The position numbers and the translations under genes are program-made. Below are positions 1 through 64,000 of a DNA stretch of 64,000 nt, in pieces (position 1 is the stretch's first letter; each line of letters begins with the position of its first letter). The notes under the pieces were generated by a model, which searched no databases, was not told where the DNA came from, and saw only the letters and a program-made list of their open reading frames with translations. The DNA comes from Oceanibaculum indicum P24 (lineage in GTDB: Bacteria; Pseudomonadota; Alphaproteobacteria; Oceanibaculales; Oceanibaculaceae). Location of the stretch: positions 1-64,000 of the forward strand of contig NZ_AMRL01000017.1 in assembly GCF_000299935.1 (NCBI RefSeq), given 5' to 3'.

Positions 1-34
1 CGGCGCCGGCGTCGTCGCCAAGGTCGTCGAGTAA
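1..34 (+). CDS. tuf: Elongation factor Tu, C-terminal end (partial)
   Basis: The window opens inside a gene whose last codons read [10 protein letters not shown] and then TAA. This is the characteristic C-terminus of EF-Tu, the GTPase that delivers aminoacyl-tRNA to the ribosome. In many proteobacteria a tuf gene lies directly before rpsJ at the end of the str operon, and rpsJ follows here after about 55 bases. Only about ten codons are present, so the call rests on this tail plus the gene order. Confidence 0.85.
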
Positions 35-91
35 TATTCGGGCGCAACGGCGTCTTGCTGTGAACGGGCCCGAGCGCCCAAGGGTGAAATG

Positions 92-400
92 ATGGATACG
101 CAGAATATTCGCATTCGGCTGAAGGCGTTTGACCATCGACTTCTGGACCAGTCCACGAAGGAGATTGTCAACACGGCGAAGCGTACGGGTGCTCGCGTTC
201 GCGGCCCGGTGCCTCTGCCGACGCGAATCGAGAAGTTTACGGTGCTGCGGGGCCCGCACATCGACAAGAAGTCGCGTGAACAGTTCGAGATGCGGACGCA
301 CAAGCGCCTTCTGGACATCGTCGATCCGACTCCGCAGACCGTGGACGCGCTGATGAAGCTCGACCTGGCCGCCGGCGTCGACGTCGAGATCAAGCTGTAA
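92..400 (+). CDS. rpsJ: 30S ribosomal protein S10
   Basis: S10 sits in the head of the 30S subunit and also acts as NusE in transcription antitermination. The protein has the family opening [18 protein letters not shown] and the internal stretch [19 protein letters not shown], and is about 102 residues, the normal length. Two ATG codons are adjacent (89 and 92). The second is preferred because the AGGG upstream is then about seven bases away. It is the first gene of the S10 operon, with rplC 18 bases downstream. Confidence 0.97.
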
Positions 401-418
401 GGCCGGGAGTAGCGGAAG

Positions 419-1189
419 ATGCGTACCGGATTGATCGCCCAGAAGCTGGGCATGACGCGGGTCTTCAACGAGGAGGGGAGCCATATCCCCTGCACCGTTC
501 TGAAGATCGATGGCTGCCAGGTGGTTGCCGTCCGCACCGAGGAGAAGGACGGCTACAACGCCGTGCAGCTCGGTGTCGGGAAGGCCAAGGTGAAGAACGT
601 CTCGAAGGCCAATCGCGGCCATTTCGCGAAGGCCAATGTGGAGCCGCGCAAGAAGCTGGCCGAGTTCCGCGTCAGCGCCGACGCGCTGCTGGAGCCGGGC
701 CAGGAGATCTCTGCCGCGCATTTCGTCGCCGGCCAGAAGGTCGATGTGACGGGCACCAGCATCGGCAAGGGCTTCGCTGGCGTCATGAAGCGGCACAATT
801 TCGGCGGTCTGCGGGCAACGCACGGCGTGTCGATCTCGCACCGCTCGCATGGTTCGACCGGTCAGCGCCAGGATCCGGGCCGCGTCTTCAAGGGTAAGAA
901 GATGGCCGGTCACATGGGCGATGTCCGGGTGACCACTCAGAGCCTGGAAGTGGTTGCCAGCGACGAGGATCGCGGTCTGATCCTGGTCAAGGGTGCCATC
1001 CCCGGTTCCAAGGGCGGCTGGGTGCTGGTCCGCGACGCGGTGAAGGCGAAGCTGCCGGAGGGCCTGCCCTTCCCGGCGAAGCTGATCGAGGCCGCTACTG
1101 CGGAAGCGCCTGCGGAGACGCCGGCTGAAACCCCGGCCGTCACTGAGGCCGAGAATGATGGCGCCGAAGCGCCCGAGAACAAGGACTGA
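419..1189 (+). CDS. rplC: 50S ribosomal protein L3
   Basis: L3 is a primary assembly protein of the 50S subunit whose extended loop reaches the peptidyl-transferase centre. The start [16 protein letters not shown] and the loop region [19 protein letters not shown] identify it. At 256 residues it is longer than the usual 205-220. The extra length is an Ala/Pro/Glu/Thr-rich acidic tail from about residue 228 ([16 protein letters not shown]), probably disordered. The tail's function is not known from the sequence. The ATG at 419 follows a GGGAG-type binding site. Confidence 0.97.
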
Positions 1190-1193
1190 GACG

Positions 1194-1811
1194 ATGAAGG
1201 TCACGGTCAAGAACCTTGAAGCCGCCGACGTCGGCGCGATCGAACTGGACGAGGCCGTCTTCGGCGTCGATGTCCGGGCCGACCTGCTGTCGCGCGTGGT
1301 GCACTGGCAGCTTGCCAAGCGCCGTTCCGGCAACCACAAGACCAAGGGTATCAGCGAGATCGCCGGTACCACGAAGAAGCCCTACAAGCAGAAGGGCACC
1401 GGTCGCGCCCGCCAGGGCAGCACCCGTTCGCCGCAGTTCCGCGGCGGTGCGACGATCTTCGGTCCGGTGGTCCGCGATCACGGCTACGATCTGCCGAAGA
1501 AGGTCCGCAAGCTGGGCCTGAAGACGGCGCTGGCCGCGAAGCTGAAGGACGAGAAGCTGATCGTCCTCGACGACGCCAAGCTGTCCGAGCCGAAGACGAA
1601 GGAGCTGAAGGCGCAGCTGGAGAAGCTGGGCATCACCTCGGCCCTGATCGTCGATGGCGCGGTGGACGAGAATCTGAAGAAGGCCGCCTCGAACCTGATC
1701 GGGATCGATGTGCTGCCGCAGATCGGCGCCAATGTTTACGACATTCTGCGGCGCGACACGCTTGTGCTGACGAAGAACGCCATCGAAGCGCTGGAGGCGC
1801 GTCTGAAATGA
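1194..1811 (+). CDS. rplD: 50S ribosomal protein L4
   Basis: L4 lines the peptide exit tunnel, and in gammaproteobacteria it represses its own operon; that activity cannot be inferred here. The protein begins [18 protein letters not shown] and carries the conserved basic loop [20 protein letters not shown]. It is 205 residues. The frame stays open upstream to 1155 inside rplC, but ATG 1194 starts just after the rplC stop and gives the family N-terminus. It ends overlapping rplW in an ATGA. Confidence 0.96.
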
Positions 1812-2140
1812 GCAGCCTGAAGCCGCGCAACACCAAAGAGGTGAAGCTGAGCAAGGAGCAGATGTACGAGATCATCCGCTCCCCGATCATCACCGAGAAG
1901 GCAACCCGGGTGTCCGAGCACAACCAGGTTGCGTTCCGGGTGCCGCTGACCGCCACCAAGCCGGAGATCAAGGTCGCAGTCGAGACCCTGTTCGAGGTGA
2001 AGGTGGATGCCGTGAACACGCTGCGCCAGAAGGGCAAGGTGAAGCGTTTCCGTGGCATCGTCGGCCAGCGCAGCGACACCAAGAAGGCGATCGTGACCCT
2101 GGTCGAGGGTCATTCCATCGACGTGACCACCGGGGTCTGA
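1808..2140 (+). CDS. rplW: 50S ribosomal protein L23
   Basis: L23 lies at the peptide tunnel exit and is the docking site for trigger factor and the signal recognition particle. The core [12 protein letters not shown] begins near residue 20 and is followed by the usual [15 protein letters not shown] segment. The first codons (about 18 residues, [17 protein letters not shown]) are an N-terminal extension; an internal ATG at 1862 would remove it. ATG 1808 is preferred because it overlaps the rplD stop (ATGA), a typical translational coupling. Confidence 0.94.
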
Positions 2141-2144
2141 GACC

Positions 2145-2972
2145 ATGGCACTGAAATCCTTTAAGCCGACTACGCCCTCGCAGCGCCAGCTGGTCGTTGT
2201 TGACCGCAGCGATCTGTGGAAGGGCAAGCCGGTCAAGCAGCTGACCGAAGGTCTGACCAAGACCGGCGGGCGCAACAATTACGGCCGCATCACCGCTTTC
2301 CAGCGGGGCGGCGGTCACAAGCGCCGCTATCGTCTGGTCGACTTCAAGCGGCGCAAGTTCGACATGCCGGCCACTGTTGAGCGGCTGGAATATGACCCGA
2401 ACCGCACCGCCTTCATCGCGCTGATCAAGTACGAGGATGGCGAGCTCGCCTACATCCTGGCGCCGCAGCGCGTGAAGGCCGGCGACGTGGTTGTCTCGGG
2501 CCTGCGCACGGACATCAAGCCGGGCAATGCGGCGCAGCTGCGCTACATTCCGGTCGGCACCGTGGTGCACAATGTCGAGCTGAAGCCGGGCCGTGGCGGC
2601 CAGATCGCCCGTTCCGCCGGCAGCTACTGCCAGATCGTCGGCCGCGACGGCGCCAATGTGGTGCTGCGCATGGCTTCCGGCGAACTGCGCCAGGTGCGCG
2701 GCGAGTGCATGGCGACGATGGGTGCCGTGTCCAACCCGGACCAGCAGAACATCAACAAGGGCAAGGCTGGCCGTAACCGCTGGCTGGGCCGTCGCCCGTC
2801 GGTGCGTGGCGTTGCCATGAACCCGATCGATCATCCGCATGGCGGTGGTGAAGGCCGTACCTCGGGCGGTCGTCATCCGGTCACTCCGTGGGGCAAGCCG
2901 ACCAAGGGCCGGCGGACTCGAAACAACAAGAAGACCGACGGCATGATCGTTCGCCGCCGGTATCAGAAGTAA
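2145..2972 (+). CDS. rplB: 50S ribosomal protein L2
   Basis: L2 is the highly conserved core 50S protein needed for subunit association and peptidyl transfer. The start [17 protein letters not shown], the [20 protein letters not shown] segment and the C-terminal [20 protein letters not shown] motif are diagnostic. The length of 275 residues is standard. The gene begins four bases after rplW, and rpsS follows 12 bases later behind AAAGGAGA. Confidence 0.98.
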
Positions 2973-2984
2973 AGGAGAGCAGAC

Positions 2985-3263
2985 GTGGCTCGCTCTGTTT
3001 GGAAGGGTCCGTTCATCGACGGCTACCTTCTCAAGAAGGCGGATAAGGCGCGCGCGTCGGGCCGGAACGAGGTCATTAAGATCTGGACCCGGCGCAGCAC
3101 GATCCTGCCGCAGTTCGTCGGCCTGACCTTTGGCGTGTACAACGGCCAGAAATTCGTGCCCGTGCTCGTGACCGAGAACATGGTCGGTCACAAGTTCGGC
3201 GAGTTCTCGCCGACCCGTACCTTCTACGGTCACGCTGCCGACAAGAAGGCGAAGAGGGGTTAA
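2985..3263 (+). CDS. rpsS: 30S ribosomal protein S19
   Basis: S19 binds 16S rRNA in the 30S head near the A-site finger. The sequence [18 protein letters not shown] and the C-terminal [19 protein letters not shown] match the family, and the length is 92 residues. The start codon is GTG at 2985, chosen because AAAGGAGAG lies eight bases upstream and it gives the conserved N-terminus. Confidence 0.98.
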
Positions 3264-3265
3264 CG

Positions 3266-3646
3266 ATGGGCAAGCAGGCACGGGAACGCGTTCTGGCCGA
3301 CAATGAGGCGAAGGCGGTGCTGCGCAATCTGCGCGTCAGCCCGCAGAAGCTGAACATCGTCGCCCAGATGATCCGCGGCATGGATGCGGCGAAGGCGCTG
3401 AACGCTCTGACCTTCTCGAACCGCCGGATTTCCGGCGATGTGAAGAAGGTTCTGCAGTCGGCCATCGCCAATGCTGAGAACAACCATCAGCTCGATGTGG
3501 ACCGGCTCTACGTTAAGGAAGCGACCGTTGGTCGCGGCCTGGTGATGAAGCGGTTCCATGCCCGTGCGCGCGGTCGCGCCGGGCGCGTCGAGAAGCCCTT
3601 CAGCCACGTGACGATCGTGGTCAGCGAACGCGAGGAGTTGGCGTAA
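3266..3646 (+). CDS. rplV: 50S ribosomal protein L22
   Basis: L22 forms part of the exit-tunnel constriction; macrolide-resistance changes occur in its loop in other bacteria. The region [16 protein letters not shown] near residue 25 and the C-terminal [15 protein letters not shown] hairpin loop identify it. It has 126 residues, a little longer than the 110-residue E. coli form but normal for alphaproteobacteria. Its TAA overlaps the start of rpsC (TAATG). Confidence 0.97.
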
Positions 3647-4326
3647 TGGGCCATAAAGTCAATCCGATCGGGCTGCGGCTCGGCATCAACCGGACGTGGG
3701 ATTCGCGCTGGTTCGCGGATCGCGGTTACGCCGACCTGCTGCACCAGGACCTGCGCCTGCGCACCTACCTGCATGACCGCCTGGCCCAGGCCGGCGTCAG
3801 CAAGGTGATCATCGAGCGTGCGGCCAAGAAGGCCCGTATCACCATCCACAGCGCCCGTCCGGGCGTGGTGATCGGCAAGAAGGGCTCGGACATCGACAAG
3901 CTGCGTGCTGACCTGCAGGGCCAGACCGGTAACGAGGTGAACCTGAACATCGTCGAAATCCGCAAGCCGGAGATCGATGCCCGCCTGATCGCGGAGAGCA
4001 TTGCGCAGCAGCTGGAACGCCGCGTCGCCTTCCGCCGTGCCATGAAGCGCGCGGTGCAGTCGGCCATGCGTCTGGGCGCGCTGGGAATCCGGATCAACTG
4101 TGGCGGCCGCCTCGGCGGCGCCGAGATCGCCCGGACCGAATGGTACCGCGAAGGGCGGGTTCCGCTGCACACGCTGCGCGCGGAAGTTGACTATGGCACG
4201 GCCACGGCGAAGACGACCTATGGCACCTGCGGCGTGAAGGTCTGGGTGTTCAAGGGCGAAATCCTTGGGCATGACCCCTACGCCCAGGACAAGCGCCAGG
4301 CTGATGCGCAGCCGGCGTCGCGCTAA
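3646..4326 (+). CDS. rpsC: 30S ribosomal protein S3
   Basis: S3 sits at the mRNA entry channel and has helicase-related function with S4 and S5. It begins [18 protein letters not shown] and contains the KH-domain signature [17 protein letters not shown] at about residues 80-96. The C-terminal domain keeps [16 protein letters not shown]-like sequence (here [16 protein letters not shown]). The 226-residue length is normal. Start overlaps the rplV stop by one base. Confidence 0.98.
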
Positions 4327-4363
4327 GGCGGAACGGAACGCGAGAAGAAACGGGTAACGTATC

Positions 4364-4783
4364 ATGTTGCAACCGAAGCGGACCAAGTATCGCAAGGCCT
4401 TCAAGGGCCGTATCCATGGCGCGGCCAAGGGTGGCACGACGCTGAATTTCGGCGCCTTTGGCCTGAAGGCCATGGAGCCGGAGCGCGTGACCGCGCGTCA
4501 GATCGAGGCGGCTCGCCGCGCGATCACCCGCCATATCCGCCGTCAGGGCCGGGTGTGGATCCGCATCTTCCCGGACGTCCCGGTCTCCAAGAAGCCGGCC
4601 GAGGTTCGTCAGGGTAAGGGTAAGGGTACGCCGGAATACTGGGCGTGCCGTGTGAAGCCGGGCCGGATCATGTTCGAACTGGACGGCGTGCCGCGCGATC
4701 TTGCGGAGCGGGCCTTCGAACTGGCGGCCGCGAAGCTGCCGATCCGCACCCGTTTCGTGACTCGCCTGGGCGAGGAGGGCTAA
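4364..4783 (+). CDS. rplP: 50S ribosomal protein L16
   Basis: L16 contacts the A-site tRNA and organises the peptidyl-transferase region. The start [16 protein letters not shown] is family-typical, as are the internal [17 protein letters not shown] and the GKGTPEYW loop. The length of 139 residues is standard. It starts 37 bases after rpsC, one of the wider gaps in this operon, and is followed by rpmC after only three bases. Confidence 0.97.
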
Positions 4784-4786
4784 AAA

Positions 4787-4990
4787 ATGAAGGCGTCCGA
4801 TATTCGCGCCAAGAGCGAGGACGAGCTGAAGCAGCAGCTGGTCGATTTGCGCAAGGAGGCGTTCAACCTGCGCTTCCAGAAGGCAAGCGGCCAGCTTGAG
4901 AACACCGCGCGCGTCCGTCAGGTGCGTCGCACCATCGCGCAGATCAAGACCATTCTGCACCAGCGCCAGGCCGGCGCTGGCGCGGCGTGA
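4787..4990 (+). CDS. rpmC: 50S ribosomal protein L29
   Basis: L29 is a two-helix protein at the exit of the peptide tunnel beside L23. The sequence [19 protein letters not shown] and the following [14 protein letters not shown] segment are diagnostic. It has 67 residues. ATG 4787 lies just after the rplP stop. Confidence 0.96.
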
Positions 4991-5016
4991 GCCCGGAAAA
5001 GGGCGGGAGTTAGAAG

Positions 5017-5265
5017 ATGCCGAGGCGTCAATTGCAGGGCACCGTGGTCAGTGACGCGAACGACAAGACCGTCGTCGTACAGGTCGATCGTCGCGTTATG
5101 CACCCGGTCTATAAGAAATTCATCACGCGCTCCAAGAAGTACCATGCGCATGACGAGGAGAATCGGTTGAAGGTCGGCGATCTGGTGAAGATCGAGGAGT
5201 GCCGGCCGATCTCCAAGAACAAGCGCTGGCGCGTCGTATCCGACGAGCTGGGCGCGGGCGCCTAA
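5017..5265 (+). CDS. rpsQ: 30S ribosomal protein S17
   Basis: S17 is a primary 16S rRNA-binding protein of the 30S body with an OB fold. [20 protein letters not shown] and the [14 protein letters not shown] segment place it securely. It has 82 residues. The start follows GGGCGGGAG. This is the last gene of the S10 unit; rplN begins 18 bases downstream without an obvious terminator, so S10 and spc genes are probably co-transcribed. Confidence 0.97.
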
Positions 5266-5283
5266 GGGATCGAGGACGAAGAA

Positions 5284-5652
5284 ATGATCCAGGTTCAGAC
5301 CAACCTAGAAGTGGCCGACAATTCCGGCGCGCGCCGTGTGCAGTGCATCAAGGTGCTGGGCGGTTCGAAGCGTCGGTTTGCGTCGGTCGGGGATATCATC
5401 GTCGTCTCGGTCAAGGAGGCGATCCCGCGCGGCCGTGTGAAGAAGGGCGACGTGCATCGCGCCGTCATCGTGCGTACCGCCAAGGACGTGCGCCGTGTCG
5501 ATGGCACGGTGATCCGCTTCGACCGTAACGCCGCCGTGCTGATCAACAAGCAGGGCGAGCCGATCGGCACCCGTATCTTCGGTCCGGTGGTGCGAGAGCT
5601 GCGGGCCAAGAAGTTCATGAAGATCGTCTCGCTGGCGCCAGAGGTGCTGTGA
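5284..5652 (+). CDS. rplN: 50S ribosomal protein L14
   Basis: L14 lies at the subunit interface and is the binding site of the silencing factor Rsf[21 protein letters not shown] and the C-terminal [13 protein letters not shown] are signatures of the family. Length is 122 residues, exactly usual. The TGA stop overlaps the ATG of rplX (TGATG). Confidence 0.98.
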
Positions 5653-5975
5653 TGGCCGAAAAGTTCAAGATCAAGAAGGGCGACCAGGTCGTCATCCTGA
5701 CCGGCAAGGACAAGGGCAAGCGCGGCGAAGTGCTGCGCGTGCTGCGCACGGAGAATCGTGTGCTGGTCCAGGGCGTCAACATGGTGAAGCGCCATCAGCG
5801 CGCCACCCAGACGAGCCAGGGCGGGATTGTCGAGAAGGAAGCGGCGTTGCACATCTCCAACGTCGCCCATATCGACCCGAAGGAAGACAAGCCGACCCGC
5901 GTCGGTTTCAAGATTCTCGATGATGGCCGCAAGGTGCGCTTCGCCAGGCGCTCCGGCGAAGTCATCGACGCGTGA
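5652..5975 (+). CDS. rplX: 50S ribosomal protein L24
   Basis: L24 initiates 50S assembly and lies near the tunnel exit. The KOW segment [20 protein letters not shown] begins near residue 8, and [16 protein letters not shown] follows. It has 107 residues. A GTG directly upstream at 5649 is in frame, but ATG 5652 overlaps the rplN stop and gives the expected [11 protein letters not shown] start. Confidence 0.97.
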
Positions 5976-5986
5976 GGACCAAGGCC

Positions 5987-6529
5987 ATGACCCGGTTGCG
6001 AGAGCAGTACGAGAGCACGATCCGAAAGAGCCTGCAGGAGAAGTTCGGGTACGATAACCCGTTCTCCGTGCCGCGCCTGGACAAGATCGTGATCAATATG
6101 GGTGTCGGCGAGGCGGTGCAGGACTCCAAGAAGGTCCAGCAGGCGGCTTCGGAGATGGCCCTGATCACCGGCCAGAAGCCGGTCATCACCCGCGCCAAGA
6201 AGTCGATTGCCGGCTTCAAGCTGCGTGACGGCATGCCGATCGGCTGCAAGGTCACCCTGCGGCGCGAGCGCATGTATGAATTCCTGGATCGGCTGATTAC
6301 GATCGCCCTGCCGCGCGTCCGCGACTTCCGCGGCGTGCCGACGAAGAGCTTCGATGGGCGCGGCAATTACGCGCTGGGCCTGAAAGAGCAGATCGTCTTC
6401 CCGGAAATCGATTACGACAAGGTCGATGATATCCGCGGCATGGATATCGTGATCTGCACCACCGCGAAGACGGACGAGGAAGCCCGCGAGCTTCTGAACG
6501 GCTTCAATATGCCGTTCACCAAGAACTGA
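5987..6529 (+). CDS. rplE: 50S ribosomal protein L5
   Basis: L5 binds 5S rRNA and contacts the P-site tRNA in the central protuberance. The sequence [20 protein letters not shown] and the later [20 protein letters not shown] are strongly conserved. From ATG 5987 it is 180 residues ([10 protein letters not shown]), matching the family. A GTG at 5972 that overlaps the rplX stop would add five residues (MRTKA) and cannot be excluded. Confidence 0.96.
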
Positions 6530-6548
6530 CGGGCGGAGGCGAAAGACG

Positions 6549-6854
6549 ATGGCTAAGAAGAGTGCAATCGAGAAGAACAAGCGTCGGGCCCAGATGGCCC
6601 AGCGCTATGCCGCGAAGCGGACCCGCCTGAAGGCGATTGCCGACGATCAGAGCCTGCCGATGGAGGAGCGGTTCGCCGCCCGCCTGAAGCTGGCTCAGAT
6701 GCCGCGCAACAGCGCGCCGACGCGCGTGCGCAACCGCTGCGAAGTTACCGGGCGTCCGCGGGCGTTCTATCGCAAACTGAAAATGTCGCGCATTGCGTTG
6801 CGCGATCTGGCCTCCACCGGGCAGATCCCCGGTATGGTCAAGTCGAGCTGGTAG
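6549..6854 (+). CDS. rpsN: 30S ribosomal protein S14 (zinc-free type)
   Basis: S14 is in the 30S head. This is the long, 101-residue form lacking the two CxxC zinc ligands of the short form; only one cysteine is visible ([11 protein letters not shown]). The C-terminal [20 protein letters not shown] matches the family. It lies 19 bases after rplE and 15 bases before rpsH, each preceded by a purine-rich binding site. Confidence 0.97.
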
Positions 6855-6869
6855 AGAGAGGGCGGTCAC

Positions 6870-7268
6870 ATGTCGATGAGTGATCCCTTGGGGGATATGC
6901 TGACCCGCATTCGGAATGCGCAGCAGGCACGTAAGACGAGCGTCGTGAGCCCGTCCTCGCGTCTCCGGCTGAATGTTCTGAACGTGCTGAAGAGCGAAGG
7001 CTATATTCGCGGCTTCGAGGAACTCGATGTGCGCCCCGGCGTGCGCGAGATCCGCATCGAGCTGAAGTATCACGACGGCGCGCCGGTCATTAACGAGATC
7101 AGCCGCGTGTCGAAGCCGGGCCGCCGCGTCTATTCGCGGATCAAGGAACTGCCGCAGGTCTATAACGGCCTGGGGATTTCGATCCTGTCGACCCCGCGTG
7201 GCGTGATGTCCGATCATGAGGCCCGCGCTGCCAATGTCGGCGGCGAAGTCCTCTGCCGCGTGTTCTAA
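6870..7268 (+). CDS. rpsH: 30S ribosomal protein S8
   Basis: S8 binds the central domain of 16S rRNA; in E. coli it also represses the spc operon through an rplE leader mimic. [18 protein letters not shown] at the start and the C-terminal [19 protein letters not shown] are diagnostic. It has 132 residues. Autoregulation in this organism is not evident from sequence. Confidence 0.97.
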
Positions 7269-7283
7269 GGAAGGCGGAGTGTC

Positions 7284-7820
7284 ATGTCTCGCGTAGGGAA
7301 AAATCCGGTCTCCGTTCCCAGCGGCGTCGAGGTTAAGGTCGCCGACGGAACGATCACGACCAAGGGCAAGCTGGGCCAGCTCAGCGTGCCGTACGTGACC
7401 AACCTGGTCAGCGTCAGCGTCACCGACGGTTCCGTCGATGTGAAGCCGGCGAATGACAGCAAGGAGTCCCGGTCGCTCTGGGGCACCACCCGCAACCTCG
7501 TCCGCAACATGGTGGTCGGGGTCAGCGAGGGCTGGACCAAGAAGCTGGAAATTACCGGCGTTGGTTATCGTGCCGCCGTCGAGGGCAAGGACCTGGTGCT
7601 GAGCCTCGGCTTCAGCCATCCGGTGCGGCATCCGATCCCCGAGGGGATCAAGATTGTGTGCCCTGCGCCGACCCAGGTTGAGATCAGCGGCGCCGATAAG
7701 CAGCTGGTCGGCCAGGTCGCCTCGGAAATTCGCGCCTATCGCGGCCCCGAGCCCTATAAGGGCAAGGGCGTGCGCTACGCCGACGAGGTGATCCTGCGCA
7801 AGGAAGGCAAGAAGAAGTAA
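7284..7820 (+). CDS. rplF: 50S ribosomal protein L6
   Basis: L6 lies near the GTPase-associated centre and the sarcin-ricin loop. [15 protein letters not shown] opens the protein, and the C-terminal [16 protein letters not shown] is the classical L6 signature. It has 178 residues and starts 15 bases after rpsH behind AAGGCGGAG. Confidence 0.98.
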
Positions 7821-7849
7821 GGCTTGAAAGAACGGTAAGGATCCTCCCA

Positions 7850-8212
7850 ATGCGGAAGGCGAATGAGCTTTATGAACGGCGCAAGATGCGGGTGCGCTCG
7901 CAGCTGCGGAAGAAGTCGAGCGGGCGCCCGCGCCTGTCGGTGTTCCGTTCCAGCAAGCAGATTTATGTGCAGATCATCGACGACTCCCAGGGGGTGACCC
8001 TGGCGTCGGCCTCGACGATCGAGAAGGATCTGCGCGAGAAGCTGAAGACCGGTGCGACGATCGATGCGGCCAAGGAAGTTGGCAAGCTGATCGCGGAGCG
8101 CGCGCTGAAGGCGGGCGTCACCACCGTGGTGTTCGACCGTGGCGGCTATATCTATCATGGACGTGTGAAGGCCCTGGCCGACGCCGCCCGTGAGGCCGGC
8201 TTGTCGTTCTGA
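7850..8212 (+). CDS. rplR: 50S ribosomal protein L18
   Basis: L18 binds 5S rRNA. The segment [20 protein letters not shown] and the C-terminal [19 protein letters not shown] identify it. It is 120 residues. ATG 7850 is preceded by AAGGATCC; the gene is 29 bases after rplF. Confidence 0.97.
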
Positions 8213-8243
8213 GCCGAGACTAGGAATACGGAAGGGCCTGAAG

Positions 8244-8828
8244 ATGGCACGTGGGCAGAGAGAAGAGCGCGGCCGGGACCGGGATCGGGATCGGGAAGAG
8301 TCCGATCTGATCGAGAAGCTGGTCGGCATCAATCGCGTCGCGAAGGTGGTGAAGGGCGGCCGTCGTTTCGGCTTCGCTGCCCTGGTCGTCGTCGGCGATG
8401 GCCGTGGCCGGGTCGGCTTCGGCACCGGCAAGGCGCGCGAGGTTCCGGAATCCATCCGCAAGGCAACGGAAATGGCGCGCCGCACCATGGTCCGCGTGCC
8501 GCTGCGCGAGGGCCGCACCCTGCATCATGACGTGTTCGGCCATTATGGCGCCGGCAATGTCGTGCTGCGCGCGGCGCCGGCCGGTACCGGCATCATCGCC
8601 GGCGGTCCGATGCGTGCCATTCTGGAAGCGCTGGGCGTGCAGGACGTGGTGGCCAAGTCGGTCGGCACCTCCAACCCGCACAACATGATCCGGGCGACCT
8701 TCGAGGCGCTGAAGCACATCTATTCGCCGCGCCAGGTGGCGGCACGTCGCGGCAAGCGCGTGTCCGACATTCTGGGCCGTGGCGACAAGGCGGACGCCGA
8801 TTCGGCGGAAGCCGCTCTGCAGGAGTAA
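8244..8828 (+). CDS. rpsE: 30S ribosomal protein S5
   Basis: S5 helps maintain decoding accuracy and mRNA helicase activity. [15 protein letters not shown]-like sequence ([19 protein letters not shown]) and [17 protein letters not shown] are diagnostic. The 194-residue protein has an Arg/Asp/Glu-rich N-terminal stretch of about 20 residues ([13 protein letters not shown]), longer than in E. coli and common in alphaproteobacteria. The frame is open upstream into rplR, but ATG 8244 after GGAAGGGCC gives the expected start. Confidence 0.97.
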
Positions 8829-8833
8829 GATAG

Positions 8834-9040
8834 ATGGCGACGAAGAAGAAGGCGGCCGCCGCCACCCTCCGCGTGACGCAGATCGGTAGCCCGATCGGCC
8901 GCGAGAAGGACCAGCGCGCGACGTTGGTTGGCCTGGGCCTGAACAAGATGAACCGCACCCGCGAGCTGGAGGATACTCCGGCGGTGCGCGGCATGATCGC
9001 CAAGGTGCATCATCTCGTGCGGGTCGAACCCACAGCCTGA
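8834..9040 (+). CDS. rpmD: 50S ribosomal protein L30
   Basis: L30 is a small 50S protein near 5S rRNA. The sequence [20 protein letters not shown] and [17 protein letters not shown] match the family. It has 68 residues including a short Lys/Ala-rich N-terminus (ATKKKAAAA). It starts six bases after rpsE. A 124-base gap follows before rplO. Confidence 0.96.
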
Positions 9041-9041
9041 T

Positions 9042-9101
9042 ACCGGTTCCGCCCCGCCGCAAGACCGGCGGGGCCTCCGGTTCTCGGGAAGAATTTTCCC
9101 G
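9042..9101 (+). promoter_or_regulatory. Two tandem hairpins in the rpmD-rplO gap
   Basis: The first hairpin has a perfect 9-bp stem (9051-9059 with 9066-9074, GCCCCGCCG/CGGCGGGGC) that can be lengthened by ACCGG/CCGGT. The second has a 6-bp stem CGGGAA/TTCCCG (9085-9090 with 9096-9101). Neither is followed by a run of T, so they do not look like an intrinsic terminator. RNA processing, attenuation or mRNA stabilisation within the spc operon are possible; the sequence does not decide. Confidence 0.5.
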
Positions 9102-9164
9102 TGGCCTTCCAGGCCGCGAAAGACCATTTAGGATTGAGCGCCTTCGCTCCAGGGATACGTCATC

Positions 9165-9647
9165 ATGAAGCTGAACGAGATTCGCGACAATGAAGGGGCC
9201 CGCAAGGGCCGCAAGCGCCTCGGCCGGGGCATCGGTTCGGGCCTCGGCAAGACGTCGGGCCGTGGCCACAAGGGCCAGGGTGCGCGTACCGGCGTGGCGA
9301 TCAAGGGCTTCGAAGGCGGTCAGATGCCGCTGGAGCGCCGCATCCCGAAGCGCGGCTTCCGCTCCCGCTCGCAGCTGGAGTACCAGGTCGTAAACCTGGG
9401 CCGCCTGCAGGCCGCCATCGACGATGGCAAGCTGGACGCCAAGAAGGACATCGACGCGGCTGCGCTGGCCGGTGCCGGCCTGATCCGCAGCGCTGGCGAC
9501 AAGGTCAGCCTGCTGGCGAAGGGCGAGCTGAAGGCCAAGGTGAAGCTGGCCGTGGACCGGGCTTCCAAGACGGCGCTGGCCGCCGTTGAGAAGGCCGGCG
9601 GCTCCGTCACGCTCCCGGAGGCGTCCGCGCCGGCCGCGAGCGAGTAA
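9165..9647 (+). CDS. rplO: 50S ribosomal protein L15
   Basis: L15 is a late 50S assembly protein. [20 protein letters not shown] followed by the Gly/Arg-rich [20 protein letters not shown] is typical. It is 160 residues, with an Ala-rich C-terminus. The gene starts after the longest intergenic gap of the spc operon, and secY follows only six bases after its stop. Confidence 0.97.
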
Positions 9648-9653
9648 CGCCTC

Positions 9654-10997
9654 ATGGCCTCTGCCGCCGAACAGCTCGCCTCTCAGATCAATTTCGGCGC
9701 CTTCTCCAAGGCGACGGAACTGAAGAAGCGCATCTGGTTCACGCTGGGTGCGCTGATCGTCTACCGTCTCGGCACCTATATCCCGATTCCCGGTATTGAC
9801 CCGGTGATTCTGGCGGAAATCTTCCGACAGAATTCCGGCGGTATTCTGGGCATGTTCGACATGTTCGCCGGCGGTGCGCTGGGGCGCATGACGATCTTCG
9901 CCCTGAACATCATGCCGTACATCTCGGCCTCCATCATTCTGCAGCTGATGACGGCGGTATCGCCGACGCTTGAGGCGCTGAAGAAGGAAGGCGAGTCAGG
10001 CCGTAAGAAGATCAACCAGTACACCCGTTATCTGACGGTGGTGCTGGCGACCGCTCAGGCCTTCGGCATCGTGGTTGGGCTTGAGGGGATGAGCGGTTCG
10101 GCCGGTTCCGCCGTGGTGGATCCGGGCTGGTTCTTCCGCGTGACCGCGGTCATCACGCTGGTCGGCGGCACCATCTTCCTGATGTGGCTGGGCGAGCAGA
10201 TCACCGCGCGCGGCATCGGCAATGGCATCTCGCTGATCATCTTCGCGGGCATTGTCGCCAACCTGCCGGCTGCCCTGGTGAACACGCTGGAACTGGGCCG
10301 TACCGGTGCGCTGTCGGCCGGCCTGATCATCCTGCTGCTGCTCGGCGCGGTGGCGGTCATCGCCTTCGTCTGCTTCATGGAGCGCGCGCAGCGCCGTCTC
10401 CTGGTGCAGTATCCCAAGCGCCAGGTCGGCGCCAAGATGTATGGCGGCGACACCTCGCACCTGCCGCTGAAGCTCAACACTTCGGGCGTCATTCCGCCGA
10501 TCTTCGCCTCGTCGCTGCTGCTGCTGCCGATCACGCTGGCGAACTTCACGGCGGGCCAGGGCCCGGCCTGGATGAGCACCGTGACCAGCCTGCTGGGCCA
10601 TGGCCAGCCGCTGTACATGGCGCTGTATATCTTCCTGATCGTGTTCTTCGCCTTCTTCTATACGGCGATCGTCTTCAACCCGGCGGACACGGCGGAGAAC
10701 CTGCGCAAGCATGGCGGCTTCATCCCCGGCATCCGTCCGGGCAAGAACACGGCCGATTATCTCGACTATGTGCTGACCCGGCTGACCGTCGTTGGCGCTG
10801 CCTATCTTGCTATCGTCTGTATCCTGCCGGAGCTGCTGATCAGCCAGTATGCCGTGCCGTTCTATTTCGGCGGCACCAGCCTGCTGATCGTGGTCACGGT
10901 GACCATGGATACAGTCGGTCAAATACAGTCCCACCTGCTGGCACACCAGTATGAAGGGCTGATCAAGAAGTCGAAGCTTCGGGGGAGGCGGGGATGA
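9654..10997 (+). CDS. secY: Protein translocase subunit SecY
   Basis: SecY forms the conducting channel of the inner-membrane Sec translocon with SecE and SecG. The 447-residue protein has ten predicted hydrophobic segments. Family markers are [13 protein letters not shown] near residue 40, [14 protein letters not shown] near 90, the cytoplasmic loop region [17 protein letters not shown], and [16 protein letters not shown]. It is translationally linked to adk, whose ATG lies within the end of secY (four-base overlap). Confidence 0.98.
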
Positions 10998-11638
10998 ATC
11001 TGATACTGCTGGGGGCGCCGGGCGCTGGGAAGGGAACCCAGGCACGGCGTCTGCAGGACAAGCATGGGCTTGTCCAGCTGTCCACCGGTGACATGCTGCG
11101 CGCTGCTGTCAGCGCCGGCACCGAGGTGGGCAAGAAGGCCAAGGCGATCATGGATGCCGGCAAGCTGGTGTCCGACGACATCATGATTGCGATGATCGCC
11201 GACCGCATCTCCCAGCCGGACTGCAAGAACGGTTTCATCCTGGACGGCTTTCCGCGCACCACGGCCCAGGCCGAGGCGTTGGACGGTATGCTGGCCGAGA
11301 AGGGCCTGAAGCTCGACCATGTGATCGAGATGAAGGTCGATGAAGAGGCGCTGGTGGAGCGCGTGACCGGCCGGTACAGCTGCGCCAAGTGCGGTGCCGG
11401 CTATCACGACCGGTTCCAGAAGCCGAAGGTCGAGGGCGTGTGCGACAGCTGCGGCAGCACCGAGTTCAAGCGCCGCGCCGACGACAATGAGGAAACGGTG
11501 CGCGCGCGCCTCGTTGCCTATCGTGACCAGACCGCGCCGATCTTGCCCTACTATCGGGGCAAGGGCGTGCTGAAGGCGGTCGATGGCATGGCGGAGATCG
11601 ACGAGGTCACTCGTCAGATCGAGGCGATTATTGGGTGA
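10994..11638 (+). CDS. adk: Adenylate kinase, zinc-type LID
   Basis: Adenylate kinase interconverts ATP, AMP and ADP in the cytoplasm. The P-loop [11 protein letters not shown] is at residues 7-17 and the FILDGFPRT segment follows near residue 80. The LID domain has four cysteines in two CxxC pairs (CAKC and CDSC, about residues 130 and 150), the structural zinc type. It has 214 residues. The ATG overlaps secY. The position after secY is the usual alphaproteobacterial arrangement. Confidence 0.98.
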
Positions 11639-11647
11639 CGGTATTGG

Positions 11648-11675
11648 TTGACTCCGGATCGAAGGGCCGTATAAT
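11648..11675 (+). promoter_or_regulatory. Sigma-70-like promoter for rpsM-rpsK-rpoA-rplQ
   Basis: TTGACT at 11648-11653 and TATAAT at 11670-11675 are separated by 16 bases. This is nearly a perfect consensus and stands out in GC-rich DNA. It lies in the 131-base adk-rpsM gap and points at rpsM, so the alpha operon genes can be transcribed independently of the upstream S10-spc genes. Confidence 0.75.
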
Positions 11676-11769
11676 CCGCGCCCTCGGTTGCGCAGCTTCC
11701 GTACCGTTTGTCGTGTCTGAAATCAGGGCTGATGTTCAGCCCCTGTCTGTTGTTTAAGGAGCAGGTCTC

Positions 11770-12138
11770 GTGGCTCGTATTGCTGGCGTGAACATTCCGA
11801 CGCAGAAGCGTGTGGAAATCGCCCTTACCTACATTCACGGCATTGGCCGCACCAAGGCGAAGGAACTGTGCTCCAAGCTCAGCATTCCCTTCGAGCGCCG
11901 CGTGAACGAACTGACCGACGACGAGGTTCTGCGCATCCGCGAGACCATCGACGCCGATTTCATTGTCGAAGGCGATCTGCGCCGTGAGACCGCGATGAAC
12001 ATCAAGCGCCTGATGGACCTCGGCTGCTATCGCGGCCTGCGTCATCGCAAGGGGCTGCCGGTGCACGGTCAGCGGACCCACACGAACGCCCGCACCCGCA
12101 AGGGCCCGGCGCGTCCGATCGCCGGCAAGAAGAAGTAA
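11770..12138 (+). CDS. rpsM: 30S ribosomal protein S13
   Basis: S13 lies at the top of the 30S head and contacts the P-site tRNA and L5. It begins [19 protein letters not shown] and ends with the basic [20 protein letters not shown] tail. The start codon is GTG at 11770, preceded by AAGGAGCAGG. It has 122 residues. rpmJ (L36), which separates secY from rpsM in E. coli, is absent here. Confidence 0.97.
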
Positions 12139-12159
12139 GACTGGAAGGACGCAAGAATT

Positions 12160-12549
12160 ATGGCCAAGCAGCCGCAGCAGCGCCGCCGCAAAGAGCGCAA
12201 GAATATCTCCTCTGGCGTGGCGCACGTGAACGCCTCCTTCAACAACACGATGATCACGATCAGCGATGCCCAGGGCAACGCGATCTCCTGGTCGTCGGCT
12301 GGCATGATGGGCTTCAAGGGTTCCCGTAAGTCCACCCCCTATGCTGCCCAGATGGCGGCTGAGGATGCGGGCCGGAAGGCCCAGGAGCATGGCATGCGGA
12401 CCCTCGACGTCGAGGTCAAGGGTCCGGGCTCCGGTCGTGAGTCGGCGCTGCGGGCGCTGCAGTCGCTTGGTCTGCAGATCATGTCGATCCGCGACGTGAC
12501 CCCGATCCCGCATAATGGCTGCCGGCCGCCCAAGCGGCGCCGGGTCTGA
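12160..12549 (+). CDS. rpsK: 30S ribosomal protein S11
   Basis: S11 is on the 30S platform near the Shine-Dalgarno/anti-Shine-Dalgarno helix. The sequence [20 protein letters not shown] and the C-terminal [20 protein letters not shown] are diagnostic. It has 129 residues and is 21 bases after rpsM. Confidence 0.98.
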
Positions 12550-12661
12550 TCGAGGCCATTTTCTCCGGGTTTCCTGCCGCGGCCGTTGCTTCAAGAAAGA
12601 CGGCCGCGTCAGTGTTAGCAAGGAAGCCCGCTTTTGACACAGATTGTGTGAGGTTGCTCCA

Positions 12662-13678
12662 GTGATCCAGAAGAACTGGCAGGCATTGATCAAACCGAAC
12701 AAGCTCGACGTCCAGCAGGGCGGCGACGCGGACCGGCAGGCAACCATTGTCGCCGAGCCGCTGGAGCGTGGCTTCGGCCTGACGCTCGGCAACGCGTTGC
12801 GCCGCGTGCTGCTGTCCTCGCTGCAGGGCGCGGCCGTGACCGCCATCCATGTGGATGGCGTGCTGCACGAGTTCTCCTCGATCCCGGGCGTGCGTGAGGA
12901 TGTGACGGACATCGTCCTGAACATCAAGGCGCTGGCCCTGCGGATGCATGCGGAAGGCCCGAAGAAGATGCGCCTGCGCGTCGACGGGCCGGCCGAGGTG
13001 ACTGCCGGCATGATCGAGACCGGTGCCGACATCGAGATCATGAATCCGGACCTGCATATCTGCACGCTGGATGCCGATGCGCATCTGGTGATGGAGCTGA
13101 CCGTGGAGACCGGCAAGGGCTATGTCCCGTCGTCGGCCAACCGCGCCGAGGATGCACCGATCGGTCTGATCCCGGTCGATGCCATCTTCAGCCCGGTGCG
13201 CAAGGTCTCCTACAAGGTGGAGAACACCCGCGTCGGCCAGACCACGGACTATGACAAGCTGTCCATGGTGCTGGAGACGAACGGCGTGGTGACGCCTGAG
13301 GACGCGGTGGCCCTGGCTGCCCGCATCCTGCAGGACCAGCTGCAGCTGTTCATCAACTTCGAGGAGCCGCAGGCGCGCGGCTCGGAGGAGGAATCCTCGG
13401 AACTGCCGTTCAACAAGAACCTGCTGCGCAAGGTGGACGAGCTGGAACTGTCGGTCCGCTCGGCCAACTGCCTGAAGAACGACAATATCGTCTATATCGG
13501 CGATCTGGTTCAGAAGACCGAGGCCGAGATGCTGCGGACCCCGAACTTCGGCCGCAAGTCCTTGAACGAGATCAAGGAAGTGCTGTCGCAGATGGGCCTG
13601 CACCTCGGCATGGAAATTCCGAACTGGCCGCCGGAGAACATCGAGGAACTGGCGAAGCGGCTGGAAGAGCCCTACTAA
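12662..13678 (+). CDS. rpoA: RNA polymerase subunit alpha
   Basis: The alpha subunit nucleates RNA polymerase assembly and its C-terminal domain contacts UP elements and activators. The N-terminal domain includes [20 protein letters not shown] near residue 30. The C-terminal domain carries [13 protein letters not shown] and [20 protein letters not shown] 12662 is chosen as start because GAGG lies eight bases upstream and it gives [15 protein letters not shown]; a TTG at 12644 in the same frame is less likely. The product is 338 residues, standard length. Confidence 0.97.
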
Positions 13679-13774
13679 GCCGGTTTCAGTCTTGCGTTAG
13701 GTCGCGGTTGGCGGTACATCCCCGGCCGGGTTTCAGAAGCAACGGCGGGAAGCCGTCGCGAGGGAGTTTTAGAA

Positions 13775-14200
13775 ATGCGTCACGGTAAGAGCGGTCGGAA
13801 GCTCAATCGCACTTCGTCGCACCGTCAGGCGATGTTCAGCAACATGGCGGCAGCACTGATCAAGCACGAGCAGATCAAGACGACGCTGCCGAAGGCCAAG
13901 GAGCTGCGCCCCGTGGTCGAGAAGCTGATCACGCTGGGCAAGCGCGGCGGCATCCATGCCCGCCGTCAGGTCTTCGCCTTCCTGCGCGACGATGCCACCA
14001 CGGCCAAGCTGTTCGAGACGCTGGGCCAGCGCTATTCGGAGCGTCCGGGTGGCTACACCCGCGTGCTGAAGGCTGGCTTCCGCTATGGCGATGCCGCCCC
14101 GATGGCGATCATCGAGCTGGTGGACCGCGATCCGGAGGCCAAGGGCCAGGACAGCGGCCCGGTGATGGGCGCTGACGAGGCTGAGGCGGTCGCCGCCTAA
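13775..14200 (+). CDS. rplQ: 50S ribosomal protein L17
   Basis: L17 lies near the tunnel exit on the 50S solvent side. [20 protein letters not shown] and [20 protein letters not shown] identify it. It has 141 residues with an acidic C-terminal tail. It is the last gene of the ribosomal block and a terminator follows at once. Confidence 0.97.
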
Positions 14201-14223
14201 GGCCGGCACACAGGCAATTACGC

Positions 14224-14257
14224 AAAAAAGGGCGTCCTTCGGGGCGCCCTTTTCGTT
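14224..14257 (+). terminator. Rho-independent terminator after rplQ
   Basis: An A-rich run and AAAAGGGCGTCC pair with GGGGCGCCCTTTT around a TTCG loop, followed by TTTTCGTTT. The hairpin lies about 25 bases after the rplQ stop. It ends the alpha operon and separates it from htpG. Confidence 0.85.
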
Positions 14258-14300
14258 TATCCCCCTCATCCCGTGCATATGCCCCCATCATCCGCAGGGG

Positions 14301-14330
14301 CTTGCAGCCAGCCTTTCAGTTCACATATCT
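14301..14330 (+). promoter_or_regulatory. Possible heat-shock (RpoH-type) promoter for htpG
   Basis: CTTGCAG at 14301-14307 and CATATCT at 14324-14330 are 16 bases apart and lie 43 bases before the htpG start. This loosely resembles the alphaproteobacterial RpoH pattern CTTG...CCAT-T. htpG is commonly heat inducible. The match is partial, so this is a candidate only. Confidence 0.35.
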
Positions 14331-14372
14331 GCCGCATCCTTTTCCACCAACAGCAAGAACAGAAAAACGGTC

Positions 14373-16244
14373 ATGTCGGCAGAAAAGCTCTCCTTCCAGG
14401 CGGAAGTCAGCCGCCTCCTCGATATCGTCGTGAACTCGCTCTACAGCGAGAAGGAAATCTTCCTGCGCGAACTGGTCTCCAACGCCTCGGATGCCTGCGA
14501 CAAGCTGCGCTATCTGGCGCTCACCAAGGGCGAATTGCTGGGCGATGACGCGGCGTTCGCGATCACGCTCACTACTGACGCGAAGGCGCGCACGCTCACC
14601 ATCTCGGACAATGGCATCGGCATGGACCGGGACGAGCTGATCGCCAATCTGGGCACCATTGCGCGCTCCGGCACGGCGGCTTTCGTTGGCGAGCTTAGCG
14701 GCGACGCCAAGAAGGACACCAACCTGATCGGCCAGTTCGGCGTCGGTTTCTATTCCGCCTATATGGTGGCCGAGAAGGTCGAGGTGCTGACCCGCAAGGC
14801 GGGGGAGGAGGCCGCCTGGCTATGGACCTCCGACGGGCGCGGCGACTTCACCATCCAGCAGAGCGAGAAGGCCGGGCGCGGCACCCTGATCACGCTGCAT
14901 CTGCGCGAAGGCAGCGAGGAATATCTGGAGGCCGACCGGCTGCGCCAGATCGTGAAGCGCTACTCCGATCATATCGCCATCCCGATCCGGCTGGTCGAGG
15001 GCGACAAGACCGAGACGCTGAATCGCGCCTCCGCGCTGTGGACGCGCTCCAAGAGCGAGATCACGCCGGAGGAATACAAGGAATTCTATCACCACGCCGC
15101 CCACGCCTTCGATGAGCCGTGGGAGACGCTGCACTGGCAGGCCGAGGGGCTGATCTCCTACACCGGCCTGCTGTTCGTGCCGGGATCGCGCCCGTTCGAC
15201 CTGTTCCATCCGGAGCGCAAGAGCCGGGTGAAGCTCTATGTGCGCCGCGTCTTTATCACCGACGATTGCCAGGAACTGGTGCCGGAATATCTGCGCTTCC
15301 TGCGCGGCGTGGTGGATTCCGAAGATCTGCCGCTGAACGTCAGCCGCGAGATGCTGCAGGCGAGCCCCGTGGTGCAGAAAATCCGCCAGGGTATCGTAAA
15401 GCGCGTGCTGGGCGAGCTGCAGAAGAAGGCCGAGAAGGAGCCGGAGGCTTACTCAGGCTTCTGGGAGAATTTCGGCCCGGTGCTGAAGGAAGGGCTCTAC
15501 AGCGAGCATGGCAGCGACCGCGAGCAGTTGCTGAAGCTGGCGCGCTTCCGTTCCAGCAATGGTGACGGGCTGGTCAGCCTTGCCGACTATGCCGGCCGCA
15601 TGAAGGAAGGTCAGGACACCATCTTCTACATCACCGGCGAGGATGCGGCGGCCCTGCTGGAAAGCCCGCAGCTGGAAGGCTTCCGCGCCAAGGGCGTTGA
15701 GGTGCTGCTGCTGACCGACCCGATCGACGAGTTCTGGATTCCCTCGGTCGTCGAGTATGAGGGGCACAAGTTCAAGTCGGTCACCCGCGGCGGCACCGAC
15801 CTGGCCAAGGTGAAGGGTGCCGAGAAGTCGGACGCGGAGAAGAAGGAGGAGGCCGACAGCAAGGACGATGTCGGCAGCCTGGTCGCGCTGATGCAACTGG
15901 CGCTGAAGGACGAGGTGAAGGATGTCCGCGCCTCCGAACGGCTGACCGACAGTGCGGTCTGCCTGGTCGCCGACGAGGGCGACATGGACATGCATCTGGA
16001 GCGGCTGCTGCGCCAGCACAAGCAGCTCGACAACAGCTTCAAGCGCATCCTGGAGGTGAACCCCGCCCATCCGGTGATCCGCAAGCTGGCGGCCCATGTG
16101 GCGGCGAAGGGCGGCGAGGCCAGCATCGACGATGCCGCCCTGCTGCTGCTCGATCAGGCCCGCATCCTGGAAGGCGAGCCGCTGCGCGATGCCAGGGGCT
16201 TCGCCACCCGCCTGTCCGCCTTCCTGGAAAAAGGGCTGGGCTGA
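14373..16244 (+). CDS. htpG: Molecular chaperone HtpG (bacterial Hsp90)
   Basis: HtpG is a dimeric ATP-dependent cytosolic chaperone. The GHKL ATPase domain shows ELVSNASDACDKLR near residue 30, DNGIGM near residue 79 and GQFGVGFYSAYMVA near residue 120. The middle domain has the conserved LPLNVSREMLQ, and the C-terminal dimerisation domain follows a short charged linker (KSDAEKKEEADSKDD). It has 623 residues, the usual length. It is transcribed alone. Confidence 0.98.
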   Translation: MSAEKLSFQAEVSRLLDIVVNSLYSEKEIFLRELVSNASDACDKLRYLALTKGELLGDDAAFAITLTTDAKARTLTISDNGIGMDRDELIANLGTIARSGTAAFVGELSGDAKKDTNLIGQFGVGFYSAYMVAEKVEVLTRKAGEEAAWLWTSDGRGDFTIQQSEKAGRGTLITLHLREGSEEYLEADRLRQIVKRYSDHIAIPIRLVEGDKTETLNRASALWTRSKSEITPEEYKEFYHHAAHAFDEPWETLHWQAEGLISYTGLLFVPGSRPFDLFHPERKSRVKLYVRRVFITDDCQELVPEYLRFLRGVVDSEDLPLNVSREMLQASPVVQKIRQGIVKRVLGELQKKAEKEPEAYSGFWENFGPVLKEGLYSEHGSDREQLLKLARFRSSNGDGLVSLADYAGRMKEGQDTIFYITGEDAAALLESPQLEGFRAKGVEVLLLTDPIDEFWIPSVVEYEGHKFKSVTRGGTDLAKVKGAEKSDAEKKEEADSKDDVGSLVALMQLALKDEVKDVRASERLTDSAVCLVADEGDMDMHLERLLRQHKQLDNSFKRILEVNPAHPVIRKLAAHVAAKGGEASIDDAALLLLDQARILEGEPLRDARGFATRLSAFLEKGLG

Positions 16245-16278
16245 GCGGTTTGACCAGCACCTAACCTACAGCTCCCAT

Positions 16279-16376
16279 CGTCACCCCCGGGCTTGACCCG
16301 GGGGTCCAGGGGCGGTGCTCTGCCTGAAACGTCTCAGGACGTGGCCCCTGGATTGCCGGGTCAAGCCCGGCAATGA
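16279..16376. repeat. Pair of facing REP-like extragenic palindromes
   Basis: The left unit is TCACCCCCGGGCTTGACCC with its downstream GGGGGTCCAGGGG. The right unit, in inverse orientation, is CCCCTGGATTGCCGGG followed by TCAAGCCCGGCAATGAC. Each is an imperfect palindrome around GGCTTGACCCG, and the two face each other across about 35 bases. This layout matches repetitive extragenic elements seen widely between alphaproteobacterial genes. It lies between the convergent ends of htpG and the PLP enzyme and may help termination of both. Confidence 0.8.
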
Positions 16377-16402
16377 CAAACAGGGTGTAAGGGGCTTGGG
16401 CC

Positions 16403-17554
16403 TCAGATCGCCGCCAGCGCCTGTTCCAGATCGGCGATCAGGTCCTCGATCTTCTCGATGCCGACGGAGAAGCGCAGCAGGTCGCCGGGCACTGGGCTGG
16501 TATCGCCCTCGATGGAGCGGCGATGCTCCACCAGGCTCTCCACGCCGCCCAGCGAGGTGGCGCGCTTGAACAGCTTCAGGTTGGCGGCCAGGGCGATGGC
16601 CTTCTGCTCGCCGCCCTTCACCCGCATCGACAGCATGCCGCTGAAGCCGCCGCTCATCTGGCGCGCAGCGATGGCATGGCCGGGGTGCGCGGGCAGTCCC
16701 GGATAAAGCATCCGTTCCAGCTTGGGGTGCTTCTCGAAATGCTGGGCGATGGCCATGGCGTTGGCGCTGGCGGCGCGCACGCGGATGTGCAGGGTGCGCA
16801 TGCCGCGCAGCAGCAGCCAGGCCTCGAACGGGCCGATGATGGTGCCGACATCCTTGCGGATGGCGACGATGCGGCGCCAGAAATCATCCTCCTTGGCGGT
16901 GACGATGGCGCCGGCGATCACGTCGCTGTGGCCGTTGATGTATTTCGTGGCCGAATGCATGACGAGATCGGCGCCATGCTCCAGCGGGCGCGACAGCACC
17001 GGCGTGGCGACCGTCGAATCGACCGCCAGCTTAGCACCCACGGAATGGGCGATGCGCGCCGCCTCGGCCAGGTCGGTCACCGTCCACATTGGGTTGGAGG
17101 GCGTTTCCGCCCAGATCAGCGCCGGGCGGTGCTGTTCGGTCAGCGCCTTCAGCGCGGCCATGTCGTCATTCTGGTAATAGACGATCTTCACGCCCCATTC
17201 GGCGCCCCATTCGTTCAGCCATTTGCGCACGCCCCAGTACATCACTTCCGGCACCAGCGCGGTGTCGCCGGGCTTCAGCGCCATGAAGATGCCGGTCGCC
17301 GCCGACATGCCGGACGCCACCAGCAGGCTGGCAGTCCCGTTCTCCAGCTTGGTCAGCACGCCCTCGGCCAGGCGGACCGTCTGGTTGTCCGGCCGGCCAT
17401 AGATATGGCCGCGGGCGTAGGTCAGGTCCGCCTCGCGCTCATAGGTGCTGGCGATATAGACGGGCGGGGTGACGGCGCCGGTCAGGGGCTCGACGAAACC
17501 AAGCGCCTGGGCGGCCAGCGTCTCGGGCGACGCATCAGGGAAGTTCTTGCTCAT
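16403..17554 (-). CDS. Cys/Met metabolism PLP-dependent enzyme (cystathionine gamma-synthase family)
   Basis: This is a fold-type I PLP enzyme of the cystathionine beta-lyase/gamma-synthase/O-acylhomoserine sulfhydrylase group, acting in transsulfuration or methionine metabolism. Visible family features are TPPVYIASTYER near residue 30, Y-G-R in YARGHIYGRPDNQTV near 50, and the PLP lysine in HSATKYINGHSD near residue 200. The length of 383 residues is normal. The exact reaction cannot be assigned from motifs. It is convergent with htpG and not clearly in an operon. Confidence 0.88.
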   Translation of the reverse strand: MSKNFPDASPETLAAQALGFVEPLTGAVTPPVYIASTYEREADLTYARGHIYGRPDNQTVRLAEGVLTKLENGTASLLVASGMSAATGIFMALKPGDTALVPEVMYWGVRKWLNEWGAEWGVKIVYYQNDDMAALKALTEQHRPALIWAETPSNPMWTVTDLAEAARIAHSVGAKLAVDSTVATPVLSRPLEHGADLVMHSATKYINGHSDVIAGAIVTAKEDDFWRRIVAIRKDVGTIIGPFEAWLLLRGMRTLHIRVRAASANAMAIAQHFEKHPKLERMLYPGLPAHPGHAIAARQMSGGFSGMLSMRVKGGEQKAIALAANLKLFKRATSLGGVESLVEHRRSIEGDTSPVPGDLLRFSVGIEKIEDLIADLEQALAAI

Positions 17555-17653
17555 GCCGCTAGCACTAGCGCGGCGCGGCCATCCCCGGCAAGTGCGCTGC
17601 GCGCATGGGCCGCACGCTGATATTGGTGCGGCCCACCCGCTTCAGCCCCCGCC

Positions 17654-17869
17654 TCAGAAAGAAGCGATACGCGGCAGGGACAGCGGCGGCAGCGGGCGCT
17701 TCACGGCGATGCGCTGCCGGGGAGAAAACAGCCGCCTGATGTGCTGGCCGATTGAGCGCAGCCATTGCGCGCTGGTCTCGGCACGCAAATGATGGGCATG
17801 GCGGATATGGGCTGCCACGATTTCTGGCGTGGGGTACTCGGTAAGGATGATAATGCGGGGTGTGCTCAT
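17654..17869 (-). CDS. Small basic protein divergent from a LysR regulator
   Basis: From the ATG at 17869 the product is 71 residues (MSTPRIIILTEYPTPEIVAA). A very strong binding site, AGGAGGAAGAG, lies directly upstream on this strand and decides the start. The middle reads AHIRHAHHLRAETSAQWLRS followed by basic sequence. This resembles small alphaproteobacterial proteins of the RSP_7527/DUF1127 kind, which carry an Arg-rich helix. No signal peptide or membrane segment is seen. It is divergent from the LysR gene, which often controls such a neighbour. Confidence 0.65.
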   Translation of the reverse strand: MSTPRIIILTEYPTPEIVAAHIRHAHHLRAETSAQWLRSIGQHIRRLFSPRQRIAVKRPLPPLSLPRIASF

Positions 17870-17985
17870 CTCTTCCTCCTGTCGGTGGCTGGCGGGAAGA
17901 TGCCTGTCCCCAAGATTATTCATTGCCACTTAAATGATAATCCGCTGAAATGTGGCCGATTAATTTCCATTAGGGAAATAAAGCG

Positions 17986-18939
17986 ATGGATCGTTTTCTC
18001 GCCTTGCGCATCTTCAATGCGGTCGTGGAGGAAGAAAGCCTGATTGGCGCCAGCCGCAAGCTGGCGCTGTCGCCCTCCGCCATTAGCAAGAATCTGGCGG
18101 CGCTGGAGGAGGAGCTGGGCGCGCGACTGCTGAACCGTACCACGCGCCGCGTCAGCCTGACCGAGGCCGGCGAAGCCTATTACGAGCGCACGGCGCGGCT
18201 GCTGGGCGATCTGGAGGAGGCGGACGGCATGGTCAGCCGCATGGAAGGCGCGCCGCGCGGCGTGCTGCGCGTCTCCGCGCCGATCAGTTTCGGCCAGCGC
18301 CATCTGGCCCCGGCGCTGCCGGATTTCCGGGCGCAGCACCCGGAGGTGGTGGTGCAGATGTTCCTGGAGGACCGGGTGGTCGATCTAGTGGCGGAGCGGT
18401 TCGACCTCGCCATCCGCATCGCCAACCTGCGCGATTCCAGCCTGGTGGCGCGCAAGCTGGCCTCCAACCACCGCAAGATCTACGCGGCGCCGGACTATAT
18501 CGCCCGGCACGGCCTGCCTGTCACGCCATCGGACATCGAACAGCACGCGCTGGTGACGATGCCGCCCGGCTCGCCGCTGCTGGACCTGACCCTGACGCGC
18601 GGGGATGAGGTCCGCTCGCTGCACCTGCTGGGCGATATCCAGCTGAATTCTGTGGAGGGTGTGCTGGCCGCCTGCCTCGCCGGTGGCGGGCTGGCGGTGC
18701 TGCCCAGCTACATGGTCTGCGACCATCTGATCGCCGGACGGCTGGTGCCGGTGCTGCCGGACTACACTGTACCTGACACGGTGATCCAGGCGGTGTTTCC
18801 GTCCTCGCGCCACCTGTCGATCAAGGTGCGGGCGTTCATCGACTTCATGGTCGCGCGCTTCAGCCCGATGCCGCCCTGGGAATGCGTTGACCGTATGCCG
18901 GCAGCGGCTCCCAAGGCGGAACTGGTCGAGGCCGATTAG
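17986..18939 (+). CDS. LysR-family transcriptional regulator
   Basis: The N-terminal winged helix-turn-helix covers about residues 1-60 (ASRKLALSPSAISKNLAALE) with the LNRTTRRVSLTEAGEAYYER wing. The effector domain begins near residue 90 with GVLRVSAPISFGQRHLAP. At 317 residues it has normal size. It belongs to the CrgA/DhcR-like subgroup in style. The target is unknown; the divergent small gene at 17654 and the convergent glutathione transferase are candidates. Its TAG overlaps the transferase stop. Confidence 0.93.
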   Translation: MDRFLALRIFNAVVEEESLIGASRKLALSPSAISKNLAALEEELGARLLNRTTRRVSLTEAGEAYYERTARLLGDLEEADGMVSRMEGAPRGVLRVSAPISFGQRHLAPALPDFRAQHPEVVVQMFLEDRVVDLVAERFDLAIRIANLRDSSLVARKLASNHRKIYAAPDYIARHGLPVTPSDIEQHALVTMPPGSPLLDLTLTRGDEVRSLHLLGDIQLNSVEGVLAACLAGGGLAVLPSYMVCDHLIAGRLVPVLPDYTVPDTVIQAVFPSSRHLSIKVRAFIDFMVARFSPMPPWECVDRMPAAAPKAELVEAD

Positions 18940-19556
18940 GCTGCCGGTTTCGGCAGCGCCTCCTGCGGGGTCTTCATGCCGGGCAGGGCCGCCATACGCT
19001 TCATCCAGGCCTGGATGGCCGGATAGGCATCCAACGACAGCTCTGCATCGCTGGCATAGGCGGCGGTGACATAGCAGGCGATATCGGCGACGGTCGGATT
19101 CTTGCCGACCAGATAGTCCTTGCCGGTCAGCGCCTCGTTCAGCATCCCGAGCGCGCGCTCGCCCCGGCCCTTGAAGAAGGCGATCACTTCGGCCGGGCCG
19201 TTGTAGAACAGGCGCTGGGCGCGGGTGGCGGCGATGCCGGGGTAGAACAGGTCAGCCTCCCAGAACAGCCATTCGCGGACCTGGCGCTTCTCCTCCGCAT
19301 TGGCGCCATCGAACTTGCCGGTCTTTGCCGCCAGCTCCAGCAGGATCGCGCCGGACTGGGTCATCGGCGTGCCATCGGCGACCAGCACCGGCACCTGGCC
19401 CCATTTGTTGAGCTTCAGGAAGTCGGGCGTCTTGCTCTCGCCGGCACGCAGATTGACGTGCTTGTAGTCATAGGGCAGGCCGCACAGGTCGAGCATCAGC
19501 CCGGCCTTCACGCAGGGCATGGACAGGAAGGTACCGTAGAGGGTGTAGCTGGACAT
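18936..19556 (-). CDS. Glutathione S-transferase family protein
   Basis: The N-terminal thioredoxin-like half begins MSSYTLYGTFLSMPCVKAGL with a Ser/Cys near the glutathione site and the cis-Pro motif GQVPVLVADG near residue 55, followed by MTQSGAILLELA. The helical C-terminal half includes GKNPTVADIACYV (N-capping box). It has 206 residues, usual for the family. Substrate is unknown. Its stop codon overlaps that of the convergent LysR gene. Confidence 0.92.
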   Translation of the reverse strand: MSSYTLYGTFLSMPCVKAGLMLDLCGLPYDYKHVNLRAGESKTPDFLKLNKWGQVPVLVADGTPMTQSGAILLELAAKTGKFDGANAEEKRQVREWLFWEADLFYPGIAATRAQRLFYNGPAEVIAFFKGRGERALGMLNEALTGKDYLVGKNPTVADIACYVTAAYASDAELSLDAYPAIQAWMKRMAALPGMKTPQEALPKPAA

Positions 19557-19620
19557 GGTTTCCTCGGTTGAGACTGTTCCGGAGATGGAACTGCTGCCGA
19601 GGGTATGCCGCTCCTGCGTC

Positions 19621-20607
19621 CTACGCCAGAGGCTCGAAGGGGGAGCCTTTCGGTTCGGAGAAGCCGAAGAAGGCCCAGCTCTGCGCCATGTGCGGCGGCA
19701 GCGGCGCGGTGACGGTCAGGGTCTTGCCGTTCGGCCGCTTCAGCGTGATCTGCCGCGCATGCAGGTGCAGCTTGCGCGACAGCCCGTCGCCGGCCAGCAG
19801 GGCCGCCTGCCCGCCATATTTGCCGTCGCCCTGGATCGGCGTGCCGATGGCCTGCATGTGCACGCGCAGCTGGTGCGTGCGGCCGGTGACCGGGCGCATG
19901 GCGACGAAGGCGGCCTGCTTGCCGACGGCCTCCACCACCATGAAGTCGGTGATCGAGCGCTTGCCCTCTTCCTCGTCGATATCCATCTTCTCGCCGCGCT
20001 TGCCGGGCAGCTTGGCGATCGGCAGGTCGATGCGGCCCTCGCGCGGCTTCGGGATGCCCGCCGTAATCGCCCAGTACAGCTTTTCCGCATCCTTGGCGCG
20101 GAAGGCCGCGGTCAGCCAGCGCGCCGCCGCCGCCGTGCGCGCCAGCAGCAGCACGCCGCTGGTGTCCTTGTCCAGCCGGTGGACCAGGCGCGGCCGTTCC
20201 TTCGCATCGAAGGTCAGCGCGTCCAGCAGCGCATCGATATGGGTGGTCATGCCGGTACCGCCCTGCACGGCAAGGCCGGCCGGCTTGTTGATCGCCAGCA
20301 CCTCGTCATCGCGGTACAGCACGGCGTCGCGCAGCATCGCCTCCAGCTTCGCATCGGCTTTCGGGCGCGGCGCTGTCTTCGGCGGCGGCGCGGAGTCGAG
20401 GTCGCCCAGCGGCGGCACCCGCACGGCCTGCCCGGCCTCCAGCCGGTGGTTCGCCTTCACGCGCTTGCCATCGACGCGCACCTGGCCGGTGCGCAGCAGC
20501 TTTTCCAGCCGGCCATGGCCCAGCGCCGGATAATGCTTACGGAACCAGCGGTCGAGGCGGGTATCCGCATCCTCCGGCGTGATGGTCAGGGTCTCGACGC
20601 CGCTCAT
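19621..20607 (-). CDS. RluA-family pseudouridine synthase (RluC/RluD type)
   Basis: This enzyme isomerises uridine to pseudouridine in rRNA or tRNA. From ATG 20607 it has 328 residues, an N-terminal S4 domain (DTRLDRWFRKHYPALGHGRL) and the catalytic motif RLVHRLDKDTSGVLLLART near residue 145 with the essential Asp. GRTHQLRVHMQAIGTPIQGD follows. A much longer open frame runs upstream through crcB, but MSGVETLTITPEDADTRLD is the natural start and it overlaps the crcB stop by four bases. The target site cannot be assigned. Confidence 0.92.
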   Translation of the reverse strand: MSGVETLTITPEDADTRLDRWFRKHYPALGHGRLEKLLRTGQVRVDGKRVKANHRLEAGQAVRVPPLGDLDSAPPPKTAPRPKADAKLEAMLRDAVLYRDDEVLAINKPAGLAVQGGTGMTTHIDALLDALTFDAKERPRLVHRLDKDTSGVLLLARTAAAARWLTAAFRAKDAEKLYWAITAGIPKPREGRIDLPIAKLPGKRGEKMDIDEEEGKRSITDFMVVEAVGKQAAFVAMRPVTGRTHQLRVHMQAIGTPIQGDGKYGGQAALLAGDGLSRKLHLHARQITLKRPNGKTLTVTAPLPPHMAQSWAFFGFSEPKGSPFEPLA

Positions 20608-20984
20608 GACAGCACCTGCCTTGTCAGATACATGGCCAGGAAGACGGCGGCCAGACAACCGATGACCGACGCGCCGACATAGAGGAAGGCCGGCCCGTAG
20701 GCACCGCGCCCGGACAGCACGGCGACATCCAGCGAGAAGGCGGAGAAAGTGGTCAGCGCGCCCAGGAAGCCGGTGACCAGGAAGCCGCGCAGCTCCGGCG
20801 AGGCCTGGAACTTCAGCGCCAGCCCCTCGACCAGCACGCCGATCAGGAAGCAGCCGATCAGGTTCACCGTCAGCGTTCCCCATGGGAAGCCGGTGCCCAG
20901 CCACTGGCCCATCAGCCTGTTCACCTCGTGGCGCGCCACGGCGCCCACCGCGCCGCCCAGCGCGACTGCTATCAGCATGTTCAT
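20604..20984 (-). CDS. crcB: Fluoride exporter CrcB/Fluc
   Basis: CrcB forms a dimeric fluoride channel in the inner membrane. The 126-residue protein has four hydrophobic segments and the family motifs GGAVGAVARHEVNR near residue 9, PWGTLTVNLIGCFLIG near residue 34, and GFLGALTTFSAFSLD near residue 70. It overlaps the downstream pseudouridine synthase, so the two are co-transcribed, a pairing seen in other alphaproteobacteria. No crcB-type fluoride riboswitch is recognisable upstream. Confidence 0.95.
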   Translation of the reverse strand: MNMLIAVALGGAVGAVARHEVNRLMGQWLGTGFPWGTLTVNLIGCFLIGVLVEGLALKFQASPELRGFLVTGFLGALTTFSAFSLDVAVLSGRGAYGPAFLYVGASVIGCLAAVFLAMYLTRQVLS

Positions 20985-21187
20985 GGGCGTTCTTCAGCTC
21001 GCTTTCATTCAGGTCGATCCTGCGCCGACCGTGCCTTGGGTCAAGCCTGTACACCCGTGGGCAGGAAAAATGCAAAAAAATCGCATCCAGCCGGGATTAG
21101 AGGCAGGGGCTCAGGCGTATACCTTCACGAGTGCGGAAGGAAATCCGCGCTATCCTTCGGTTTCCCCGACCCGACCTGAGCCGTTCG

Positions 21188-21715
21188 ATGCCGCGCCATT
21201 CCCTCTCCCATCTGCTTGCCACAGAGACCGACCGGTTGCGGCGCTATGCCCGCAGCCTGGTCCGTGGCCGGGAGGAGGCGGAGGATCTGGTGCAGGAGAC
21301 CCTGCTGCGCGGCATCGAACGGTCTTCTTCCTGGGACCCGTCACGGCCGCTCGGACCCTGGCTGTTCAGCATCCTGCACAATCTCTATGCCAGCGGCATG
21401 CGCCGTGCGCAGTCGCGCGAGCGGGCACTGCGCCATATCGGGCTGCTGCTGGAGCCGCCCCGTTCGGCACCGAGCACGCCCGCCGCCCAGATGGAGCTGA
21501 ATGAGACGCTGAGGGCGCTCTACGACCTGCCGGAGGAGCAGCGCCAGGTGCTGGTGCTGGTGACCATTGAGGACCTGTCCTACGAGGAGGCCGCCGCCCG
21601 CCTCGATATCCCGCTGGGCACGCTGATGTCGCGCCTGGCGCGTGGCCGTGAAGCCCTGCGGCAGGCGGTGGACCGTGACGAGAAACGCCCGGGCGGGCTG
21701 AAACTGGTGAGGTGA
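21188..21715 (+). CDS. ECF-type RNA polymerase sigma factor
   Basis: The 175-residue protein has sigma region 2 (AEDLVQETLLRGIERSSSW, near residues 30-50, and PLGPWLFSILHNLYASGMRR) and region 4 (YDLPEEQRQVLVLVTIEDLS then EEAAARLDIPLGTLMSRLA). ATG 21188 gives MPRHSLSHLLATETDRL; an upstream start would add an unconserved leader. It is followed after three bases by a putative anti-sigma factor, the classical ECF pairing. Target promoters are not known. Confidence 0.93.
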   Translation: MPRHSLSHLLATETDRLRRYARSLVRGREEAEDLVQETLLRGIERSSSWDPSRPLGPWLFSILHNLYASGMRRAQSRERALRHIGLLLEPPRSAPSTPAAQMELNETLRALYDLPEEQRQVLVLVTIEDLSYEEAAARLDIPLGTLMSRLARGREALRQAVDRDEKRPGGLKLVR

Positions 21716-21718
21716 GAC

Positions 21719-22504
21719 ATGGAAACGCCCATCGACCGTTCGATCAGTGAAACCGATCTGCACGCCTATATCGATGGCGGGCTGGAGGAAGAGCGGATGC
21801 GCGCTGTCGAGACCTATCTCGACGCCCATCCGGAAGAGGCCGAACGCGTGCGCGCCTACGCCCTGCAGCGGCTGGAGATCACCCGCTATCTGGATGCGGA
21901 AATGCAGGTGAAGCCGCTGCGCACCGAACGGCTGTCCAGGCGCTTGTCGCAGGCGCTGGTGCTGCGGAATGCGCGTCCCTGGCTGATGCGCAGTATTGCC
22001 GCCTGCCTGCTGGTCGCGCTGGGCTGGGGGGCACGGGATTTGGCCACCTTGCCGGCAACCGCCGCCTTGCCGGTCTTCGCCAATGAAGCGTCCGAAGCGC
22101 ATGAGACGGTCGCCGAAATCGACCTGCCACTGTCAGAGGTGCTGCGTGCGGAGCCGATGACGCTGGTCAATTATCTCGCCCGGCATGACCAGGCCGACCT
22201 GCCGGTACGGGCGCTTTCGCTGGATGGGTTGCTGGTTCGCGGCGCGCAGCTGGTCCCCTGGGATGAAGGTACGGCGCTGCAATTCGTGTTCGAGAAGGCC
22301 GATGGCGGCCAGCGCGTCACCCTGTTCGTTGCCGTGCCCAGCAAGGCGGCGCATCTGGAGCCGCGTCCAGTCAAGCTGAAGGGCGTGCCGATGGTGTACT
22401 GGCAGAGCGGCCGGCTGGCCTTCGCGCTCAGCGGCGATCTGCCGGAAACCGTGCTGAACGCTTATGCCACGCATATCGAACATGAAACCGAGCGGCGCGG
22501 CTGA
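21719..22504 (+). CDS. Putative membrane anti-sigma factor
   Basis: The 261-residue protein begins with a short cytoplasmic region (SETDLHAYIDGGLEEERMRA) resembling the anti-sigma N-terminal helix pattern, here without the zinc HxxxCxxC motif. One membrane segment lies near residues 82-102 (WLMRSIAACLLVALGW), and the rest is probably periplasmic. Its position three bases after an ECF sigma gene supports the role. The next gene starts inside its end. Confidence 0.82.
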   Translation: METPIDRSISETDLHAYIDGGLEEERMRAVETYLDAHPEEAERVRAYALQRLEITRYLDAEMQVKPLRTERLSRRLSQALVLRNARPWLMRSIAACLLVALGWGARDLATLPATAALPVFANEASEAHETVAEIDLPLSEVLRAEPMTLVNYLARHDQADLPVRALSLDGLLVRGAQLVPWDEGTALQFVFEKADGGQRVTLFVAVPSKAAHLEPRPVKLKGVPMVYWQSGRLAFALSGDLPETVLNAYATHIEHETERRG

Positions 22505-23720
22505 ACCGGCCTTTCCCTACCGCCAACGAGAGTATGAACAGGCCATGCTGGCACCCGGCGACCCCGTTCCCTGGTTTTCCTGCGATTCCACGGTCAATCC
22601 GCGTTTCTTCTTTCCTTCGGTCGCGGACAAGCCGATTGCGGTCTTTTTCTTCGGATCGTTCGCAACGCCGCTCATGGCGCAGCTGTGGGAGGCCTTTTTC
22701 GCCGCGCGGCTGCAGTTCGCGGCGCGGGGCTTCCGTGTCATCGGGGTGAGTGTCGATCCGCGTGACCGGCAGCAACCCCGGCTGATCGATGCACGGCAGG
22801 ACTTCGTCACCCTGTGGGACGCGGAGATGAAGATCAGCAGCCTGTTCGGCGTGGCGCAGCGGCAGATGGCGCCGGGTGCGGGCCCGGGCGCGGTCATGGC
22901 CAACTGGTCCTATGCGCCGGCTGTTTGTCTGCTGGACGAAAATCTGCGGGTCATTGACTGGATTCCGCTGGGCGATGCGAAGACGCATGTCGCGCGGACA
23001 CTCGCGCGGATCGATGCGCTGCCGCCGCGGCCCGCCCCGCGTCTGGTCGAACAATGCGCGCCGGTGCTGCAGGTGCCGAATGTGATCGACCGGCAGCTCT
23101 GCCGGACGCTGATCGAGACCTGGGAGCAGGAAGGCAATACCGAGTCCGGCTATATGGAGCGCGACGGCAAGGGCAAGCTGGTCGGCTATATCGACCACAG
23201 CCGCAAGCGCCGCCGCGATCATTTCCTGCCGAACCAGTCGCCGCTCTATGTAAATCTGAGAGACATCGTCACGCAGCGCATCGTGCCGATGGTGGCGCGC
23301 GCCTATCACTACCAGATCAGCCGGGTCGAGCGCTTCTGCATTGCCTGCTATGACGGCGAGGATGGCGGCGGCTATTTCAAGGCGCACCGGGATTTCACCG
23401 GGCCGGAATCCCACCGCGCCTTCGCCATGACGATCAATCTGAACGCCGAGGAGTATGAGGGCGGACATCTGGTGTTCCCGGAGTTTGGGCCGCATCTCTA
23501 CCGTCCCGGAACCGGTGATGCGGTGCTGTTCTCGGGCTATCTGATGCATGAGGTGCGGCCGGTCACGCGCGGGCGCCGCTTCGCGCTGCTCTCCTTCTTC
23601 TATGGCGAACGCGAGGCCAGGGTGCGCGAACAGTACGCCCAGACCCATGGCATCGGGCACGAGACGGTGCGCGGCACGCCCGAATATGAACGGCTTAAGG
23701 CCGTCGGGAATGACGGGTAG
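22482..23720 (+). CDS. Redoxin-like plus 2-oxoglutarate/Fe(II) dioxygenase-like fusion
   Basis: The N-terminal part (to about residue 170) follows the AhpC/TSA thioredoxin-fold pattern: PGDPVPWFSCDS, VFFFGSFATPLM, GFRVIGVSVDPR. The position of the peroxidatic Cys appears to be Thr/Ser, so peroxidase activity is doubtful. The C-terminal part is a prolyl-4-hydroxylase-like dioxygenase: the HxD pair is in FKAHRDFTG, the distal His in LMHEVRPVTRGRR, and the trailing Arg binds 2-oxoglutarate. ATGs at 22464, 22482 and 22545 are possible; 22482 is a compromise. It follows the sigma/anti-sigma pair closely and may be their target. Confidence 0.82.
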   Translation: MKPSGAAEPAFPYRQREYEQAMLAPGDPVPWFSCDSTVNPRFFFPSVADKPIAVFFFGSFATPLMAQLWEAFFAARLQFAARGFRVIGVSVDPRDRQQPRLIDARQDFVTLWDAEMKISSLFGVAQRQMAPGAGPGAVMANWSYAPAVCLLDENLRVIDWIPLGDAKTHVARTLARIDALPPRPAPRLVEQCAPVLQVPNVIDRQLCRTLIETWEQEGNTESGYMERDGKGKLVGYIDHSRKRRRDHFLPNQSPLYVNLRDIVTQRIVPMVARAYHYQISRVERFCIACYDGEDGGGYFKAHRDFTGPESHRAFAMTINLNAEEYEGGHLVFPEFGPHLYRPGTGDAVLFSGYLMHEVRPVTRGRRFALLSFFYGEREARVREQYAQTHGIGHETVRGTPEYERLKAVGNDG

Positions 23721-23805
23721 CAGGGGATAACGGCTCAGCTGGCTGGACTTTCGGGGGCCGATACCTTAGAACGCCGCCTTCGATTGCGAGAAAGCCGACA
23801 TCCCC

Positions 23806-24600
23806 ATGGATCATCTCGACGCGCTCGAAAGCCAGTCGATCTACATTTTCCGCGAGGCGTTCAACCGGTTTGACCGGCTGGCCATGCTGTGGTCGCTGGG
23901 CAAGGATTCGAACGTCATGATATGGCTGGCCCGCAAGGCCTTCTTCGGCCATATCCCGTTTCCGCTGCTGTTCTGCGACACCGGCAAGAAGTTCCCGGAA
24001 ATGTACGAGTTCCGCGACCGCTACCGGCAGGAGTGGGAACTGAACCTTGTCGTACGGGACTGCCCGCCGATCGAGGAGATCGACGCGACCCTGCCGCCTG
24101 CCGCCCGGTCGGCCGCGCGCAAGACCGAGGCGCTGAAGCGCGCCATCGCGGAATTCGACTTCCAGGCGGTGGTTGCCGGCATCCGCCGCGACGAGGAGCC
24201 GACACGCGCCAAGGAGCGTGTGTTCAGCCCGCGCGGCGTCGATGCGGCCTGGAACTTCAAGGACCAGCCGCCGGAATTCTGGGACCAGTACAACACCGAT
24301 TTCGCACCCGGCACGCATGTCCGCATCCATCCGATCCTGCATTGGACGGAGCTGGACATCTGGCGCTACATCCAGCGCGAGAAGATCCCCGTGGTGCCGC
24401 TCTATTTCTCGAAGAACGGCAAGCGCTACCGCAGCCTGGGCGATACCGACATCACCCATCCGGTTGCCAGCGAGGCGGCGACCATCGAGGAGATCATCGC
24501 CGAGCTGGAGCAGACCCGCGTGCCGGAGCGCAGCGGCCGTGCCATGGATACCGAGACCGAGGACGCCTTCGAGCGGCTGCGCACGGCGGGGTATATGTGA
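23806..24600 (+). CDS. cysD: Sulfate adenylyltransferase subunit 2
   Basis: CysD is the catalytic PP-loop subunit that makes adenosine 5'-phosphosulfate from ATP and sulfate. The PP-loop motif SLGKDSNVMIWLARKAF lies at about residues 30-46. The family patterns FCDTGKKFPEMYEFRD and RRDEEPTRAKERVFS follow. It has 264 residues, a little shorter than the 300-residue E. coli protein. TGA overlaps the ATG of the cysN-cysC fusion by one base (TGATG). Confidence 0.96.
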   Translation: MDHLDALESQSIYIFREAFNRFDRLAMLWSLGKDSNVMIWLARKAFFGHIPFPLLFCDTGKKFPEMYEFRDRYRQEWELNLVVRDCPPIEEIDATLPPAARSAARKTEALKRAIAEFDFQAVVAGIRRDEEPTRAKERVFSPRGVDAAWNFKDQPPEFWDQYNTDFAPGTHVRIHPILHWTELDIWRYIQREKIPVVPLYFSKNGKRYRSLGDTDITHPVASEAATIEEIIAELEQTRVPERSGRAMDTETEDAFERLRTAGYM

Positions 24601-26492
24601 TGACGGCAACGATCCAGGGCACGGCTCCGCTGACCATCGTCATCGTCGGCCATGTCGATCACGGTAAATCCACGCTGGTCGGGCGGCTGATCCATGACAC
24701 CGGCTCCATGCCAGACGGCAAGCTGGAAGCCATCCGGGCGATGTCGGAAAAGCGCGGCATGCCCTTCGAATGGGCCTTCCTGCTGGATGCCTTCCAGGCC
24801 GAGCGCGACCAGGGCATCACCATCGACACGACGCAGATCCACTTCAAGACCGAGACGCGGCCCTACCTCATCGTCGATGCGCCGGGTCACAAGGAATTCC
24901 TGAAGAACATGATCACCGGTGCGTCCGCTGCTGCTGCCGCTGTGCTGGTGGTCGATGCGGTGGATGGCGTGCAGGAACAGTCGCGCCGGCACGGCTATCT
25001 GCTGCATCTGCTGGGGGTGCGTCAGGTCGTGGTGGCGGTGAACAAGATGGACCTCGCCGGCTACGATGCCGGGCGGTTCGCCCAGGTTGAGGCGGATATC
25101 CGCGCCTATCTGGCCTCCATCGGGGTGGAGCCGCTGCAGGTGGTGCCGGTCTCCGCGCGCGAGGGCGACAATATCGCCCGCCGCTCGGACGCCATGCCCT
25201 GGTATCAGGGGCCGACCGTTACTGGGGCGCTGGATGGCTGCATGCCGCCGCCGCCGCCGGTCGATCTGCCGCTGCGCCTGCCGGTGCAGGACGTCTACAA
25301 GTTCGACCAGCGCCGCATTCTCGCCGGCCGCATCGAAAGCGGCAGCCTGTCGGTCGGCGACCGCATCCTGGTGTCGCCGGCGAACAAGAGTGCGCGCATC
25401 GCCAGCATCGAGGCATGGAACGCCGCCGCGCCGGTGACGACGGCCAGTGCCGGCCAGTCGGTCGGCATCACGCTGGACGAGCCGATCTTCGTCGAGCGCG
25501 GGCAGATCGTCAGCCATGCCGAGACCGCGCCGGTCGAGACCAACGTGTTCCGCGCGCGGCTGTTCTGGCTGGGTCACTCGCCGCTGCGACAGGGCCGGAC
25601 CTACAAGATGAAGCTGGCGACCGGCGAGTTCCCGGTCGAGGTGGAGCGGGTCGAGACGGTCATCGATGTCGGCGACCTGTCGCTCAGCGCCAATGAGGCG
25701 GTGGAGCGCAATGGCGTTGCCGAGGTGGTGCTGCGGTCCCGCTCGCTGCTGGCGCTGGACGAGTTCCAGCGCAACCCGCGCACCGGGCGCTTCGTGCTGG
25801 TCGAGGGCTACGACATTGTCGGCGGCGGCATCGTCTCGATGGAAGGCTATCCCGACCAGCGCGCCCAGCGCACCGTGGTCTCCACCAACATCCACGCGGT
25901 GGAAAGCCGGGTGGCGATGGAGGATCGCTGGCAGAAGAACAACCACAAGAGCGGCGTGATCTGGCTGACCGGCCTGTCCGGGGCGGGCAAGACCACGCTG
26001 GCGCTGGCGCTGGAACATGAACTGCACCGCAAGGGCTATCAGGTCTATGTGCTGGACGGCGACAATATCCGCCACGGCCTGTCCGCCGATCTGGGTTTCT
26101 CGCCAGACGACAGGGCGGAGAATATCCGCCGCGTCGGCGAGGTGTCGGCGCTGTTCGCCCAAGCCGGCATGATCGTCGTCACCGCCTTCATCTCGCCCTA
26201 CCGGGCCGACCGTGACCATGTGCGCGACATTGCCGGGACGCTGTTCCACGAGGTCCATGTGAAGGCGGATGTCGCCACCTGCGAGCTGCGCGACCCGAAG
26301 GGGCTGTACAAGAAGGCGCGGGCCGGCGAGATCAAGGATTTCACCGGCATTTCCGCCCCCTACGAGCCGCCGCAGGCGCCGGAGCTGGTGGTGGATACGG
26401 CGAACCAGAGCATCGAGCAGTCGGTGGCCGAACTGTTGGCCTATGTCACCACGCATTTCCGGCTGACGACAAAGACGGCCGCGGCAGGCTAA
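24600..26492 (+). CDS. cysN: Sulfate adenylyltransferase subunit 1 / adenylylsulfate kinase fusion
   Basis: The 630-residue protein joins the CysN GTPase to CysC (APS kinase), as in NodQ-type and many alphaproteobacterial proteins. The GTPase P-loop GHVDHGKSTLVGRL is at residue 18, DAPGHKEFLKN near 94 and NKMDL near 150. The kinase P-loop GLSGAGKTTLA is near residue 458 and DGDNIRHGL follows. The product is PAPS, used for reductive sulfur assimilation or for sulfation. The open frame extends upstream through cysD, but ATG 24600 is correct because it overlaps the cysD stop. Confidence 0.96.
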   Translation: MTATIQGTAPLTIVIVGHVDHGKSTLVGRLIHDTGSMPDGKLEAIRAMSEKRGMPFEWAFLLDAFQAERDQGITIDTTQIHFKTETRPYLIVDAPGHKEFLKNMITGASAAAAAVLVVDAVDGVQEQSRRHGYLLHLLGVRQVVVAVNKMDLAGYDAGRFAQVEADIRAYLASIGVEPLQVVPVSAREGDNIARRSDAMPWYQGPTVTGALDGCMPPPPPVDLPLRLPVQDVYKFDQRRILAGRIESGSLSVGDRILVSPANKSARIASIEAWNAAAPVTTASAGQSVGITLDEPIFVERGQIVSHAETAPVETNVFRARLFWLGHSPLRQGRTYKMKLATGEFPVEVERVETVIDVGDLSLSANEAVERNGVAEVVLRSRSLLALDEFQRNPRTGRFVLVEGYDIVGGGIVSMEGYPDQRAQRTVVSTNIHAVESRVAMEDRWQKNNHKSGVIWLTGLSGAGKTTLALALEHELHRKGYQVYVLDGDNIRHGLSADLGFSPDDRAENIRRVGEVSALFAQAGMIVVTAFISPYRADRDHVRDIAGTLFHEVHVKADVATCELRDPKGLYKKARAGEIKDFTGISAPYEPPQAPELVVDTANQSIEQSVAELLAYVTTHFRLTTKTAAAG

Positions 26493-26523
26493 TATCCGGG
26501 GTCCATGGATCAGGGAGGCAAGG

Positions 26524-26841
26524 ATGACGGAAGAAAAACCGTTCGACCCGTTGTGGGACGAGGATAATGTCCTGATCTGTGTCACCCTGCCGGCGCCGCA
26601 GGGGCAGAAGGGCTGCTATACGGTCATGAACTGGTGCCGGCGCTGCGGCGACAAGCTGGATGTGCAGCGCATCGCCGACAAGCTGGCGCCAAGCCGCGAT
26701 GAAGCCCTGAGTGCCGCACGCCAGTTCTGCCAGCAGAACGCCATCCCCGTGCTGTATGACGCGGATTTCCACCAGCTGGATTTCAGCCAGCCGGAGGCCG
26801 CCGTCGCCACGGCGCTGGAAGGTCTCGGCCGCCCCGCCTGA
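26524..26841 (+). CDS. Unrecognised 105-residue protein with a CxxC motif
   Basis: The protein begins MTEEKPFDPLWDEDNVLICV and has C-x6-C-x2-C (GCYTVMNWCRRCGDKL, about residues 36-48), with another Cys in RQFCQQNAIPV. This could bind a metal or be redox active. No signal peptide or membrane segment is seen. The acidic N-terminus is followed by an alpha/beta-like body. It starts 32 bases after cysNC behind AGGGAGGCAAGG, on the same strand, and lies 113 bases before a TauE-like exporter. I do not recognise the family. Confidence 0.75.
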   Translation: MTEEKPFDPLWDEDNVLICVTLPAPQGQKGCYTVMNWCRRCGDKLDVQRIADKLAPSRDEALSAARQFCQQNAIPVLYDADFHQLDFSQPEAAVATALEGLGRPA

Positions 26842-26953
26842 GGGCCAGCCATGCAGGCTGGCCGGCAACACCGGTCTTGTGCCGTCCCGCTGCCTCGCCT
26901 ATGACATCGGATAGTCTAACGGATCGTCCCGCCCACTACTTTCGAGCCTTCCC

Positions 26954-27784
26954 ATGGATGCAAGCGTGATCGACGCGACGCTGCTGGCGCTCGCCTTTGC
27001 GGTTTTCGCGACCGGCCTGTTCGCCGGTGTTCTGGCTGGCCTGCTCGGCGTGGGCGGCGGCATCGTCATCGTGCCGGTGCTGTTCCATATCCTGACCGGT
27101 TTCAACATCGACCCGTCGGTGAAGATGCATCTGGCGGTCGGCACCTCGCTCGCCACCATCATCCCGACCTCGATCATGTCGGCGCGCTCGCACCACAAGC
27201 GCGGCTCGGTCGATTTCGACCTGCTGAAGTCCTGGGCGCCGATGGCGCTGATCGGCGCGCTGATCGGCACGGTCATTGCGGTCTATGTGAAGGGCGCGGT
27301 GCTAACCGGCGTGTTCGCCGTGGTTGCACTGATCGTCGCCGCCCATATGGCTTTCGCGCGGGAAGGCATGCATATCTCCGATCGGCTGCCCAGGGCGCCG
27401 CTGAAGCATCTGATCGCGGTGATCATCGGCGGCTTCTCGACCATGATGGGCATTGGCGGCGGAACGCTCAGCGTGCCGACCCTGTCGCTGTTCAACTTCC
27501 CGATCAAGCGGGCGGTCGGCACCGCCTCGGCGCTGGGGCTGGTGATCGCCATTCCGGGCACCATCGGCTTCCTCTACAGCGGTATCGGCATGCCGAACCG
27601 CCCGCCGCTCAGTATCGGCTATGTCTCGCTGATCGGCTTCGCGCTGATCGTGCCGGCCACCATGCTGGCCGCCCCCTGGGGGGCGCGCATGGCGCATGCG
27701 ATGAGCACGAAGTGGCTGCGCCGCGCCTTTGCCCTTTTCCTCGCCATCACCTCGGCGCGGATGTTCTACAGCCTGTTCGCCTGA
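26954..27784 (+). CDS. TauE/SafE-family membrane transporter
   Basis: The 276-residue protein has about eight hydrophobic segments in two homologous halves. The family marker GLLGVGGGIVIVPVLFHI lies near residue 30, and a second Gly-rich repeat GIGGGTLSVPTLSLF lies near residue 165. Members export sulfite, sulfoacetate or other organic sulfur acids. Its place after cysD-cysNC fits a role in sulfite or sulfonate handling, but the substrate is inferred. Confidence 0.9.
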   Translation: MDASVIDATLLALAFAVFATGLFAGVLAGLLGVGGGIVIVPVLFHILTGFNIDPSVKMHLAVGTSLATIIPTSIMSARSHHKRGSVDFDLLKSWAPMALIGALIGTVIAVYVKGAVLTGVFAVVALIVAAHMAFAREGMHISDRLPRAPLKHLIAVIIGGFSTMMGIGGGTLSVPTLSLFNFPIKRAVGTASALGLVIAIPGTIGFLYSGIGMPNRPPLSIGYVSLIGFALIVPATMLAAPWGARMAHAMSTKWLRRAFALFLAITSARMFYSLFA

Positions 27785-27804
27785 ACCATAAGGAAGCAGC
27801 CAAA

Positions 27805-28782
27805 ATGGCGCACCAGATCGGAATCATCGGCCTTGGCATCATGGGGCAGCGCATGCTGAACAGCATGGCGGTGCATGACGGCTTCGAGGTCGCAGTGGCC
27901 TGGGACCCGTCTGCCGAGGCGATGGCCGCGCTGGCGAAGGACCGGCCACAGATCCGCCGCGCCGCCAGCGCCGAAGCGCTGATCGCCGATCCGGCCATCG
28001 AGTGCGTCTATATCGCCTCGCCGCCGACCAGCCATCTGGCTTATGCGATGGCCAGCTTCGATGCCGGCAAGGCGGTGTTCTGCGAGAAGCCGCTGGCGGT
28101 TGATCTGGCCGAGGCCGGGCAGGTGACGGACCGGGTGATGAAGGAAGGGATGAAGGCGGCGGTGAATTTCCCATTCGCCTCCTCGCTGGCCGGTACGACG
28201 ATGCGCGAGGCGCTGGAGTCGGGAGCGCTGGGTGCCGTGAAGCAGGTCGAGATCGAGGTCGCCTTCGCGAAATGGCCGCGCGGCTGGCAGGAGGGCGCTG
28301 TCGGCTGGCTGGCCCGGCGGGAGCAGGGCGGCTTTACCCGCGAGGTGCTGTCGCATTTCCTGTTCCTGACCCGCCGCCTGATTGGCCCACTGTCGATCCG
28401 CGGTGTCACCGTGGAGTACCCGGAAGACGGTGTGACGGCAGAGGTCGCCATCGAGGCCGACATGATGGCGGGGGGTGTCGCGGTACGACTGCAGGGTCGT
28501 GTTGAGGGCGAGAAGGATGACCATAATCGCTGGACTGTCACCGGCGAGAAGGGCGCGATGCGCATCTGCGACTGGATGACTGCGGAGCGGTTCGGGGCGA
28601 CCAGCTGGGAAACGGTCGATCTCGGTCCCGCCGATACGCTGCGCCCGCGCTCCGTGCAGCAGCAGCTGAACCAGCTCTCCCTGATGCTGCAGGGCAAGCC
28701 GCACCGGCTGGCCACCTTCGAGGAAGGCTATGCCGTGCAGGGCTGCGTCGAGGCGCTGCTGGGGCAGCATACGACCGCCTGA
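27805..28782 (+). CDS. Gfo/Idh/MocA-family oxidoreductase
   Basis: The NAD(P)-binding Rossmann domain begins at residue 5 (IGIIGLGIMGQRMLNSM). The family motif AVFCEKPLAVDL is near residue 90, with Lys of EKP conserved for catalysis. The C-terminal beta domain follows. It has 325 residues, standard size. ATG 27805 is set by AAGGAAG upstream. Substrate is not predictable. It ends at a strong terminator. Confidence 0.92.
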   Translation: MAHQIGIIGLGIMGQRMLNSMAVHDGFEVAVAWDPSAEAMAALAKDRPQIRRAASAEALIADPAIECVYIASPPTSHLAYAMASFDAGKAVFCEKPLAVDLAEAGQVTDRVMKEGMKAAVNFPFASSLAGTTMREALESGALGAVKQVEIEVAFAKWPRGWQEGAVGWLARREQGGFTREVLSHFLFLTRRLIGPLSIRGVTVEYPEDGVTAEVAIEADMMAGGVAVRLQGRVEGEKDDHNRWTVTGEKGAMRICDWMTAERFGATSWETVDLGPADTLRPRSVQQQLNQLSLMLQGKPHRLATFEEGYAVQGCVEALLGQHTTA

Positions 28783-28810
28783 CCCACCCCACTTTCTTTG
28801 ATCGGAATGC

Positions 28811-28838
28811 GCCCGCCGGCATCGCCGGCGGGCTTTTT
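28811..28838 (+). terminator. Rho-independent terminator after the oxidoreductase
   Basis: A perfect 10-bp stem, GCCCGCCGGC and GCCGGCGGGC, with an ATC loop is followed by TTTTT. It lies 29 bases after the stop of the oxidoreductase gene. Confidence 0.93.
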
Positions 28839-29147
28839 CGTCTGGAGTCAAAGGGTTGGATGGTGTTTGACTGCCGTTCATTCGGAAGGTTTTTGTTCAA
28901 ATAGCATTCTGTTCAAAAAGTTTTTCTGGGAATTACTTTTCATGTTTACCGGGATACCAGCTTGGCATATCATTCTCTCCTGAGATGAACTTTTTGGTGT
29001 GCCGTCTATCGTTGCAAGGGTAGCCGGCTTGTCCGAGAGGACAGGATCGGGTTCGGCGTTCCCTCGTGACCCTACTGATTTCGTGGTCGTTTAGCCGTAC
29101 GGCCTCGAAATGCACCCTCGTTCTGCGAGGTGTGCCTCCCCACCACT
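28839..29147 (+). ncRNA. Candidate structured leader or small RNA before the ABC importer
   Basis: This stretch of the 496-base gap has an AT-rich first part (28880-28980) containing two TTGTTCAAA-like words. It then has a GC-rich part that folds locally: TGTCC-GAGA-GGACA at 29030-29043, a GNRA-type tetraloop hairpin flanked by CCG/CGG, the palindrome GCCGTACGGC at 29094-29103, and GCACCCTCG with CGAGGTGTGC near 29112-29134. A perfect terminator hairpin follows at once and precedes the importer gene. No known riboswitch consensus was recognised. Strand and function are inferred; a weak 11-codon reading frame with a good binding site also exists on the other strand. Confidence 0.35.
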
Positions 29148-29186
29148 GGCCCTCCCCCTCTCCTGCGCGGGGGAGGGCCTTTTTTT
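29148..29186 (+). terminator. Intrinsic terminator, possibly an attenuator
   Basis: A perfect 11-bp stem GGCCCTCCCCC/GGGGGAGGGCC with a 10-base loop is followed by seven T. It stands about 92 bases upstream of the ABC importer start and downstream of locally folded DNA. It either ends a small RNA or acts as an attenuator for the importer operon. Confidence 0.88.
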
Positions 29187-29278
29187 GTTTGCGCCAAGCG
29201 GGTTGCGGGCGCGGCTCGTTGCGGGGAAGATCGCGGCGCTGGCGCTGTCGGCCAGCGGATGCGGGGACCGCGCGGCTT

Positions 29279-30124
29279 ATGAAACGGGGTATCGTCATTA
29301 CGGCCATTTCTATCGCTGTGGCGCTGCTGGCGGCCGGTGCGCAACCGGCTCATGCCGAATCGTCCCGTGCCGAACCGCCGCGGCGGCTGGCCTCGATCAA
29401 TCTGTGCGGCGACCAGCTGCTGCTGTTGCTGGCGGAACGCCGGCAGATCGCCAGCCTGTCTTATCTTGCCGCCGATCCTGCCGTGTCGGCGCTGGCCGAC
29501 CGGGTGGGGGATATTCCCCTGAACAGCGGCCGGGCGGAGGAGATCGTCGCACTTCAGCCGGACCTCGTGCTGTCCGGCACCTATCAGCAGCGTATGACGA
29601 ACGGCATGCTGCGCCGGCTGGGTGTTGCCGTGCTGGAGCTGCCACCGGCGGACTCGCTGGACGGGGCGCTGGCGCAGATCCGCAGCGTCGCGACCGCCAT
29701 CGGGGCGGCGGAGAAGGGCGAGGCGCTGGCGCAATCGCTTGAACGGCGCATTGCCGCTGCCCGTCCGTCGCCCAAGGCGGATCGGCCAGGCGCGTTTCTG
29801 CTGCAACCCAACCTCTATGCCAGCGGGCCGGATTCGCTGGCCGGTCACCTGCTGGAACAGGCCGGGTTCCGTAATCTCGCGGCAGGCCCAACCGCCCGCC
29901 AAGGCACGTTCCTGACGCTGGAGGATATTCTGCTCGCCCGCCCGGATGTGCTGGTACTGGAGGAAGCAATAGGCGAAGGCGTCTCGCTGGCGCGGCATCG
30001 CCTCGATCATGCGGCGCTGCAGGCTTCGACACAGCGGCGCGTCTCGCTGGAAGGGCGGTTGCTGACCTGCCCCGGACCGGGGCTGGCGGTGGCGGCGGAA
30101 ATTCTGGCGGAGGCGCGCCCGTGA
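29279..30124 (+). CDS. ABC importer periplasmic-binding protein (BtuF/FecB type)
   Basis: The 281-residue protein has a signal peptide (MKRGIVITAISIAVALLAA, cleavage near AQPAHAES). The mature part follows the cobalamin/siderophore-binding family: RLASINLCGDQLLLLLAE, then RAEEIVALQPDLVLSGTY, and EDILLARPDVLVLEE. It would capture vitamin B12 or an iron complex in the periplasm. It overlaps the permease gene by four bases. No TonB-dependent receptor gene is near, so the ligand is unresolved. Confidence 0.88.
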   Translation: MKRGIVITAISIAVALLAAGAQPAHAESSRAEPPRRLASINLCGDQLLLLLAERRQIASLSYLAADPAVSALADRVGDIPLNSGRAEEIVALQPDLVLSGTYQQRMTNGMLRRLGVAVLELPPADSLDGALAQIRSVATAIGAAEKGEALAQSLERRIAAARPSPKADRPGAFLLQPNLYASGPDSLAGHLLEQAGFRNLAAGPTARQGTFLTLEDILLARPDVLVLEEAIGEGVSLARHRLDHAALQASTQRRVSLEGRLLTCPGPGLAVAAEILAEARP

Positions 30125-31152
30125 CGGTATCCCCCGATATTTCGGCCTCGCTGGCGCGGGCTGGCCGGTCCGCCTGGCATGTCGGGCTGGGGCTGGTCCT
30201 GCTGGTCGTGATTCTCTTTGCCGCTTCCCTGCTGATCGGCCGGGCGCCGCTGGCGCTGCTCGAACTGTTGAGCATGGGCGGGGAGGAGGCGGCCATCGCC
30301 CGGTCGATCCTGCTGGATATCCGCCTGCCGCGCGCGCTGCTGGGCCTGCTGGTGGGCGCGGCGCTGGGCCTGTCGGGGGCCGCCCTGCAGGGGCTGCTGC
30401 GCAACCCGCTGGCGGAGCCGGGGCTGCTGGGCATCTCGGCCAGTGCCGCGCTGGGGGCGGTCACCGTGTTCTATTTCGGGCTCGCCGGCAGCCTGTCGCT
30501 GATCCTGCCGCTGGGTGGGCTGATCGGTGCTGCCCTGTCGGTGCTGCTGCTCTATGCGCTGGCGGGACGGGATGCCAGCGTGCTGACGCTGATCCTGGCC
30601 GGGGTGGCGCTGAACAGCCTTGCCGGTGCACTGACAGCGCTGGCGCTGAACCTGGCCCCATCGCCCTATGCCGCGCTGGAGATCGTCTATTGGCTGCTGG
30701 GCTCGCTGGCCGACCGCAGCATGCGGGAGGTCTGGCTGGCCGCCCCCTTCATGCTGGCCGGCATGGTGCTGCTGCTGGCGAGCGGCGGCAGCCTGGCAGC
30801 GCTCAGCCTCGGCGAGGATACCGCGCGCAGCCTGGGCGTGCGGCTGGGGCGGCTGCGCCTGCTGGTGATCGGCGGCACCGCGCTGGCGGTGGGGGCGGCG
30901 GTGTCGGTCAGCGGTGCCATCGGCTTTGTCGGGCTGGTCGTGCCGCATCTGCTTCGCCCGCTGGTGGGCTATGACCCGGCGCGGCTGCTGCCGCTGAGCG
31001 CGCTGGGCGGAGCGGCCCTTGTGCTGGCCGCCGACATCGCCGTCCGCCTGCCGGTCGGCGCCATGGAGCTGAAGCTGGGCGTGGTCACGGCGTTAGTCGG
31101 CGCGCCCTTCTTCCTGCATCTGCTCTATACCACGCGGAGACAGATGCGATGA
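30121..31152 (+). CDS. FecCD/BtuC-family ABC permease
   Basis: The 343-residue membrane protein has about ten hydrophobic segments. Family motifs are RLPRALLGLLVGAALGLSGA near residue 60, LLRNPLAEPGLLGIS near residue 90 and the C-terminal GAIGFVGLVVPHLLRPLVG near residue 262. It forms the channel of a type II importer for B12, heme or siderophores. The start is GTG 30121, overlapping the binding-protein stop (GTGA). Confidence 0.94.
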   Translation: MTVSPDISASLARAGRSAWHVGLGLVLLVVILFAASLLIGRAPLALLELLSMGGEEAAIARSILLDIRLPRALLGLLVGAALGLSGAALQGLLRNPLAEPGLLGISASAALGAVTVFYFGLAGSLSLILPLGGLIGAALSVLLLYALAGRDASVLTLILAGVALNSLAGALTALALNLAPSPYAALEIVYWLLGSLADRSMREVWLAAPFMLAGMVLLLASGGSLAALSLGEDTARSLGVRLGRLRLLVIGGTALAVGAAVSVSGAIGFVGLVVPHLLRPLVGYDPARLLPLSALGGAALVLAADIAVRLPVGAMELKLGVVTALVGAPFFLHLLYTTRRQMR

Positions 31153-31922
31153 GCGGCCTGCTGCATGCCACCGGCCTTGCCGTTTCGCTTGGCGGCCGCT
31201 CTGTCCTGTCCGGGGTGGATGTCGCGGCGGGGCCGGGCGAGCTGGTCGGCCTGCTGGGACCGAACGGAGCGGGCAAGACGACGCTGTTGCGCGCCCTGTC
31301 CGGGCTGCAGGCTCCGCAGGCCGGGGCGGTGACGCTGGATGGTGCGCCGCTGGCGGCGATGTCTCCGCCGGTGCTGGCCCGGCGCCTGGCTTATCTGGCA
31401 TCCGGGAACGAGTGCCAGTGGCCGCTGGTGGCCGAGGCGCTGGTGGCGCTGGGACGCCTGCCGCACCGCACGCCCTGGAGCCGTCTGTCGGTGGAGGATA
31501 TGGCTGCCATCGAATCGGCGATGCGCTTTACCGGCGTGCTCGGCCTTGTCGGGCGGCCCGTCACGCAGCTCTCCGGCGGCGAGCTGGCGCGCGTGCTGCT
31601 GGCCCGCGCTTTGGCCGGCGATCCCGAACTGCTGCTGGCGGACGAGCCGGTGGCCGGGCTCGACCCCGGCCATCAGCTGGACGTGATGGCGCTGCTGGCG
31701 CGCCGGGCCGCAGGTGGGGGAACTGTAGTCGTGGCGTTGCACGACCTGACACTGGCGGCGCGCTTCTGCACGCGGCTCATCCTGTTGTCCGAGGGGACGC
31801 TGCTGGCCGAAGGCGCTGCCGAGGCTGTGCTGACGCCGGAGAACCTACGCGCCGCCTATGGCATAGAGGCGACGGTCGGCACGCTGGGCGGCCAGGTCGC
31901 CATCGCCGTGACTCGTCCATAA
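31149..31922 (+). CDS. ABC importer ATPase (BtuD/FecE type)
   Basis: The 257-residue ATPase has Walker A GPNGAGKTTLLRALSG near residue 38, the signature LSGGELARVLLARAL near 140, Walker B LLLADEPVAG near 160 and the switch His in VVALHDLTL near 195. It overlaps the permease gene (ATGA) and completes a three-gene importer. It ends at a hairpin shared with the convergent acs gene. Confidence 0.95.
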   Translation: MSGLLHATGLAVSLGGRSVLSGVDVAAGPGELVGLLGPNGAGKTTLLRALSGLQAPQAGAVTLDGAPLAAMSPPVLARRLAYLASGNECQWPLVAEALVALGRLPHRTPWSRLSVEDMAAIESAMRFTGVLGLVGRPVTQLSGGELARVLLARALAGDPELLLADEPVAGLDPGHQLDVMALLARRAAGGGTVVVALHDLTLAARFCTRLILLSEGTLLAEGAAEAVLTPENLRAAYGIEATVGTLGGQVAIAVTRP

Positions 31923-31923
31923 A

Positions 31924-31960
31924 AAAAGAACCCGGGGATTGCTCCCCGGGCCGAATTTTG
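31924..31960. terminator. Bidirectional terminator between the ABC importer and acs
   Basis: A perfect 8-bp stem CCCGGGGA/TCCCCGGG with a TTGC loop is preceded by AAAAAAAGAA and followed by CCGAATTTTG. The T-rich run is on the reverse strand, so it works best for acs, and is weaker for the + strand importer. Confidence 0.75.
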
Positions 31961-32019
31961 TCGGTGTGCGTTCGCGTCTTGGCGGCGGGGCGTTTTACCC
32001 CACCTCAACCCGCTGCCTG

Positions 32020-33966
<1,947 letters not shown>

Positions 33967-34137
33967 GATGCGGCCGTCTCCCTAAGTTCCGAATGCGTTT
34001 ATATGACCGTACGGGCTGTCCGGGGGCTCGCAGCGATCTGGCCAATCACGCGGTTAGCGGGGCGATTATCCATGCTCGCACGGCGCGAAACAAGCCCGCC
34101 GAAATCGCTCGCTTCTGCCGGGAAATCGGCCCCGCCC

Positions 34138-34165
34138 TTGAGCGACGGGAATGAAGCCCTATAGT
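34138..34165 (+). promoter_or_regulatory. Sigma-70-like promoter for the MscS-type channel
   Basis: TTGAGC at 34138-34143 and TATAGT at 34160-34165 are separated by 16 bases and sit about 30 bases before the channel start. This is the best promoter match in the 229-base acs/channel gap. Confidence 0.65.
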
Positions 34166-34195
34166 GACGGCAAATCACGAAGGGGAAATTCCACA

Positions 34196-36634
34196 ATGCT
34201 TTCTGGCCTGCGGACCGCGCTTTTCGCCCTCAGTCTTGCCTGCGCCCTTCTCGTGCCGGCCGCCGGTGCGATGGCGCAACAGTCCGGCCAGGCCCAGGAA
34301 ACGGCCCAGGACTCTGCCCAGGTGCCAGCGCAGCAGGAATTGCAGAAGCTGGCCGATACGCTGAAGGACGAGCAGAAGCGCCAGGCGCTGATCGAGCAGA
34401 TCGAGGCGCTGGTCAAGGTTCAGGATGCCAGCGGCGAGGCGCAGGAGCCGGTGCCGGTGTCCAGCCTGCTGGGCCGCGTGTCGGCGCGCATCGGTGTGCT
34501 GAGCGGCGCGCTGGTCCAGGGCATCGAGGCGGTGTTCAACTATGACCGCGTTCTCGACTGGGGTATGACGCTGGCGCGGGACGAACAGCGCCGCGAGCGC
34601 CTGCTGCTCGGCCTCGGCAAGATCCTCGTCGTCGTGCTGTCGGGCTATGTCGCCTATTACGTGGTGCGCCTGCTGTTCCGGCGGCTACGGCGTCAGGCGG
34701 CGGAGAAGGAGACGCAGACCCGCTGGCTCAGCTGGCTGATGCTTCTGGTGCGCGGCGTGTTCGACCTGATCCCGGTCCTGGCCTTCTTCGGCGCCGCCCA
34801 GGCGGTCATCGTTATGGCGCAGATGCCGCCTTCCGTGCGGCTGGCGTCGGTTGCGCTGATCTTCGCCTTCGTCGTGTACAAGGCGGTGATGGCCGCCATC
34901 GACCTGATGCTGTCGCCACAGCATCGCGACCGCCGCCATCTGCGCATCACCGACGAGACCGCGGCCTATCTGCATATCTGGCTGCGCCGTTTCACGATAA
35001 CCGCCGTGTTCGGCCTGTTCGCCGTCGAGGCCGCGGTGCCGCTTGGCCTGCCGAACGCGGTGGCTGAGGTTTTCGTGAAGCTGATCTATGTCGTGCTGGC
35101 GGTCATGGCGGTCATCTTCGTGCTGCAGAACCGCAAGCCGGTGGCCGATGCGCTGCGCGGCGGTGATCCGGCGACCGCCTGGCAGGCCGAAGGCGAGGAG
35201 CCGCAGCCCGAACTGCCCGCCGCCGCCCGCGCGATGCGGCGGATGCGTCGGCGGATTGCCGGCATCTGGCACTTTGTGGCGCTGCTCTACATCTTCGCCC
35301 TCTTCGGCATCCTGATCCTTGAGGTCCAGGGCGGCTTCACCTTCGTGATCCGCGCGACAATCATTTCCGGCATCATCCTGGTCCTGGCCCGTCTGGCCTG
35401 GACCGGGATCGACCGGGCGGTCACGCAGCTGTTTTCGGTCAGCGAGCAGATGCGCCAGGATTTCCCCAGCCTGGAGGCCCGCGCCAACCGCTATGTGCCT
35501 GTGCTCAGCACCGTGCTGCATGGCCTCATCGTCGTGATCGCCGCCGTGGCGCTGCTGCAGGTCTGGGGGCTGGACGCCTTCGCCTATGTCACCTCAACCG
35601 GCGGCCAGCGTTTCGTGACCACGGTGCTGACCATCCTGATCATCCTCGGCGTGGCCGCCGCGATCTGGGAGGCGGTCAGCCTGATGGTGGAGCGCTATCT
35701 GAAGCGGCTGGACGATCAGGGCCAGACCAACACCCGCGCCAAGACCCTGCTGCCGCTGGTGCGCAACGCGCTGTTGATCGTGCTGATCACGCTGGTCACG
35801 CTGATCGTGCTGTCGGAGTTGGGGGTCAATATCGCGCCGCTGCTGGCCGGTGCCGGTGTCATCGGCCTGGCCATCGGCTTCGGCTCGCAGGCGCTGGTGA
35901 AGGATGTGATCACCGGCCTGTTCCTGCTGGTCGAGGACACCATCAATGTCGGTGACGTGGTGCAGGTCGGCAGCCAGTCCGGCGTGGTCGAGGGCATGTC
36001 GATCCGCGCCATCCGGCTGCGCGACCTGGGCGGCAACGTGCATGTCATCCCGTTCGGCTCGGTCGATATCATCACCAACATGACCAAGGATTTCGGCCGC
36101 GCGGTGGTCGATGTCGGCATCGCCTACCGGGAGAATGTGGACGAGGTCATCGAGGTGCTGCGCAAGATCGGCGAGGAACTGGCCGAGGACGAGAACTTCA
36201 AGGCCAATATCACCGCGCCGATGGAGATTTTCGGCGTGCAGGCGCTGGGCGATTCCGCCGTGGTCATCCGCTGCCGCTTCACCACCAAGGCCGGCATGCA
36301 GTGGGCCATCAGCCGCGAGATGAACCGCCGGGTGAAGAACCGCTTCGACGAGCTGGGCATCGAGATTCCGTTCCCGCATCAGACGCTGTATTTCGGCATC
36401 GACAAGGAGGGCGGCTCGCCGCCGGCGCGGCTGCTGATCGACCGGACAAAGCGCGCCAAGCCGGTGCAGAAGGACGAGGCCGCCGTCGACGCTGCCACGT
36501 CCGAGGCGAAGCAGCCCAAGGGCCCGCCGCCGGAGATGCGCGATTCCGCTGACGCCAAGGTTCAGGCCGCGAAGGAAGAGGCGGAGGAGAAGCAGGCCGA
36601 GGAGGCCGCGGAGAAGGAAAAGAAAAAGAGCTAG
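34196..36634 (+). CDS. Large MscS-family mechanosensitive channel
   Basis: The 812-residue protein has a signal peptide (MLSGLRTALFALSLACALL) and a periplasmic Gln/Ala-rich segment. Several membrane segments follow. The MscS core lies near residues 540-720, with the pore helix sequence GAGVIGLAIGFGSQALVKD near 551 and VEDTINVGDVVQVG after it. The C-terminus (about 750-812) is a charged Lys/Glu/Ala tail. It relieves osmotic stress in the inner membrane. ATG 34196 is chosen because AAGGGGAAAT lies upstream and a signal peptide begins there. It ends with its stop overlapping that of the convergent EamA gene. Confidence 0.93.
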   Translation: MLSGLRTALFALSLACALLVPAAGAMAQQSGQAQETAQDSAQVPAQQELQKLADTLKDEQKRQALIEQIEALVKVQDASGEAQEPVPVSSLLGRVSARIGVLSGALVQGIEAVFNYDRVLDWGMTLARDEQRRERLLLGLGKILVVVLSGYVAYYVVRLLFRRLRRQAAEKETQTRWLSWLMLLVRGVFDLIPVLAFFGAAQAVIVMAQMPPSVRLASVALIFAFVVYKAVMAAIDLMLSPQHRDRRHLRITDETAAYLHIWLRRFTITAVFGLFAVEAAVPLGLPNAVAEVFVKLIYVVLAVMAVIFVLQNRKPVADALRGGDPATAWQAEGEEPQPELPAAARAMRRMRRRIAGIWHFVALLYIFALFGILILEVQGGFTFVIRATIISGIILVLARLAWTGIDRAVTQLFSVSEQMRQDFPSLEARANRYVPVLSTVLHGLIVVIAAVALLQVWGLDAFAYVTSTGGQRFVTTVLTILIILGVAAAIWEAVSLMVERYLKRLDDQGQTNTRAKTLLPLVRNALLIVLITLVTLIVLSELGVNIAPLLAGAGVIGLAIGFGSQALVKDVITGLFLLVEDTINVGDVVQVGSQSGVVEGMSIRAIRLRDLGGNVHVIPFGSVDIITNMTKDFGRAVVDVGIAYRENVDEVIEVLRKIGEELAEDENFKANITAPMEIFGVQALGDSAVVIRCRFTTKAGMQWAISREMNRRVKNRFDELGIEIPFPHQTLYFGIDKEGGSPPARLLIDRTKRAKPVQKDEAAVDAATSEAKQPKGPPPEMRDSADAKVQAAKEEAEEKQAEEAAEKEKKKS

Positions 36635-37608
36635 CCTCTGCGCCAGCGTCGTTTCGATGAGGCCGGTATCGTGGTGGGCGCGATGGAGGCGCCCGCCACC
36701 ACCACCGGCCGGGCATTCACCCGCTCGCGATGCCAGACATAGACGCCGGACGCGATGACGATGCTGGCCCCAACCCAGGTCCAGCCATCGGGGACCGAGG
36801 CGAAGACCAGATAGCCGATGGCCGTCGTCCAGATCAGGTTGCTGTAGGAGAATGGCGCCAGCAGCGAGGCCGAGGCCAGGTTGAAGCCGCGGATCAGCAG
36901 GTACTGGCCGGTCACCGACAGAAAGCCCATCACCACCATGAAGCCCCAGTAGGCGGCATCGGCCGGTACCCACAGGAAGGGCATGATCGCGCTCATGATG
37001 ACCACCCCGACCAGCGCCGTGTAGAACAGCGTCGTCACCGGCTTTTCGGCATGGCGCATGCGGCGGGTCATGATCAGGCCCAGCGCCCAGCTGGTCGCGG
37101 AGAACATCGGGAAGAAGGCTGCCGGGTCGAACTGGTCGCTGCCCGGCCGGATGATGATGAGCATGCCGATGAAGCCGGCCAGCACCGCCAGCCAGCGGCG
37201 CAGCCCCACCTTTTCCCCCAGCAGCGGGATCGACAGCGCCGTCACCATCAGCGGGGCGACGAAGCCGATGGCGGTCGCCTGCGCCAGCGGCAGGTGCGCC
37301 AGCCCGGTGACGAAGAAGGTGGAGGAGCCCAGCATGAACAGGCCGCGCGTCAGCTGCAGCTTCGGCTGGCCGGTGGCAAGCGGCCGGTCGCGCCACACCA
37401 GCAGCAGCCAGGGCAGCAGGAACAGCGTGTTGAAGAAATAGCGCCCCCAGACCACCTGCAGCGGTGGAACGCTTGCGGTCATGTGCTTCGCGATGCCGTC
37501 CATCACGCTGAACAGCAGCATCGCCGCCAAGGTGAAGGCGATGGCTGTAAAAGGGCGGTCGGCCTCGGTCAGCGTCGGGGCCGGGGCGGGTGAGGGGGTG
37601 GCGGTCAC
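36631..37608 (-). CDS. EamA/DMT-family transporter
   Basis: The 325-residue protein has ten hydrophobic segments in two EamA repeats. Family features include VVWGRYFFNTLFLLPWL near residue 50 and the second-half LASASLLAPFSYSNLIWTTA. It would export or import a small metabolite; the substrate is unknown. The start is GTG 37608. It is transcribed toward the mechanosensitive channel and the two stop codons overlap. Confidence 0.92.
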   Translation of the reverse strand: MTATPSPAPAPTLTEADRPFTAIAFTLAAMLLFSVMDGIAKHMTASVPPLQVVWGRYFFNTLFLLPWLLLVWRDRPLATGQPKLQLTRGLFMLGSSTFFVTGLAHLPLAQATAIGFVAPLMVTALSIPLLGEKVGLRRWLAVLAGFIGMLIIIRPGSDQFDPAAFFPMFSATSWALGLIMTRRMRHAEKPVTTLFYTALVGVVIMSAIMPFLWVPADAAYWGFMVVMGFLSVTGQYLLIRGFNLASASLLAPFSYSNLIWTTAIGYLVFASVPDGWTWVGASIVIASGVYVWHRERVNARPVVVAGASIAPTTIPASSKRRWRRG

Positions 37609-37693
37609 GGGCGGGGCATTTCCTCGGCGTTTTTGTCACTCTGCGGCCAAACCCGCCGCGCAGCCAGATGGAAAGCGTCGGGGCAGCCCTGCT

Positions 37694-39082
37694 TTATGCG
37701 CTTCTTTTGAGGGCGATGACGAAGCCCTGCACCGGCTGGCGTTTTTCCAGCCGCAGCACCGCCTGCTCGGCCAGCACCACGGACAGGCCGCGCTCCGCGG
37801 CCAGCCGCGCGATATAGCCTTCGGCATGGCCGAACCGCCGGGTCGGTTTCAGCTGGAAGGGGCCGTCCGACCCTTCCGGCAGGGCCTCGGCGGTGGCGAG
37901 GAACAGCCCGCCGGGTTCCAGCGCTGCCGCCAGCGCCTCCATCAGCGGGGCGAGGTCACCCAGATAGACCAGCACATCGCCGGCGACCACCACATCCCAA
38001 CGCGTACACTCTTCCACCCCGTCGCGCAGCGCGGCGACCGCATCAGCCACGGCGAGCGCGTCATAGACGCCGGTGCGGGCGGCCTGCTCGATCATGCGCG
38101 GGGCAAGGTCTATACCGGCAAGGTGGCGGGCGAAGGGGCGCAGCTCGCGGCCGGTCAGCCCGGTACCACAGCCGATATCCAGCATCGCCAGATGGCCGTG
38201 GCTTTCCGTCGGAATCAGCCGGTCCAGTGCCCGGCGCAGGAGGCGGGGACCCTGATAGTCCAGCACCTCCAGCAGCGCCTTGTCGAACGCTTCAGCATAC
38301 TGGTCGAACAGGTGCCGGACATAGGAGGGCGGCAGGCTGTCGCTCGGCGCGTCCAGCGCCTCCAGCAGGCTCTGTACGCCTAGCCGGTCCGCGGAGTCGA
38401 GTTCAAGCGCCCGGGCCAGGCTGGCGCGGGCCTTCTCGCGCTCGCCCAACAGCATCCAGGCCCGGCCGAGATGGGCATGGCTCTCTGCATTGCTGGGGTC
38501 AAGCCGCAGCGCGCGTTGCAGCGCCTCCACGGCCTCCGGCAGGGCATCCAGCCCGATCAGCAGCGCGCCAAGCTCCTGCGCCGCAACGGGATCGCGCGGG
38601 TCGATCCGGCAGAGTTCGCGGTAGGTGTCGGCGGCGCGCTCCTGCTCGCCCGTCACCGCCTGCAATCGCGCCAGACCGAGCAGGGCACCGGCATGGCCGG
38701 GCCGCAGCCGCAGCAGCGCCTCATAGGCAGTGATCGCGGTCGCCGGACGGCCGGATCGGGCCAGCGCCTCGGCATGGGCAAGGCGGATACGCGTATCGCC
38801 GGGCGCCAGCGCCAGGGCGCGGGTGATGATGCCGGCAGCCTCTGTCGAGCGGCCCAGCTCCAGCAATATCTCTCCGGCGAGCAGGCAGGGCTCGGTCTCG
38901 GCCGGCCAGTGGCGCAGCACGGCGGCCAGCCGGTCGAGTGCCGCTCCTGGCGCACCCGCTTCGCGCAGTGTCAGCGCGGCGGCGATGCCGTCGCCGGCGT
39001 ACAGTGGAGCGGAGGATTCGGAATCGGGAAGGGCCGCCAGAAAGGGCGGCAGCGCCGAAGGAAGCGACGACGCGGACGACAT
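37694..39082 (-). CDS. TPR-repeat SAM-dependent methyltransferase
   Basis: From ATG 39082 the protein has 462 residues. About residues 30-240 are TPR repeats (AAGIITRALALAPGDTRIRL and LLGLARLQAVTGEQERAADTY among them). The C-terminal half is a class I methyltransferase: LAMLDIGCGTGLTGRELRPF near residue 305 is motif I and WDVVVAGDVLVYLGDL is motif IV. Such fusions occur widely in Rhodospirillales; substrates are unknown. A longer open frame (to 39163) reads through basic sequence and is less likely. Confidence 0.9.
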   Translation of the reverse strand: MSSASSLPSALPPFLAALPDSESSAPLYAGDGIAAALTLREAGAPGAALDRLAAVLRHWPAETEPCLLAGEILLELGRSTEAAGIITRALALAPGDTRIRLAHAEALARSGRPATAITAYEALLRLRPGHAGALLGLARLQAVTGEQERAADTYRELCRIDPRDPVAAQELGALLIGLDALPEAVEALQRALRLDPSNAESHAHLGRAWMLLGEREKARASLARALELDSADRLGVQSLLEALDAPSDSLPPSYVRHLFDQYAEAFDKALLEVLDYQGPRLLRRALDRLIPTESHGHLAMLDIGCGTGLTGRELRPFARHLAGIDLAPRMIEQAARTGVYDALAVADAVAALRDGVEECTRWDVVVAGDVLVYLGDLAPLMEALAAALEPGGLFLATAEALPEGSDGPFQLKPTRRFGHAEGYIARLAAERGLSVVLAEQAVLRLEKRQPVQGFVIALKRSA

Positions 39083-39266
39083 GGGTGCGTTCTGTCCATG
39101 AAAAGCCCGCCGGGAAATCCGGCGGGGCAGCGGAGAAATGCGCCTTCGCCCGGCTTCCGTCAAGAGGGCGTGAGGCCGGCCCTTTCAATGCCCAGCCCGG
39201 TTCCATCGCGGCGGTCCATGCACTAAGGTGCGGCCATCCATCCTTAACCATCACTAAGGAACCGAA

Positions 39267-39887
39267 ATGATCGAGCTTTATACCTGGGGTACGCCGAATG
39301 GCCGCAAGATCTCCATCATGCTGGAGGAGGTCGGCCTGCCCTACAACACGCACAGCGTGAACATCAGCAAGGACGAGCAGTTCGCGCCGGACTTCCTGAA
39401 GGTCAGCCCGAACAACAAGATTCCCGCCATCGTCGATCCGGAGGGGCCGGGCGGCAAGCCGATCAGCCTGTTCGAGAGCGGCGCCATCCTGTTCTACCTG
39501 GCGGAGAAGACCGGCAAGCTGCTGCCCGCCGATCCGGCTGCCCGCTACGAGACCATGGTGTGGCTGATGTTCCAGATGGCCGGCGTCGGCCCGATGTTCG
39601 GCCAGGCTCACCATTTCCGCCGCTTCGCCAAGGAGCAGGTGCCCTACGCCATCGACCGCTACACCAACGAGACGCACCGCATCTATGGCGTCATGGACAA
39701 GCGGCTGGGCGAGGTGCCCTACCTTGCCGGGCAGGAGTACACCATCGCCGATGTGGCCACCTATCCGTGGGTCTCGCGCTGGGAATGGCACGGCATCGAC
39801 TGGGCCAATTATCCGAACCTGAAGCGCTGGTTCGATGATGTTGGCGCGCGGCCTGCCGTGCAAAAGGGCATGGCGGTTCCGGCCTGA
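39267..39887 (+). CDS. Glutathione S-transferase, Ure2p/YfcG-like
   Basis: The N-terminal domain begins MIELYTWGTPNGRKISIMLE, with the TPNGRK glutathione-site motif of the nu/Ure2p-like class. NNKIPAIVDPEG (cis-Pro) and LFESGAILFYLAEKTGKLLP follow. The all-helical C-terminal half includes YTIADVATYPWV. It has 206 residues. YfcG-like enzymes have disulfide-bond reductase activity. It is transcribed alone. Confidence 0.94.
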   Translation: MIELYTWGTPNGRKISIMLEEVGLPYNTHSVNISKDEQFAPDFLKVSPNNKIPAIVDPEGPGGKPISLFESGAILFYLAEKTGKLLPADPAARYETMVWLMFQMAGVGPMFGQAHHFRRFAKEQVPYAIDRYTNETHRIYGVMDKRLGEVPYLAGQEYTIADVATYPWVSRWEWHGIDWANYPNLKRWFDDVGARPAVQKGMAVPA

Positions 39888-39902
39888 TCCTCAGAGACGA
39901 TT

Positions 39903-39948
39903 CCGCCCCGGCCGATCGCGCGCCGGGGCGGGCTCTTCCGGCTTTTTT
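39903..39948 (+). terminator. Terminator after the glutathione transferase
   Basis: A perfect 10-bp stem CCGCCCCGGC/GCCGGGGCGG lies 15 bases after the stop, with a T run about 11 bases further on (39943-39948). The gap between stem and T run makes it less than ideal. Confidence 0.55.
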
Positions 39949-39979
39949 CAGCCCCCTCAGACGGATACGCCATCTCTCG

Positions 39980-40006
39980 TTGACAGGGGCAGGGGCGGTC
40001 TATAGA
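39980..40006 (+). promoter_or_regulatory. Sigma-70-like promoter for tRNA-Ser
   Basis: TTGACA at 39980-39985 is a perfect -35 element, followed after 15 bases by TATAGA at 40001-40006. It ends 41 bases before the tRNA. Confidence 0.7.
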
Positions 40007-40047
40007 AGGGGCCTCCGCATACGTCGTGAACGTAAGCCGCTCACGGC

Positions 40048-40139
40048 GGAGGGGTGGCCGAGTGGCTGAAGGCGACGGTTTGCTAAACCGTTATACAGGT
40101 TAAACTGTATCGTGGGTTCGAATCCCATCCCCTCCGCCA
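40048..40139 (+). tRNA. tRNA-Ser (anticodon GCT)
   Basis: The acceptor stem is GGAGGGG with CCCCTCC, and the 3' CCA is encoded. The anticodon loop is TTGCTAA with GCT at 40082-40084, reading AGC and AGU. The extended variable arm (about 20 bases, TATACAG...CTGTAT) is the class II feature of serine tRNAs. The T loop is TTCGAAT. It is flanked upstream by a strong promoter. No integrase or duplicated 3' end lies nearby, so it is not an occupied integration site here. Confidence 0.98.
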
Positions 40140-40271
40140 GCTTCCTTCTGAATTTTCCGATCAAGACAACGCGCTGCTTTCCCCTTTTGGGGGCGCGCGT
40201 GGTTGCGCGACGCGAGGCTATTGGGCCCACACGAACATCGACGCTTTCCGTATCGTCCCGCGCGACCTGAT

Positions 40272-42971
40272 CTAGACCTTGCCGCCCGCTATCGGGACCT
40301 GCAGGACGAAGCAGGCGCCAGCCTTGCCATGATCGTCGAGGAACAGCTTGCCGCCAAACTGCTCGGCGATCTGGCGCGAAATGGCCAGCCCCAGCCCTGC
40401 CCCGTGATGGCCCGCCCCCTGATGGCCCGCGATAGCGCCGCGTTCGAATTTCAGGAAGATGCGTTCGTGATCCTCACTGGGGATGCCACGCCCGTTATCC
40501 TCGACACGCACTTCATAGATGCCCTGGTCTGAGCGGCTGGAGACGGTCACGCTGGGGTTCGGCGCGTCGTTGTACTTGATGGCGTTGGAGATCAGGTTGA
40601 TGAAGATCTGCGCCAGCTTGTCCGGTTCGCCCGACAGCGTAACGGCGCCCTCGTGCCGCTGCTGAACCAGTGTGGTGCCGGCGGTGTGGGCAAGCGCCTC
40701 GCAGCTTTCCAGGGCGGAGGTCAGAATCTCTTCCGGGTCGAAATCGACGGGCGCCTGGCGCGCCGAGGCGGTGCGCAGCTGGTCGATTTCGAGAATGCTG
40801 TCGAGCAGCCTGGTCAGCCGGATGCTTTCATTCTGGATGATGTTGAGGAAACGCAGCTTCCGCTCCTCCTGCATGGCCGGTTCGGCGAGCAGGATATCGC
40901 TGAACGACCGGATCGAGGTCATCGGGGTGCGCACCTCATGGCTGATCTGGCTGAGGAACTCGTCCTTCTGCGCATCGACCTCGCGCAGGCGCTGGTTGGC
41001 CGCCGCGAGGGCTGCGGCCGTGGCCTCCACCTCGCGCGACTTGCGCTCCAGCTCCTCGGAATAGGCGCGGATCTGCTCGGCCTCGCCAGCGATGCGTTTC
41101 AGCTCCTGCACGCTGATGGTCTCGTCGCTGACCACCCGTGAGATCAGCGAGCGGGCTGATGCCGCGCCAACATTCGCCGCCAGCCGCTGTTCGACGCGCG
41201 AGATCGTCTCATCGCCGGCAAGGACCGAACGGTGGACGTCGCGATCCGCGAACATTGCGGTTGCCTCGGCGGGGCCGAGGATGCGCTCGGCGATCTGGCG
41301 CAGGTCGGCGACCCGTGCCGTGCGGCGGATGATGCGCTGTTCGGTCTCGGTCTGGCGGCGGAAGACATCGACGAAAAGCATCGACTGGAAACGCGCCAGC
41401 GGTGTCGGTTCGCTGATCAGCGACACCAGCACGAACAGCCCGATATTTGCGGTCATGCTCCAGAACACCGCATGGACGAGCGGGTCATAGCCGGTGAGGC
41501 CGAACAGGGCGTGTGGCCGCAGCCACAGGAAGCCAAACGGGCCATCGGCCATCATCGTAGCCGATATCAGGGCGCTCTCCCCGAAGCTGGGCAGGACGAG
41601 CGTGTATCCCCATACGATGAGGCCGGCGAACAGCCCGACCAGCGCGCCGGCGGCGGTTGCGCGGCTCCAGTACAGCCCCCCGACAAGGCTGGGCAGGAAC
41701 TGGGCAACACCACAGAAGGAGACAAGACCGATGGCGGCCAGCGCCTCGGAGTTGCTTGCCCGCAAATAGATCAGGCCGAGCAGGACCACGAAGATCACCG
41801 CCCCGCGCCGCGCGGTCAGGATGAAATGGCGCATCGCCTTGGCACTGGCCTGCGGCAGCAGCGAAAACCGCAAGGCCAGGGGCATGATGATGTGATTCGA
41901 GATCATCGTCGAAAGCGCAATCGAGGATACGATCACCATTGAGGTGGCGGAGGAGAAGCCGCCCAGAAAGGCAAGCAAGGTCAACGTATTGTTGTTCTCC
42001 TGCATCGGCAGGGTCAGCACGAAGAGATCGGGGTTGGAACCGCTGGGAAGCCGCTCCAGCCCCGCGATGGCGATCGGAATCACGAAAAGGCACAGCAGCA
42101 GCAGATACAGCGGAAACAGCCAGGAGGCGGTCCTGATCTGGCTGTTGTTGGAATTCTCCACTACGGTGACCTGGAACTGGCGCGGAAGGCAGATAACGGC
42201 TGCCGCCGCGAGAAACAGCAGGGTCAGCCAGCGCGGGCCAAAGGTTTCGGCGGGGTCGATGATGCTTGCCGGCGCATTGGCGAAAGCCGCGGCCGGGTCC
42301 CAGTCAGACAGGCCGACAACCCACAGGCCTACGGCCAGAAGGGCGACCAGCTTGACCACCGCCTCCAGCGCGATGGCGGCGACGACGCCCTGATGCCGTT
42401 CGTTCACATCGATATTGCGCACGCCGAACATGATCGAGAAGACGCACATGCCCGCCGCGATCCAGAAGGCCAGCGCATAGTCGGGCTCGATCGTCGAGCT
42501 TGCCGCCGTCACCGCCCCGCGAGGATATGTCAGCACCTGGAAGCTGTCGGTCAGGGCCTTGAGCTGCAGCGAAATGTAGGGCGCGGTTGCGATGACGGCG
42601 ATCAGCGTCACCAGGGCACCCAGCATCGGATTCTTGCCGAAGCGCGCGGAGATGAAGTCGGCAATCGAGGTCGTATTATGGACGCGGCCGACCGTGACCA
42701 GCTTGCGCAGGAATATCCACCATCCGACGAACACGATGGTCGGGCCAAGATAGATGGTAATGAATTCCAGCCCGTTCCGTGCCGCCGAGCCAACGGCGCC
42801 AAAGAATGTCCAGGAGGTACAGTAGATCGAGATCGACAGGGTATAGACCAGCGGAGACGAGAGCCAGCCGCCCGAGTCGCGTCTGGCCCGCCGGTCGCCT
42901 GCGAACGCCACCCCGAACAGAACGGCGACATAGACAAGGCATATGACGATGACGAGATCGGGATGCAGCAT
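40272..42971 (-). CDS. Sodium/solute symporter-STAC-histidine kinase
   Basis: The 899-residue protein resembles CbrA. Its first half (to about 500) is a sodium:solute symporter domain with roughly 13 membrane segments. A STAC-type linker follows near residues 535-610 (VADLRQIAERILGPAEATAM and NVGAASARSLI), then a coiled coil. The kinase core has the H-box SQISHEVRTPMTSIRSFSDI near residue 675, N-box NLISNAIKYN and DNGRGIPS. It would sense or import a solute and phosphorylate a receiver. Its ATG immediately follows the stop of the small membrane gene. Confidence 0.94.
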   Translation of the reverse strand: MLHPDLVIVICLVYVAVLFGVAFAGDRRARRDSGGWLSSPLVYTLSISIYCTSWTFFGAVGSAARNGLEFITIYLGPTIVFVGWWIFLRKLVTVGRVHNTTSIADFISARFGKNPMLGALVTLIAVIATAPYISLQLKALTDSFQVLTYPRGAVTAASSTIEPDYALAFWIAAGMCVFSIMFGVRNIDVNERHQGVVAAIALEAVVKLVALLAVGLWVVGLSDWDPAAAFANAPASIIDPAETFGPRWLTLLFLAAAAVICLPRQFQVTVVENSNNSQIRTASWLFPLYLLLLCLFVIPIAIAGLERLPSGSNPDLFVLTLPMQENNNTLTLLAFLGGFSSATSMVIVSSIALSTMISNHIIMPLALRFSLLPQASAKAMRHFILTARRGAVIFVVLLGLIYLRASNSEALAAIGLVSFCGVAQFLPSLVGGLYWSRATAAGALVGLFAGLIVWGYTLVLPSFGESALISATMMADGPFGFLWLRPHALFGLTGYDPLVHAVFWSMTANIGLFVLVSLISEPTPLARFQSMLFVDVFRRQTETEQRIIRRTARVADLRQIAERILGPAEATAMFADRDVHRSVLAGDETISRVEQRLAANVGAASARSLISRVVSDETISVQELKRIAGEAEQIRAYSEELERKSREVEATAAALAAANQRLREVDAQKDEFLSQISHEVRTPMTSIRSFSDILLAEPAMQEERKLRFLNIIQNESIRLTRLLDSILEIDQLRTASARQAPVDFDPEEILTSALESCEALAHTAGTTLVQQRHEGAVTLSGEPDKLAQIFINLISNAIKYNDAPNPSVTVSSRSDQGIYEVRVEDNGRGIPSEDHERIFLKFERGAIAGHQGAGHHGAGLGLAISRQIAEQFGGKLFLDDHGKAGACFVLQVPIAGGKV

Positions 42972-43220
42972 TCAGGTGCCGTCCTGATCGTTCTCGCCGT
43001 TCGCGTCGACTTCCCTGACGCGCACGGCCACCAGCAACGCGCACAGGATCAGGCAGGCCCAGACGCCGTAAACATAGAGGACGATCAGCGGGATGCCGGC
43101 AATCAGGACGGGGGCTGAGAAGACGAGGATCGTTGGCGGCAGGAGCAGGAATATCGCTGCGACGGGGAGTATCGCAGCGCCGTCCCGGATATTCCGGGTT
43201 CTGCTGTCCCAGTGCTTCAC
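42972..43220 (-). CDS. Small two-segment membrane protein in the symporter-kinase operon
   Basis: The 82-residue protein has two hydrophobic segments, about residues 14-33 and 40-64, ending with a short acidic tail (VDANGENDQDGT). The central motif AGIPLIVLYVYGVWACLI is typical of small proteins encoded just before symporter-type kinases. The start is GTG 43220. Its stop directly abuts the ATG of the kinase. It may be a partner of the transporter domain. No named family is certain. Confidence 0.8.
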   Translation of the reverse strand: MKHWDSRTRNIRDGAAILPVAAIFLLLPPTILVFSAPVLIAGIPLIVLYVYGVWACLILCALLVAVRVREVDANGENDQDGT

Positions 43221-43224
43221 CGCT

Positions 43225-43599
43225 TCAGCCCTTGCCGGTGACCTGTCGCATGCAGGCGATGATCTCGGCGTTCGAGAAGGGCTTGGTGATGAATTCGGTC
43301 GCCCCGGCCTCGCTGGCGGTCTGGCGGTCGCGGCTCTGGCCCTTGGCCGTCAGGACAATGACAGGCAGGCCGGACAGGGTGCGGTCGGCGCGGACTTCCC
43401 GCAGCACATCGAATCCGCTCATTCCCGGCATCATGACATCGAGGATCATCGCCGAGAATTTCGCGCGGCGCAGCCGTTCCAGCGCCTCCAGCCCATTCTC
43501 CGCTATGGAGACGTCGAAATCCGCATGTCTGAGAATGTAGCTGAGCGATTCGACAATGTTCGGCTCATCCTCGACGATCAGTATTCTGGTTCTCCCCAA
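43225..43599 (-). CDS. Stand-alone response regulator receiver
   Basis: The 124-residue protein is a single REC domain: RILIVEDEPNIVESL at the N-terminus, the phosphoacceptor Asp54 in AMILDVMMPG, the switch T in VIVLTAKGQ, and Lys in FITKPFS. It has no DNA-binding domain. The start is taken as TTG 43599 because GGGGAGGAC lies seven to eight bases upstream; an earlier TTG at 43632 in frame has no good site. It is the first gene of the three-gene operon with the symporter-kinase. Confidence 0.88.
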   Translation of the reverse strand: MGRTRILIVEDEPNIVESLSYILRHADFDVSIAENGLEALERLRRAKFSAMILDVMMPGMSGFDVLREVRADRTLSGLPVIVLTAKGQSRDRQTASEAGATEFITKPFSNAEIIACMRQVTGKG

Positions 43600-43633
43600 T
43601 GTTTCGTCCTCCCCTGCGGTCCGCTTCTTCAAC

Positions 43634-43717
43634 CTTGTTGACCGCCTGTTTGGCAGCCATGGTTCTTATGCTGGGACCACTGATGCCATAATCGGGCCTG
43701 CATGGCGGTCAAACAAG
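43634..43717. repeat. Spaced inverted repeat upstream of the receiver operon
   Basis: CTTGTTGACCGCC at 43634-43646 and GGCGGTCAAACAAG at 43704-43717 are inverted copies that differ by one inserted base. They are 57 bases apart in the promoter region of the receiver gene, beyond the end of the ScfR-type gene. They may be operator half-sites for a regulator; no regulator is proven. Confidence 0.5.
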
Positions 43718-43785
43718 CCTTTTGGCTAAGCCCGTGTTCCGGCGCGCAATACCGCCTCTTGCCATCGCTTTTGCTACGCGGCGGC

Positions 43786-45237
43786 TCAGGCGATCAGCGG
43801 CGGTTCCTGTCGCTGCCGGCACGCCTCACGGACGCACAGCCGGCATGTCGTGCCAACGGGCACTGTTGCCGCCCGCCTTTCGATGCCGTCGGCGGCGGCC
43901 ACGCGGGCCGCGTCATCGCCATCACAGGCGAGCATGATCGACATCAGGTGCCGCGCCCCGCCGGTCATTGCCGGCTGCTTCTCGACGGCGCGGGCGAAGA
44001 AAAGGAAATCATCGCCTGACGCCAGGGCGCCGAAGGCGCGCGCCGTCATGCCGGGCGTCTGGAACGCGGTATAGATCACCCAGAGCGGACAGGCATTGCC
44101 GTAGCGGGGCAGCGGGAGACGGGGCAGGGGCAGACGCTTGCTGATATAGCCTGACGGGTCGGCCCGCATGAAGGCGAAGCGCACCCCTTCCCGGCCGGGA
44201 CGGCGCAGTGTGGTCATCCGGTGTGCCGCCTGCTCGTAGGAAACGCCGAACAGTCTGGCCAGCCTGTTGGGATCATAGCGATGCCGTTCCGCGGCGGCAT
44301 GGAACGGCTCGTACGGCATCAGCACTGCCGCAGCGGTGTAGGCGAACAACGCATTGGCGGCCAGCCGGAAGGCCTCGCCATCCTGCTCGAACCCCTCATG
44401 GCGCGACAGGATCGCGGCAACCTCGCCGGCCGCGCCCAGCCGCGCCTGCGCGCGCAGCTGCTCGAAGGGCGATGGCCGCTCCTCATTGTCTGCCGCATCG
44501 AACGCAGGCGGGATGTGCAGCAGCGTTTCGTGCTCCCCGGTGGCGCGGACAGCGTCGGCATAGGCTTCCAGTTCAGGGAAATAATTCTGCGACGCCACGA
44601 TCAGCGCATCGACCTTCTCGGTCGGGGTGGCGGCGCGCACACGGGTTTGCGCACTGTCGAAGAAGGCGGCAAGGGCCATGGCCGTTTGGGAAAGCCGTGC
44701 GCTGTCGCCGGCGACAATCTCCAGGAAACGGCGGCTGTCGGTCGATTCGAGTGTGTCGCTGGCCTGCATGATCTCCGCCGCCGAGCGAATCGAGGTCACA
44801 TGGGTCAGCATCTGGTGGACGCTGTCACGCAGGAACGGGTCATGTTCAAGCCGGTCGGCAAGGGCGAGAACCGCGGCGTCGCGGTCCTGGTAGGAACGAT
44901 AGAGGCGCAGGAGCAGCGCTGCCCATCCCGGATGATGGCCGACAAATTCCTCGGCTGACGCAAGTTCGGGCAGCTTCTCGCTGGCCGCCAGCTCCGCCGA
45001 GACCTCGCGCACCTCATCCGCCAGGCGCCGTTCCGCCTCGCCGTCGAGTTGCGCGCGATCGACGGCCAGCTCGGCAGCGATCCGGTCGAGCAGCAGCGTC
45101 GATGCCGGGCGGCGATTGCGCTCGATCAGATTGAGGTAGGACGGCGATATGCCGGCGCGCTGGGCCAGAATGTTCTGGGACAGCCCCGCCTGCATGCGCA
45201 GGGTCCTGATCTTCAGCCCGACGAGTTTCGCTGCCAT
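43786..45237 (-). CDS. ScfR-type short-chain fatty acid transcriptional regulator (XRE family)
   Basis: The 483-residue protein has an N-terminal XRE helix-turn-helix (residues 8-60: LRMQAGLSQNILAQRAGISP then SYLNLIERNRRPAS). An IrrE/ImmA-like middle region and a DUF2083-type C-terminal part follow. The C-terminal Cys cluster TTCRLCVREACRQRQEP is characteristic of ScfR, MccR and RamB-type regulators of acyl-CoA or short-chain fatty acid metabolism. It is divergent from the Liv-type importer, with a shared operator-like region between. Confidence 0.9.
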   Translation of the reverse strand: MAAKLVGLKIRTLRMQAGLSQNILAQRAGISPSYLNLIERNRRPASTLLLDRIAAELAVDRAQLDGEAERRLADEVREVSAELAASEKLPELASAEEFVGHHPGWAALLLRLYRSYQDRDAAVLALADRLEHDPFLRDSVHQMLTHVTSIRSAAEIMQASDTLESTDSRRFLEIVAGDSARLSQTAMALAAFFDSAQTRVRAATPTEKVDALIVASQNYFPELEAYADAVRATGEHETLLHIPPAFDAADNEERPSPFEQLRAQARLGAAGEVAAILSRHEGFEQDGEAFRLAANALFAYTAAAVLMPYEPFHAAAERHRYDPNRLARLFGVSYEQAAHRMTTLRRPGREGVRFAFMRADPSGYISKRLPLPRLPLPRYGNACPLWVIYTAFQTPGMTARAFGALASGDDFLFFARAVEKQPAMTGGARHLMSIMLACDGDDAARVAAADGIERRAATVPVGTTCRLCVREACRQRQEPPLIA

Positions 45238-45251
45238 CCTTTACCCCCTAG

Positions 45252-45355
45252 TTTGTAAATTAATGACAAATTTCTTATGATCGCAATAAAATAATTTACA
45301 AAAAAACTGTGATTTACCAATGACTTATTGAATAAATTACAATCCCGCGTAATGA
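45252..45355. promoter_or_regulatory. Operator-like inverted 9-mers and promoter between the regulator and liv operon
   Basis: TTTGTAAAT at 45252-45260 and its exact inverse ATTTACAAA at 45294-45302 are 33 bases apart. Related partial copies occur at 45311-45319 (GATTTACCA) and 45334-45342 (AAATTACAA). The last overlaps a possible + strand promoter, TTGAAT at 45328-45333 and TAATGA at 45350-45355. A TTTGTAAA or TTTGCAAA word is the type bound by ScfR/RamB family regulators, so this is probably where the adjacent ScfR acts on itself and the importer. Confidence 0.65.
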
Positions 45356-45424
45356 TGTCGCAGGGTCAAAGAACCCGTCGACCGACCGGCGAGCAGCCGG
45401 CAACGCGAACTGGGAGGAAAAAAG

Positions 45425-46765
45425 ATGCCAATCGAGAAGATCAACCGACGCTTGTTCCTGCAACGCACCAGCCTTGTCGGTGCCGGCCTTGCGATGCCCA
45501 TGATTCTGTCGGGTGCCGCGCGTGCTCAGAGCTTCTGCAACAGCCCGACCGGCTCCAAGGTGGTGTTCGGCTTCAACTGTCCGCAGACCGGCCCCTATGC
45601 CGAAGAGGGCAAGGACCAGCTGAAGGCCTACCAGCTTGCCGTGAAGCATATTAACGGCGAGGGTGATGGCGGCATGCTGAACACCTTCAAGGGCACCGCG
45701 CTGAAGGGCAACGGCGTCCTGGGCAAGAAGGTCGAATACGTCACCGGCGACACGCAGACCAAGAGTGACGCGGCGCGCGCCTCGGCAACCCGCATGATCG
45801 AGCGCGACGGCGCCATCATGATCTCCGGCGGTTCCTCGTCGGGCGTTGCCGTTGCGGTGCAGTCGCTGTGCCAGGACATGGGCATCATCTTCATGTCCGG
45901 CCTGACGCATTCCAACGACACCACCGGCAAGGACAAGAAGAAGAACGGCTTCCGGCACTTCTTCAACGCCTACATGTCGGGTGTGGCCATCGCGCCAGTG
46001 CTTGGCGAGGCCTATGGCAAGGACCGCCGCGCCTATCACCTCACCGCCGACTACACCTGGGGCTGGACCCAGGAAGAATCGATCAAGAACGCGACAGAGG
46101 GTCTTGGCTGGGAGACGGTGCAGACCGTTCGCACGCCGGTCGGTGCTGCCGACTTCTCGCAGTACATCACGCCGGTCCTGAACTCCGGCGCCGATGTGCT
46201 GATCCTCAATCACTATGGCAACGACATGGTGAACTCGCTGCGCCAGGCGGTTCAGTTCGGGCTGCGCGACAAGCAGGTCAACGGCAAGAATTTCGAGATT
46301 GTCGTGCCGCTGTTCTCCGAGCTGATGGCGCAGGGCGCCGGCGATGCCATCAAGGGCATCTACGGCACCGCCAACTGGGACTGGAAGCTGCAGAACGAAG
46401 GCACCAAGGCGTTCACGAAATCCTTCGGCGAGGCCTATGGAACCCCGCCGTCGCAGGCCGCGCAGACCGGTTATGTGCAGGCCCTGCTCTATGCCGATGC
46501 CTGCGAGCGCGCCGGAACCTTCAATCCGGAAGGCGTCGTCAAGGCGCTGGAGGATTTCGAGTTCGACGGTCTCGGCAACGGGCCGACGCTCTATCGCGGC
46601 TCCGACCATCAGTGCTTCAAGCCGGTGCTGGTCGTGCAGGGTAAGGAGAACCCGAAGGACAAGTACGATCTGCTGCAGGTCGTGAAAGAGGTCCCGACCA
46701 AGACTGTCACCTATGACCCATCGATCTTTGGCGGAGAATTGGGCCCGGTCAGCACTAAGTGCTGA
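45425..46765 (+). CDS. Liv-type ABC importer substrate-binding protein
   Basis: The 446-residue protein has a Tat-style signal, NRRLFLQRTSLVGAGLAMP, with cleavage near AARAQSF. The mature domain belongs to the periplasmic-binding type I group that binds branched-chain amino acids, amides or carboxylates: FGFNCPQTGPYAEEGKDQLK near residue 45 and GGSSSGVAVAVQSLCQD near 130. It starts behind GGGAGGAAAAAAG. The ligand is uncertain; the ScfR-type neighbour suggests an organic acid or amide. Confidence 0.93.
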   Translation: MPIEKINRRLFLQRTSLVGAGLAMPMILSGAARAQSFCNSPTGSKVVFGFNCPQTGPYAEEGKDQLKAYQLAVKHINGEGDGGMLNTFKGTALKGNGVLGKKVEYVTGDTQTKSDAARASATRMIERDGAIMISGGSSSGVAVAVQSLCQDMGIIFMSGLTHSNDTTGKDKKKNGFRHFFNAYMSGVAIAPVLGEAYGKDRRAYHLTADYTWGWTQEESIKNATEGLGWETVQTVRTPVGAADFSQYITPVLNSGADVLILNHYGNDMVNSLRQAVQFGLRDKQVNGKNFEIVVPLFSELMAQGAGDAIKGIYGTANWDWKLQNEGTKAFTKSFGEAYGTPPSQAAQTGYVQALLYADACERAGTFNPEGVVKALEDFEFDGLGNGPTLYRGSDHQCFKPVLVVQGKENPKDKYDLLQVVKEVPTKTVTYDPSIFGGELGPVSTKC

Positions 46766-46842
46766 TCGGCTGACCCTGGCGGCCGGCCTCCGGGGGGGCC
46801 GGTCGCCGTCTCGCTTGAGGCATCGTTTCTCTACCGGAGCGG

Positions 46843-47874
46843 ATGGGGCTCATGGACCAAATTTTTCTGCAATTGCTCAACGGACTCGACAAGGGTGCGG
46901 CCTATGCGCTGATCGCGCTTGGCCTGACGCTCGTCTTCGGCACGCTCGGCATCGTCAATTTCGCGCATGGCGCGCTGTTCATGATCGGCGCCTTCTGTGC
47001 CGTCGTCTTCAGCCGTCTGCTCAAGCTCGAGACCGTGACCATCGACCCCGACCGGCTGACCCCGTGGGGGTCGCCGATGGAGGTGCGCACGCCGCTTGTC
47101 CAGGCATGGCTCGGTGATTTCGGCGCCATCCTGGTGCAATGGTCGGTGCCGCTTTCGATCCTGTTTGCCATTCCGGTTATGCTGATTGTCGGCATCGCCA
47201 TGGAGCGCGGGCTCATCCGCCACTTCTACAAGCGCGCCCATGCGGACCAGATCCTGGTCACCTTCGGGCTGGCGATTGTCCTGCAGGAAATCGTGAAGGC
47301 GAATTTCGGCGCCAACCCGATACCGACAAGTGCGCCGGCCGCTTTGGCGGGCAGTGTCGATGTTGGCGGATGGATCGGCCTCAGCGGCATCTTCTATCCC
47401 TGGTGGCGACTGGTCTATCTGGGCTTCGCGCTTGCCGTCATGGGGATGGTGATCGCGTTCCTGCGCTATACGACCTATGGCATGGTGGTGCGCGCGGGCA
47501 TGGAAGACCGGCAGACTGTCGGCTTCCTGGGCATCGACATCCAGAAGCGCTTCACGGTCGTGTTCGGCATTGCCGCCGTGGTCGCCGGAATCGCCGGCGT
47601 CATGTACACGCCCATTGTCTCGCCCAACTACCATATCGGCATGGACTTCCTGGTCCTGTCCTTCGTGGTGGTCGTCGTTGGCGGCATGGGCTCGGTGAGT
47701 GGCGCTGTCCTTGCCGGCTTCCTGCTCGGAGTCCTGCAAAGCTTCGCCTCGATGAACGAGGTCAACAGCATCCTGCCTGGCATCGACCAGGTCATCATAT
47801 ATCTCGTCGCCGTCGTCGTGCTGCTGGTCATGCCGCGCGGCCTGATGGGGCGCAAAGGCGTGATGGAGAACTGA
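46843..47874 (+). CDS. livH: Liv-type ABC permease LivH
   Basis: The 343-residue membrane protein has about eight hydrophobic segments. Markers are [20 protein letters not shown] near residue 18, [14 protein letters not shown] near 45 and [19 protein letters not shown] near 285. It is one of two permease subunits of the importer. A second in-frame ATG at 46852 is possible. livM begins immediately downstream. Confidence 0.94.
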
Positions 47875-47875
47875 C

Positions 47876-49015
47876 ATGAACGCCTTGCGCAACGACCTCG
47901 TCTATCTCGTGGTGTTCGCTGCGGCGGTGCTGACCATGCCGATCTGGCTGGCCCCTTTCGGCGCGGCCTACCCCGACCTGATGCAGAAATTCGCGATCTA
48001 CGGCATCTTCGCCATCGGCTTCAACATCCTGTTCGGCATGACCGGCTACCTGTCGTTCGGGCACGCCGCCTTCCTGGGCGTCGGTTCCTATGCGGCGGTG
48101 TGGTCGTTCAAGCTGCTGACCATGAACGTCATTCCGGCGCTGGCGCTGGCGATCCTGATCTCCGGCCTGTTTGCCGCCGCCATCGGCTATATCAGCCTGC
48201 GGCGGTCCGGCATCTATTTCTCGATCCTGACGCTCGCCTTCGCGCAGATGTCGTACAACCTCGCCTATTCGGTGTTCACGCCGATCACGAACGGCGAGAC
48301 GGGATTGCAGCTCGCCCTCAACGACCCGCGGGTCATCGACCGTGCCTTCTTCACCGATGTGCCGGGCATCCCCCGTCCCAACCTGTTCGGGCTCGAACTC
48401 GGCGGCCTTGAAGCCTTCTACCTGTGCGCGGTGGTCCTGATCCTGTGTTTCTTCGTGGCGATGCGGATCGACCGGTCGCCATTCGGGATGATGCTGAAGG
48501 CCATCAAGTCGAACCAGACCCGGATGGCCTACACCGGCTTCAACACCCGTCCCTATACGCTGGCGGCCTTCGTTATTTCAGGCATTTACGCTGGCATTGC
48601 CGGCGGCCTGCTGGCGGTGACGGACCCGCTTGCCGGTGCCGAGCGCATGCAGTGGACCGCCTCGGGCGAGGTCGTGCTGATGACCATCCTTGGCGGTGTC
48701 GGCACCCTCGTCGGCCCTGTCATCGGTGCGGCGGTGATCAAATATTTCGAGAACATCTTCTCGGCCTTCCACAAGGCACGGCTGGAAGACATCTTCTCGT
48801 TCCTGCCCGATGGGCTGGAGGATTTCGTGGTCTCGGTCGTCTCTCCCTTCGTCGGCGAGGGCTGGCACCTGACGCTCGGCCTCATCTTCATGCTGATCGT
48901 CATTTTCCTGCCGGGCGGCCTGATGGAGGGCGCGCGCCGGATCAGGGCGCGCATCGGCAAGGGGCGCGGCACGGGAAGCAAGGCGCCCTCGGGCAATCCG
49001 GCACCGGCGGAATAG
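47876..49015 (+). CDS. livM: Liv-type ABC permease LivM
   Basis: The 379-residue permease has roughly ten hydrophobic segments. [20 protein letters not shown] near residue 58, SRIAYTGFNT-like [19 protein letters not shown] near 215 and [20 protein letters not shown] near 270 match LivM. The C-terminus is a basic tail ([13 protein letters not shown]). It starts one base after livH ends and leads into livG after 10 bases. Confidence 0.94.
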
Positions 49016-49025
49016 GAGGGACAAG

Positions 49026-49784
49026 ATGACAAATGCGGTGCTGCATGTCGCGGACGTGCACAAAAGCTTCGGCGGTCTGCGGGCCCTGTCCGACATCGAT
49101 CTGCAGATCGTCGAGGGGACGACCCATGCGATCATCGGCCCCAACGGCGCCGGTAAATCGACATTGCTGAACGTGTGTATCGGGCGTATCGCGCCCGATA
49201 CAGGGGCCGTGGTCTTCGATGGGGAGGTCATCACGGGCAAGCGCCCGCACGAGATCAACCAGATGGGAATCGTGCGGGTGTTTCAGACGCCGGAGATATT
49301 TCCGGACCTGACGCTGCTCCAGAACGTCATGGTGCCGGCTTTCGCCAAGCGCGACGGCGCGTTCAGGCTCAATGCCTTCCGGGGAACCGATGGCGAGACG
49401 GAAATCCGCGAGGAGGCGGAGCACTGGCTCGCCGATGTCGGGCTCGCCGGATACAAGGACACGCAGGCGGCGAGCCTGTCGCGCGGCGACAAGCGCCGGC
49501 TGGAGCTGGCCATGGGGCTTGTGCAGCGCCCGCGGCTGCTTCTGCTGGACGAGCCGACGGCCGGCATGTCGCGCCACGATACCAACTCCACCATCGACCT
49601 TCTGAAGAAGATCAAGGCGCGCGGCATGACCAAGGTCATCATCGAGCACGACATGCATGTCGTGTTTTCGCTGGCTGACCGCGTCACTGTGCTCGCCCAG
49701 GGGCGGATCATCGCCGATGGCACGCCGGAAGAGGTCAGGCGCAGCGCGGTCGTGCAGGAAGCCTATCTGGGAGGTGCGCATTGA
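49026..49784 (+). CDS. livG: Liv-type ABC ATPase LivG
   Basis: The 252-residue ATPase has Walker A GPNGAGKSTLLNV near residue 38, VFQTPEIFPDLTLLQNVM near residue 85, the signature SLSRGDKRRLELAMGL near 155 (LSRGD in place of LSGGQ), Walker B LLLLDEPTAGM near 175, and switch His in IIEHDMHV near 207. Its TGA overlaps the ATG of livF. Confidence 0.95.
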   Translation: MTNAVLHVADVHKSFGGLRALSDIDLQIVEGTTHAIIGPNGAGKSTLLNVCIGRIAPDTGAVVFDGEVITGKRPHEINQMGIVRVFQTPEIFPDLTLLQNVMVPAFAKRDGAFRLNAFRGTDGETEIREEAEHWLADVGLAGYKDTQAASLSRGDKRRLELAMGLVQRPRLLLLDEPTAGMSRHDTNSTIDLLKKIKARGMTKVIIEHDMHVVFSLADRVTVLAQGRIIADGTPEEVRRSAVVQEAYLGGAH

Positions 49785-50530
49785 TGAACGCCGTGACTAT
49801 GCCAAGGGCTGAGAGCGCAACCGACGCTCCCTTCTTCAGTGTCCGGGATATCCACGCCTATTACGGCGAGAGCTATATCGTCCAGGGTGTCAGCTTCGAT
49901 ATCGCGGAAGGCGATATCGTGGCGCTGCTCGGCCGCAACGGGGCGGGCAAGACATCGACGCTGCGCACGCTGGCGCGGGCACAGGACCCGCAGCTCAAAA
50001 GCGGCGAGATCTGGCTTGGCGATCTTGCCGTGCATACGCTGAAGGATTATCAGGCGTCGCAATCCGGCATCCAGTTCGTGCAGGAAGACCGGCGCATCAT
50101 TCCGGGCCTTACCGTCGAGGAGAATCTTCAGCTCTCGCAGATCGCCGAGCCGAAAGGCTGGCCGCTGGAGAAGATCTATGAATATTTCCCGCGCCTGGCG
50201 GAACGGCGCAAGCAGGAGGGGGTAACGCTTTCCGGCGGCGAGCAGCAGATGCTTGCCGTGGCGCGCGCGCTGGCCCGCGATATCCGGCTGCTGTTGCTCG
50301 ATGAGCCTTATGAAGGGCTGGCGCCGGTCATTGTGCGGGAGATCGAAAAGATCGTCGCCCAGATCAAGGAACTCGGCATCACCACCATCATCGTCGAGCA
50401 GAATGCGGTGGCCGCCCTCGAACTCGCCAATCGCGCGCTGATTCTCGATATGGGGCAGATCGTGTTCGACGGAACCGCCAAATCGGTGCTGGAAAGCCCG
50501 GAGTTGCGGAACGAATACCTCGCCATCTGA
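49784..50530 (+). CDS. livF: Liv-type ABC ATPase LivF
   Basis: The 248-residue ATPase has Walker A GRNGAGKTSTLRTL near residue 45, QEDRRIIPGLTVEENL near residue 95, the signature LSGGEQQMLAVARAL near residue 145 and Walker B LLLLDEPYEGL near 165. ATG 49784 overlaps the livG stop (TGATG); an in-frame TTG at 49781 exists but is unlikely. It is the last gene of the importer. No clear terminator follows. Confidence 0.95.
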   Translation: MNAVTMPRAESATDAPFFSVRDIHAYYGESYIVQGVSFDIAEGDIVALLGRNGAGKTSTLRTLARAQDPQLKSGEIWLGDLAVHTLKDYQASQSGIQFVQEDRRIIPGLTVEENLQLSQIAEPKGWPLEKIYEYFPRLAERRKQEGVTLSGGEQQMLAVARALARDIRLLLLDEPYEGLAPVIVREIEKIVAQIKELGITTIIVEQNAVAALELANRALILDMGQIVFDGTAKSVLESPELRNEYLAI

Positions 50531-50568
50531 GGCCGGCCCAGGATCCGGCTCGGAATTGGCCGACGCGG

Positions 50569-51795
50569 TTATATTCCGGCCAGCAGCGGCTGCAGGGCGG
50601 CCCAGGCAGTTTCCGGCCGGGCGCCGATGCGCGTCGCGGTTTCCTGCGCGCGACGGAAAGCCTGACGGTCGGACATCAGCCTTGGCAGGGTTTCGCGCAG
50701 ACTTTCATCCCGGGCGTTCTCGCCAATCCGGAAGCAGCCGGGCAGAGTCTCCAGCGCGCGCTTCGCGTTGCAGCTCTGCTCGCGATGGCGGGGCAGCAGC
50801 AGCTGCATCCGCCCCAAAGTGGCGCCGTCAGTCAGCGAGCCGATGCCGCCATGGTGGATGAACAGGCTGGCCGGGGCCAGCGCCTCGCGGATTGGAGGCG
50901 GCGTCCCGTGCAGCCGGATGCCGGCCGCCTTCAGCTCCCCCGCCAGCGCGTCCGCCCGGCCCGGCGGAATGTCGCGCAGGAACAGCGCGCCGGGCATGCG
51001 GGTGTCGATCAGCGCCTTCACGATGCGTCGCGCCAGCGGATGGCTGAGGCGCAGATAGCCGAAGAAGCGCGGCGCATCCGGCCTTGGCAAGGGGGTGTCC
51101 GGGTGCTCCCACGGGCCGGCGGCGGGCTGCGGCCGCCAGTCGGCATAGATGTCCAGTTCCGGCGGTATGGAGACCACCCCGCCGATACCATTGATGATCT
51201 CCGGCAGGTTCTCCGGCAGGGGTTGCCCGCGTGCCGCCTGTACGGCACGGGCATTGGCCAGCAGGTCAGCCGGTGGCCAGACATCCGGCACTTTTCCCCC
51301 AAGCGGCGGAAAGCCGCCCTCCGGCAGGGCAGGTGGTACGACGAAGCCGTCGCCGATGGGGATCAGCGGAATTCGGCGGAAGGCGGCCAGCGACAGCAGC
51401 GGCGCATAGTCGGCGATGATCGCCGCAGGCTTGAGCCGCGCCAGGATGGACTCCCATGCGGCAAGGCTGGCGGCCAGCCGGTCGCGGTCGGCATAGCCGC
51501 AGATGCCCATGACATCGGCATAGCTGGCGGCGCGGAATGGCGGTGTGCCGGTGAAGCAGGATTCGTGCTGCGGCGCCGGGAACAGCTCTATCCCCTCGGC
51601 CTCATATGCACTCCGCAAGGTTTCCGGGTCGCGCGCGGCGACAGCCGGGCGCCAGCCTGTCTGGCGCAGCTGCCGGGCGATCAACAGCAGGCGCGTCGCA
51701 TGGGCGAAACCCTCGCCAACTTCCCAGGTGAGCAAGATGGTACGGCCCCTGCCGGAAGTATCCTCGACGCGCTCAGGGGGATGGGTTGACGGCAT
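50569..51795 (-). CDS. GT-B-fold glycosyltransferase-like protein (GT1/MurG-like)
   Basis: The 408-residue protein begins with a Rossmann-type strand and Gly-rich loop (TILLTWEVGEGFAHATRLL, residues 19-37), as in MurG and UDP-glycosyltransferases. The C-terminal part has SLFIHHGGIGSLTDGATLG near residue 310, the nucleotide-sugar-binding signature with HHGGIGS, and LPRHREQSCNAKRALE. Donor and acceptor are unknown. It lies upstream and divergent from the large RTX protein, separated by an AT-rich region. Confidence 0.85.
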   Translation of the reverse strand: MPSTHPPERVEDTSGRGRTILLTWEVGEGFAHATRLLLIARQLRQTGWRPAVAARDPETLRSAYEAEGIELFPAPQHESCFTGTPPFRAASYADVMGICGYADRDRLAASLAAWESILARLKPAAIIADYAPLLSLAAFRRIPLIPIGDGFVVPPALPEGGFPPLGGKVPDVWPPADLLANARAVQAARGQPLPENLPEIINGIGGVVSIPPELDIYADWRPQPAAGPWEHPDTPLPRPDAPRFFGYLRLSHPLARRIVKALIDTRMPGALFLRDIPPGRADALAGELKAAGIRLHGTPPPIREALAPASLFIHHGGIGSLTDGATLGRMQLLLPRHREQSCNAKRALETLPGCFRIGENARDESLRETLPRLMSDRQAFRRAQETATRIGARPETAWAALQPLLAGI

Positions 51796-52150
51796 ACATG
51801 TTTACCAGGTGCAGGGCGGAACGAGGCGAGAATAAAGCAGCCTGTCCGGAAAGGAACGTCAAAGCGCGATTCTTGCCCTGTGCTGGCTCTGTGTCGGGCG
51901 GGACTGGCCGGCAGGGTAGAGATCATTGTGTAGACTAAAAGATGGAACAGCTAATATTCCATATTAATGGAATTTAAATCAATAATATATATGGTATTCA
52001 AGTAGGCTATATATGCATTTCTGTTCAGATTAATCGCTGTTTCTCTTTATATTATCAAATGATCACGTTTCGATTCTCGAAAAAATAAATGAAATTTTAA
52101 TAATCGCCGGCTAGCTTCATCCAACTTTCAACCTGTCGTTTGGGGATAGA
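51796..52150. promoter_or_regulatory. AT-rich intergenic region before the RTX protein
   Basis: About 355 bases separate the divergent glycosyltransferase-like and RTX genes. From about 51930 to 52110 the sequence is strongly AT-rich (runs such as AATATATATGG, TTTATATTATC and AAAAAATAAATG) in an otherwise GC-rich window. It contains the palindrome ATTCCAT-ATTA-ATGGAAT near 51956-51974. It probably carries the RTX promoter and may be a target for a nucleoid silencer such as MucR. No gene was seen here. Confidence 0.6.
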
Positions 52151-55100
52151 GTGGTGAGCAGCCTGATTTTTGTCGATTCGCGCGTACCGCAGATCGAAAC
52201 CCTGTTGCGGCACCTGCCGCACGGTGCGCTGGTGTCGCGGATCGGTGCGCAGGAAGACGCGCTGTCCCATATTGCCGCCCGGCTGTCTGGCGCGGCAGAC
52301 ATTACTGATCTTCTGCTGGTCGCGCATGGCGCGCCGGGCACTCTGTATCTGGGTGCAACTCCACTGACGGCGGACCTGCTCGACGCGCGCGCGGATACGC
52401 TGGCTACCATCGGTGCCGCGCTGGCGCCGGACGGGCTGATCTCGCTCTATGGCTGCCGCGTCGCGGCGGATGTCGAGGGTGAAGCCCTGCTGGACCAGCT
52501 GGAGGAACTGACCGGCCGTACTGTCGCCGCCACGGACAGCCTCGTCGGCCATGCCGATCTCGGCGGCGACTGGACGCTGTTCCGCCGCGATCTCGGCCAG
52601 CCCGTCCCGATGCCCTTCGCCGCCGGACTGGCCGGTGAGTTCCGCGCCGTGCTGGCCGCGCCGACGGTGACGTCCGGCGAGGGAGGCAGTTTCGCGGAAA
52701 ACAGCTTCGGTACGGTCTACACCGTAACCGCCACCGATCCGGAGAACGATACGCTTACCTTCGCCATTTCGGGCGGTGCGGATGCGGCGCTGTTCAACAT
52801 CGACAGCAAGACCGGTGCGATCACCTTCAAGACGATGCCGGATTTCGAGAACCCGACCGACAATGGCGCTAACAACGTCTATGACATCGAGGTCACGGCC
52901 TCGGACGGCACCCTGACCAGCACGGCGCTGGCCGTTGCCATCACCATCACGGATGTGAACGACGAGGTGCTGACCACCGGGAATGACACGCCGGCCTTGA
53001 CCAATGGCGACGATGTCATCGTCGCGGCCATCGGCAACTCGGTGAATGCGGGTGATGTCATCGATGGCGAGGGTGGCAACGACACGCTGGTCATCACGGC
53101 ATCGCATGACGTTAGCTTCAATGCCACGACGCTGACCAATGTCGAGAAAATCACGATCGGGCACACTACTGGAAGCGTCAAAATCTACACTCATGACGCG
53201 ACGGTAGCGTCGGGTCAGACCATGACCGTGGATGGGTCCGCCGCGACGGCGTCCATTATATGGGAAGGCGGTCTGGAGACGGACGGCACTTTCAATCTTA
53301 CAGGCGGCTCTGCCAATGACACGCTGCGGGGGGGCACTGGCGCCGACATCATCTATGGCGGCTTGGGCAATGACACGCTGTATGGCGGCTCAAACATCAC
53401 CGATGCCGGCAATGACACGCTGTATGGCGGTGTGGGGAATGATTTCCTCTACGCCTTCAATGGCAACGACATTCTTTTTGGCGAGGCCGGTAATGACGGG
53501 CTGAGCGCCGGCGACGGCAACGACACCATCTATGGCGGTGACGGCAACGACACCACCATCGGTGGCAATGGTGACGATCTGGAGTATGGCGGCGCCGGCA
53601 ATGACTGGATGTGGGGTCAGAACGATAACGACACGCTCTATGGCGGTGACGGCAGTGACACGCTGTCGGGCGATGCCGGCAACGATCTGCTGTTTGGTGA
53701 GGATGGTAACGATGTCCTCTCGGGGTTCGGCGATAATGATACGCTCTGGGGTGGCGCTGGCGACGATACCCTGCGCGGTGGTGATGGAACCGACGAACAA
53801 CATGGTGGTGCCGGCAACGATGTCTTCACAGGCACTGCCGCGGAATTTAACGGCGATACCATTGCCGATTTCGCCTTGGGCGACAGCATCATCGTTACCA
53901 GCACGGATCTGACCGCGCTGAACGGCAATGCGGCCAGCGGCACCATCGAGCTGGGCGGCGGCAACAGCCTGACCCTGACCGGTATTTCCTCGGCCAGCGG
54001 CACCTTCAAGGTTGTGCTTGATGGCAGCCAGTCGACGATTACGCTGGTCGCGCCGGTAGCTACCGAGACGCCTGTGAATCCCGTTATCGTCACACCCACG
54101 ACGCCGACAATTCCCACAACACCGGGAACTGACGGTGCCAGCAACAAGGCGGAGACGATCACCAATACCGGCAACACGCCCGGCGTGGCGGCGCTCGTTC
54201 AGAATTCCAACAATAATGGCAATGTGGTGAATGCGACCGTGCCAGGGAATACGAGCGTTGTCTCGGAAGGCCCGGCGCAGGCGCAGACCAAGACCGATGC
54301 CCTGACCAGCCTGGTGACCTCGATCCAGACCCGTGGCTCCACATCGGAGACCCAGCTTGTCGGCGGGGCGCAGAGTTTCCTGACCAATCTGGCGCAGACC
54401 ACGACGCTGGACGTGCGGACCATCGTTCCGACGACGACGGATTCCAAGCTGTCCACGGCCATTGTCATTACCGGCTCGACCGGGACCAGCCAGTCTGAAG
54501 CCTTCGTCATCGATATGCGCAGCCTGCCCACGGGCTCCTATCTGCGCCTCGACAATATCGAGTTCGCCTCGGTCATGGGGGCGACCACCGTCAATGGCGG
54601 CGCCGGCCAGAACTATGTCGTCGCGGACGAGGCCAGCCAGTACATCATGCTGGGTGAGGATGACGACTATATCGACGGCGGTGCCGGCGATGACACGGTC
54701 GGGTCCGCCGATGGCAATGACACGCTGCTGGGCGGCGCCGGCAATGACTCGGTGTTCGGCGGTCAGGGCGACGACAGTCTCGACGGTGGTGACGGCTATG
54801 ACACGCTGGACCTGACCGGCGGCGGCGCGAACATCGCGCAGGGCGGCCTGAATGGCGACACCATCCTGGGTGGTGCCGGCGACGATCAGATGCGTGGCGG
54901 CAAGGGCCACGATTCCATCACCGGCGGCGCCGGCGATGACGTGATCTACAGCGGCCAGGGCAATGACACGCTGACCGGCGGCGACGGCGCGGACCTGTTC
55001 GTGCTGAAGGGGTTCGATCCGAACTACGGCAACGCCGTGCTGACGCCGACCATCACCGACTTCCAGCAGGGCACCGACCGCCTCGCAGTGGAGAATGCGA

Positions 55101-55243
55101 CGCTGGCCGAGCTTCAGGCGGCGATTGCCAGCCAGACGGTAACGGAGACCGGCGTGGTGATCCAGGTGGCGGGGGCGACCCTCACCTTCCTCGGCATCAG
55201 CGCCCTCACCGCGGCCGATATCGACAGCGCCTTCTACGCCTGA
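52151..55243 (+). CDS. DUF4347/cadherin-like/RTX calcium-binding surface or secreted protein
   Basis: The 1030-residue protein begins with a DUF4347 domain (residues about 4-165: DLLLVAHGAPGTLYL, LISLYGCRVAADVEG, GDWTLFRRDLG). A cadherin-like beta domain is near 170-270. RTX nonapeptides of GGxGxDxLx type cover about residues 385-565 and 835-950. Between them is a Thr/Pro/Val-rich stretch. RTX proteins bind calcium and are usually exported by a type I system; no such genes are in the window. The start is GTG 52151 or GTG 52154. No N-terminal signal peptide is seen. Confidence 0.9.
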   Translation: MVSSLIFVDSRVPQIETLLRHLPHGALVSRIGAQEDALSHIAARLSGAADITDLLLVAHGAPGTLYLGATPLTADLLDARADTLATIGAALAPDGLISLYGCRVAADVEGEALLDQLEELTGRTVAATDSLVGHADLGGDWTLFRRDLGQPVPMPFAAGLAGEFRAVLAAPTVTSGEGGSFAENSFGTVYTVTATDPENDTLTFAISGGADAALFNIDSKTGAITFKTMPDFENPTDNGANNVYDIEVTASDGTLTSTALAVAITITDVNDEVLTTGNDTPALTNGDDVIVAAIGNSVNAGDVIDGEGGNDTLVITASHDVSFNATTLTNVEKITIGHTTGSVKIYTHDATVASGQTMTVDGSAATASIIWEGGLETDGTFNLTGGSANDTLRGGTGADIIYGGLGNDTLYGGSNITDAGNDTLYGGVGNDFLYAFNGNDILFGEAGNDGLSAGDGNDTIYGGDGNDTTIGGNGDDLEYGGAGNDWMWGQNDNDTLYGGDGSDTLSGDAGNDLLFGEDGNDVLSGFGDNDTLWGGAGDDTLRGGDGTDEQHGGAGNDVFTGTAAEFNGDTIADFALGDSIIVTSTDLTALNGNAASGTIELGGGNSLTLTGISSASGTFKVVLDGSQSTITLVAPVATETPVNPVIVTPTTPTIPTTPGTDGASNKAETITNTGNTPGVAALVQNSNNNGNVVNATVPGNTSVVSEGPAQAQTKTDALTSLVTSIQTRGSTSETQLVGGAQSFLTNLAQTTTLDVRTIVPTTTDSKLSTAIVITGSTGTSQSEAFVIDMRSLPTGSYLRLDNIEFASVMGATTVNGGAGQNYVVADEASQYIMLGEDDDYIDGGAGDDTVGSADGNDTLLGGAGNDSVFGGQGDDSLDGGDGYDTLDLTGGGANIAQGGLNGDTILGGAGDDQMRGGKGHDSITGGAGDDVIYSGQGNDTLTGGDGADLFVLKGFDPNYGNAVLTPTITDFQQGTDRLAVENATLAELQAAIASQTVTETGVVIQVAGATLTFLGISALTAADIDSAFYA

Positions 55244-55266
55244 CCGGCAGGCGGCATGCCAGAGAC

Positions 55267-55297
55267 AAAAAGCCTCCCTTCGGGGAGGCTTTTTTTA
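55267..55297. terminator. Bidirectional terminator between the RTX gene and the TPR glycosyltransferase gene
   Basis: AAAAAGCCTCCC pairs with GGGAGGCTTTTT around a TTCG loop, with A and T runs on either side, so it can work on both strands. The stop codon of the convergent glycosyltransferase-like gene lies inside its T run. Confidence 0.9.
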
Positions 55298-57685
55298 TCG
55301 TGCTCGCGCGTCGCGCCAGTGGGCCAAAGCCTGGGCGACCCTTGCGGCTAGCGCGTCCCACCCCTCAGGCGTGCGGCGGCGGAACAGGGTCAGCGACGGA
55401 TACCAGGGCGAATCGTCCCGACCGGTCATCCAGCGCCAGTCTGGCTGGTCGCTGAGCAAGATCCAGCCCGGTGTGCCGACCGATCCCGTCATATGCACGA
55501 CGGAGGTGCAGGAGGAGATGACAAGGTCGCAATTCGCCGCGACAGCCATGCCGTCCAGCACGTCCGACCCCGCCTCCTCGACAAGGCCGCCGACATCCGC
55601 GATACGGTCGCCACCTTCCACTGTCTGCAATTCCCGCCGGCCCGGCCCGACCTGCAGCGAGACGAAGCGCACGCCCTCAACAGCCAGCAGAGACTGCAAT
55701 GGCGCCAGACCGGGCGAGCGCTCCCTGTCGCCGGAAAAATAGGGATTGCCGCGCCAGCACAGGCCGATGATCGGCCGGTCACCGCTAACATTGTCGGGAC
55801 CGCGCACCACCTGTCGCCATCTTGCTTCGCGTGCCGGATCGCGGAGACCGGGAGGCGGCGGCGGTAGGTCCTCCGGCTTTGCGATGCCCAGCCGGGTGGG
55901 CAGGGACATCAGACCGTCCCAACGCTGGACGGTAGGCAGCGGCCCGTCCCAGTCGAACACGTTTTCCGGCGGCAGCAGACGGCGGACCGCCGGCAGTGTT
56001 GCCGGCTTGCCGGCGAAGATCACCCGCCCGCCGGGCCCCAGCCGGATCAGCGGCAGGAAGCGCAGGAATTGCAGGCTGTCACCCAGCCCCTGTTCGTCCA
56101 GCACCAGCAGGGTCTCGCCCGTAACCGCATCGCCAGTCCAGCGCGGGGTGGCCGGGCCGACACGGCGCAGGCCCAGCGCTTCATGGCGATGCTCGAAATG
56201 CGGCCAGGCCTCCGCATAGCGCCCCATCAGCAGCAGGGTGAAGGCCAGATCCCAATGCGTGTCCGGCTTGCCGTCGAGACGCGCCGACCGCCGCAGCGCC
56301 TCGGCGGAGCGGGTCAGGTCGCCGGCGCGGCGCCAGAGATTGCCTAGGCTGCGCAGGATACGGGGCTCGCCTGGCATCAGGGCCAGCGCACCGCGGAAAT
56401 CCGCCTCCGCCCCCTGCAGGTCACCGCCGATCCGGCGGACATTGCCGCGATCCATGCGGGCCGCCAGATGGTCGGGTCTTTGCGCCAGCACCTCGGCATA
56501 GACGCGCTCCGCCTCGCTGGAGCGGTCGGCCTTGTGCAGGCACTGCCCCCAGGCGTAGTCGGCAATGTACGGTTCCGGCGCCACCGGCTTGCCGGATGCC
56601 ACTCTTTCCAGCACAGCGGCCAGAATTTCGGCCTGCCGGTCCATACTCCAGCTCTTGCTGATCAGCGCCAGCGCGGCCCTCGCCTTCGAGGCCGCTTCCG
56701 GGCGCCGGTCATAGGCGCGCTGCATGGCCTCCAGCATCTCATCGACGCTGCTCTCGCCCCAGCCGTAAAGGTCTGGGGCGCCGGTCAGCACGGCTTGCTG
56801 TTTCAGGGGGTAGAGATGCTTGCCGATCAGGTCGAGATTGCCGGTATTGGCGGACAGCACGACCGGCACGCCGCTCGCCATTGCCGCCAGCGCCAGCGGA
56901 TTGGTCCCGGCGCTGCCACGATCAGGGAAAACCGCCAGGTCGCACTGGCGCAGCAGCTGCGGCAGGTCCGGCCCGGACAATTGATGCGCGTCGAGGATTG
57001 CGTCCGGCGGGATACCGTGCCCGGTCAGCCAGGGGCCGATGTCCAGCACATCCCCTTCCGGCTGGGGTGGCTGGCCGGGAAGTGAGGTTGGCCAGGGCGA
57101 TTCAAAACGGTCTGGCAATGTCCAGCCCGGCACCAGCAGGACTTCCGGGTGGCGGTCACGGAAGTGGCGGAAGGCGGCCAGCGCGATGTCGGGTCCGGCG
57201 CGGTAGGCGAGCGGCCCGCCGCAAAAGATGAGGTATTTGCCGGGGGCGATGTTTCTGTTGGGTTCGGGCCGGAAGATGCCGGTGTCCACGCCGGCTGGAT
57301 GGCGTCGTACCGCCGTCAGCCCGGCCTCCCGCAAAAGCCGGGCATTCCATTCGGAGGCGGTAAGCACCAGGGCCATGCCAGCCGCCCGTTGCCGCCCCTC
57401 ATTGGACAGGCTGGCCTGAATGAGGCTGGCGACGCCGATATCCGGCGTACCCCGGAAAGCGGCCTCTGCTGGGTCCGTCAGGGAATGTAGCACCGGAAAG
57501 GGCGCCGGGCTGTCCGCCTCTGTGCAGGGGGCAGCGGGCCAGGGAATTGCGGGCAGGCCCTGCCGGCGGCAGTCATCAAGCCGCGCCGGCGGCACGGCGA
57601 GGATCAGCCCCCGGCGCGCCGCCTGCCGTGCGAGATCGATGAGATAGGCTTCGTCGAAGCCGCTGGCGATGCCGATCCGGTTCAT
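55295..57685 (-). CDS. Glycosyltransferase-TPR-glycosyltransferase-like fusion protein
   Basis: The 796-residue protein starts with a GT4-like region (about 1-350: GVDTGIFRPEPNRNIAPGKY, then FPDRGSAGTNPLALAAMASG near residue 260). TPR-like repeats follow, about 370-490 (SEAERVYAEVLAQRPDHLAA and LTRSAEALRRSARLDGK). The C-terminal part (about 500-796) resembles the TPR-linked heptosyltransferase/GT9-type domain: LLVLDEQGLGDSLQFLRFLP and IIGLCWRGNPYFSGDRERS. It may modify a surface protein or polysaccharide. It is convergent with the RTX gene. Confidence 0.85.
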   Translation of the reverse strand: MNRIGIASGFDEAYLIDLARQAARRGLILAVPPARLDDCRRQGLPAIPWPAAPCTEADSPAPFPVLHSLTDPAEAAFRGTPDIGVASLIQASLSNEGRQRAAGMALVLTASEWNARLLREAGLTAVRRHPAGVDTGIFRPEPNRNIAPGKYLIFCGGPLAYRAGPDIALAAFRHFRDRHPEVLLVPGWTLPDRFESPWPTSLPGQPPQPEGDVLDIGPWLTGHGIPPDAILDAHQLSGPDLPQLLRQCDLAVFPDRGSAGTNPLALAAMASGVPVVLSANTGNLDLIGKHLYPLKQQAVLTGAPDLYGWGESSVDEMLEAMQRAYDRRPEAASKARAALALISKSWSMDRQAEILAAVLERVASGKPVAPEPYIADYAWGQCLHKADRSSEAERVYAEVLAQRPDHLAARMDRGNVRRIGGDLQGAEADFRGALALMPGEPRILRSLGNLWRRAGDLTRSAEALRRSARLDGKPDTHWDLAFTLLLMGRYAEAWPHFEHRHEALGLRRVGPATPRWTGDAVTGETLLVLDEQGLGDSLQFLRFLPLIRLGPGGRVIFAGKPATLPAVRRLLPPENVFDWDGPLPTVQRWDGLMSLPTRLGIAKPEDLPPPPPGLRDPAREARWRQVVRGPDNVSGDRPIIGLCWRGNPYFSGDRERSPGLAPLQSLLAVEGVRFVSLQVGPGRRELQTVEGGDRIADVGGLVEEAGSDVLDGMAVAANCDLVISSCTSVVHMTGSVGTPGWILLSDQPDWRWMTGRDDSPWYPSLTLFRRRTPEGWDALAARVAQALAHWRDARAR

Positions 57686-57796
57686 GCCTGTCCTGCCGAA
57701 ACTGTGTGTCAGCTTCTCCCCGGCAGCGCGGCATCTGTCAATGCTGCCGGGCGGTGGACAGGGTCCCGTTCGGCGCTTCGCCAGCGTTCGGTGTCG

Positions 57797-58657
57797 TTAG
57801 AATTTGTAGGTGATGTAGAGGCCGGTGCTGAATTGGTCCTCGGAGCCGCGATCCGCCACCAGCGGGCTGTCGGCGGCGTCGCCCAGCATGCGCTTGTAGC
57901 CAACCCGGCCGGTGATGGACCAGTTCTCGGTCAGCAGATAGTCGAGGTCGAAGGTGATGCCGGCATCCTGAAAGCCGCTTTCCGCCTGATATTGCCGCAT
58001 GCCGCTGCGTGCTGACTGCACGCCGGTCACGCCATAATAGGCCTGCATGTAGTTATCGTCCGCCCAGGTGGTGGAAATCTCGCTGCGCAGCATCAGCTTC
58101 GGGCCCAGCTGCATCCGGTGGCCGGCGGAGAGTTCCGCGGTCATGCCGTCATGCGCGTCGCTGACATCGCGGAACAGCGTCAGGCCTGCCGACCACGGGC
58201 CGGTGCTGTAGCTGATGAAGCCGCCAAGCTCGACCGCGCCGTCGATATCGCCCATGCCGCGCAGATCGTCACTATCGTCCTGGTCGCGGCCGAACCGGTA
58301 ACGGACCAGCGGCCCGACCTGCAGCTTGTCGCCCGGATTGGGGCCCTGCAGGGTCAGGGCATTGGCGCCCAGCGTCGTCCCGTGCAGAAAGACCATGTCG
58401 CGGTAGTTCACCATCAGGACGGGCAGGGCGGAGACCTTGTACTCGTCGCTGCCTTCGTACTCCGGCCGGACCAGCCCGCCACCACCCAGCCGGATGTCCC
58501 AGTCGCTGTTTGCCGCTTTGTCGGCCGGCTTCTGACCGGGCTTCTGCCCAGCTTGCTGGCCAAGGGCGGCAGAGGAGAATGTGATCACCGCCAGGGCGGA
58601 CAGGGCCGCGGCGGTCGGCAGAAGGCGCGATTGACGGCCAGGGGTCATGCTGTTCAT
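57797..58657 (-). CDS. MipA/OmpV-family outer-membrane protein
   Basis: From ATG 58657 the protein has 286 residues with a signal peptide (LLPTAAALSALAVITFSS, cleavage near ALGQQ). The mature barrel has the family features LGGGGLVRPEYEGSDEYKVS near residue 55, alternating Tyr/Trp/Gly strands, and a terminal aromatic (YITYKF, ending in Phe) for outer-membrane assembly. It is divergent from a two-component system at 58842. A longer open frame upstream lacks the signal peptide at its N-terminus and is rejected. Confidence 0.9.
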   Translation of the reverse strand: MNSMTPGRQSRLLPTAAALSALAVITFSSAALGQQAGQKPGQKPADKAANSDWDIRLGGGGLVRPEYEGSDEYKVSALPVLMVNYRDMVFLHGTTLGANALTLQGPNPGDKLQVGPLVRYRFGRDQDDSDDLRGMGDIDGAVELGGFISYSTGPWSAGLTLFRDVSDAHDGMTAELSAGHRMQLGPKLMLRSEISTTWADDNYMQAYYGVTGVQSARSGMRQYQAESGFQDAGITFDLDYLLTENWSITGRVGYKRMLGDAADSPLVADRGSEDQFSTGLYITYKF

Positions 58658-58841
58658 CAGGGGTAAGGCCTTTTTGCTGAAAGCCCCGGCAGGGGCGGAT
58701 GTCGCCACCTTAAGCGCGTGGCCGGCCGGGCAGGTGTCTGGGACGTGACGGAATGTTTCAGAATGTTGCAGCGCGGGAGACGGTTCTGACCCCGGTGATA
58801 TAGTGGCGCCAGTTCGATACACCAGAGGCCCCGGAAGCAGC

Positions 58842-59594
58842 GTGACCGTCAAACCCACGAACCATGTCCTGATCGTCGATGACGACCATCGCATCCGCGC
58901 CATGCTGGCACGGTTCCTGTCCGATCATGGGCTGAAGGTGAGCCAGGCCGGCGATGGCCGGGAGATGTTCGCCATCTGCGAGGCGGCCCGCATCGACGTC
59001 ATCGTGCTGGACATCATGATGCCGGGCGAGGACGGGCTGTCGCTCTGCCGCCGCATGCGGGCACAGAGCAGCGTGCCGATCATCCTGCTGACCGCGATGA
59101 GTGGCGACACCGACCGGATCATCGGGCTGGAGATCGGCGCCGACGATTATGTGGTGAAGCCGTTCAACCCGCGCGAGCTGCTGGCCCGCATCCGTGCCGT
59201 TACCCGCCGGCTAGGGGCGGCCAGTATCAATGCCGAGCGCCCGACGGCAGCGGTGTACGAATTCGCCGGCTGGCAGCTGAATTCCAGCCGCCGCACCCTA
59301 ACCTCGCCGGCCGGTGCGTTGACCGACCTGACCAGTGGCGAGTTCGACCTGCTGGCGGTGTTCCTGGAATATCCGCAGCGTGTGCTGAATCGCGACCAGC
59401 TTCTGGATCTGGCGCATGGCCGCATGAGCGAGGCCATCGACCGCAGCATCGATGTGCAGATCAGCCGGCTGCGCCGCAAGATCGAGGCTGACCCCCAGAA
59501 CCCGGTCTTCATCAAGACCATCCGCAATGAAGGCTATTTTTTCGCCGTGCCGGTTGCCCTGCAGCAGGATATGGCAGCGAGGAGTCCAGCGTGA
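58842..59594 (+). CDS. OmpR-family response regulator
   Basis: The 250-residue protein has a receiver domain (NHVLIVDDDHRIRAMLARFL, phosphoacceptor Asp near residue 56 in VIVLDIMMPGEDG, Lys near 105 in YVVKPFNPREL). A winged-helix DNA-binding domain follows (LTSGEFDLLAVFLEYPQRVL, then GRMSEAIDRSIDVQISRLRR). GTG 58842 is chosen because GGAAG lies upstream; longer frames lack conservation. It is divergent from the MipA-like gene and translationally linked to the kinase (GTGA overlap). Confidence 0.94.
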   Translation: MTVKPTNHVLIVDDDHRIRAMLARFLSDHGLKVSQAGDGREMFAICEAARIDVIVLDIMMPGEDGLSLCRRMRAQSSVPIILLTAMSGDTDRIIGLEIGADDYVVKPFNPRELLARIRAVTRRLGAASINAERPTAAVYEFAGWQLNSSRRTLTSPAGALTDLTSGEFDLLAVFLEYPQRVLNRDQLLDLAHGRMSEAIDRSIDVQISRLRRKIEADPQNPVFIKTIRNEGYFFAVPVALQQDMAARSPA

Positions 59595-61012
59595 GAATTC
59601 CCTTCTGGTCGCGGCTCAGGCTCGCCCCGCGCATCGTGCTGGTCGTCCTTGGCGGGATGCTGGCGGTCAAGGCTGTCGATAAGGCGATGCCGCTGCTCAT
59701 CCGCCCGCCCGAAATCATGTTCTTCGACCGCGACTGGCTGCTCGACAATCTGCGCGATATACGCGACCGCAGTGTCGCCGTGCCCGCCGCCGAACGGGCC
59801 GCCGTCCTGGAAGACCTGCCGGTCCGGCGCTGGCTCGATGTTGTGGCGCTGGAGACGCCGCCGGATTTTTCGCATACCTCACGGGGTGGGGCCTTTGCCG
59901 ATCTGCATGTAACGATCGTCGATATGTTCGGCCTGGAACCGCAGGATGTGCGGATGATGGCGGACGAGCTGGATGATCCGGAATATTCGCCGCGTCCGCT
60001 GGTCGTGATCCTGCCGCCGCTGCCGACGGTGATGACGGATGTGCTCGATAACAGGCGCAGTAACATGCTCAGCAGCGATCTGCGCATTGCCGTCCGGATC
60101 GGCCCTTCGGAATGGCTGGTGGTGATGCCGCACAGCGACGGCCAGGAAAATCTGCGGATGATCCGAAACATGCTGTTGCCGGTTCTTGCCGTGGTGATGA
60201 TCGGGCTGGCGTCGGTCTGGGTGGCACGCGGCATCGTGCGGCCGCTGGACGATCTGGCGGCGGCGGCGGAGAAGCTGGGCCGGGACCGTGAACTGAGTCT
60301 CGTCGGTGAGTTCAACGCGCCGGAGTTGCGGGCCATCGGCAGCTCCTTCAACGCGATGCAGCTCCGGCTGAAGCAGTTCGTCGATGACCGGCTGCAGATG
60401 ATCGCGGCGATCAGCCACGATCTGCGCACCCCGCTCACCCGGCTGCGGTTGTTCGCCGAATATGTGCCGGACCAGGACCAGCGCCGCCAGGTCCTGTCGG
60501 ACATCAATGACATGGAAGCGATGGTCAGCGCGACGCTGACCTATGCCAGCAACCGGCTGAAGGATGAGGCGTACAGCGCGGTCGATCTCGGCGCGCTGCT
60601 GATCAGCCTGTGCGATACGGCGGCCGATGCGGGATGCCGAATTATCTATGACGGTCCCGATCATGCCGGCCTGACCTGCCGGCCGGTGGCGATGCGCCGG
60701 GCCTTCGCCAACCTGATCGACAATGGCTGCAAGTTCGGCAGTGAGGTTCGGGTGACGCTGCGCGACGGGCCGGACGCCTTCGCCATTTCCGTTGCCGATG
60801 ACGGGCCGGGCATTCCGGCGGAACAGCGCGAGGAGGCCTTCCGCCCCTTCATGCGGCTGGAGAGTTCGCGCAACCGCGAGACTGGCGGCACCGGGCTTGG
60901 CCTGACGATCACCCGCGACGTGATCCTGGCCCATGGCGGCACCATCCGGCTGGAGGAGTCACCGGCAGGGGGACTGCTGGTTGCGGTGACCCTGCCGAAG
61001 GCACGCGGATAG
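59591..61012 (+). CDS. EnvZ-type membrane sensor histidine kinase
   Basis: The 473-residue kinase has an N-terminal membrane segment (near residues 15-30), a periplasmic domain of about 150 residues and a second membrane segment near 195-215 (MLLPVLAVVMIGLASVWVAR). HAMP follows, then the H-box ISHDLRTPLTRLRLFAEYV near residue 275, the N-box NLIDNGCKFG, and DDGPGIP. It starts at GTG 59591 overlapping the regulator gene. EnvZ-like pairs respond to envelope or osmotic signals. Confidence 0.94.
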   Translation: MRIPFWSRLRLAPRIVLVVLGGMLAVKAVDKAMPLLIRPPEIMFFDRDWLLDNLRDIRDRSVAVPAAERAAVLEDLPVRRWLDVVALETPPDFSHTSRGGAFADLHVTIVDMFGLEPQDVRMMADELDDPEYSPRPLVVILPPLPTVMTDVLDNRRSNMLSSDLRIAVRIGPSEWLVVMPHSDGQENLRMIRNMLLPVLAVVMIGLASVWVARGIVRPLDDLAAAAEKLGRDRELSLVGEFNAPELRAIGSSFNAMQLRLKQFVDDRLQMIAAISHDLRTPLTRLRLFAEYVPDQDQRRQVLSDINDMEAMVSATLTYASNRLKDEAYSAVDLGALLISLCDTAADAGCRIIYDGPDHAGLTCRPVAMRRAFANLIDNGCKFGSEVRVTLRDGPDAFAISVADDGPGIPAEQREEAFRPFMRLESSRNRETGGTGLGLTITRDVILAHGGTIRLEESPAGGLLVAVTLPKARG

Positions 61013-61106
61013 CATGCGCGTATATTGATCTATCGCAACGGCCGGGCGCTTCCCTTGCTCTATGGTTCGATAAAATACGCTGGCGGAACCGCATACGGAG
61101 ACTGAA

Positions 61107-61310
61107 ATGCTGGGCTGGGTCGTTCGCATCATGCTGTCCCTGTCAGCCATGCTGACGGGACTGTTCGTCGCCGAGGACGCCCACGATTTCCACATCGTGA
61201 ATGCCTTCGTCGCCATCGCCCTGATCCTGCTGGGCTTCGTGCTGCTGGTCTATTGGCGGCGCATCCTGGATGTTGCCGCCGGCCTGTTCTCCCGGCAGGA
61301 CCGGCCCTAG
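61107..61310 (+). CDS. Small two-segment membrane protein
   Basis: The 67-residue protein (MLGWVVRIMLSLSAMLTGLF) has two hydrophobic segments, about residues 4-20 and 31-49, separated by a short acidic loop (VAEDAHDFH). It ends with a basic tail. It starts 94 bases after the kinase gene on the same strand behind GGAGACTGAA. The family is not recognised. Confidence 0.72.
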   Translation: MLGWVVRIMLSLSAMLTGLFVAEDAHDFHIVNAFVAIALILLGFVLLVYWRRILDVAAGLFSRQDRP

Positions 61311-61394
61311 CATTCTCTCTCCCTCCCTGGGGAACATTGGGCCGCCCTTGCCAGTTGGTTAGGGAAACAATGGAACCCCAGTGGGAGAAGAATC

Positions 61395-61784
61395 ATGTAC
61401 AGACGCAGCCTGTTCGCCGCCCTGGTCGGGATTGGCCTGCTGCCCGGTATCGCCGCCGCCTCCGATTGCGCCGACCGCGCCAATCAGCTGATCGCCGAGA
61501 CGAAATCCGGCAAGCAGCAGATGGTCGATGACAAGGCCAAGGTGGTGCTAAACACCAAGGACGGCGCCAAGGATGTCAGCGGCGCCACCGATTCCGCGAA
61601 GCCACGCGATACCTGGATTGGCGCCCCCGGCAATGAGACCCGCGCCATCGACAAGCTGGAAGCGGCCATCGATGCTGATCGCAAGGGTGATCATGACAGC
61701 TGCCGTCAGCTGGTGGCCGAGGTCGAAACCATGCTGGTGGAGCCGGGCAGCACCGACAAGGAACCGGCCAAGAAGACGCAGTAG
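61395..61784 (+). CDS. Secreted or periplasmic small protein, unknown function
   Basis: The 129-residue protein has a signal peptide (MYRRSLFAALVGIGLLPGIA, cleavage near AAAS). The mature part starts with SDCADRANQLIAETKSG and has a second Cys near residue 105 (GDHDSCRQLVAEVE), so a disulfide is possible. Its C-terminus is Lys/Glu rich. It starts behind GGGAGAAGAATC. No family is recognised; it may be an envelope-stress or scaffold protein. Confidence 0.78.
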   Translation: MYRRSLFAALVGIGLLPGIAAASDCADRANQLIAETKSGKQQMVDDKAKVVLNTKDGAKDVSGATDSAKPRDTWIGAPGNETRAIDKLEAAIDADRKGDHDSCRQLVAEVETMLVEPGSTDKEPAKKTQ

Positions 61785-61853
61785 CCATTTTCGGTCTCCA
61801 CCCTGCCATATCCTGTCCTACACTGCTGAAAAAGCGTCAGGGAGGGACAGGGC

Positions 61854-62642
61854 GTGACGGAAGACTACAAGGTCTATGCGGTGAAATACGCGCATCATGC
61901 GCGCAAGGCCTCGGAGAATTTCATCGGCGGCGATCCGCATGACGGGCCGATGCCGCTGGATTATTTCGTCTGGGCCATCGTCGGCGAGAACCACAGCTTC
62001 ATCGTTGATACCGGGTTCGACCAGGCGGAGGCGGCGAAGCGCGGCCGCACCATTACGAGGCCGGTGGGCGAGGGGCTGAAGGCCATCGGCATCGCGCCGG
62101 AGGCCGTATCGGACGTGATCGTCACCCACATGCATTACGACCATGCCGGCAATCACGACCTGTTCCCGAACGCCACGTATCATCTTCAGGACAAGGAGAT
62201 GGCCTATTGCACCGGTCGCTGCATGTGCCACCCGGCCTTGAGCCAGCCTTTCGCGGTGGATGACGTGACGGCGATGGTGCGCCGCGTGTTCGATGGGCGC
62301 GTGCACTTCCATGACGGCGCGTCGGAACTGGCGCCGGGCGTGTCCGTCCATGCGCTGGGCGGCCATACGGCGGGGCTGCAGGTGGTGCGGGTGCGCACAA
62401 GGCGCGGCTGGCTGGTACTGGCCTCCGACGCCTCGCACTTCTACGCCAACATGGATCAGGGCCGGCCTTTCCCCATCGTCTATAACGTCGCCGACATGCT
62501 GGAAGGCCACCGCACGGTGAAGGCGCTGGCCGGGCCGGATGGCGATGTCATCCCCGGCCACGACCCGATGGTGCTGGACCGCTATCCGGCGGCGGCGTCC
62601 GGGTTGGAAGGCTGGGTGGTGCGGCTGGACGGCGAAAAATAG
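61854..62642 (+). CDS. Metallo-beta-lactamase-fold hydrolase, AHL-lactonase-like
   Basis: The 262-residue protein has the dinuclear metal motif THMHYDHAGN (HxHxDH, residues about 91-99). A third His is in LGGHTAGLQV, Asp in LASDASHFYANM, and the last His in VIPGHDPMV. The length and spacing resemble N-acyl homoserine lactonases (AttM/AiiA type), which open quorum-sensing lactones; other lactones are possible. The start is GTG 61854 after GGGAGGGACAGGG. Confidence 0.9.
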   Translation: MTEDYKVYAVKYAHHARKASENFIGGDPHDGPMPLDYFVWAIVGENHSFIVDTGFDQAEAAKRGRTITRPVGEGLKAIGIAPEAVSDVIVTHMHYDHAGNHDLFPNATYHLQDKEMAYCTGRCMCHPALSQPFAVDDVTAMVRRVFDGRVHFHDGASELAPGVSVHALGGHTAGLQVVRVRTRRGWLVLASDASHFYANMDQGRPFPIVYNVADMLEGHRTVKALAGPDGDVIPGHDPMVLDRYPAAASGLEGWVVRLDGEK

Positions 62643-62735
62643 CCGGCGCGGTTTGCGGGTGCTTCAAACGCGCCGCTTTGCGCACTACAGTCGCTGTTCC
62701 ATCCGTTCCAGCCAGCCCCAGCCAGAATTGAGATC

Positions 62736-64000
62736 ATGCTGCGCCTCGAAGATGAAGCCCTGTTGACCGGCAAGGGCCGGTATGTCGCCGACCGCCGGCC
62801 CGAGGGCATGCTGACCATGGCGGTCCTGCGATCGCCACTGGCCCATGGCACGATCCGCGCGCTGGATGTAGAGGCCGCCCGTGCCATGCCGGGCGTGCGG
62901 CTGGTGCTGACGGCGGACGATCTGAAGGCGGCTGGCATCGGCCCGCTGAAGGTGGCGGGCGAGGTGCCGAACCGCGATGGCAGCCCGATGGCGGTGCGCC
63001 ACCGCCCGGTGCTGGCCGAGGGCACGGTGCGCTATGCCGGGGAGCCGGTCGCCGCCGTCATCGCCGACAGCGAGGATCAGGCGCTGGACGCGCTGGAAGC
63101 CATCGTGCTGGATCTCGACGAGCTGCCGGTCATCGTCGATCTGGAACAGGCGGCGGAACCCGGCGCGCCGAAGGTTTGGCCGGACCTGCCGGACAATCGC
63201 AGCCTCGACTGGGAGATCGGCAACCGCGAGGAGACGGAGCGGCTGTTCGCGGAGGCCGCCCATGTGGTGGAGCTGACAGTGCGGCATCCGCGCATCGTTA
63301 TCGCCCCGGTCGAGACGCGCGGCGCGCTGGGCGAGTACGATGCGGCCAGCGGGCGCTACACGCTGACGACGCCCAGCCAGGGTGTGGTCGCGATCCGCGC
63401 CAGCATGGCCGACTGTCTGGGTGTCGGCACCGACAAGCTGCGCGTCATCACGGAGGATGTCGGCGGCAGCTTCGCGGTGAAGATCTGGCCCTATCCGGAA
63501 CAAGTGCTGGCGCTTGTCGCGGCGAAGGCGACGGGCCGGCCGGTGCAGTGGATATCCAGCCGCACCGAGGGCATGGTGTCGGATGCTATGGGCCGCGGCC
63601 GGGTGGACCGGGCGGCACTGGCGCTGGACAAGGACTATAAGTTTCTCGCCTTCAGGATCGACGCGCTGGGCGATATGGGCGCCTATATCAACCATGTGGC
63701 GGCCACCATCGTCACCAAGGGCGCGGTGCGCGTGTTCGGCCATTGCTACCGGATTCCGGGTCTCTATTACCGGGTGCAGGGGCTGTTCACCAACACTGTG
63801 CCGACCGACGCCTATCGCGGGGCCTCCAAGCCGGAGACGGTCTCCACCACCGAACGGCTGATCGATTACGCCGCCGAGAAACTGGGCATCGACCGGATCG
63901 AGCTGCGCCGCCGCAATCTGGTGACGCCGGCTGACCTGCCCTACAAGACCGCGATGGGCGAGACCTATGATGGCGGCGATTTCCCAGCCGTCCTGGACCG
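62736..64000 (+). CDS. Xanthine dehydrogenase family molybdopterin-binding subunit (partial)
   Basis: The reading frame runs from ATG 62736 to the window end without a stop. It begins MLRLEDEALLTGKGRYVADR, as in CoxL/CutL or quinoline oxidoreductase large subunits. Conserved parts include FSGEPVAAVIAD-like sequence (YAGEPVAAVIADSEDQALD) and EDVGGSFAVKIWPYPEQVLA, then the catalytic-domain TDAYRGASKPETV near residue 365 (position equivalent to AYRG). Only the first 421 or so codons are present; the full protein would be about 760-800. It probably hydroxylates an N-heterocycle, aldehyde or CO-type substrate, unresolved here. Confidence 0.88.
   Translation, partial: MLRLEDEALLTGKGRYVADRRPEGMLTMAVLRSPLAHGTIRALDVEAARAMPGVRLVLTADDLKAAGIGPLKVAGEVPNRDGSPMAVRHRPVLAEGTVRYAGEPVAAVIADSEDQALDALEAIVLDLDELPVIVDLEQAAEPGAPKVWPDLPDNRSLDWEIGNREETERLFAEAAHVVELTVRHPRIVIAPVETRGALGEYDAASGRYTLTTPSQGVVAIRASMADCLGVGTDKLRVITEDVGGSFAVKIWPYPEQVLALVAAKATGRPVQWISSRTEGMVSDAMGRGRVDRAALALDKDYKFLAFRIDALGDMGAYINHVAATIVTKGAVRVFGHCYRIPGLYYRVQGLFTNTVPTDAYRGASKPETVSTTERLIDYAAEKLGIDRIELRRRNLVTPADLPYKTAMGETYDGGDFPAVLD

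Follow-up and report, generated by a model that had tools for sequence, protein, structure and literature searches.

An ECF sigma factor clade repeatedly paired with a peroxiredoxin-fold/2OG-Fe(II) oxygenase fusion in the Alphaproteobacteria

The window analysed here, a stretch of 64,000 nucleotides from Oceanibaculum indicum P24 (contig NZ_AMRL01000017.1, positions 1 to 64,000), contains a compact unit of three genes encoding an ECF sigma factor, its candidate anti-sigma factor and a fusion of a redoxin-like domain with a 2OG-Fe(II) oxygenase, preceded by a predicted promoter (Table 1).

Table 1 Features of the sigma/anti-sigma/fusion unit, in window coordinates
Feature	Position	Strand	Details
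Predicted promoter for the unit's own sigma factor	21093..21121	+	GGGATTA-N16-CGTATA upstream of the sigma gene
ECF sigma factor	21188..21715	+	175 aa; Pfam Sigma70_r2 7.4e-13, Sigma70_r4_2 3.8e-14
Anti-sigma factor	21719..22504	+	261 aa; N-terminal domain helical, followed by a single membrane helix (about residues 87-111) and an outer domain
Redoxin-like/2OG-Fe(II) oxygenase fusion	22482..23720	+	412 aa from ATG 22482; alternative starts 22464 and 22545
AhpC/TSA (peroxiredoxin-fold) domain	22557..22904	+	Spans residues 26-141, with Met65 where the peroxidatic Cys would stand; Pfam
2OG-Fe(II) oxygenase barrel	23049..23651	+	About residues 190-390
PF13640 (2OG-FeII_Oxy_3) within the barrel			Residues 287-374; Pfam
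Fusion ligand H302	23385-23387	+	
Fusion ligand D304	23391-23393	+	
Fusion ligand H356	23547-23549	+	
Fusion Arg366	23577-23579	+	2OG-binding Arg
Segment missing as one block in G001	21080..23731	+	2.65 kb; 26 bp in its place; blastn

The sigma factor is a small protein made up of the sigma2 and sigma4 regions only, as is characteristic of the ECF group. The product of the second gene matches anti-sigma profile models only weakly. It does not have the HxxxCxxC motif of zinc-binding anti-sigma factors (ZAS), because its sole cysteine, C96, sits inside its single hydrophobic segment, in agreement with a sequence-only reading of this locus that had reported the zinc motif as missing. The same reading placed signal sensing in the periplasmic part of the protein. 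The structural model of the outer domain is compatible with this, as its nearest solved folds are those of MucB/RseB (nine top Foldseek hits, probability 1.00), but the match is weak, with a best E value of 1.6e-3 and none under 0.001; the predicted likeness therefore fits an envelope signal weakly and is not proof of one.

The third gene had been described as beginning inside the end of the anti-sigma gene. This holds for the ATG codons at 22464 and 22482, both of which overlap that gene, but not for ATG 22545, which corresponds to the point where the same-genus fusion homologs begin, about 50 bp past the anti-sigma stop, and the overlap may be a start-codon artefact. In the AlphaFold2 model, the first 20 residues are of low confidence. 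The remainder bears out the proposed combination of a redoxin-like domain with a prolyl-4-hydroxylase-like domain carrying HxD...H: both parts match Pfam (AhpC-TSA 1.2e-8, 2OG-FeII_Oxy_3 1e-12), and the model (pLDDT 91.5, pTM 0.85) consists of two confident domains, a peroxiredoxin fold at residues 21-186 followed by a P4H/PHD2/PiuC-like barrel, with the double-stranded beta-helix fold of the oxygenase part recovered by the model, Foldseek and VIA-align. The window protein has a methionine where the peroxidatic cysteine would be expected.

Among known enzymes, the fusion shares its 2OG-Fe(II) barrel and HxD...H motif with the PKHD-type hydroxylases PiuC, YbiX and CciO, and among solved structures PiuC is the nearest to it in sequence (E 2.7e-8) and also the top Foldseek match. 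However, it scores only 37.1 bits against the NCBIfam cut-off of 180 for YbiX/PiuC equivalogs, and the PKHD-type hydroxylases, which are described beside TonB receptors (PMC12004943), have no redoxin domain. In VIA-align comparisons the C-terminal domain also aligns, at Z of about 18-19, with PHD2 and with prolyl-4-hydroxylases (P4H) from algae and P. putida. For the P. putida prolyl-4-hydroxylase of EF-Tu (PDB 4iw3; Z 19.1 over 185 residues) this likeness is one of fold only; identity is 17% and that enzyme has no redoxin domain. The N-terminal domain has the fold of Bcp/PrxQ and 1-Cys peroxiredoxins (Z about 18-20, VIA-align), but the family does not share the cysteine motif of these enzymes.

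In an alignment of 69 fusion homologs, the window protein included, the peroxidatic motif PxxxT/SxxC was found in none, and a cysteine occupied the peroxidatic column in only two distant members (L105 and L134), both without the motif. The missing cysteine noted in the window protein is therefore a family trait, and loss of the peroxidatic motif is old. In contrast, the oxygenase residues were conserved almost without exception (HxD in 69/69, the distal His in 68/69 and Arg366 in 69/69), and the alignment and the model together show the fusion retaining what is predicted to be a full Fe(II)/2OG active site. As PF13640 was matched in 66 and AhpC-TSA in 48 of the 69 homologs, the two-domain architecture is the rule in the family, and the contrast between the lost peroxidatic motif and the conserved HxD, His and Arg residues identifies the oxygenase as the working half of the protein.

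These observations bear on the oxidative or peroxide-stress role that had been proposed for the unit from its neighbours. Such a response could be read from the redoxin-like domain, recognisable by sequence, and from the cysteines of L105 and L134, but it fits poorly with the loss of the motif in every aligned member and with the methionine of the window protein, with an anti-sigma factor whose only potential redox-sensing cysteine is C96 in the membrane helix, and with the gene neighbourhoods across the family, in which no recurrent neighbour suggesting a redox function was found next to the fusion. The adjacent cysDNC and TauE genes, moreover, stay in place in a same-genus genome (G001) from which the unit is missing. 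A peroxide response is thus highly improbable, and this part of the sequence-only reading is not upheld.

The fusion is common in the Alphaproteobacteria. With the window protein as query (E <= 1e-20), matches were found in 83 of the 385 sampled genomes of the class, with up to four per genome, some of them covering the oxygenase part only. All 19 matches in a draw across the phylum fell within the window's class, to which the non-hits among those listed also belonged. Two of 72,556 plasmid records carried the fusion; both are alphaproteobacterial and both annotate it only as '2OG-Fe(II) oxygenase'. No literature on the fusion or its link to ECF sigma factors was found among open-licence papers.

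Most members of the family are encoded away from the sigma pair. When every open frame was scanned with HMMs in 80 neighbourhoods, which represent part of the places matched in the class and phylum surveys, ECF and anti-sigma genes were found beside the fusion in five: the congeners L059 and L060, L072 (genome G380), and L091 and L102, which belong to one genus. The other 75 did not have the pair (in L061, L074 and L084 the scan covered under 1.5 kb upstream, which bears on the link there), so the oxygenase has a role independent of it. Genome G839 likewise carries the fusion without the pair in the scanned neighbourhood. Targeted searches then recovered the fusion in 22 of 82 genomes of the G177 family and 29 of 36 genomes of the G380 family; families f52 and f108 were chosen on account of the linked members they were known to contain, so the resulting linkage frequencies are biased. 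An ECF or anti-sigma match was seen at 13 of the 51 new loci, two of them already known places (L225 and L234), and wider regions of 20 places yielded 11 further linked loci (L266-L275 and L284) and nine unlinked ones, with the complete pair of L269 and L275 seen in the frame scan; the remaining loci of the 51 were judged from no more than 1.5 kb of flanking sequence. The total, window included, is 17 linked genomes in three families (f1, f52 and f108). Gene order is sigma/anti-sigma/fusion in 14 of these and fusion/sigma/anti-sigma in three, and some sigma-first operons hold an extra gene ahead of the fusion, for example OpgC in Niveispirillum.

Phylogenetic trees show different patterns for the sigma factors and the fusions. 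All 17 linked sigma factors fell within one clade of 22 rows (support 98/95). Outside it lay 20 other sigma factors, 19 with homologous anti-sigma factors and one from S. meliloti pSymA, which we take to be RpoE6; this one presumed ECF26 sequence sits on a long branch. The other five sigma factors of the clade have a third gene encoding either a YccA/Bax inhibitor-1 protein (L142, L176 and L177) or hypothetical proteins (Azospirillum). This tree was built without eight rows, comprising seven own-genome rows that were badly cut and had very long branches and the odd L151. In a carefully built phylogeny of 70 fusions linkage required three changes, a number reached by none of 500 shuffles, and on a quick tree of 71 fusions, which takes in the new members, retains the divergent L110 and L135 and leaves out 19 other divergent fusions, it required at least 10. 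With the sigma factors in one clade and at least 10 changes on the fusion tree, the clade has been paired repeatedly with one oxygenase family. The oxygenase family is wider than its sigma link, while one ECF clade is repeatedly paired with it in the Alphaproteobacteria. The sequence-only reading had allowed that the fusion might prove to be a widespread known enzyme not tied to sigma factors; it is indeed widespread and mostly unlinked, yet where it is linked the partner comes from one sigma clade.

The promoter motif GGGATTA-N16-CGTATA precedes the sigma gene in the window, L059 and L060, and L072 has GGGATAA-N16-CGTATA. When neighbourhoods and stretches of plasmid totalling 1.05 Mb were searched, a close pattern occurred only before sigma genes of the clade (L059, L060, L072, L176 and L177). 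At genome scale the strict form GGGAWWA-N15-17-CGTATA gave one match each in G000, G002 and G003, at the unit, and none in G001, while its reversed control gave one match, in G003. A looser pattern (GGA[AT][ATG][AG]-N15/16-CGT), sought within 250 bp upstream of sigma genes and over a stretch of up to 646 bp in fusion-first operons, was present before the sigma gene in 13 of 14 sigma-first operons (the exception being L266); in all three fusion-first operons it lay ahead of the fusion gene. Elsewhere it was rare, occurring before 2/74 unlinked fusions, 2/139 other genes of linked loci, 2/66 other window genes and 3/24 other sigma genes paired with homologous anti-sigma factors. As the looser pattern had been fitted to the very sequences being counted, the Fisher value of 1e-12 is optimistic; more telling are the fusion-first operons, in which this promoter lies ahead of the oxygenase gene.

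Control reaching beyond the unit was considered in two forms, and neither was retained. For a larger regulon, patterns with up to two mismatches were counted for the motif and its reversed control (20 versus 12 in G000, 16 versus 13 in G001, 14 versus 18 in G002 and 15 versus 16 in G003), and these counts are so close that no further targets can be named. For distant control of unlinked fusions by the same sigma factor, the loose motif was found in 2 of 74 upstream regions against 1.39 expected by shuffling, a count made without L285, fusions called under 320 aa or those with under 100 bp upstream. One of the motif-bearing unlinked fusions, L282, comes from the genus of Niveispirillum, where it perhaps had a former link.

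The unit is also lost as a unit. In a blastn comparison of window positions 19001-27500 with L179 from the same-genus genome G001, both flanks align at about 90% identity with synteny kept, while the three genes are missing as one block. No fusion homolog (E <= 1e-20) and no anti-sigma homolog (E <= 1e-5) was found elsewhere in G001. The -35 sequence CGGGATTA persists there and the -10 is gone. Given this remnant, and given that in G002 and G003 the unit also adjoins this cysD, the data are better explained by a loss in G001 than by an acquisition in the window. The unit does not include cysDNC, TauE or the small gene of 105 aa.

In this context, the sequence-only reading's tie between the fusion and the sigma pair gains support from its recurrence in three families, with the genes arranged in two ways and a common promoter motif. 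That a common oxygenase gene merely landed beside a sigma pair several times would accord with the fusion being mostly unlinked, but is very unlikely given a single sigma clade, both gene orders, a promoter before whichever gene comes first and the loss as one block.

Among the closest described systems are the ECF26 pairs. RpoE1 and RpoE4 of S. meliloti are ECF sigma factors paired with a one-helix anti-sigma factor and a small output (PMC3511301 and PMC6527743), and, as in the window, the sigma gene is followed by that of an anti-sigma factor (EcfR1 or EcfR4) with an N-terminal domain, one membrane helix and a periplasmic part (PMC6180224). The window unit would likewise have a small autoregulated output. 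Its promoter (GGATTA/CGTATA) matches five of six positions of the ECF26 consensus -35 GGAATA and keeps the GT of the -10 (PMC6180224), and Rhizobium and Phyllobacterium members of the window's sigma clade have GGAATA itself. In contrast, the output of the S. meliloti pairs is a sulfite oxidase, while that of the window unit would be a redoxin/2OG oxygenase.

A place for the unit in sulfur or sulfite metabolism is suggested by the response of RpoE1 and RpoE4 to sulfite (PMC3511301 and PMC6180224) and by the TauE (TauE/SafE permease, 7.4e-52) and CysNC-type proteins encoded next door. However, cysDNC and TauE remain in G001 without the unit, no promoter motif was found before cysD, no sulfur genes were noticed among the genes listed for the remaining linked families, although these lists were not annotated gene by gene, and preliminary data in PMC3511301 have S. 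meliloti RpoE3 and RpoE6 not induced by sulfite-generating compounds. The sulfite link was set aside on the first two of these points, and such a role is quite unlikely.

Taken together, it is probable, at moderate confidence, that the unit is a self-contained, autoregulated ECF module whose sole effector is the cytoplasmic fusion, likely a protein or peptide hydroxylase. As the pairing recurs in three alphaproteobacterial families, the fusion oxygenase is probably the main output of the sigma switch. The membrane anti-sigma factor would sequester the sigma factor and release it in response to a signal at the outer domain; the freed sigma factor would then transcribe its own operon from GGGATTA-N16-CGTATA, as the motif and its conservation suggest. 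The operon would yield one effector, the cytoplasmic fusion enzyme, which from its P4H/PHD2/PiuC-like fold would most likely hydroxylate a protein or peptide, and in which the peroxiredoxin-fold domain without its catalytic cysteine may serve as a binding or dimerisation platform.

Alternatively, the oxygenase could be part of the switch, hydroxylating the anti-sigma or sigma factor to give a circuit that requires O2, Fe(II) and 2OG, much as PHD2 acts on HIF. At linked loci the fusion gene accompanies the pair in either of two arrangements, and the fold of the enzyme is close to PHD2 and to the EF-Tu-bound P4H, but the same sigma clade has other third genes and most fusions have no adjacent ECF gene, making this unlikely. 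The broader proposal of an undescribed ECF clade with a peroxiredoxin-scaffolded hydroxylase acting on its own anti-sigma or sigma factor or on the translation machinery, with the switch gated by O2, iron and 2OG as in PHD-HIF, is similarly doubtful.

Under the preferred reading of a self-contained module with a hydroxylase effector, the new element would be the oxygenase fusion as an ECF output, which was not encountered among open-licence papers; ECF pairs with a one-helix anti-sigma factor and a small output are already known. The fusion family is a case of a peroxiredoxin fold retained without its chemistry, and is common in the Alphaproteobacteria yet carries a bare '2OG-Fe(II) oxygenase' label in both plasmid records. 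Where the fusion is coupled to the sigma clade and its recognisable promoter, both the inducing signal and the substrate could be tested for by switching the sigma factor on, and if the hydroxylase output holds true, protein or peptide hydroxylation would be added to the outputs of ECF switches.

Sigma factors of the same clade are not always accompanied by the peroxiredoxin-fold/oxygenase fusion gene. In Phyllobacterium, Rhizobium and genome G348, the anti-sigma gene is followed by a YccA/Bax inhibitor-1 membrane protein gene rather than by the fusion. In Niveispirillum cyanobacteriorum (locus L172) an OpgC-domain gene separates the anti-sigma gene from the fusion, and a FecI/FecR-like pair and a TonB receptor come next. 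The fusion of genome G839 (L280) has no sigma/anti-sigma pair beside it, and its surroundings are common to the relative G840, where the order is fusion, sigma, anti-sigma (L275).

Within the fusion family, genome G617 has a tandem pair of fusion genes (L123). The distal metal-binding histidine is lost in the member at L081, where SLLLAAG is found, and the protein is possibly inactive. Two distant members (L105 and L134) carry a cysteine at the peroxidatic column without the PxxxT/SxxC motif, and may have kept or regained redox chemistry.

The unit is flanked by two similar short stretches (GGGATTA...GGCTCAG and GGGATAACGGCTCAG), which may have mediated its deletion in the sister species G001.

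Coordinates of features at and around the unit and its homologous loci
Feature	Coordinates	Remark
Same-clade sigma loci with YccA/Bax inhibitor-1	L176:6274-6993, L177:6267-6977, L142:692-1429	
Niveispirillum cyanobacteriorum arrangement	L172:7820-14699	
Tandem fusion genes	L123:5731-7853	
Member lacking distal histidine	L081:5938-7077	
Members with cysteine	L105:5893-6969, L134:5977-7071	
Flanking stretches	window 21093-21115, 23724-23740	
105-aa gene	window 26524-26841	no Pfam match
PAS_5-domain gene	L059:5367-5885, L060:5733-6179	domain match in L059
Genes 5' of unit in congeners	L059:8625-11590, L060:9015-12045	

Within the genus, a 105-aa gene adjoins cysDNC in all four genomes. Two congeners (L059 and L060), unlike the window, have a PAS_5-domain gene that separates the fusion from cysD. 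Upstream of the unit, these congeners encode a sulfotransferase (Pfam 6.8e-14 in L059), a second gene that is sulfotransferase-like by appearance, with no Pfam match, and a Wzt-type ABC exporter. Together with cysDNC downstream, these genes suggest that the unit's surroundings in both congeners form a sulfated surface polysaccharide locus.
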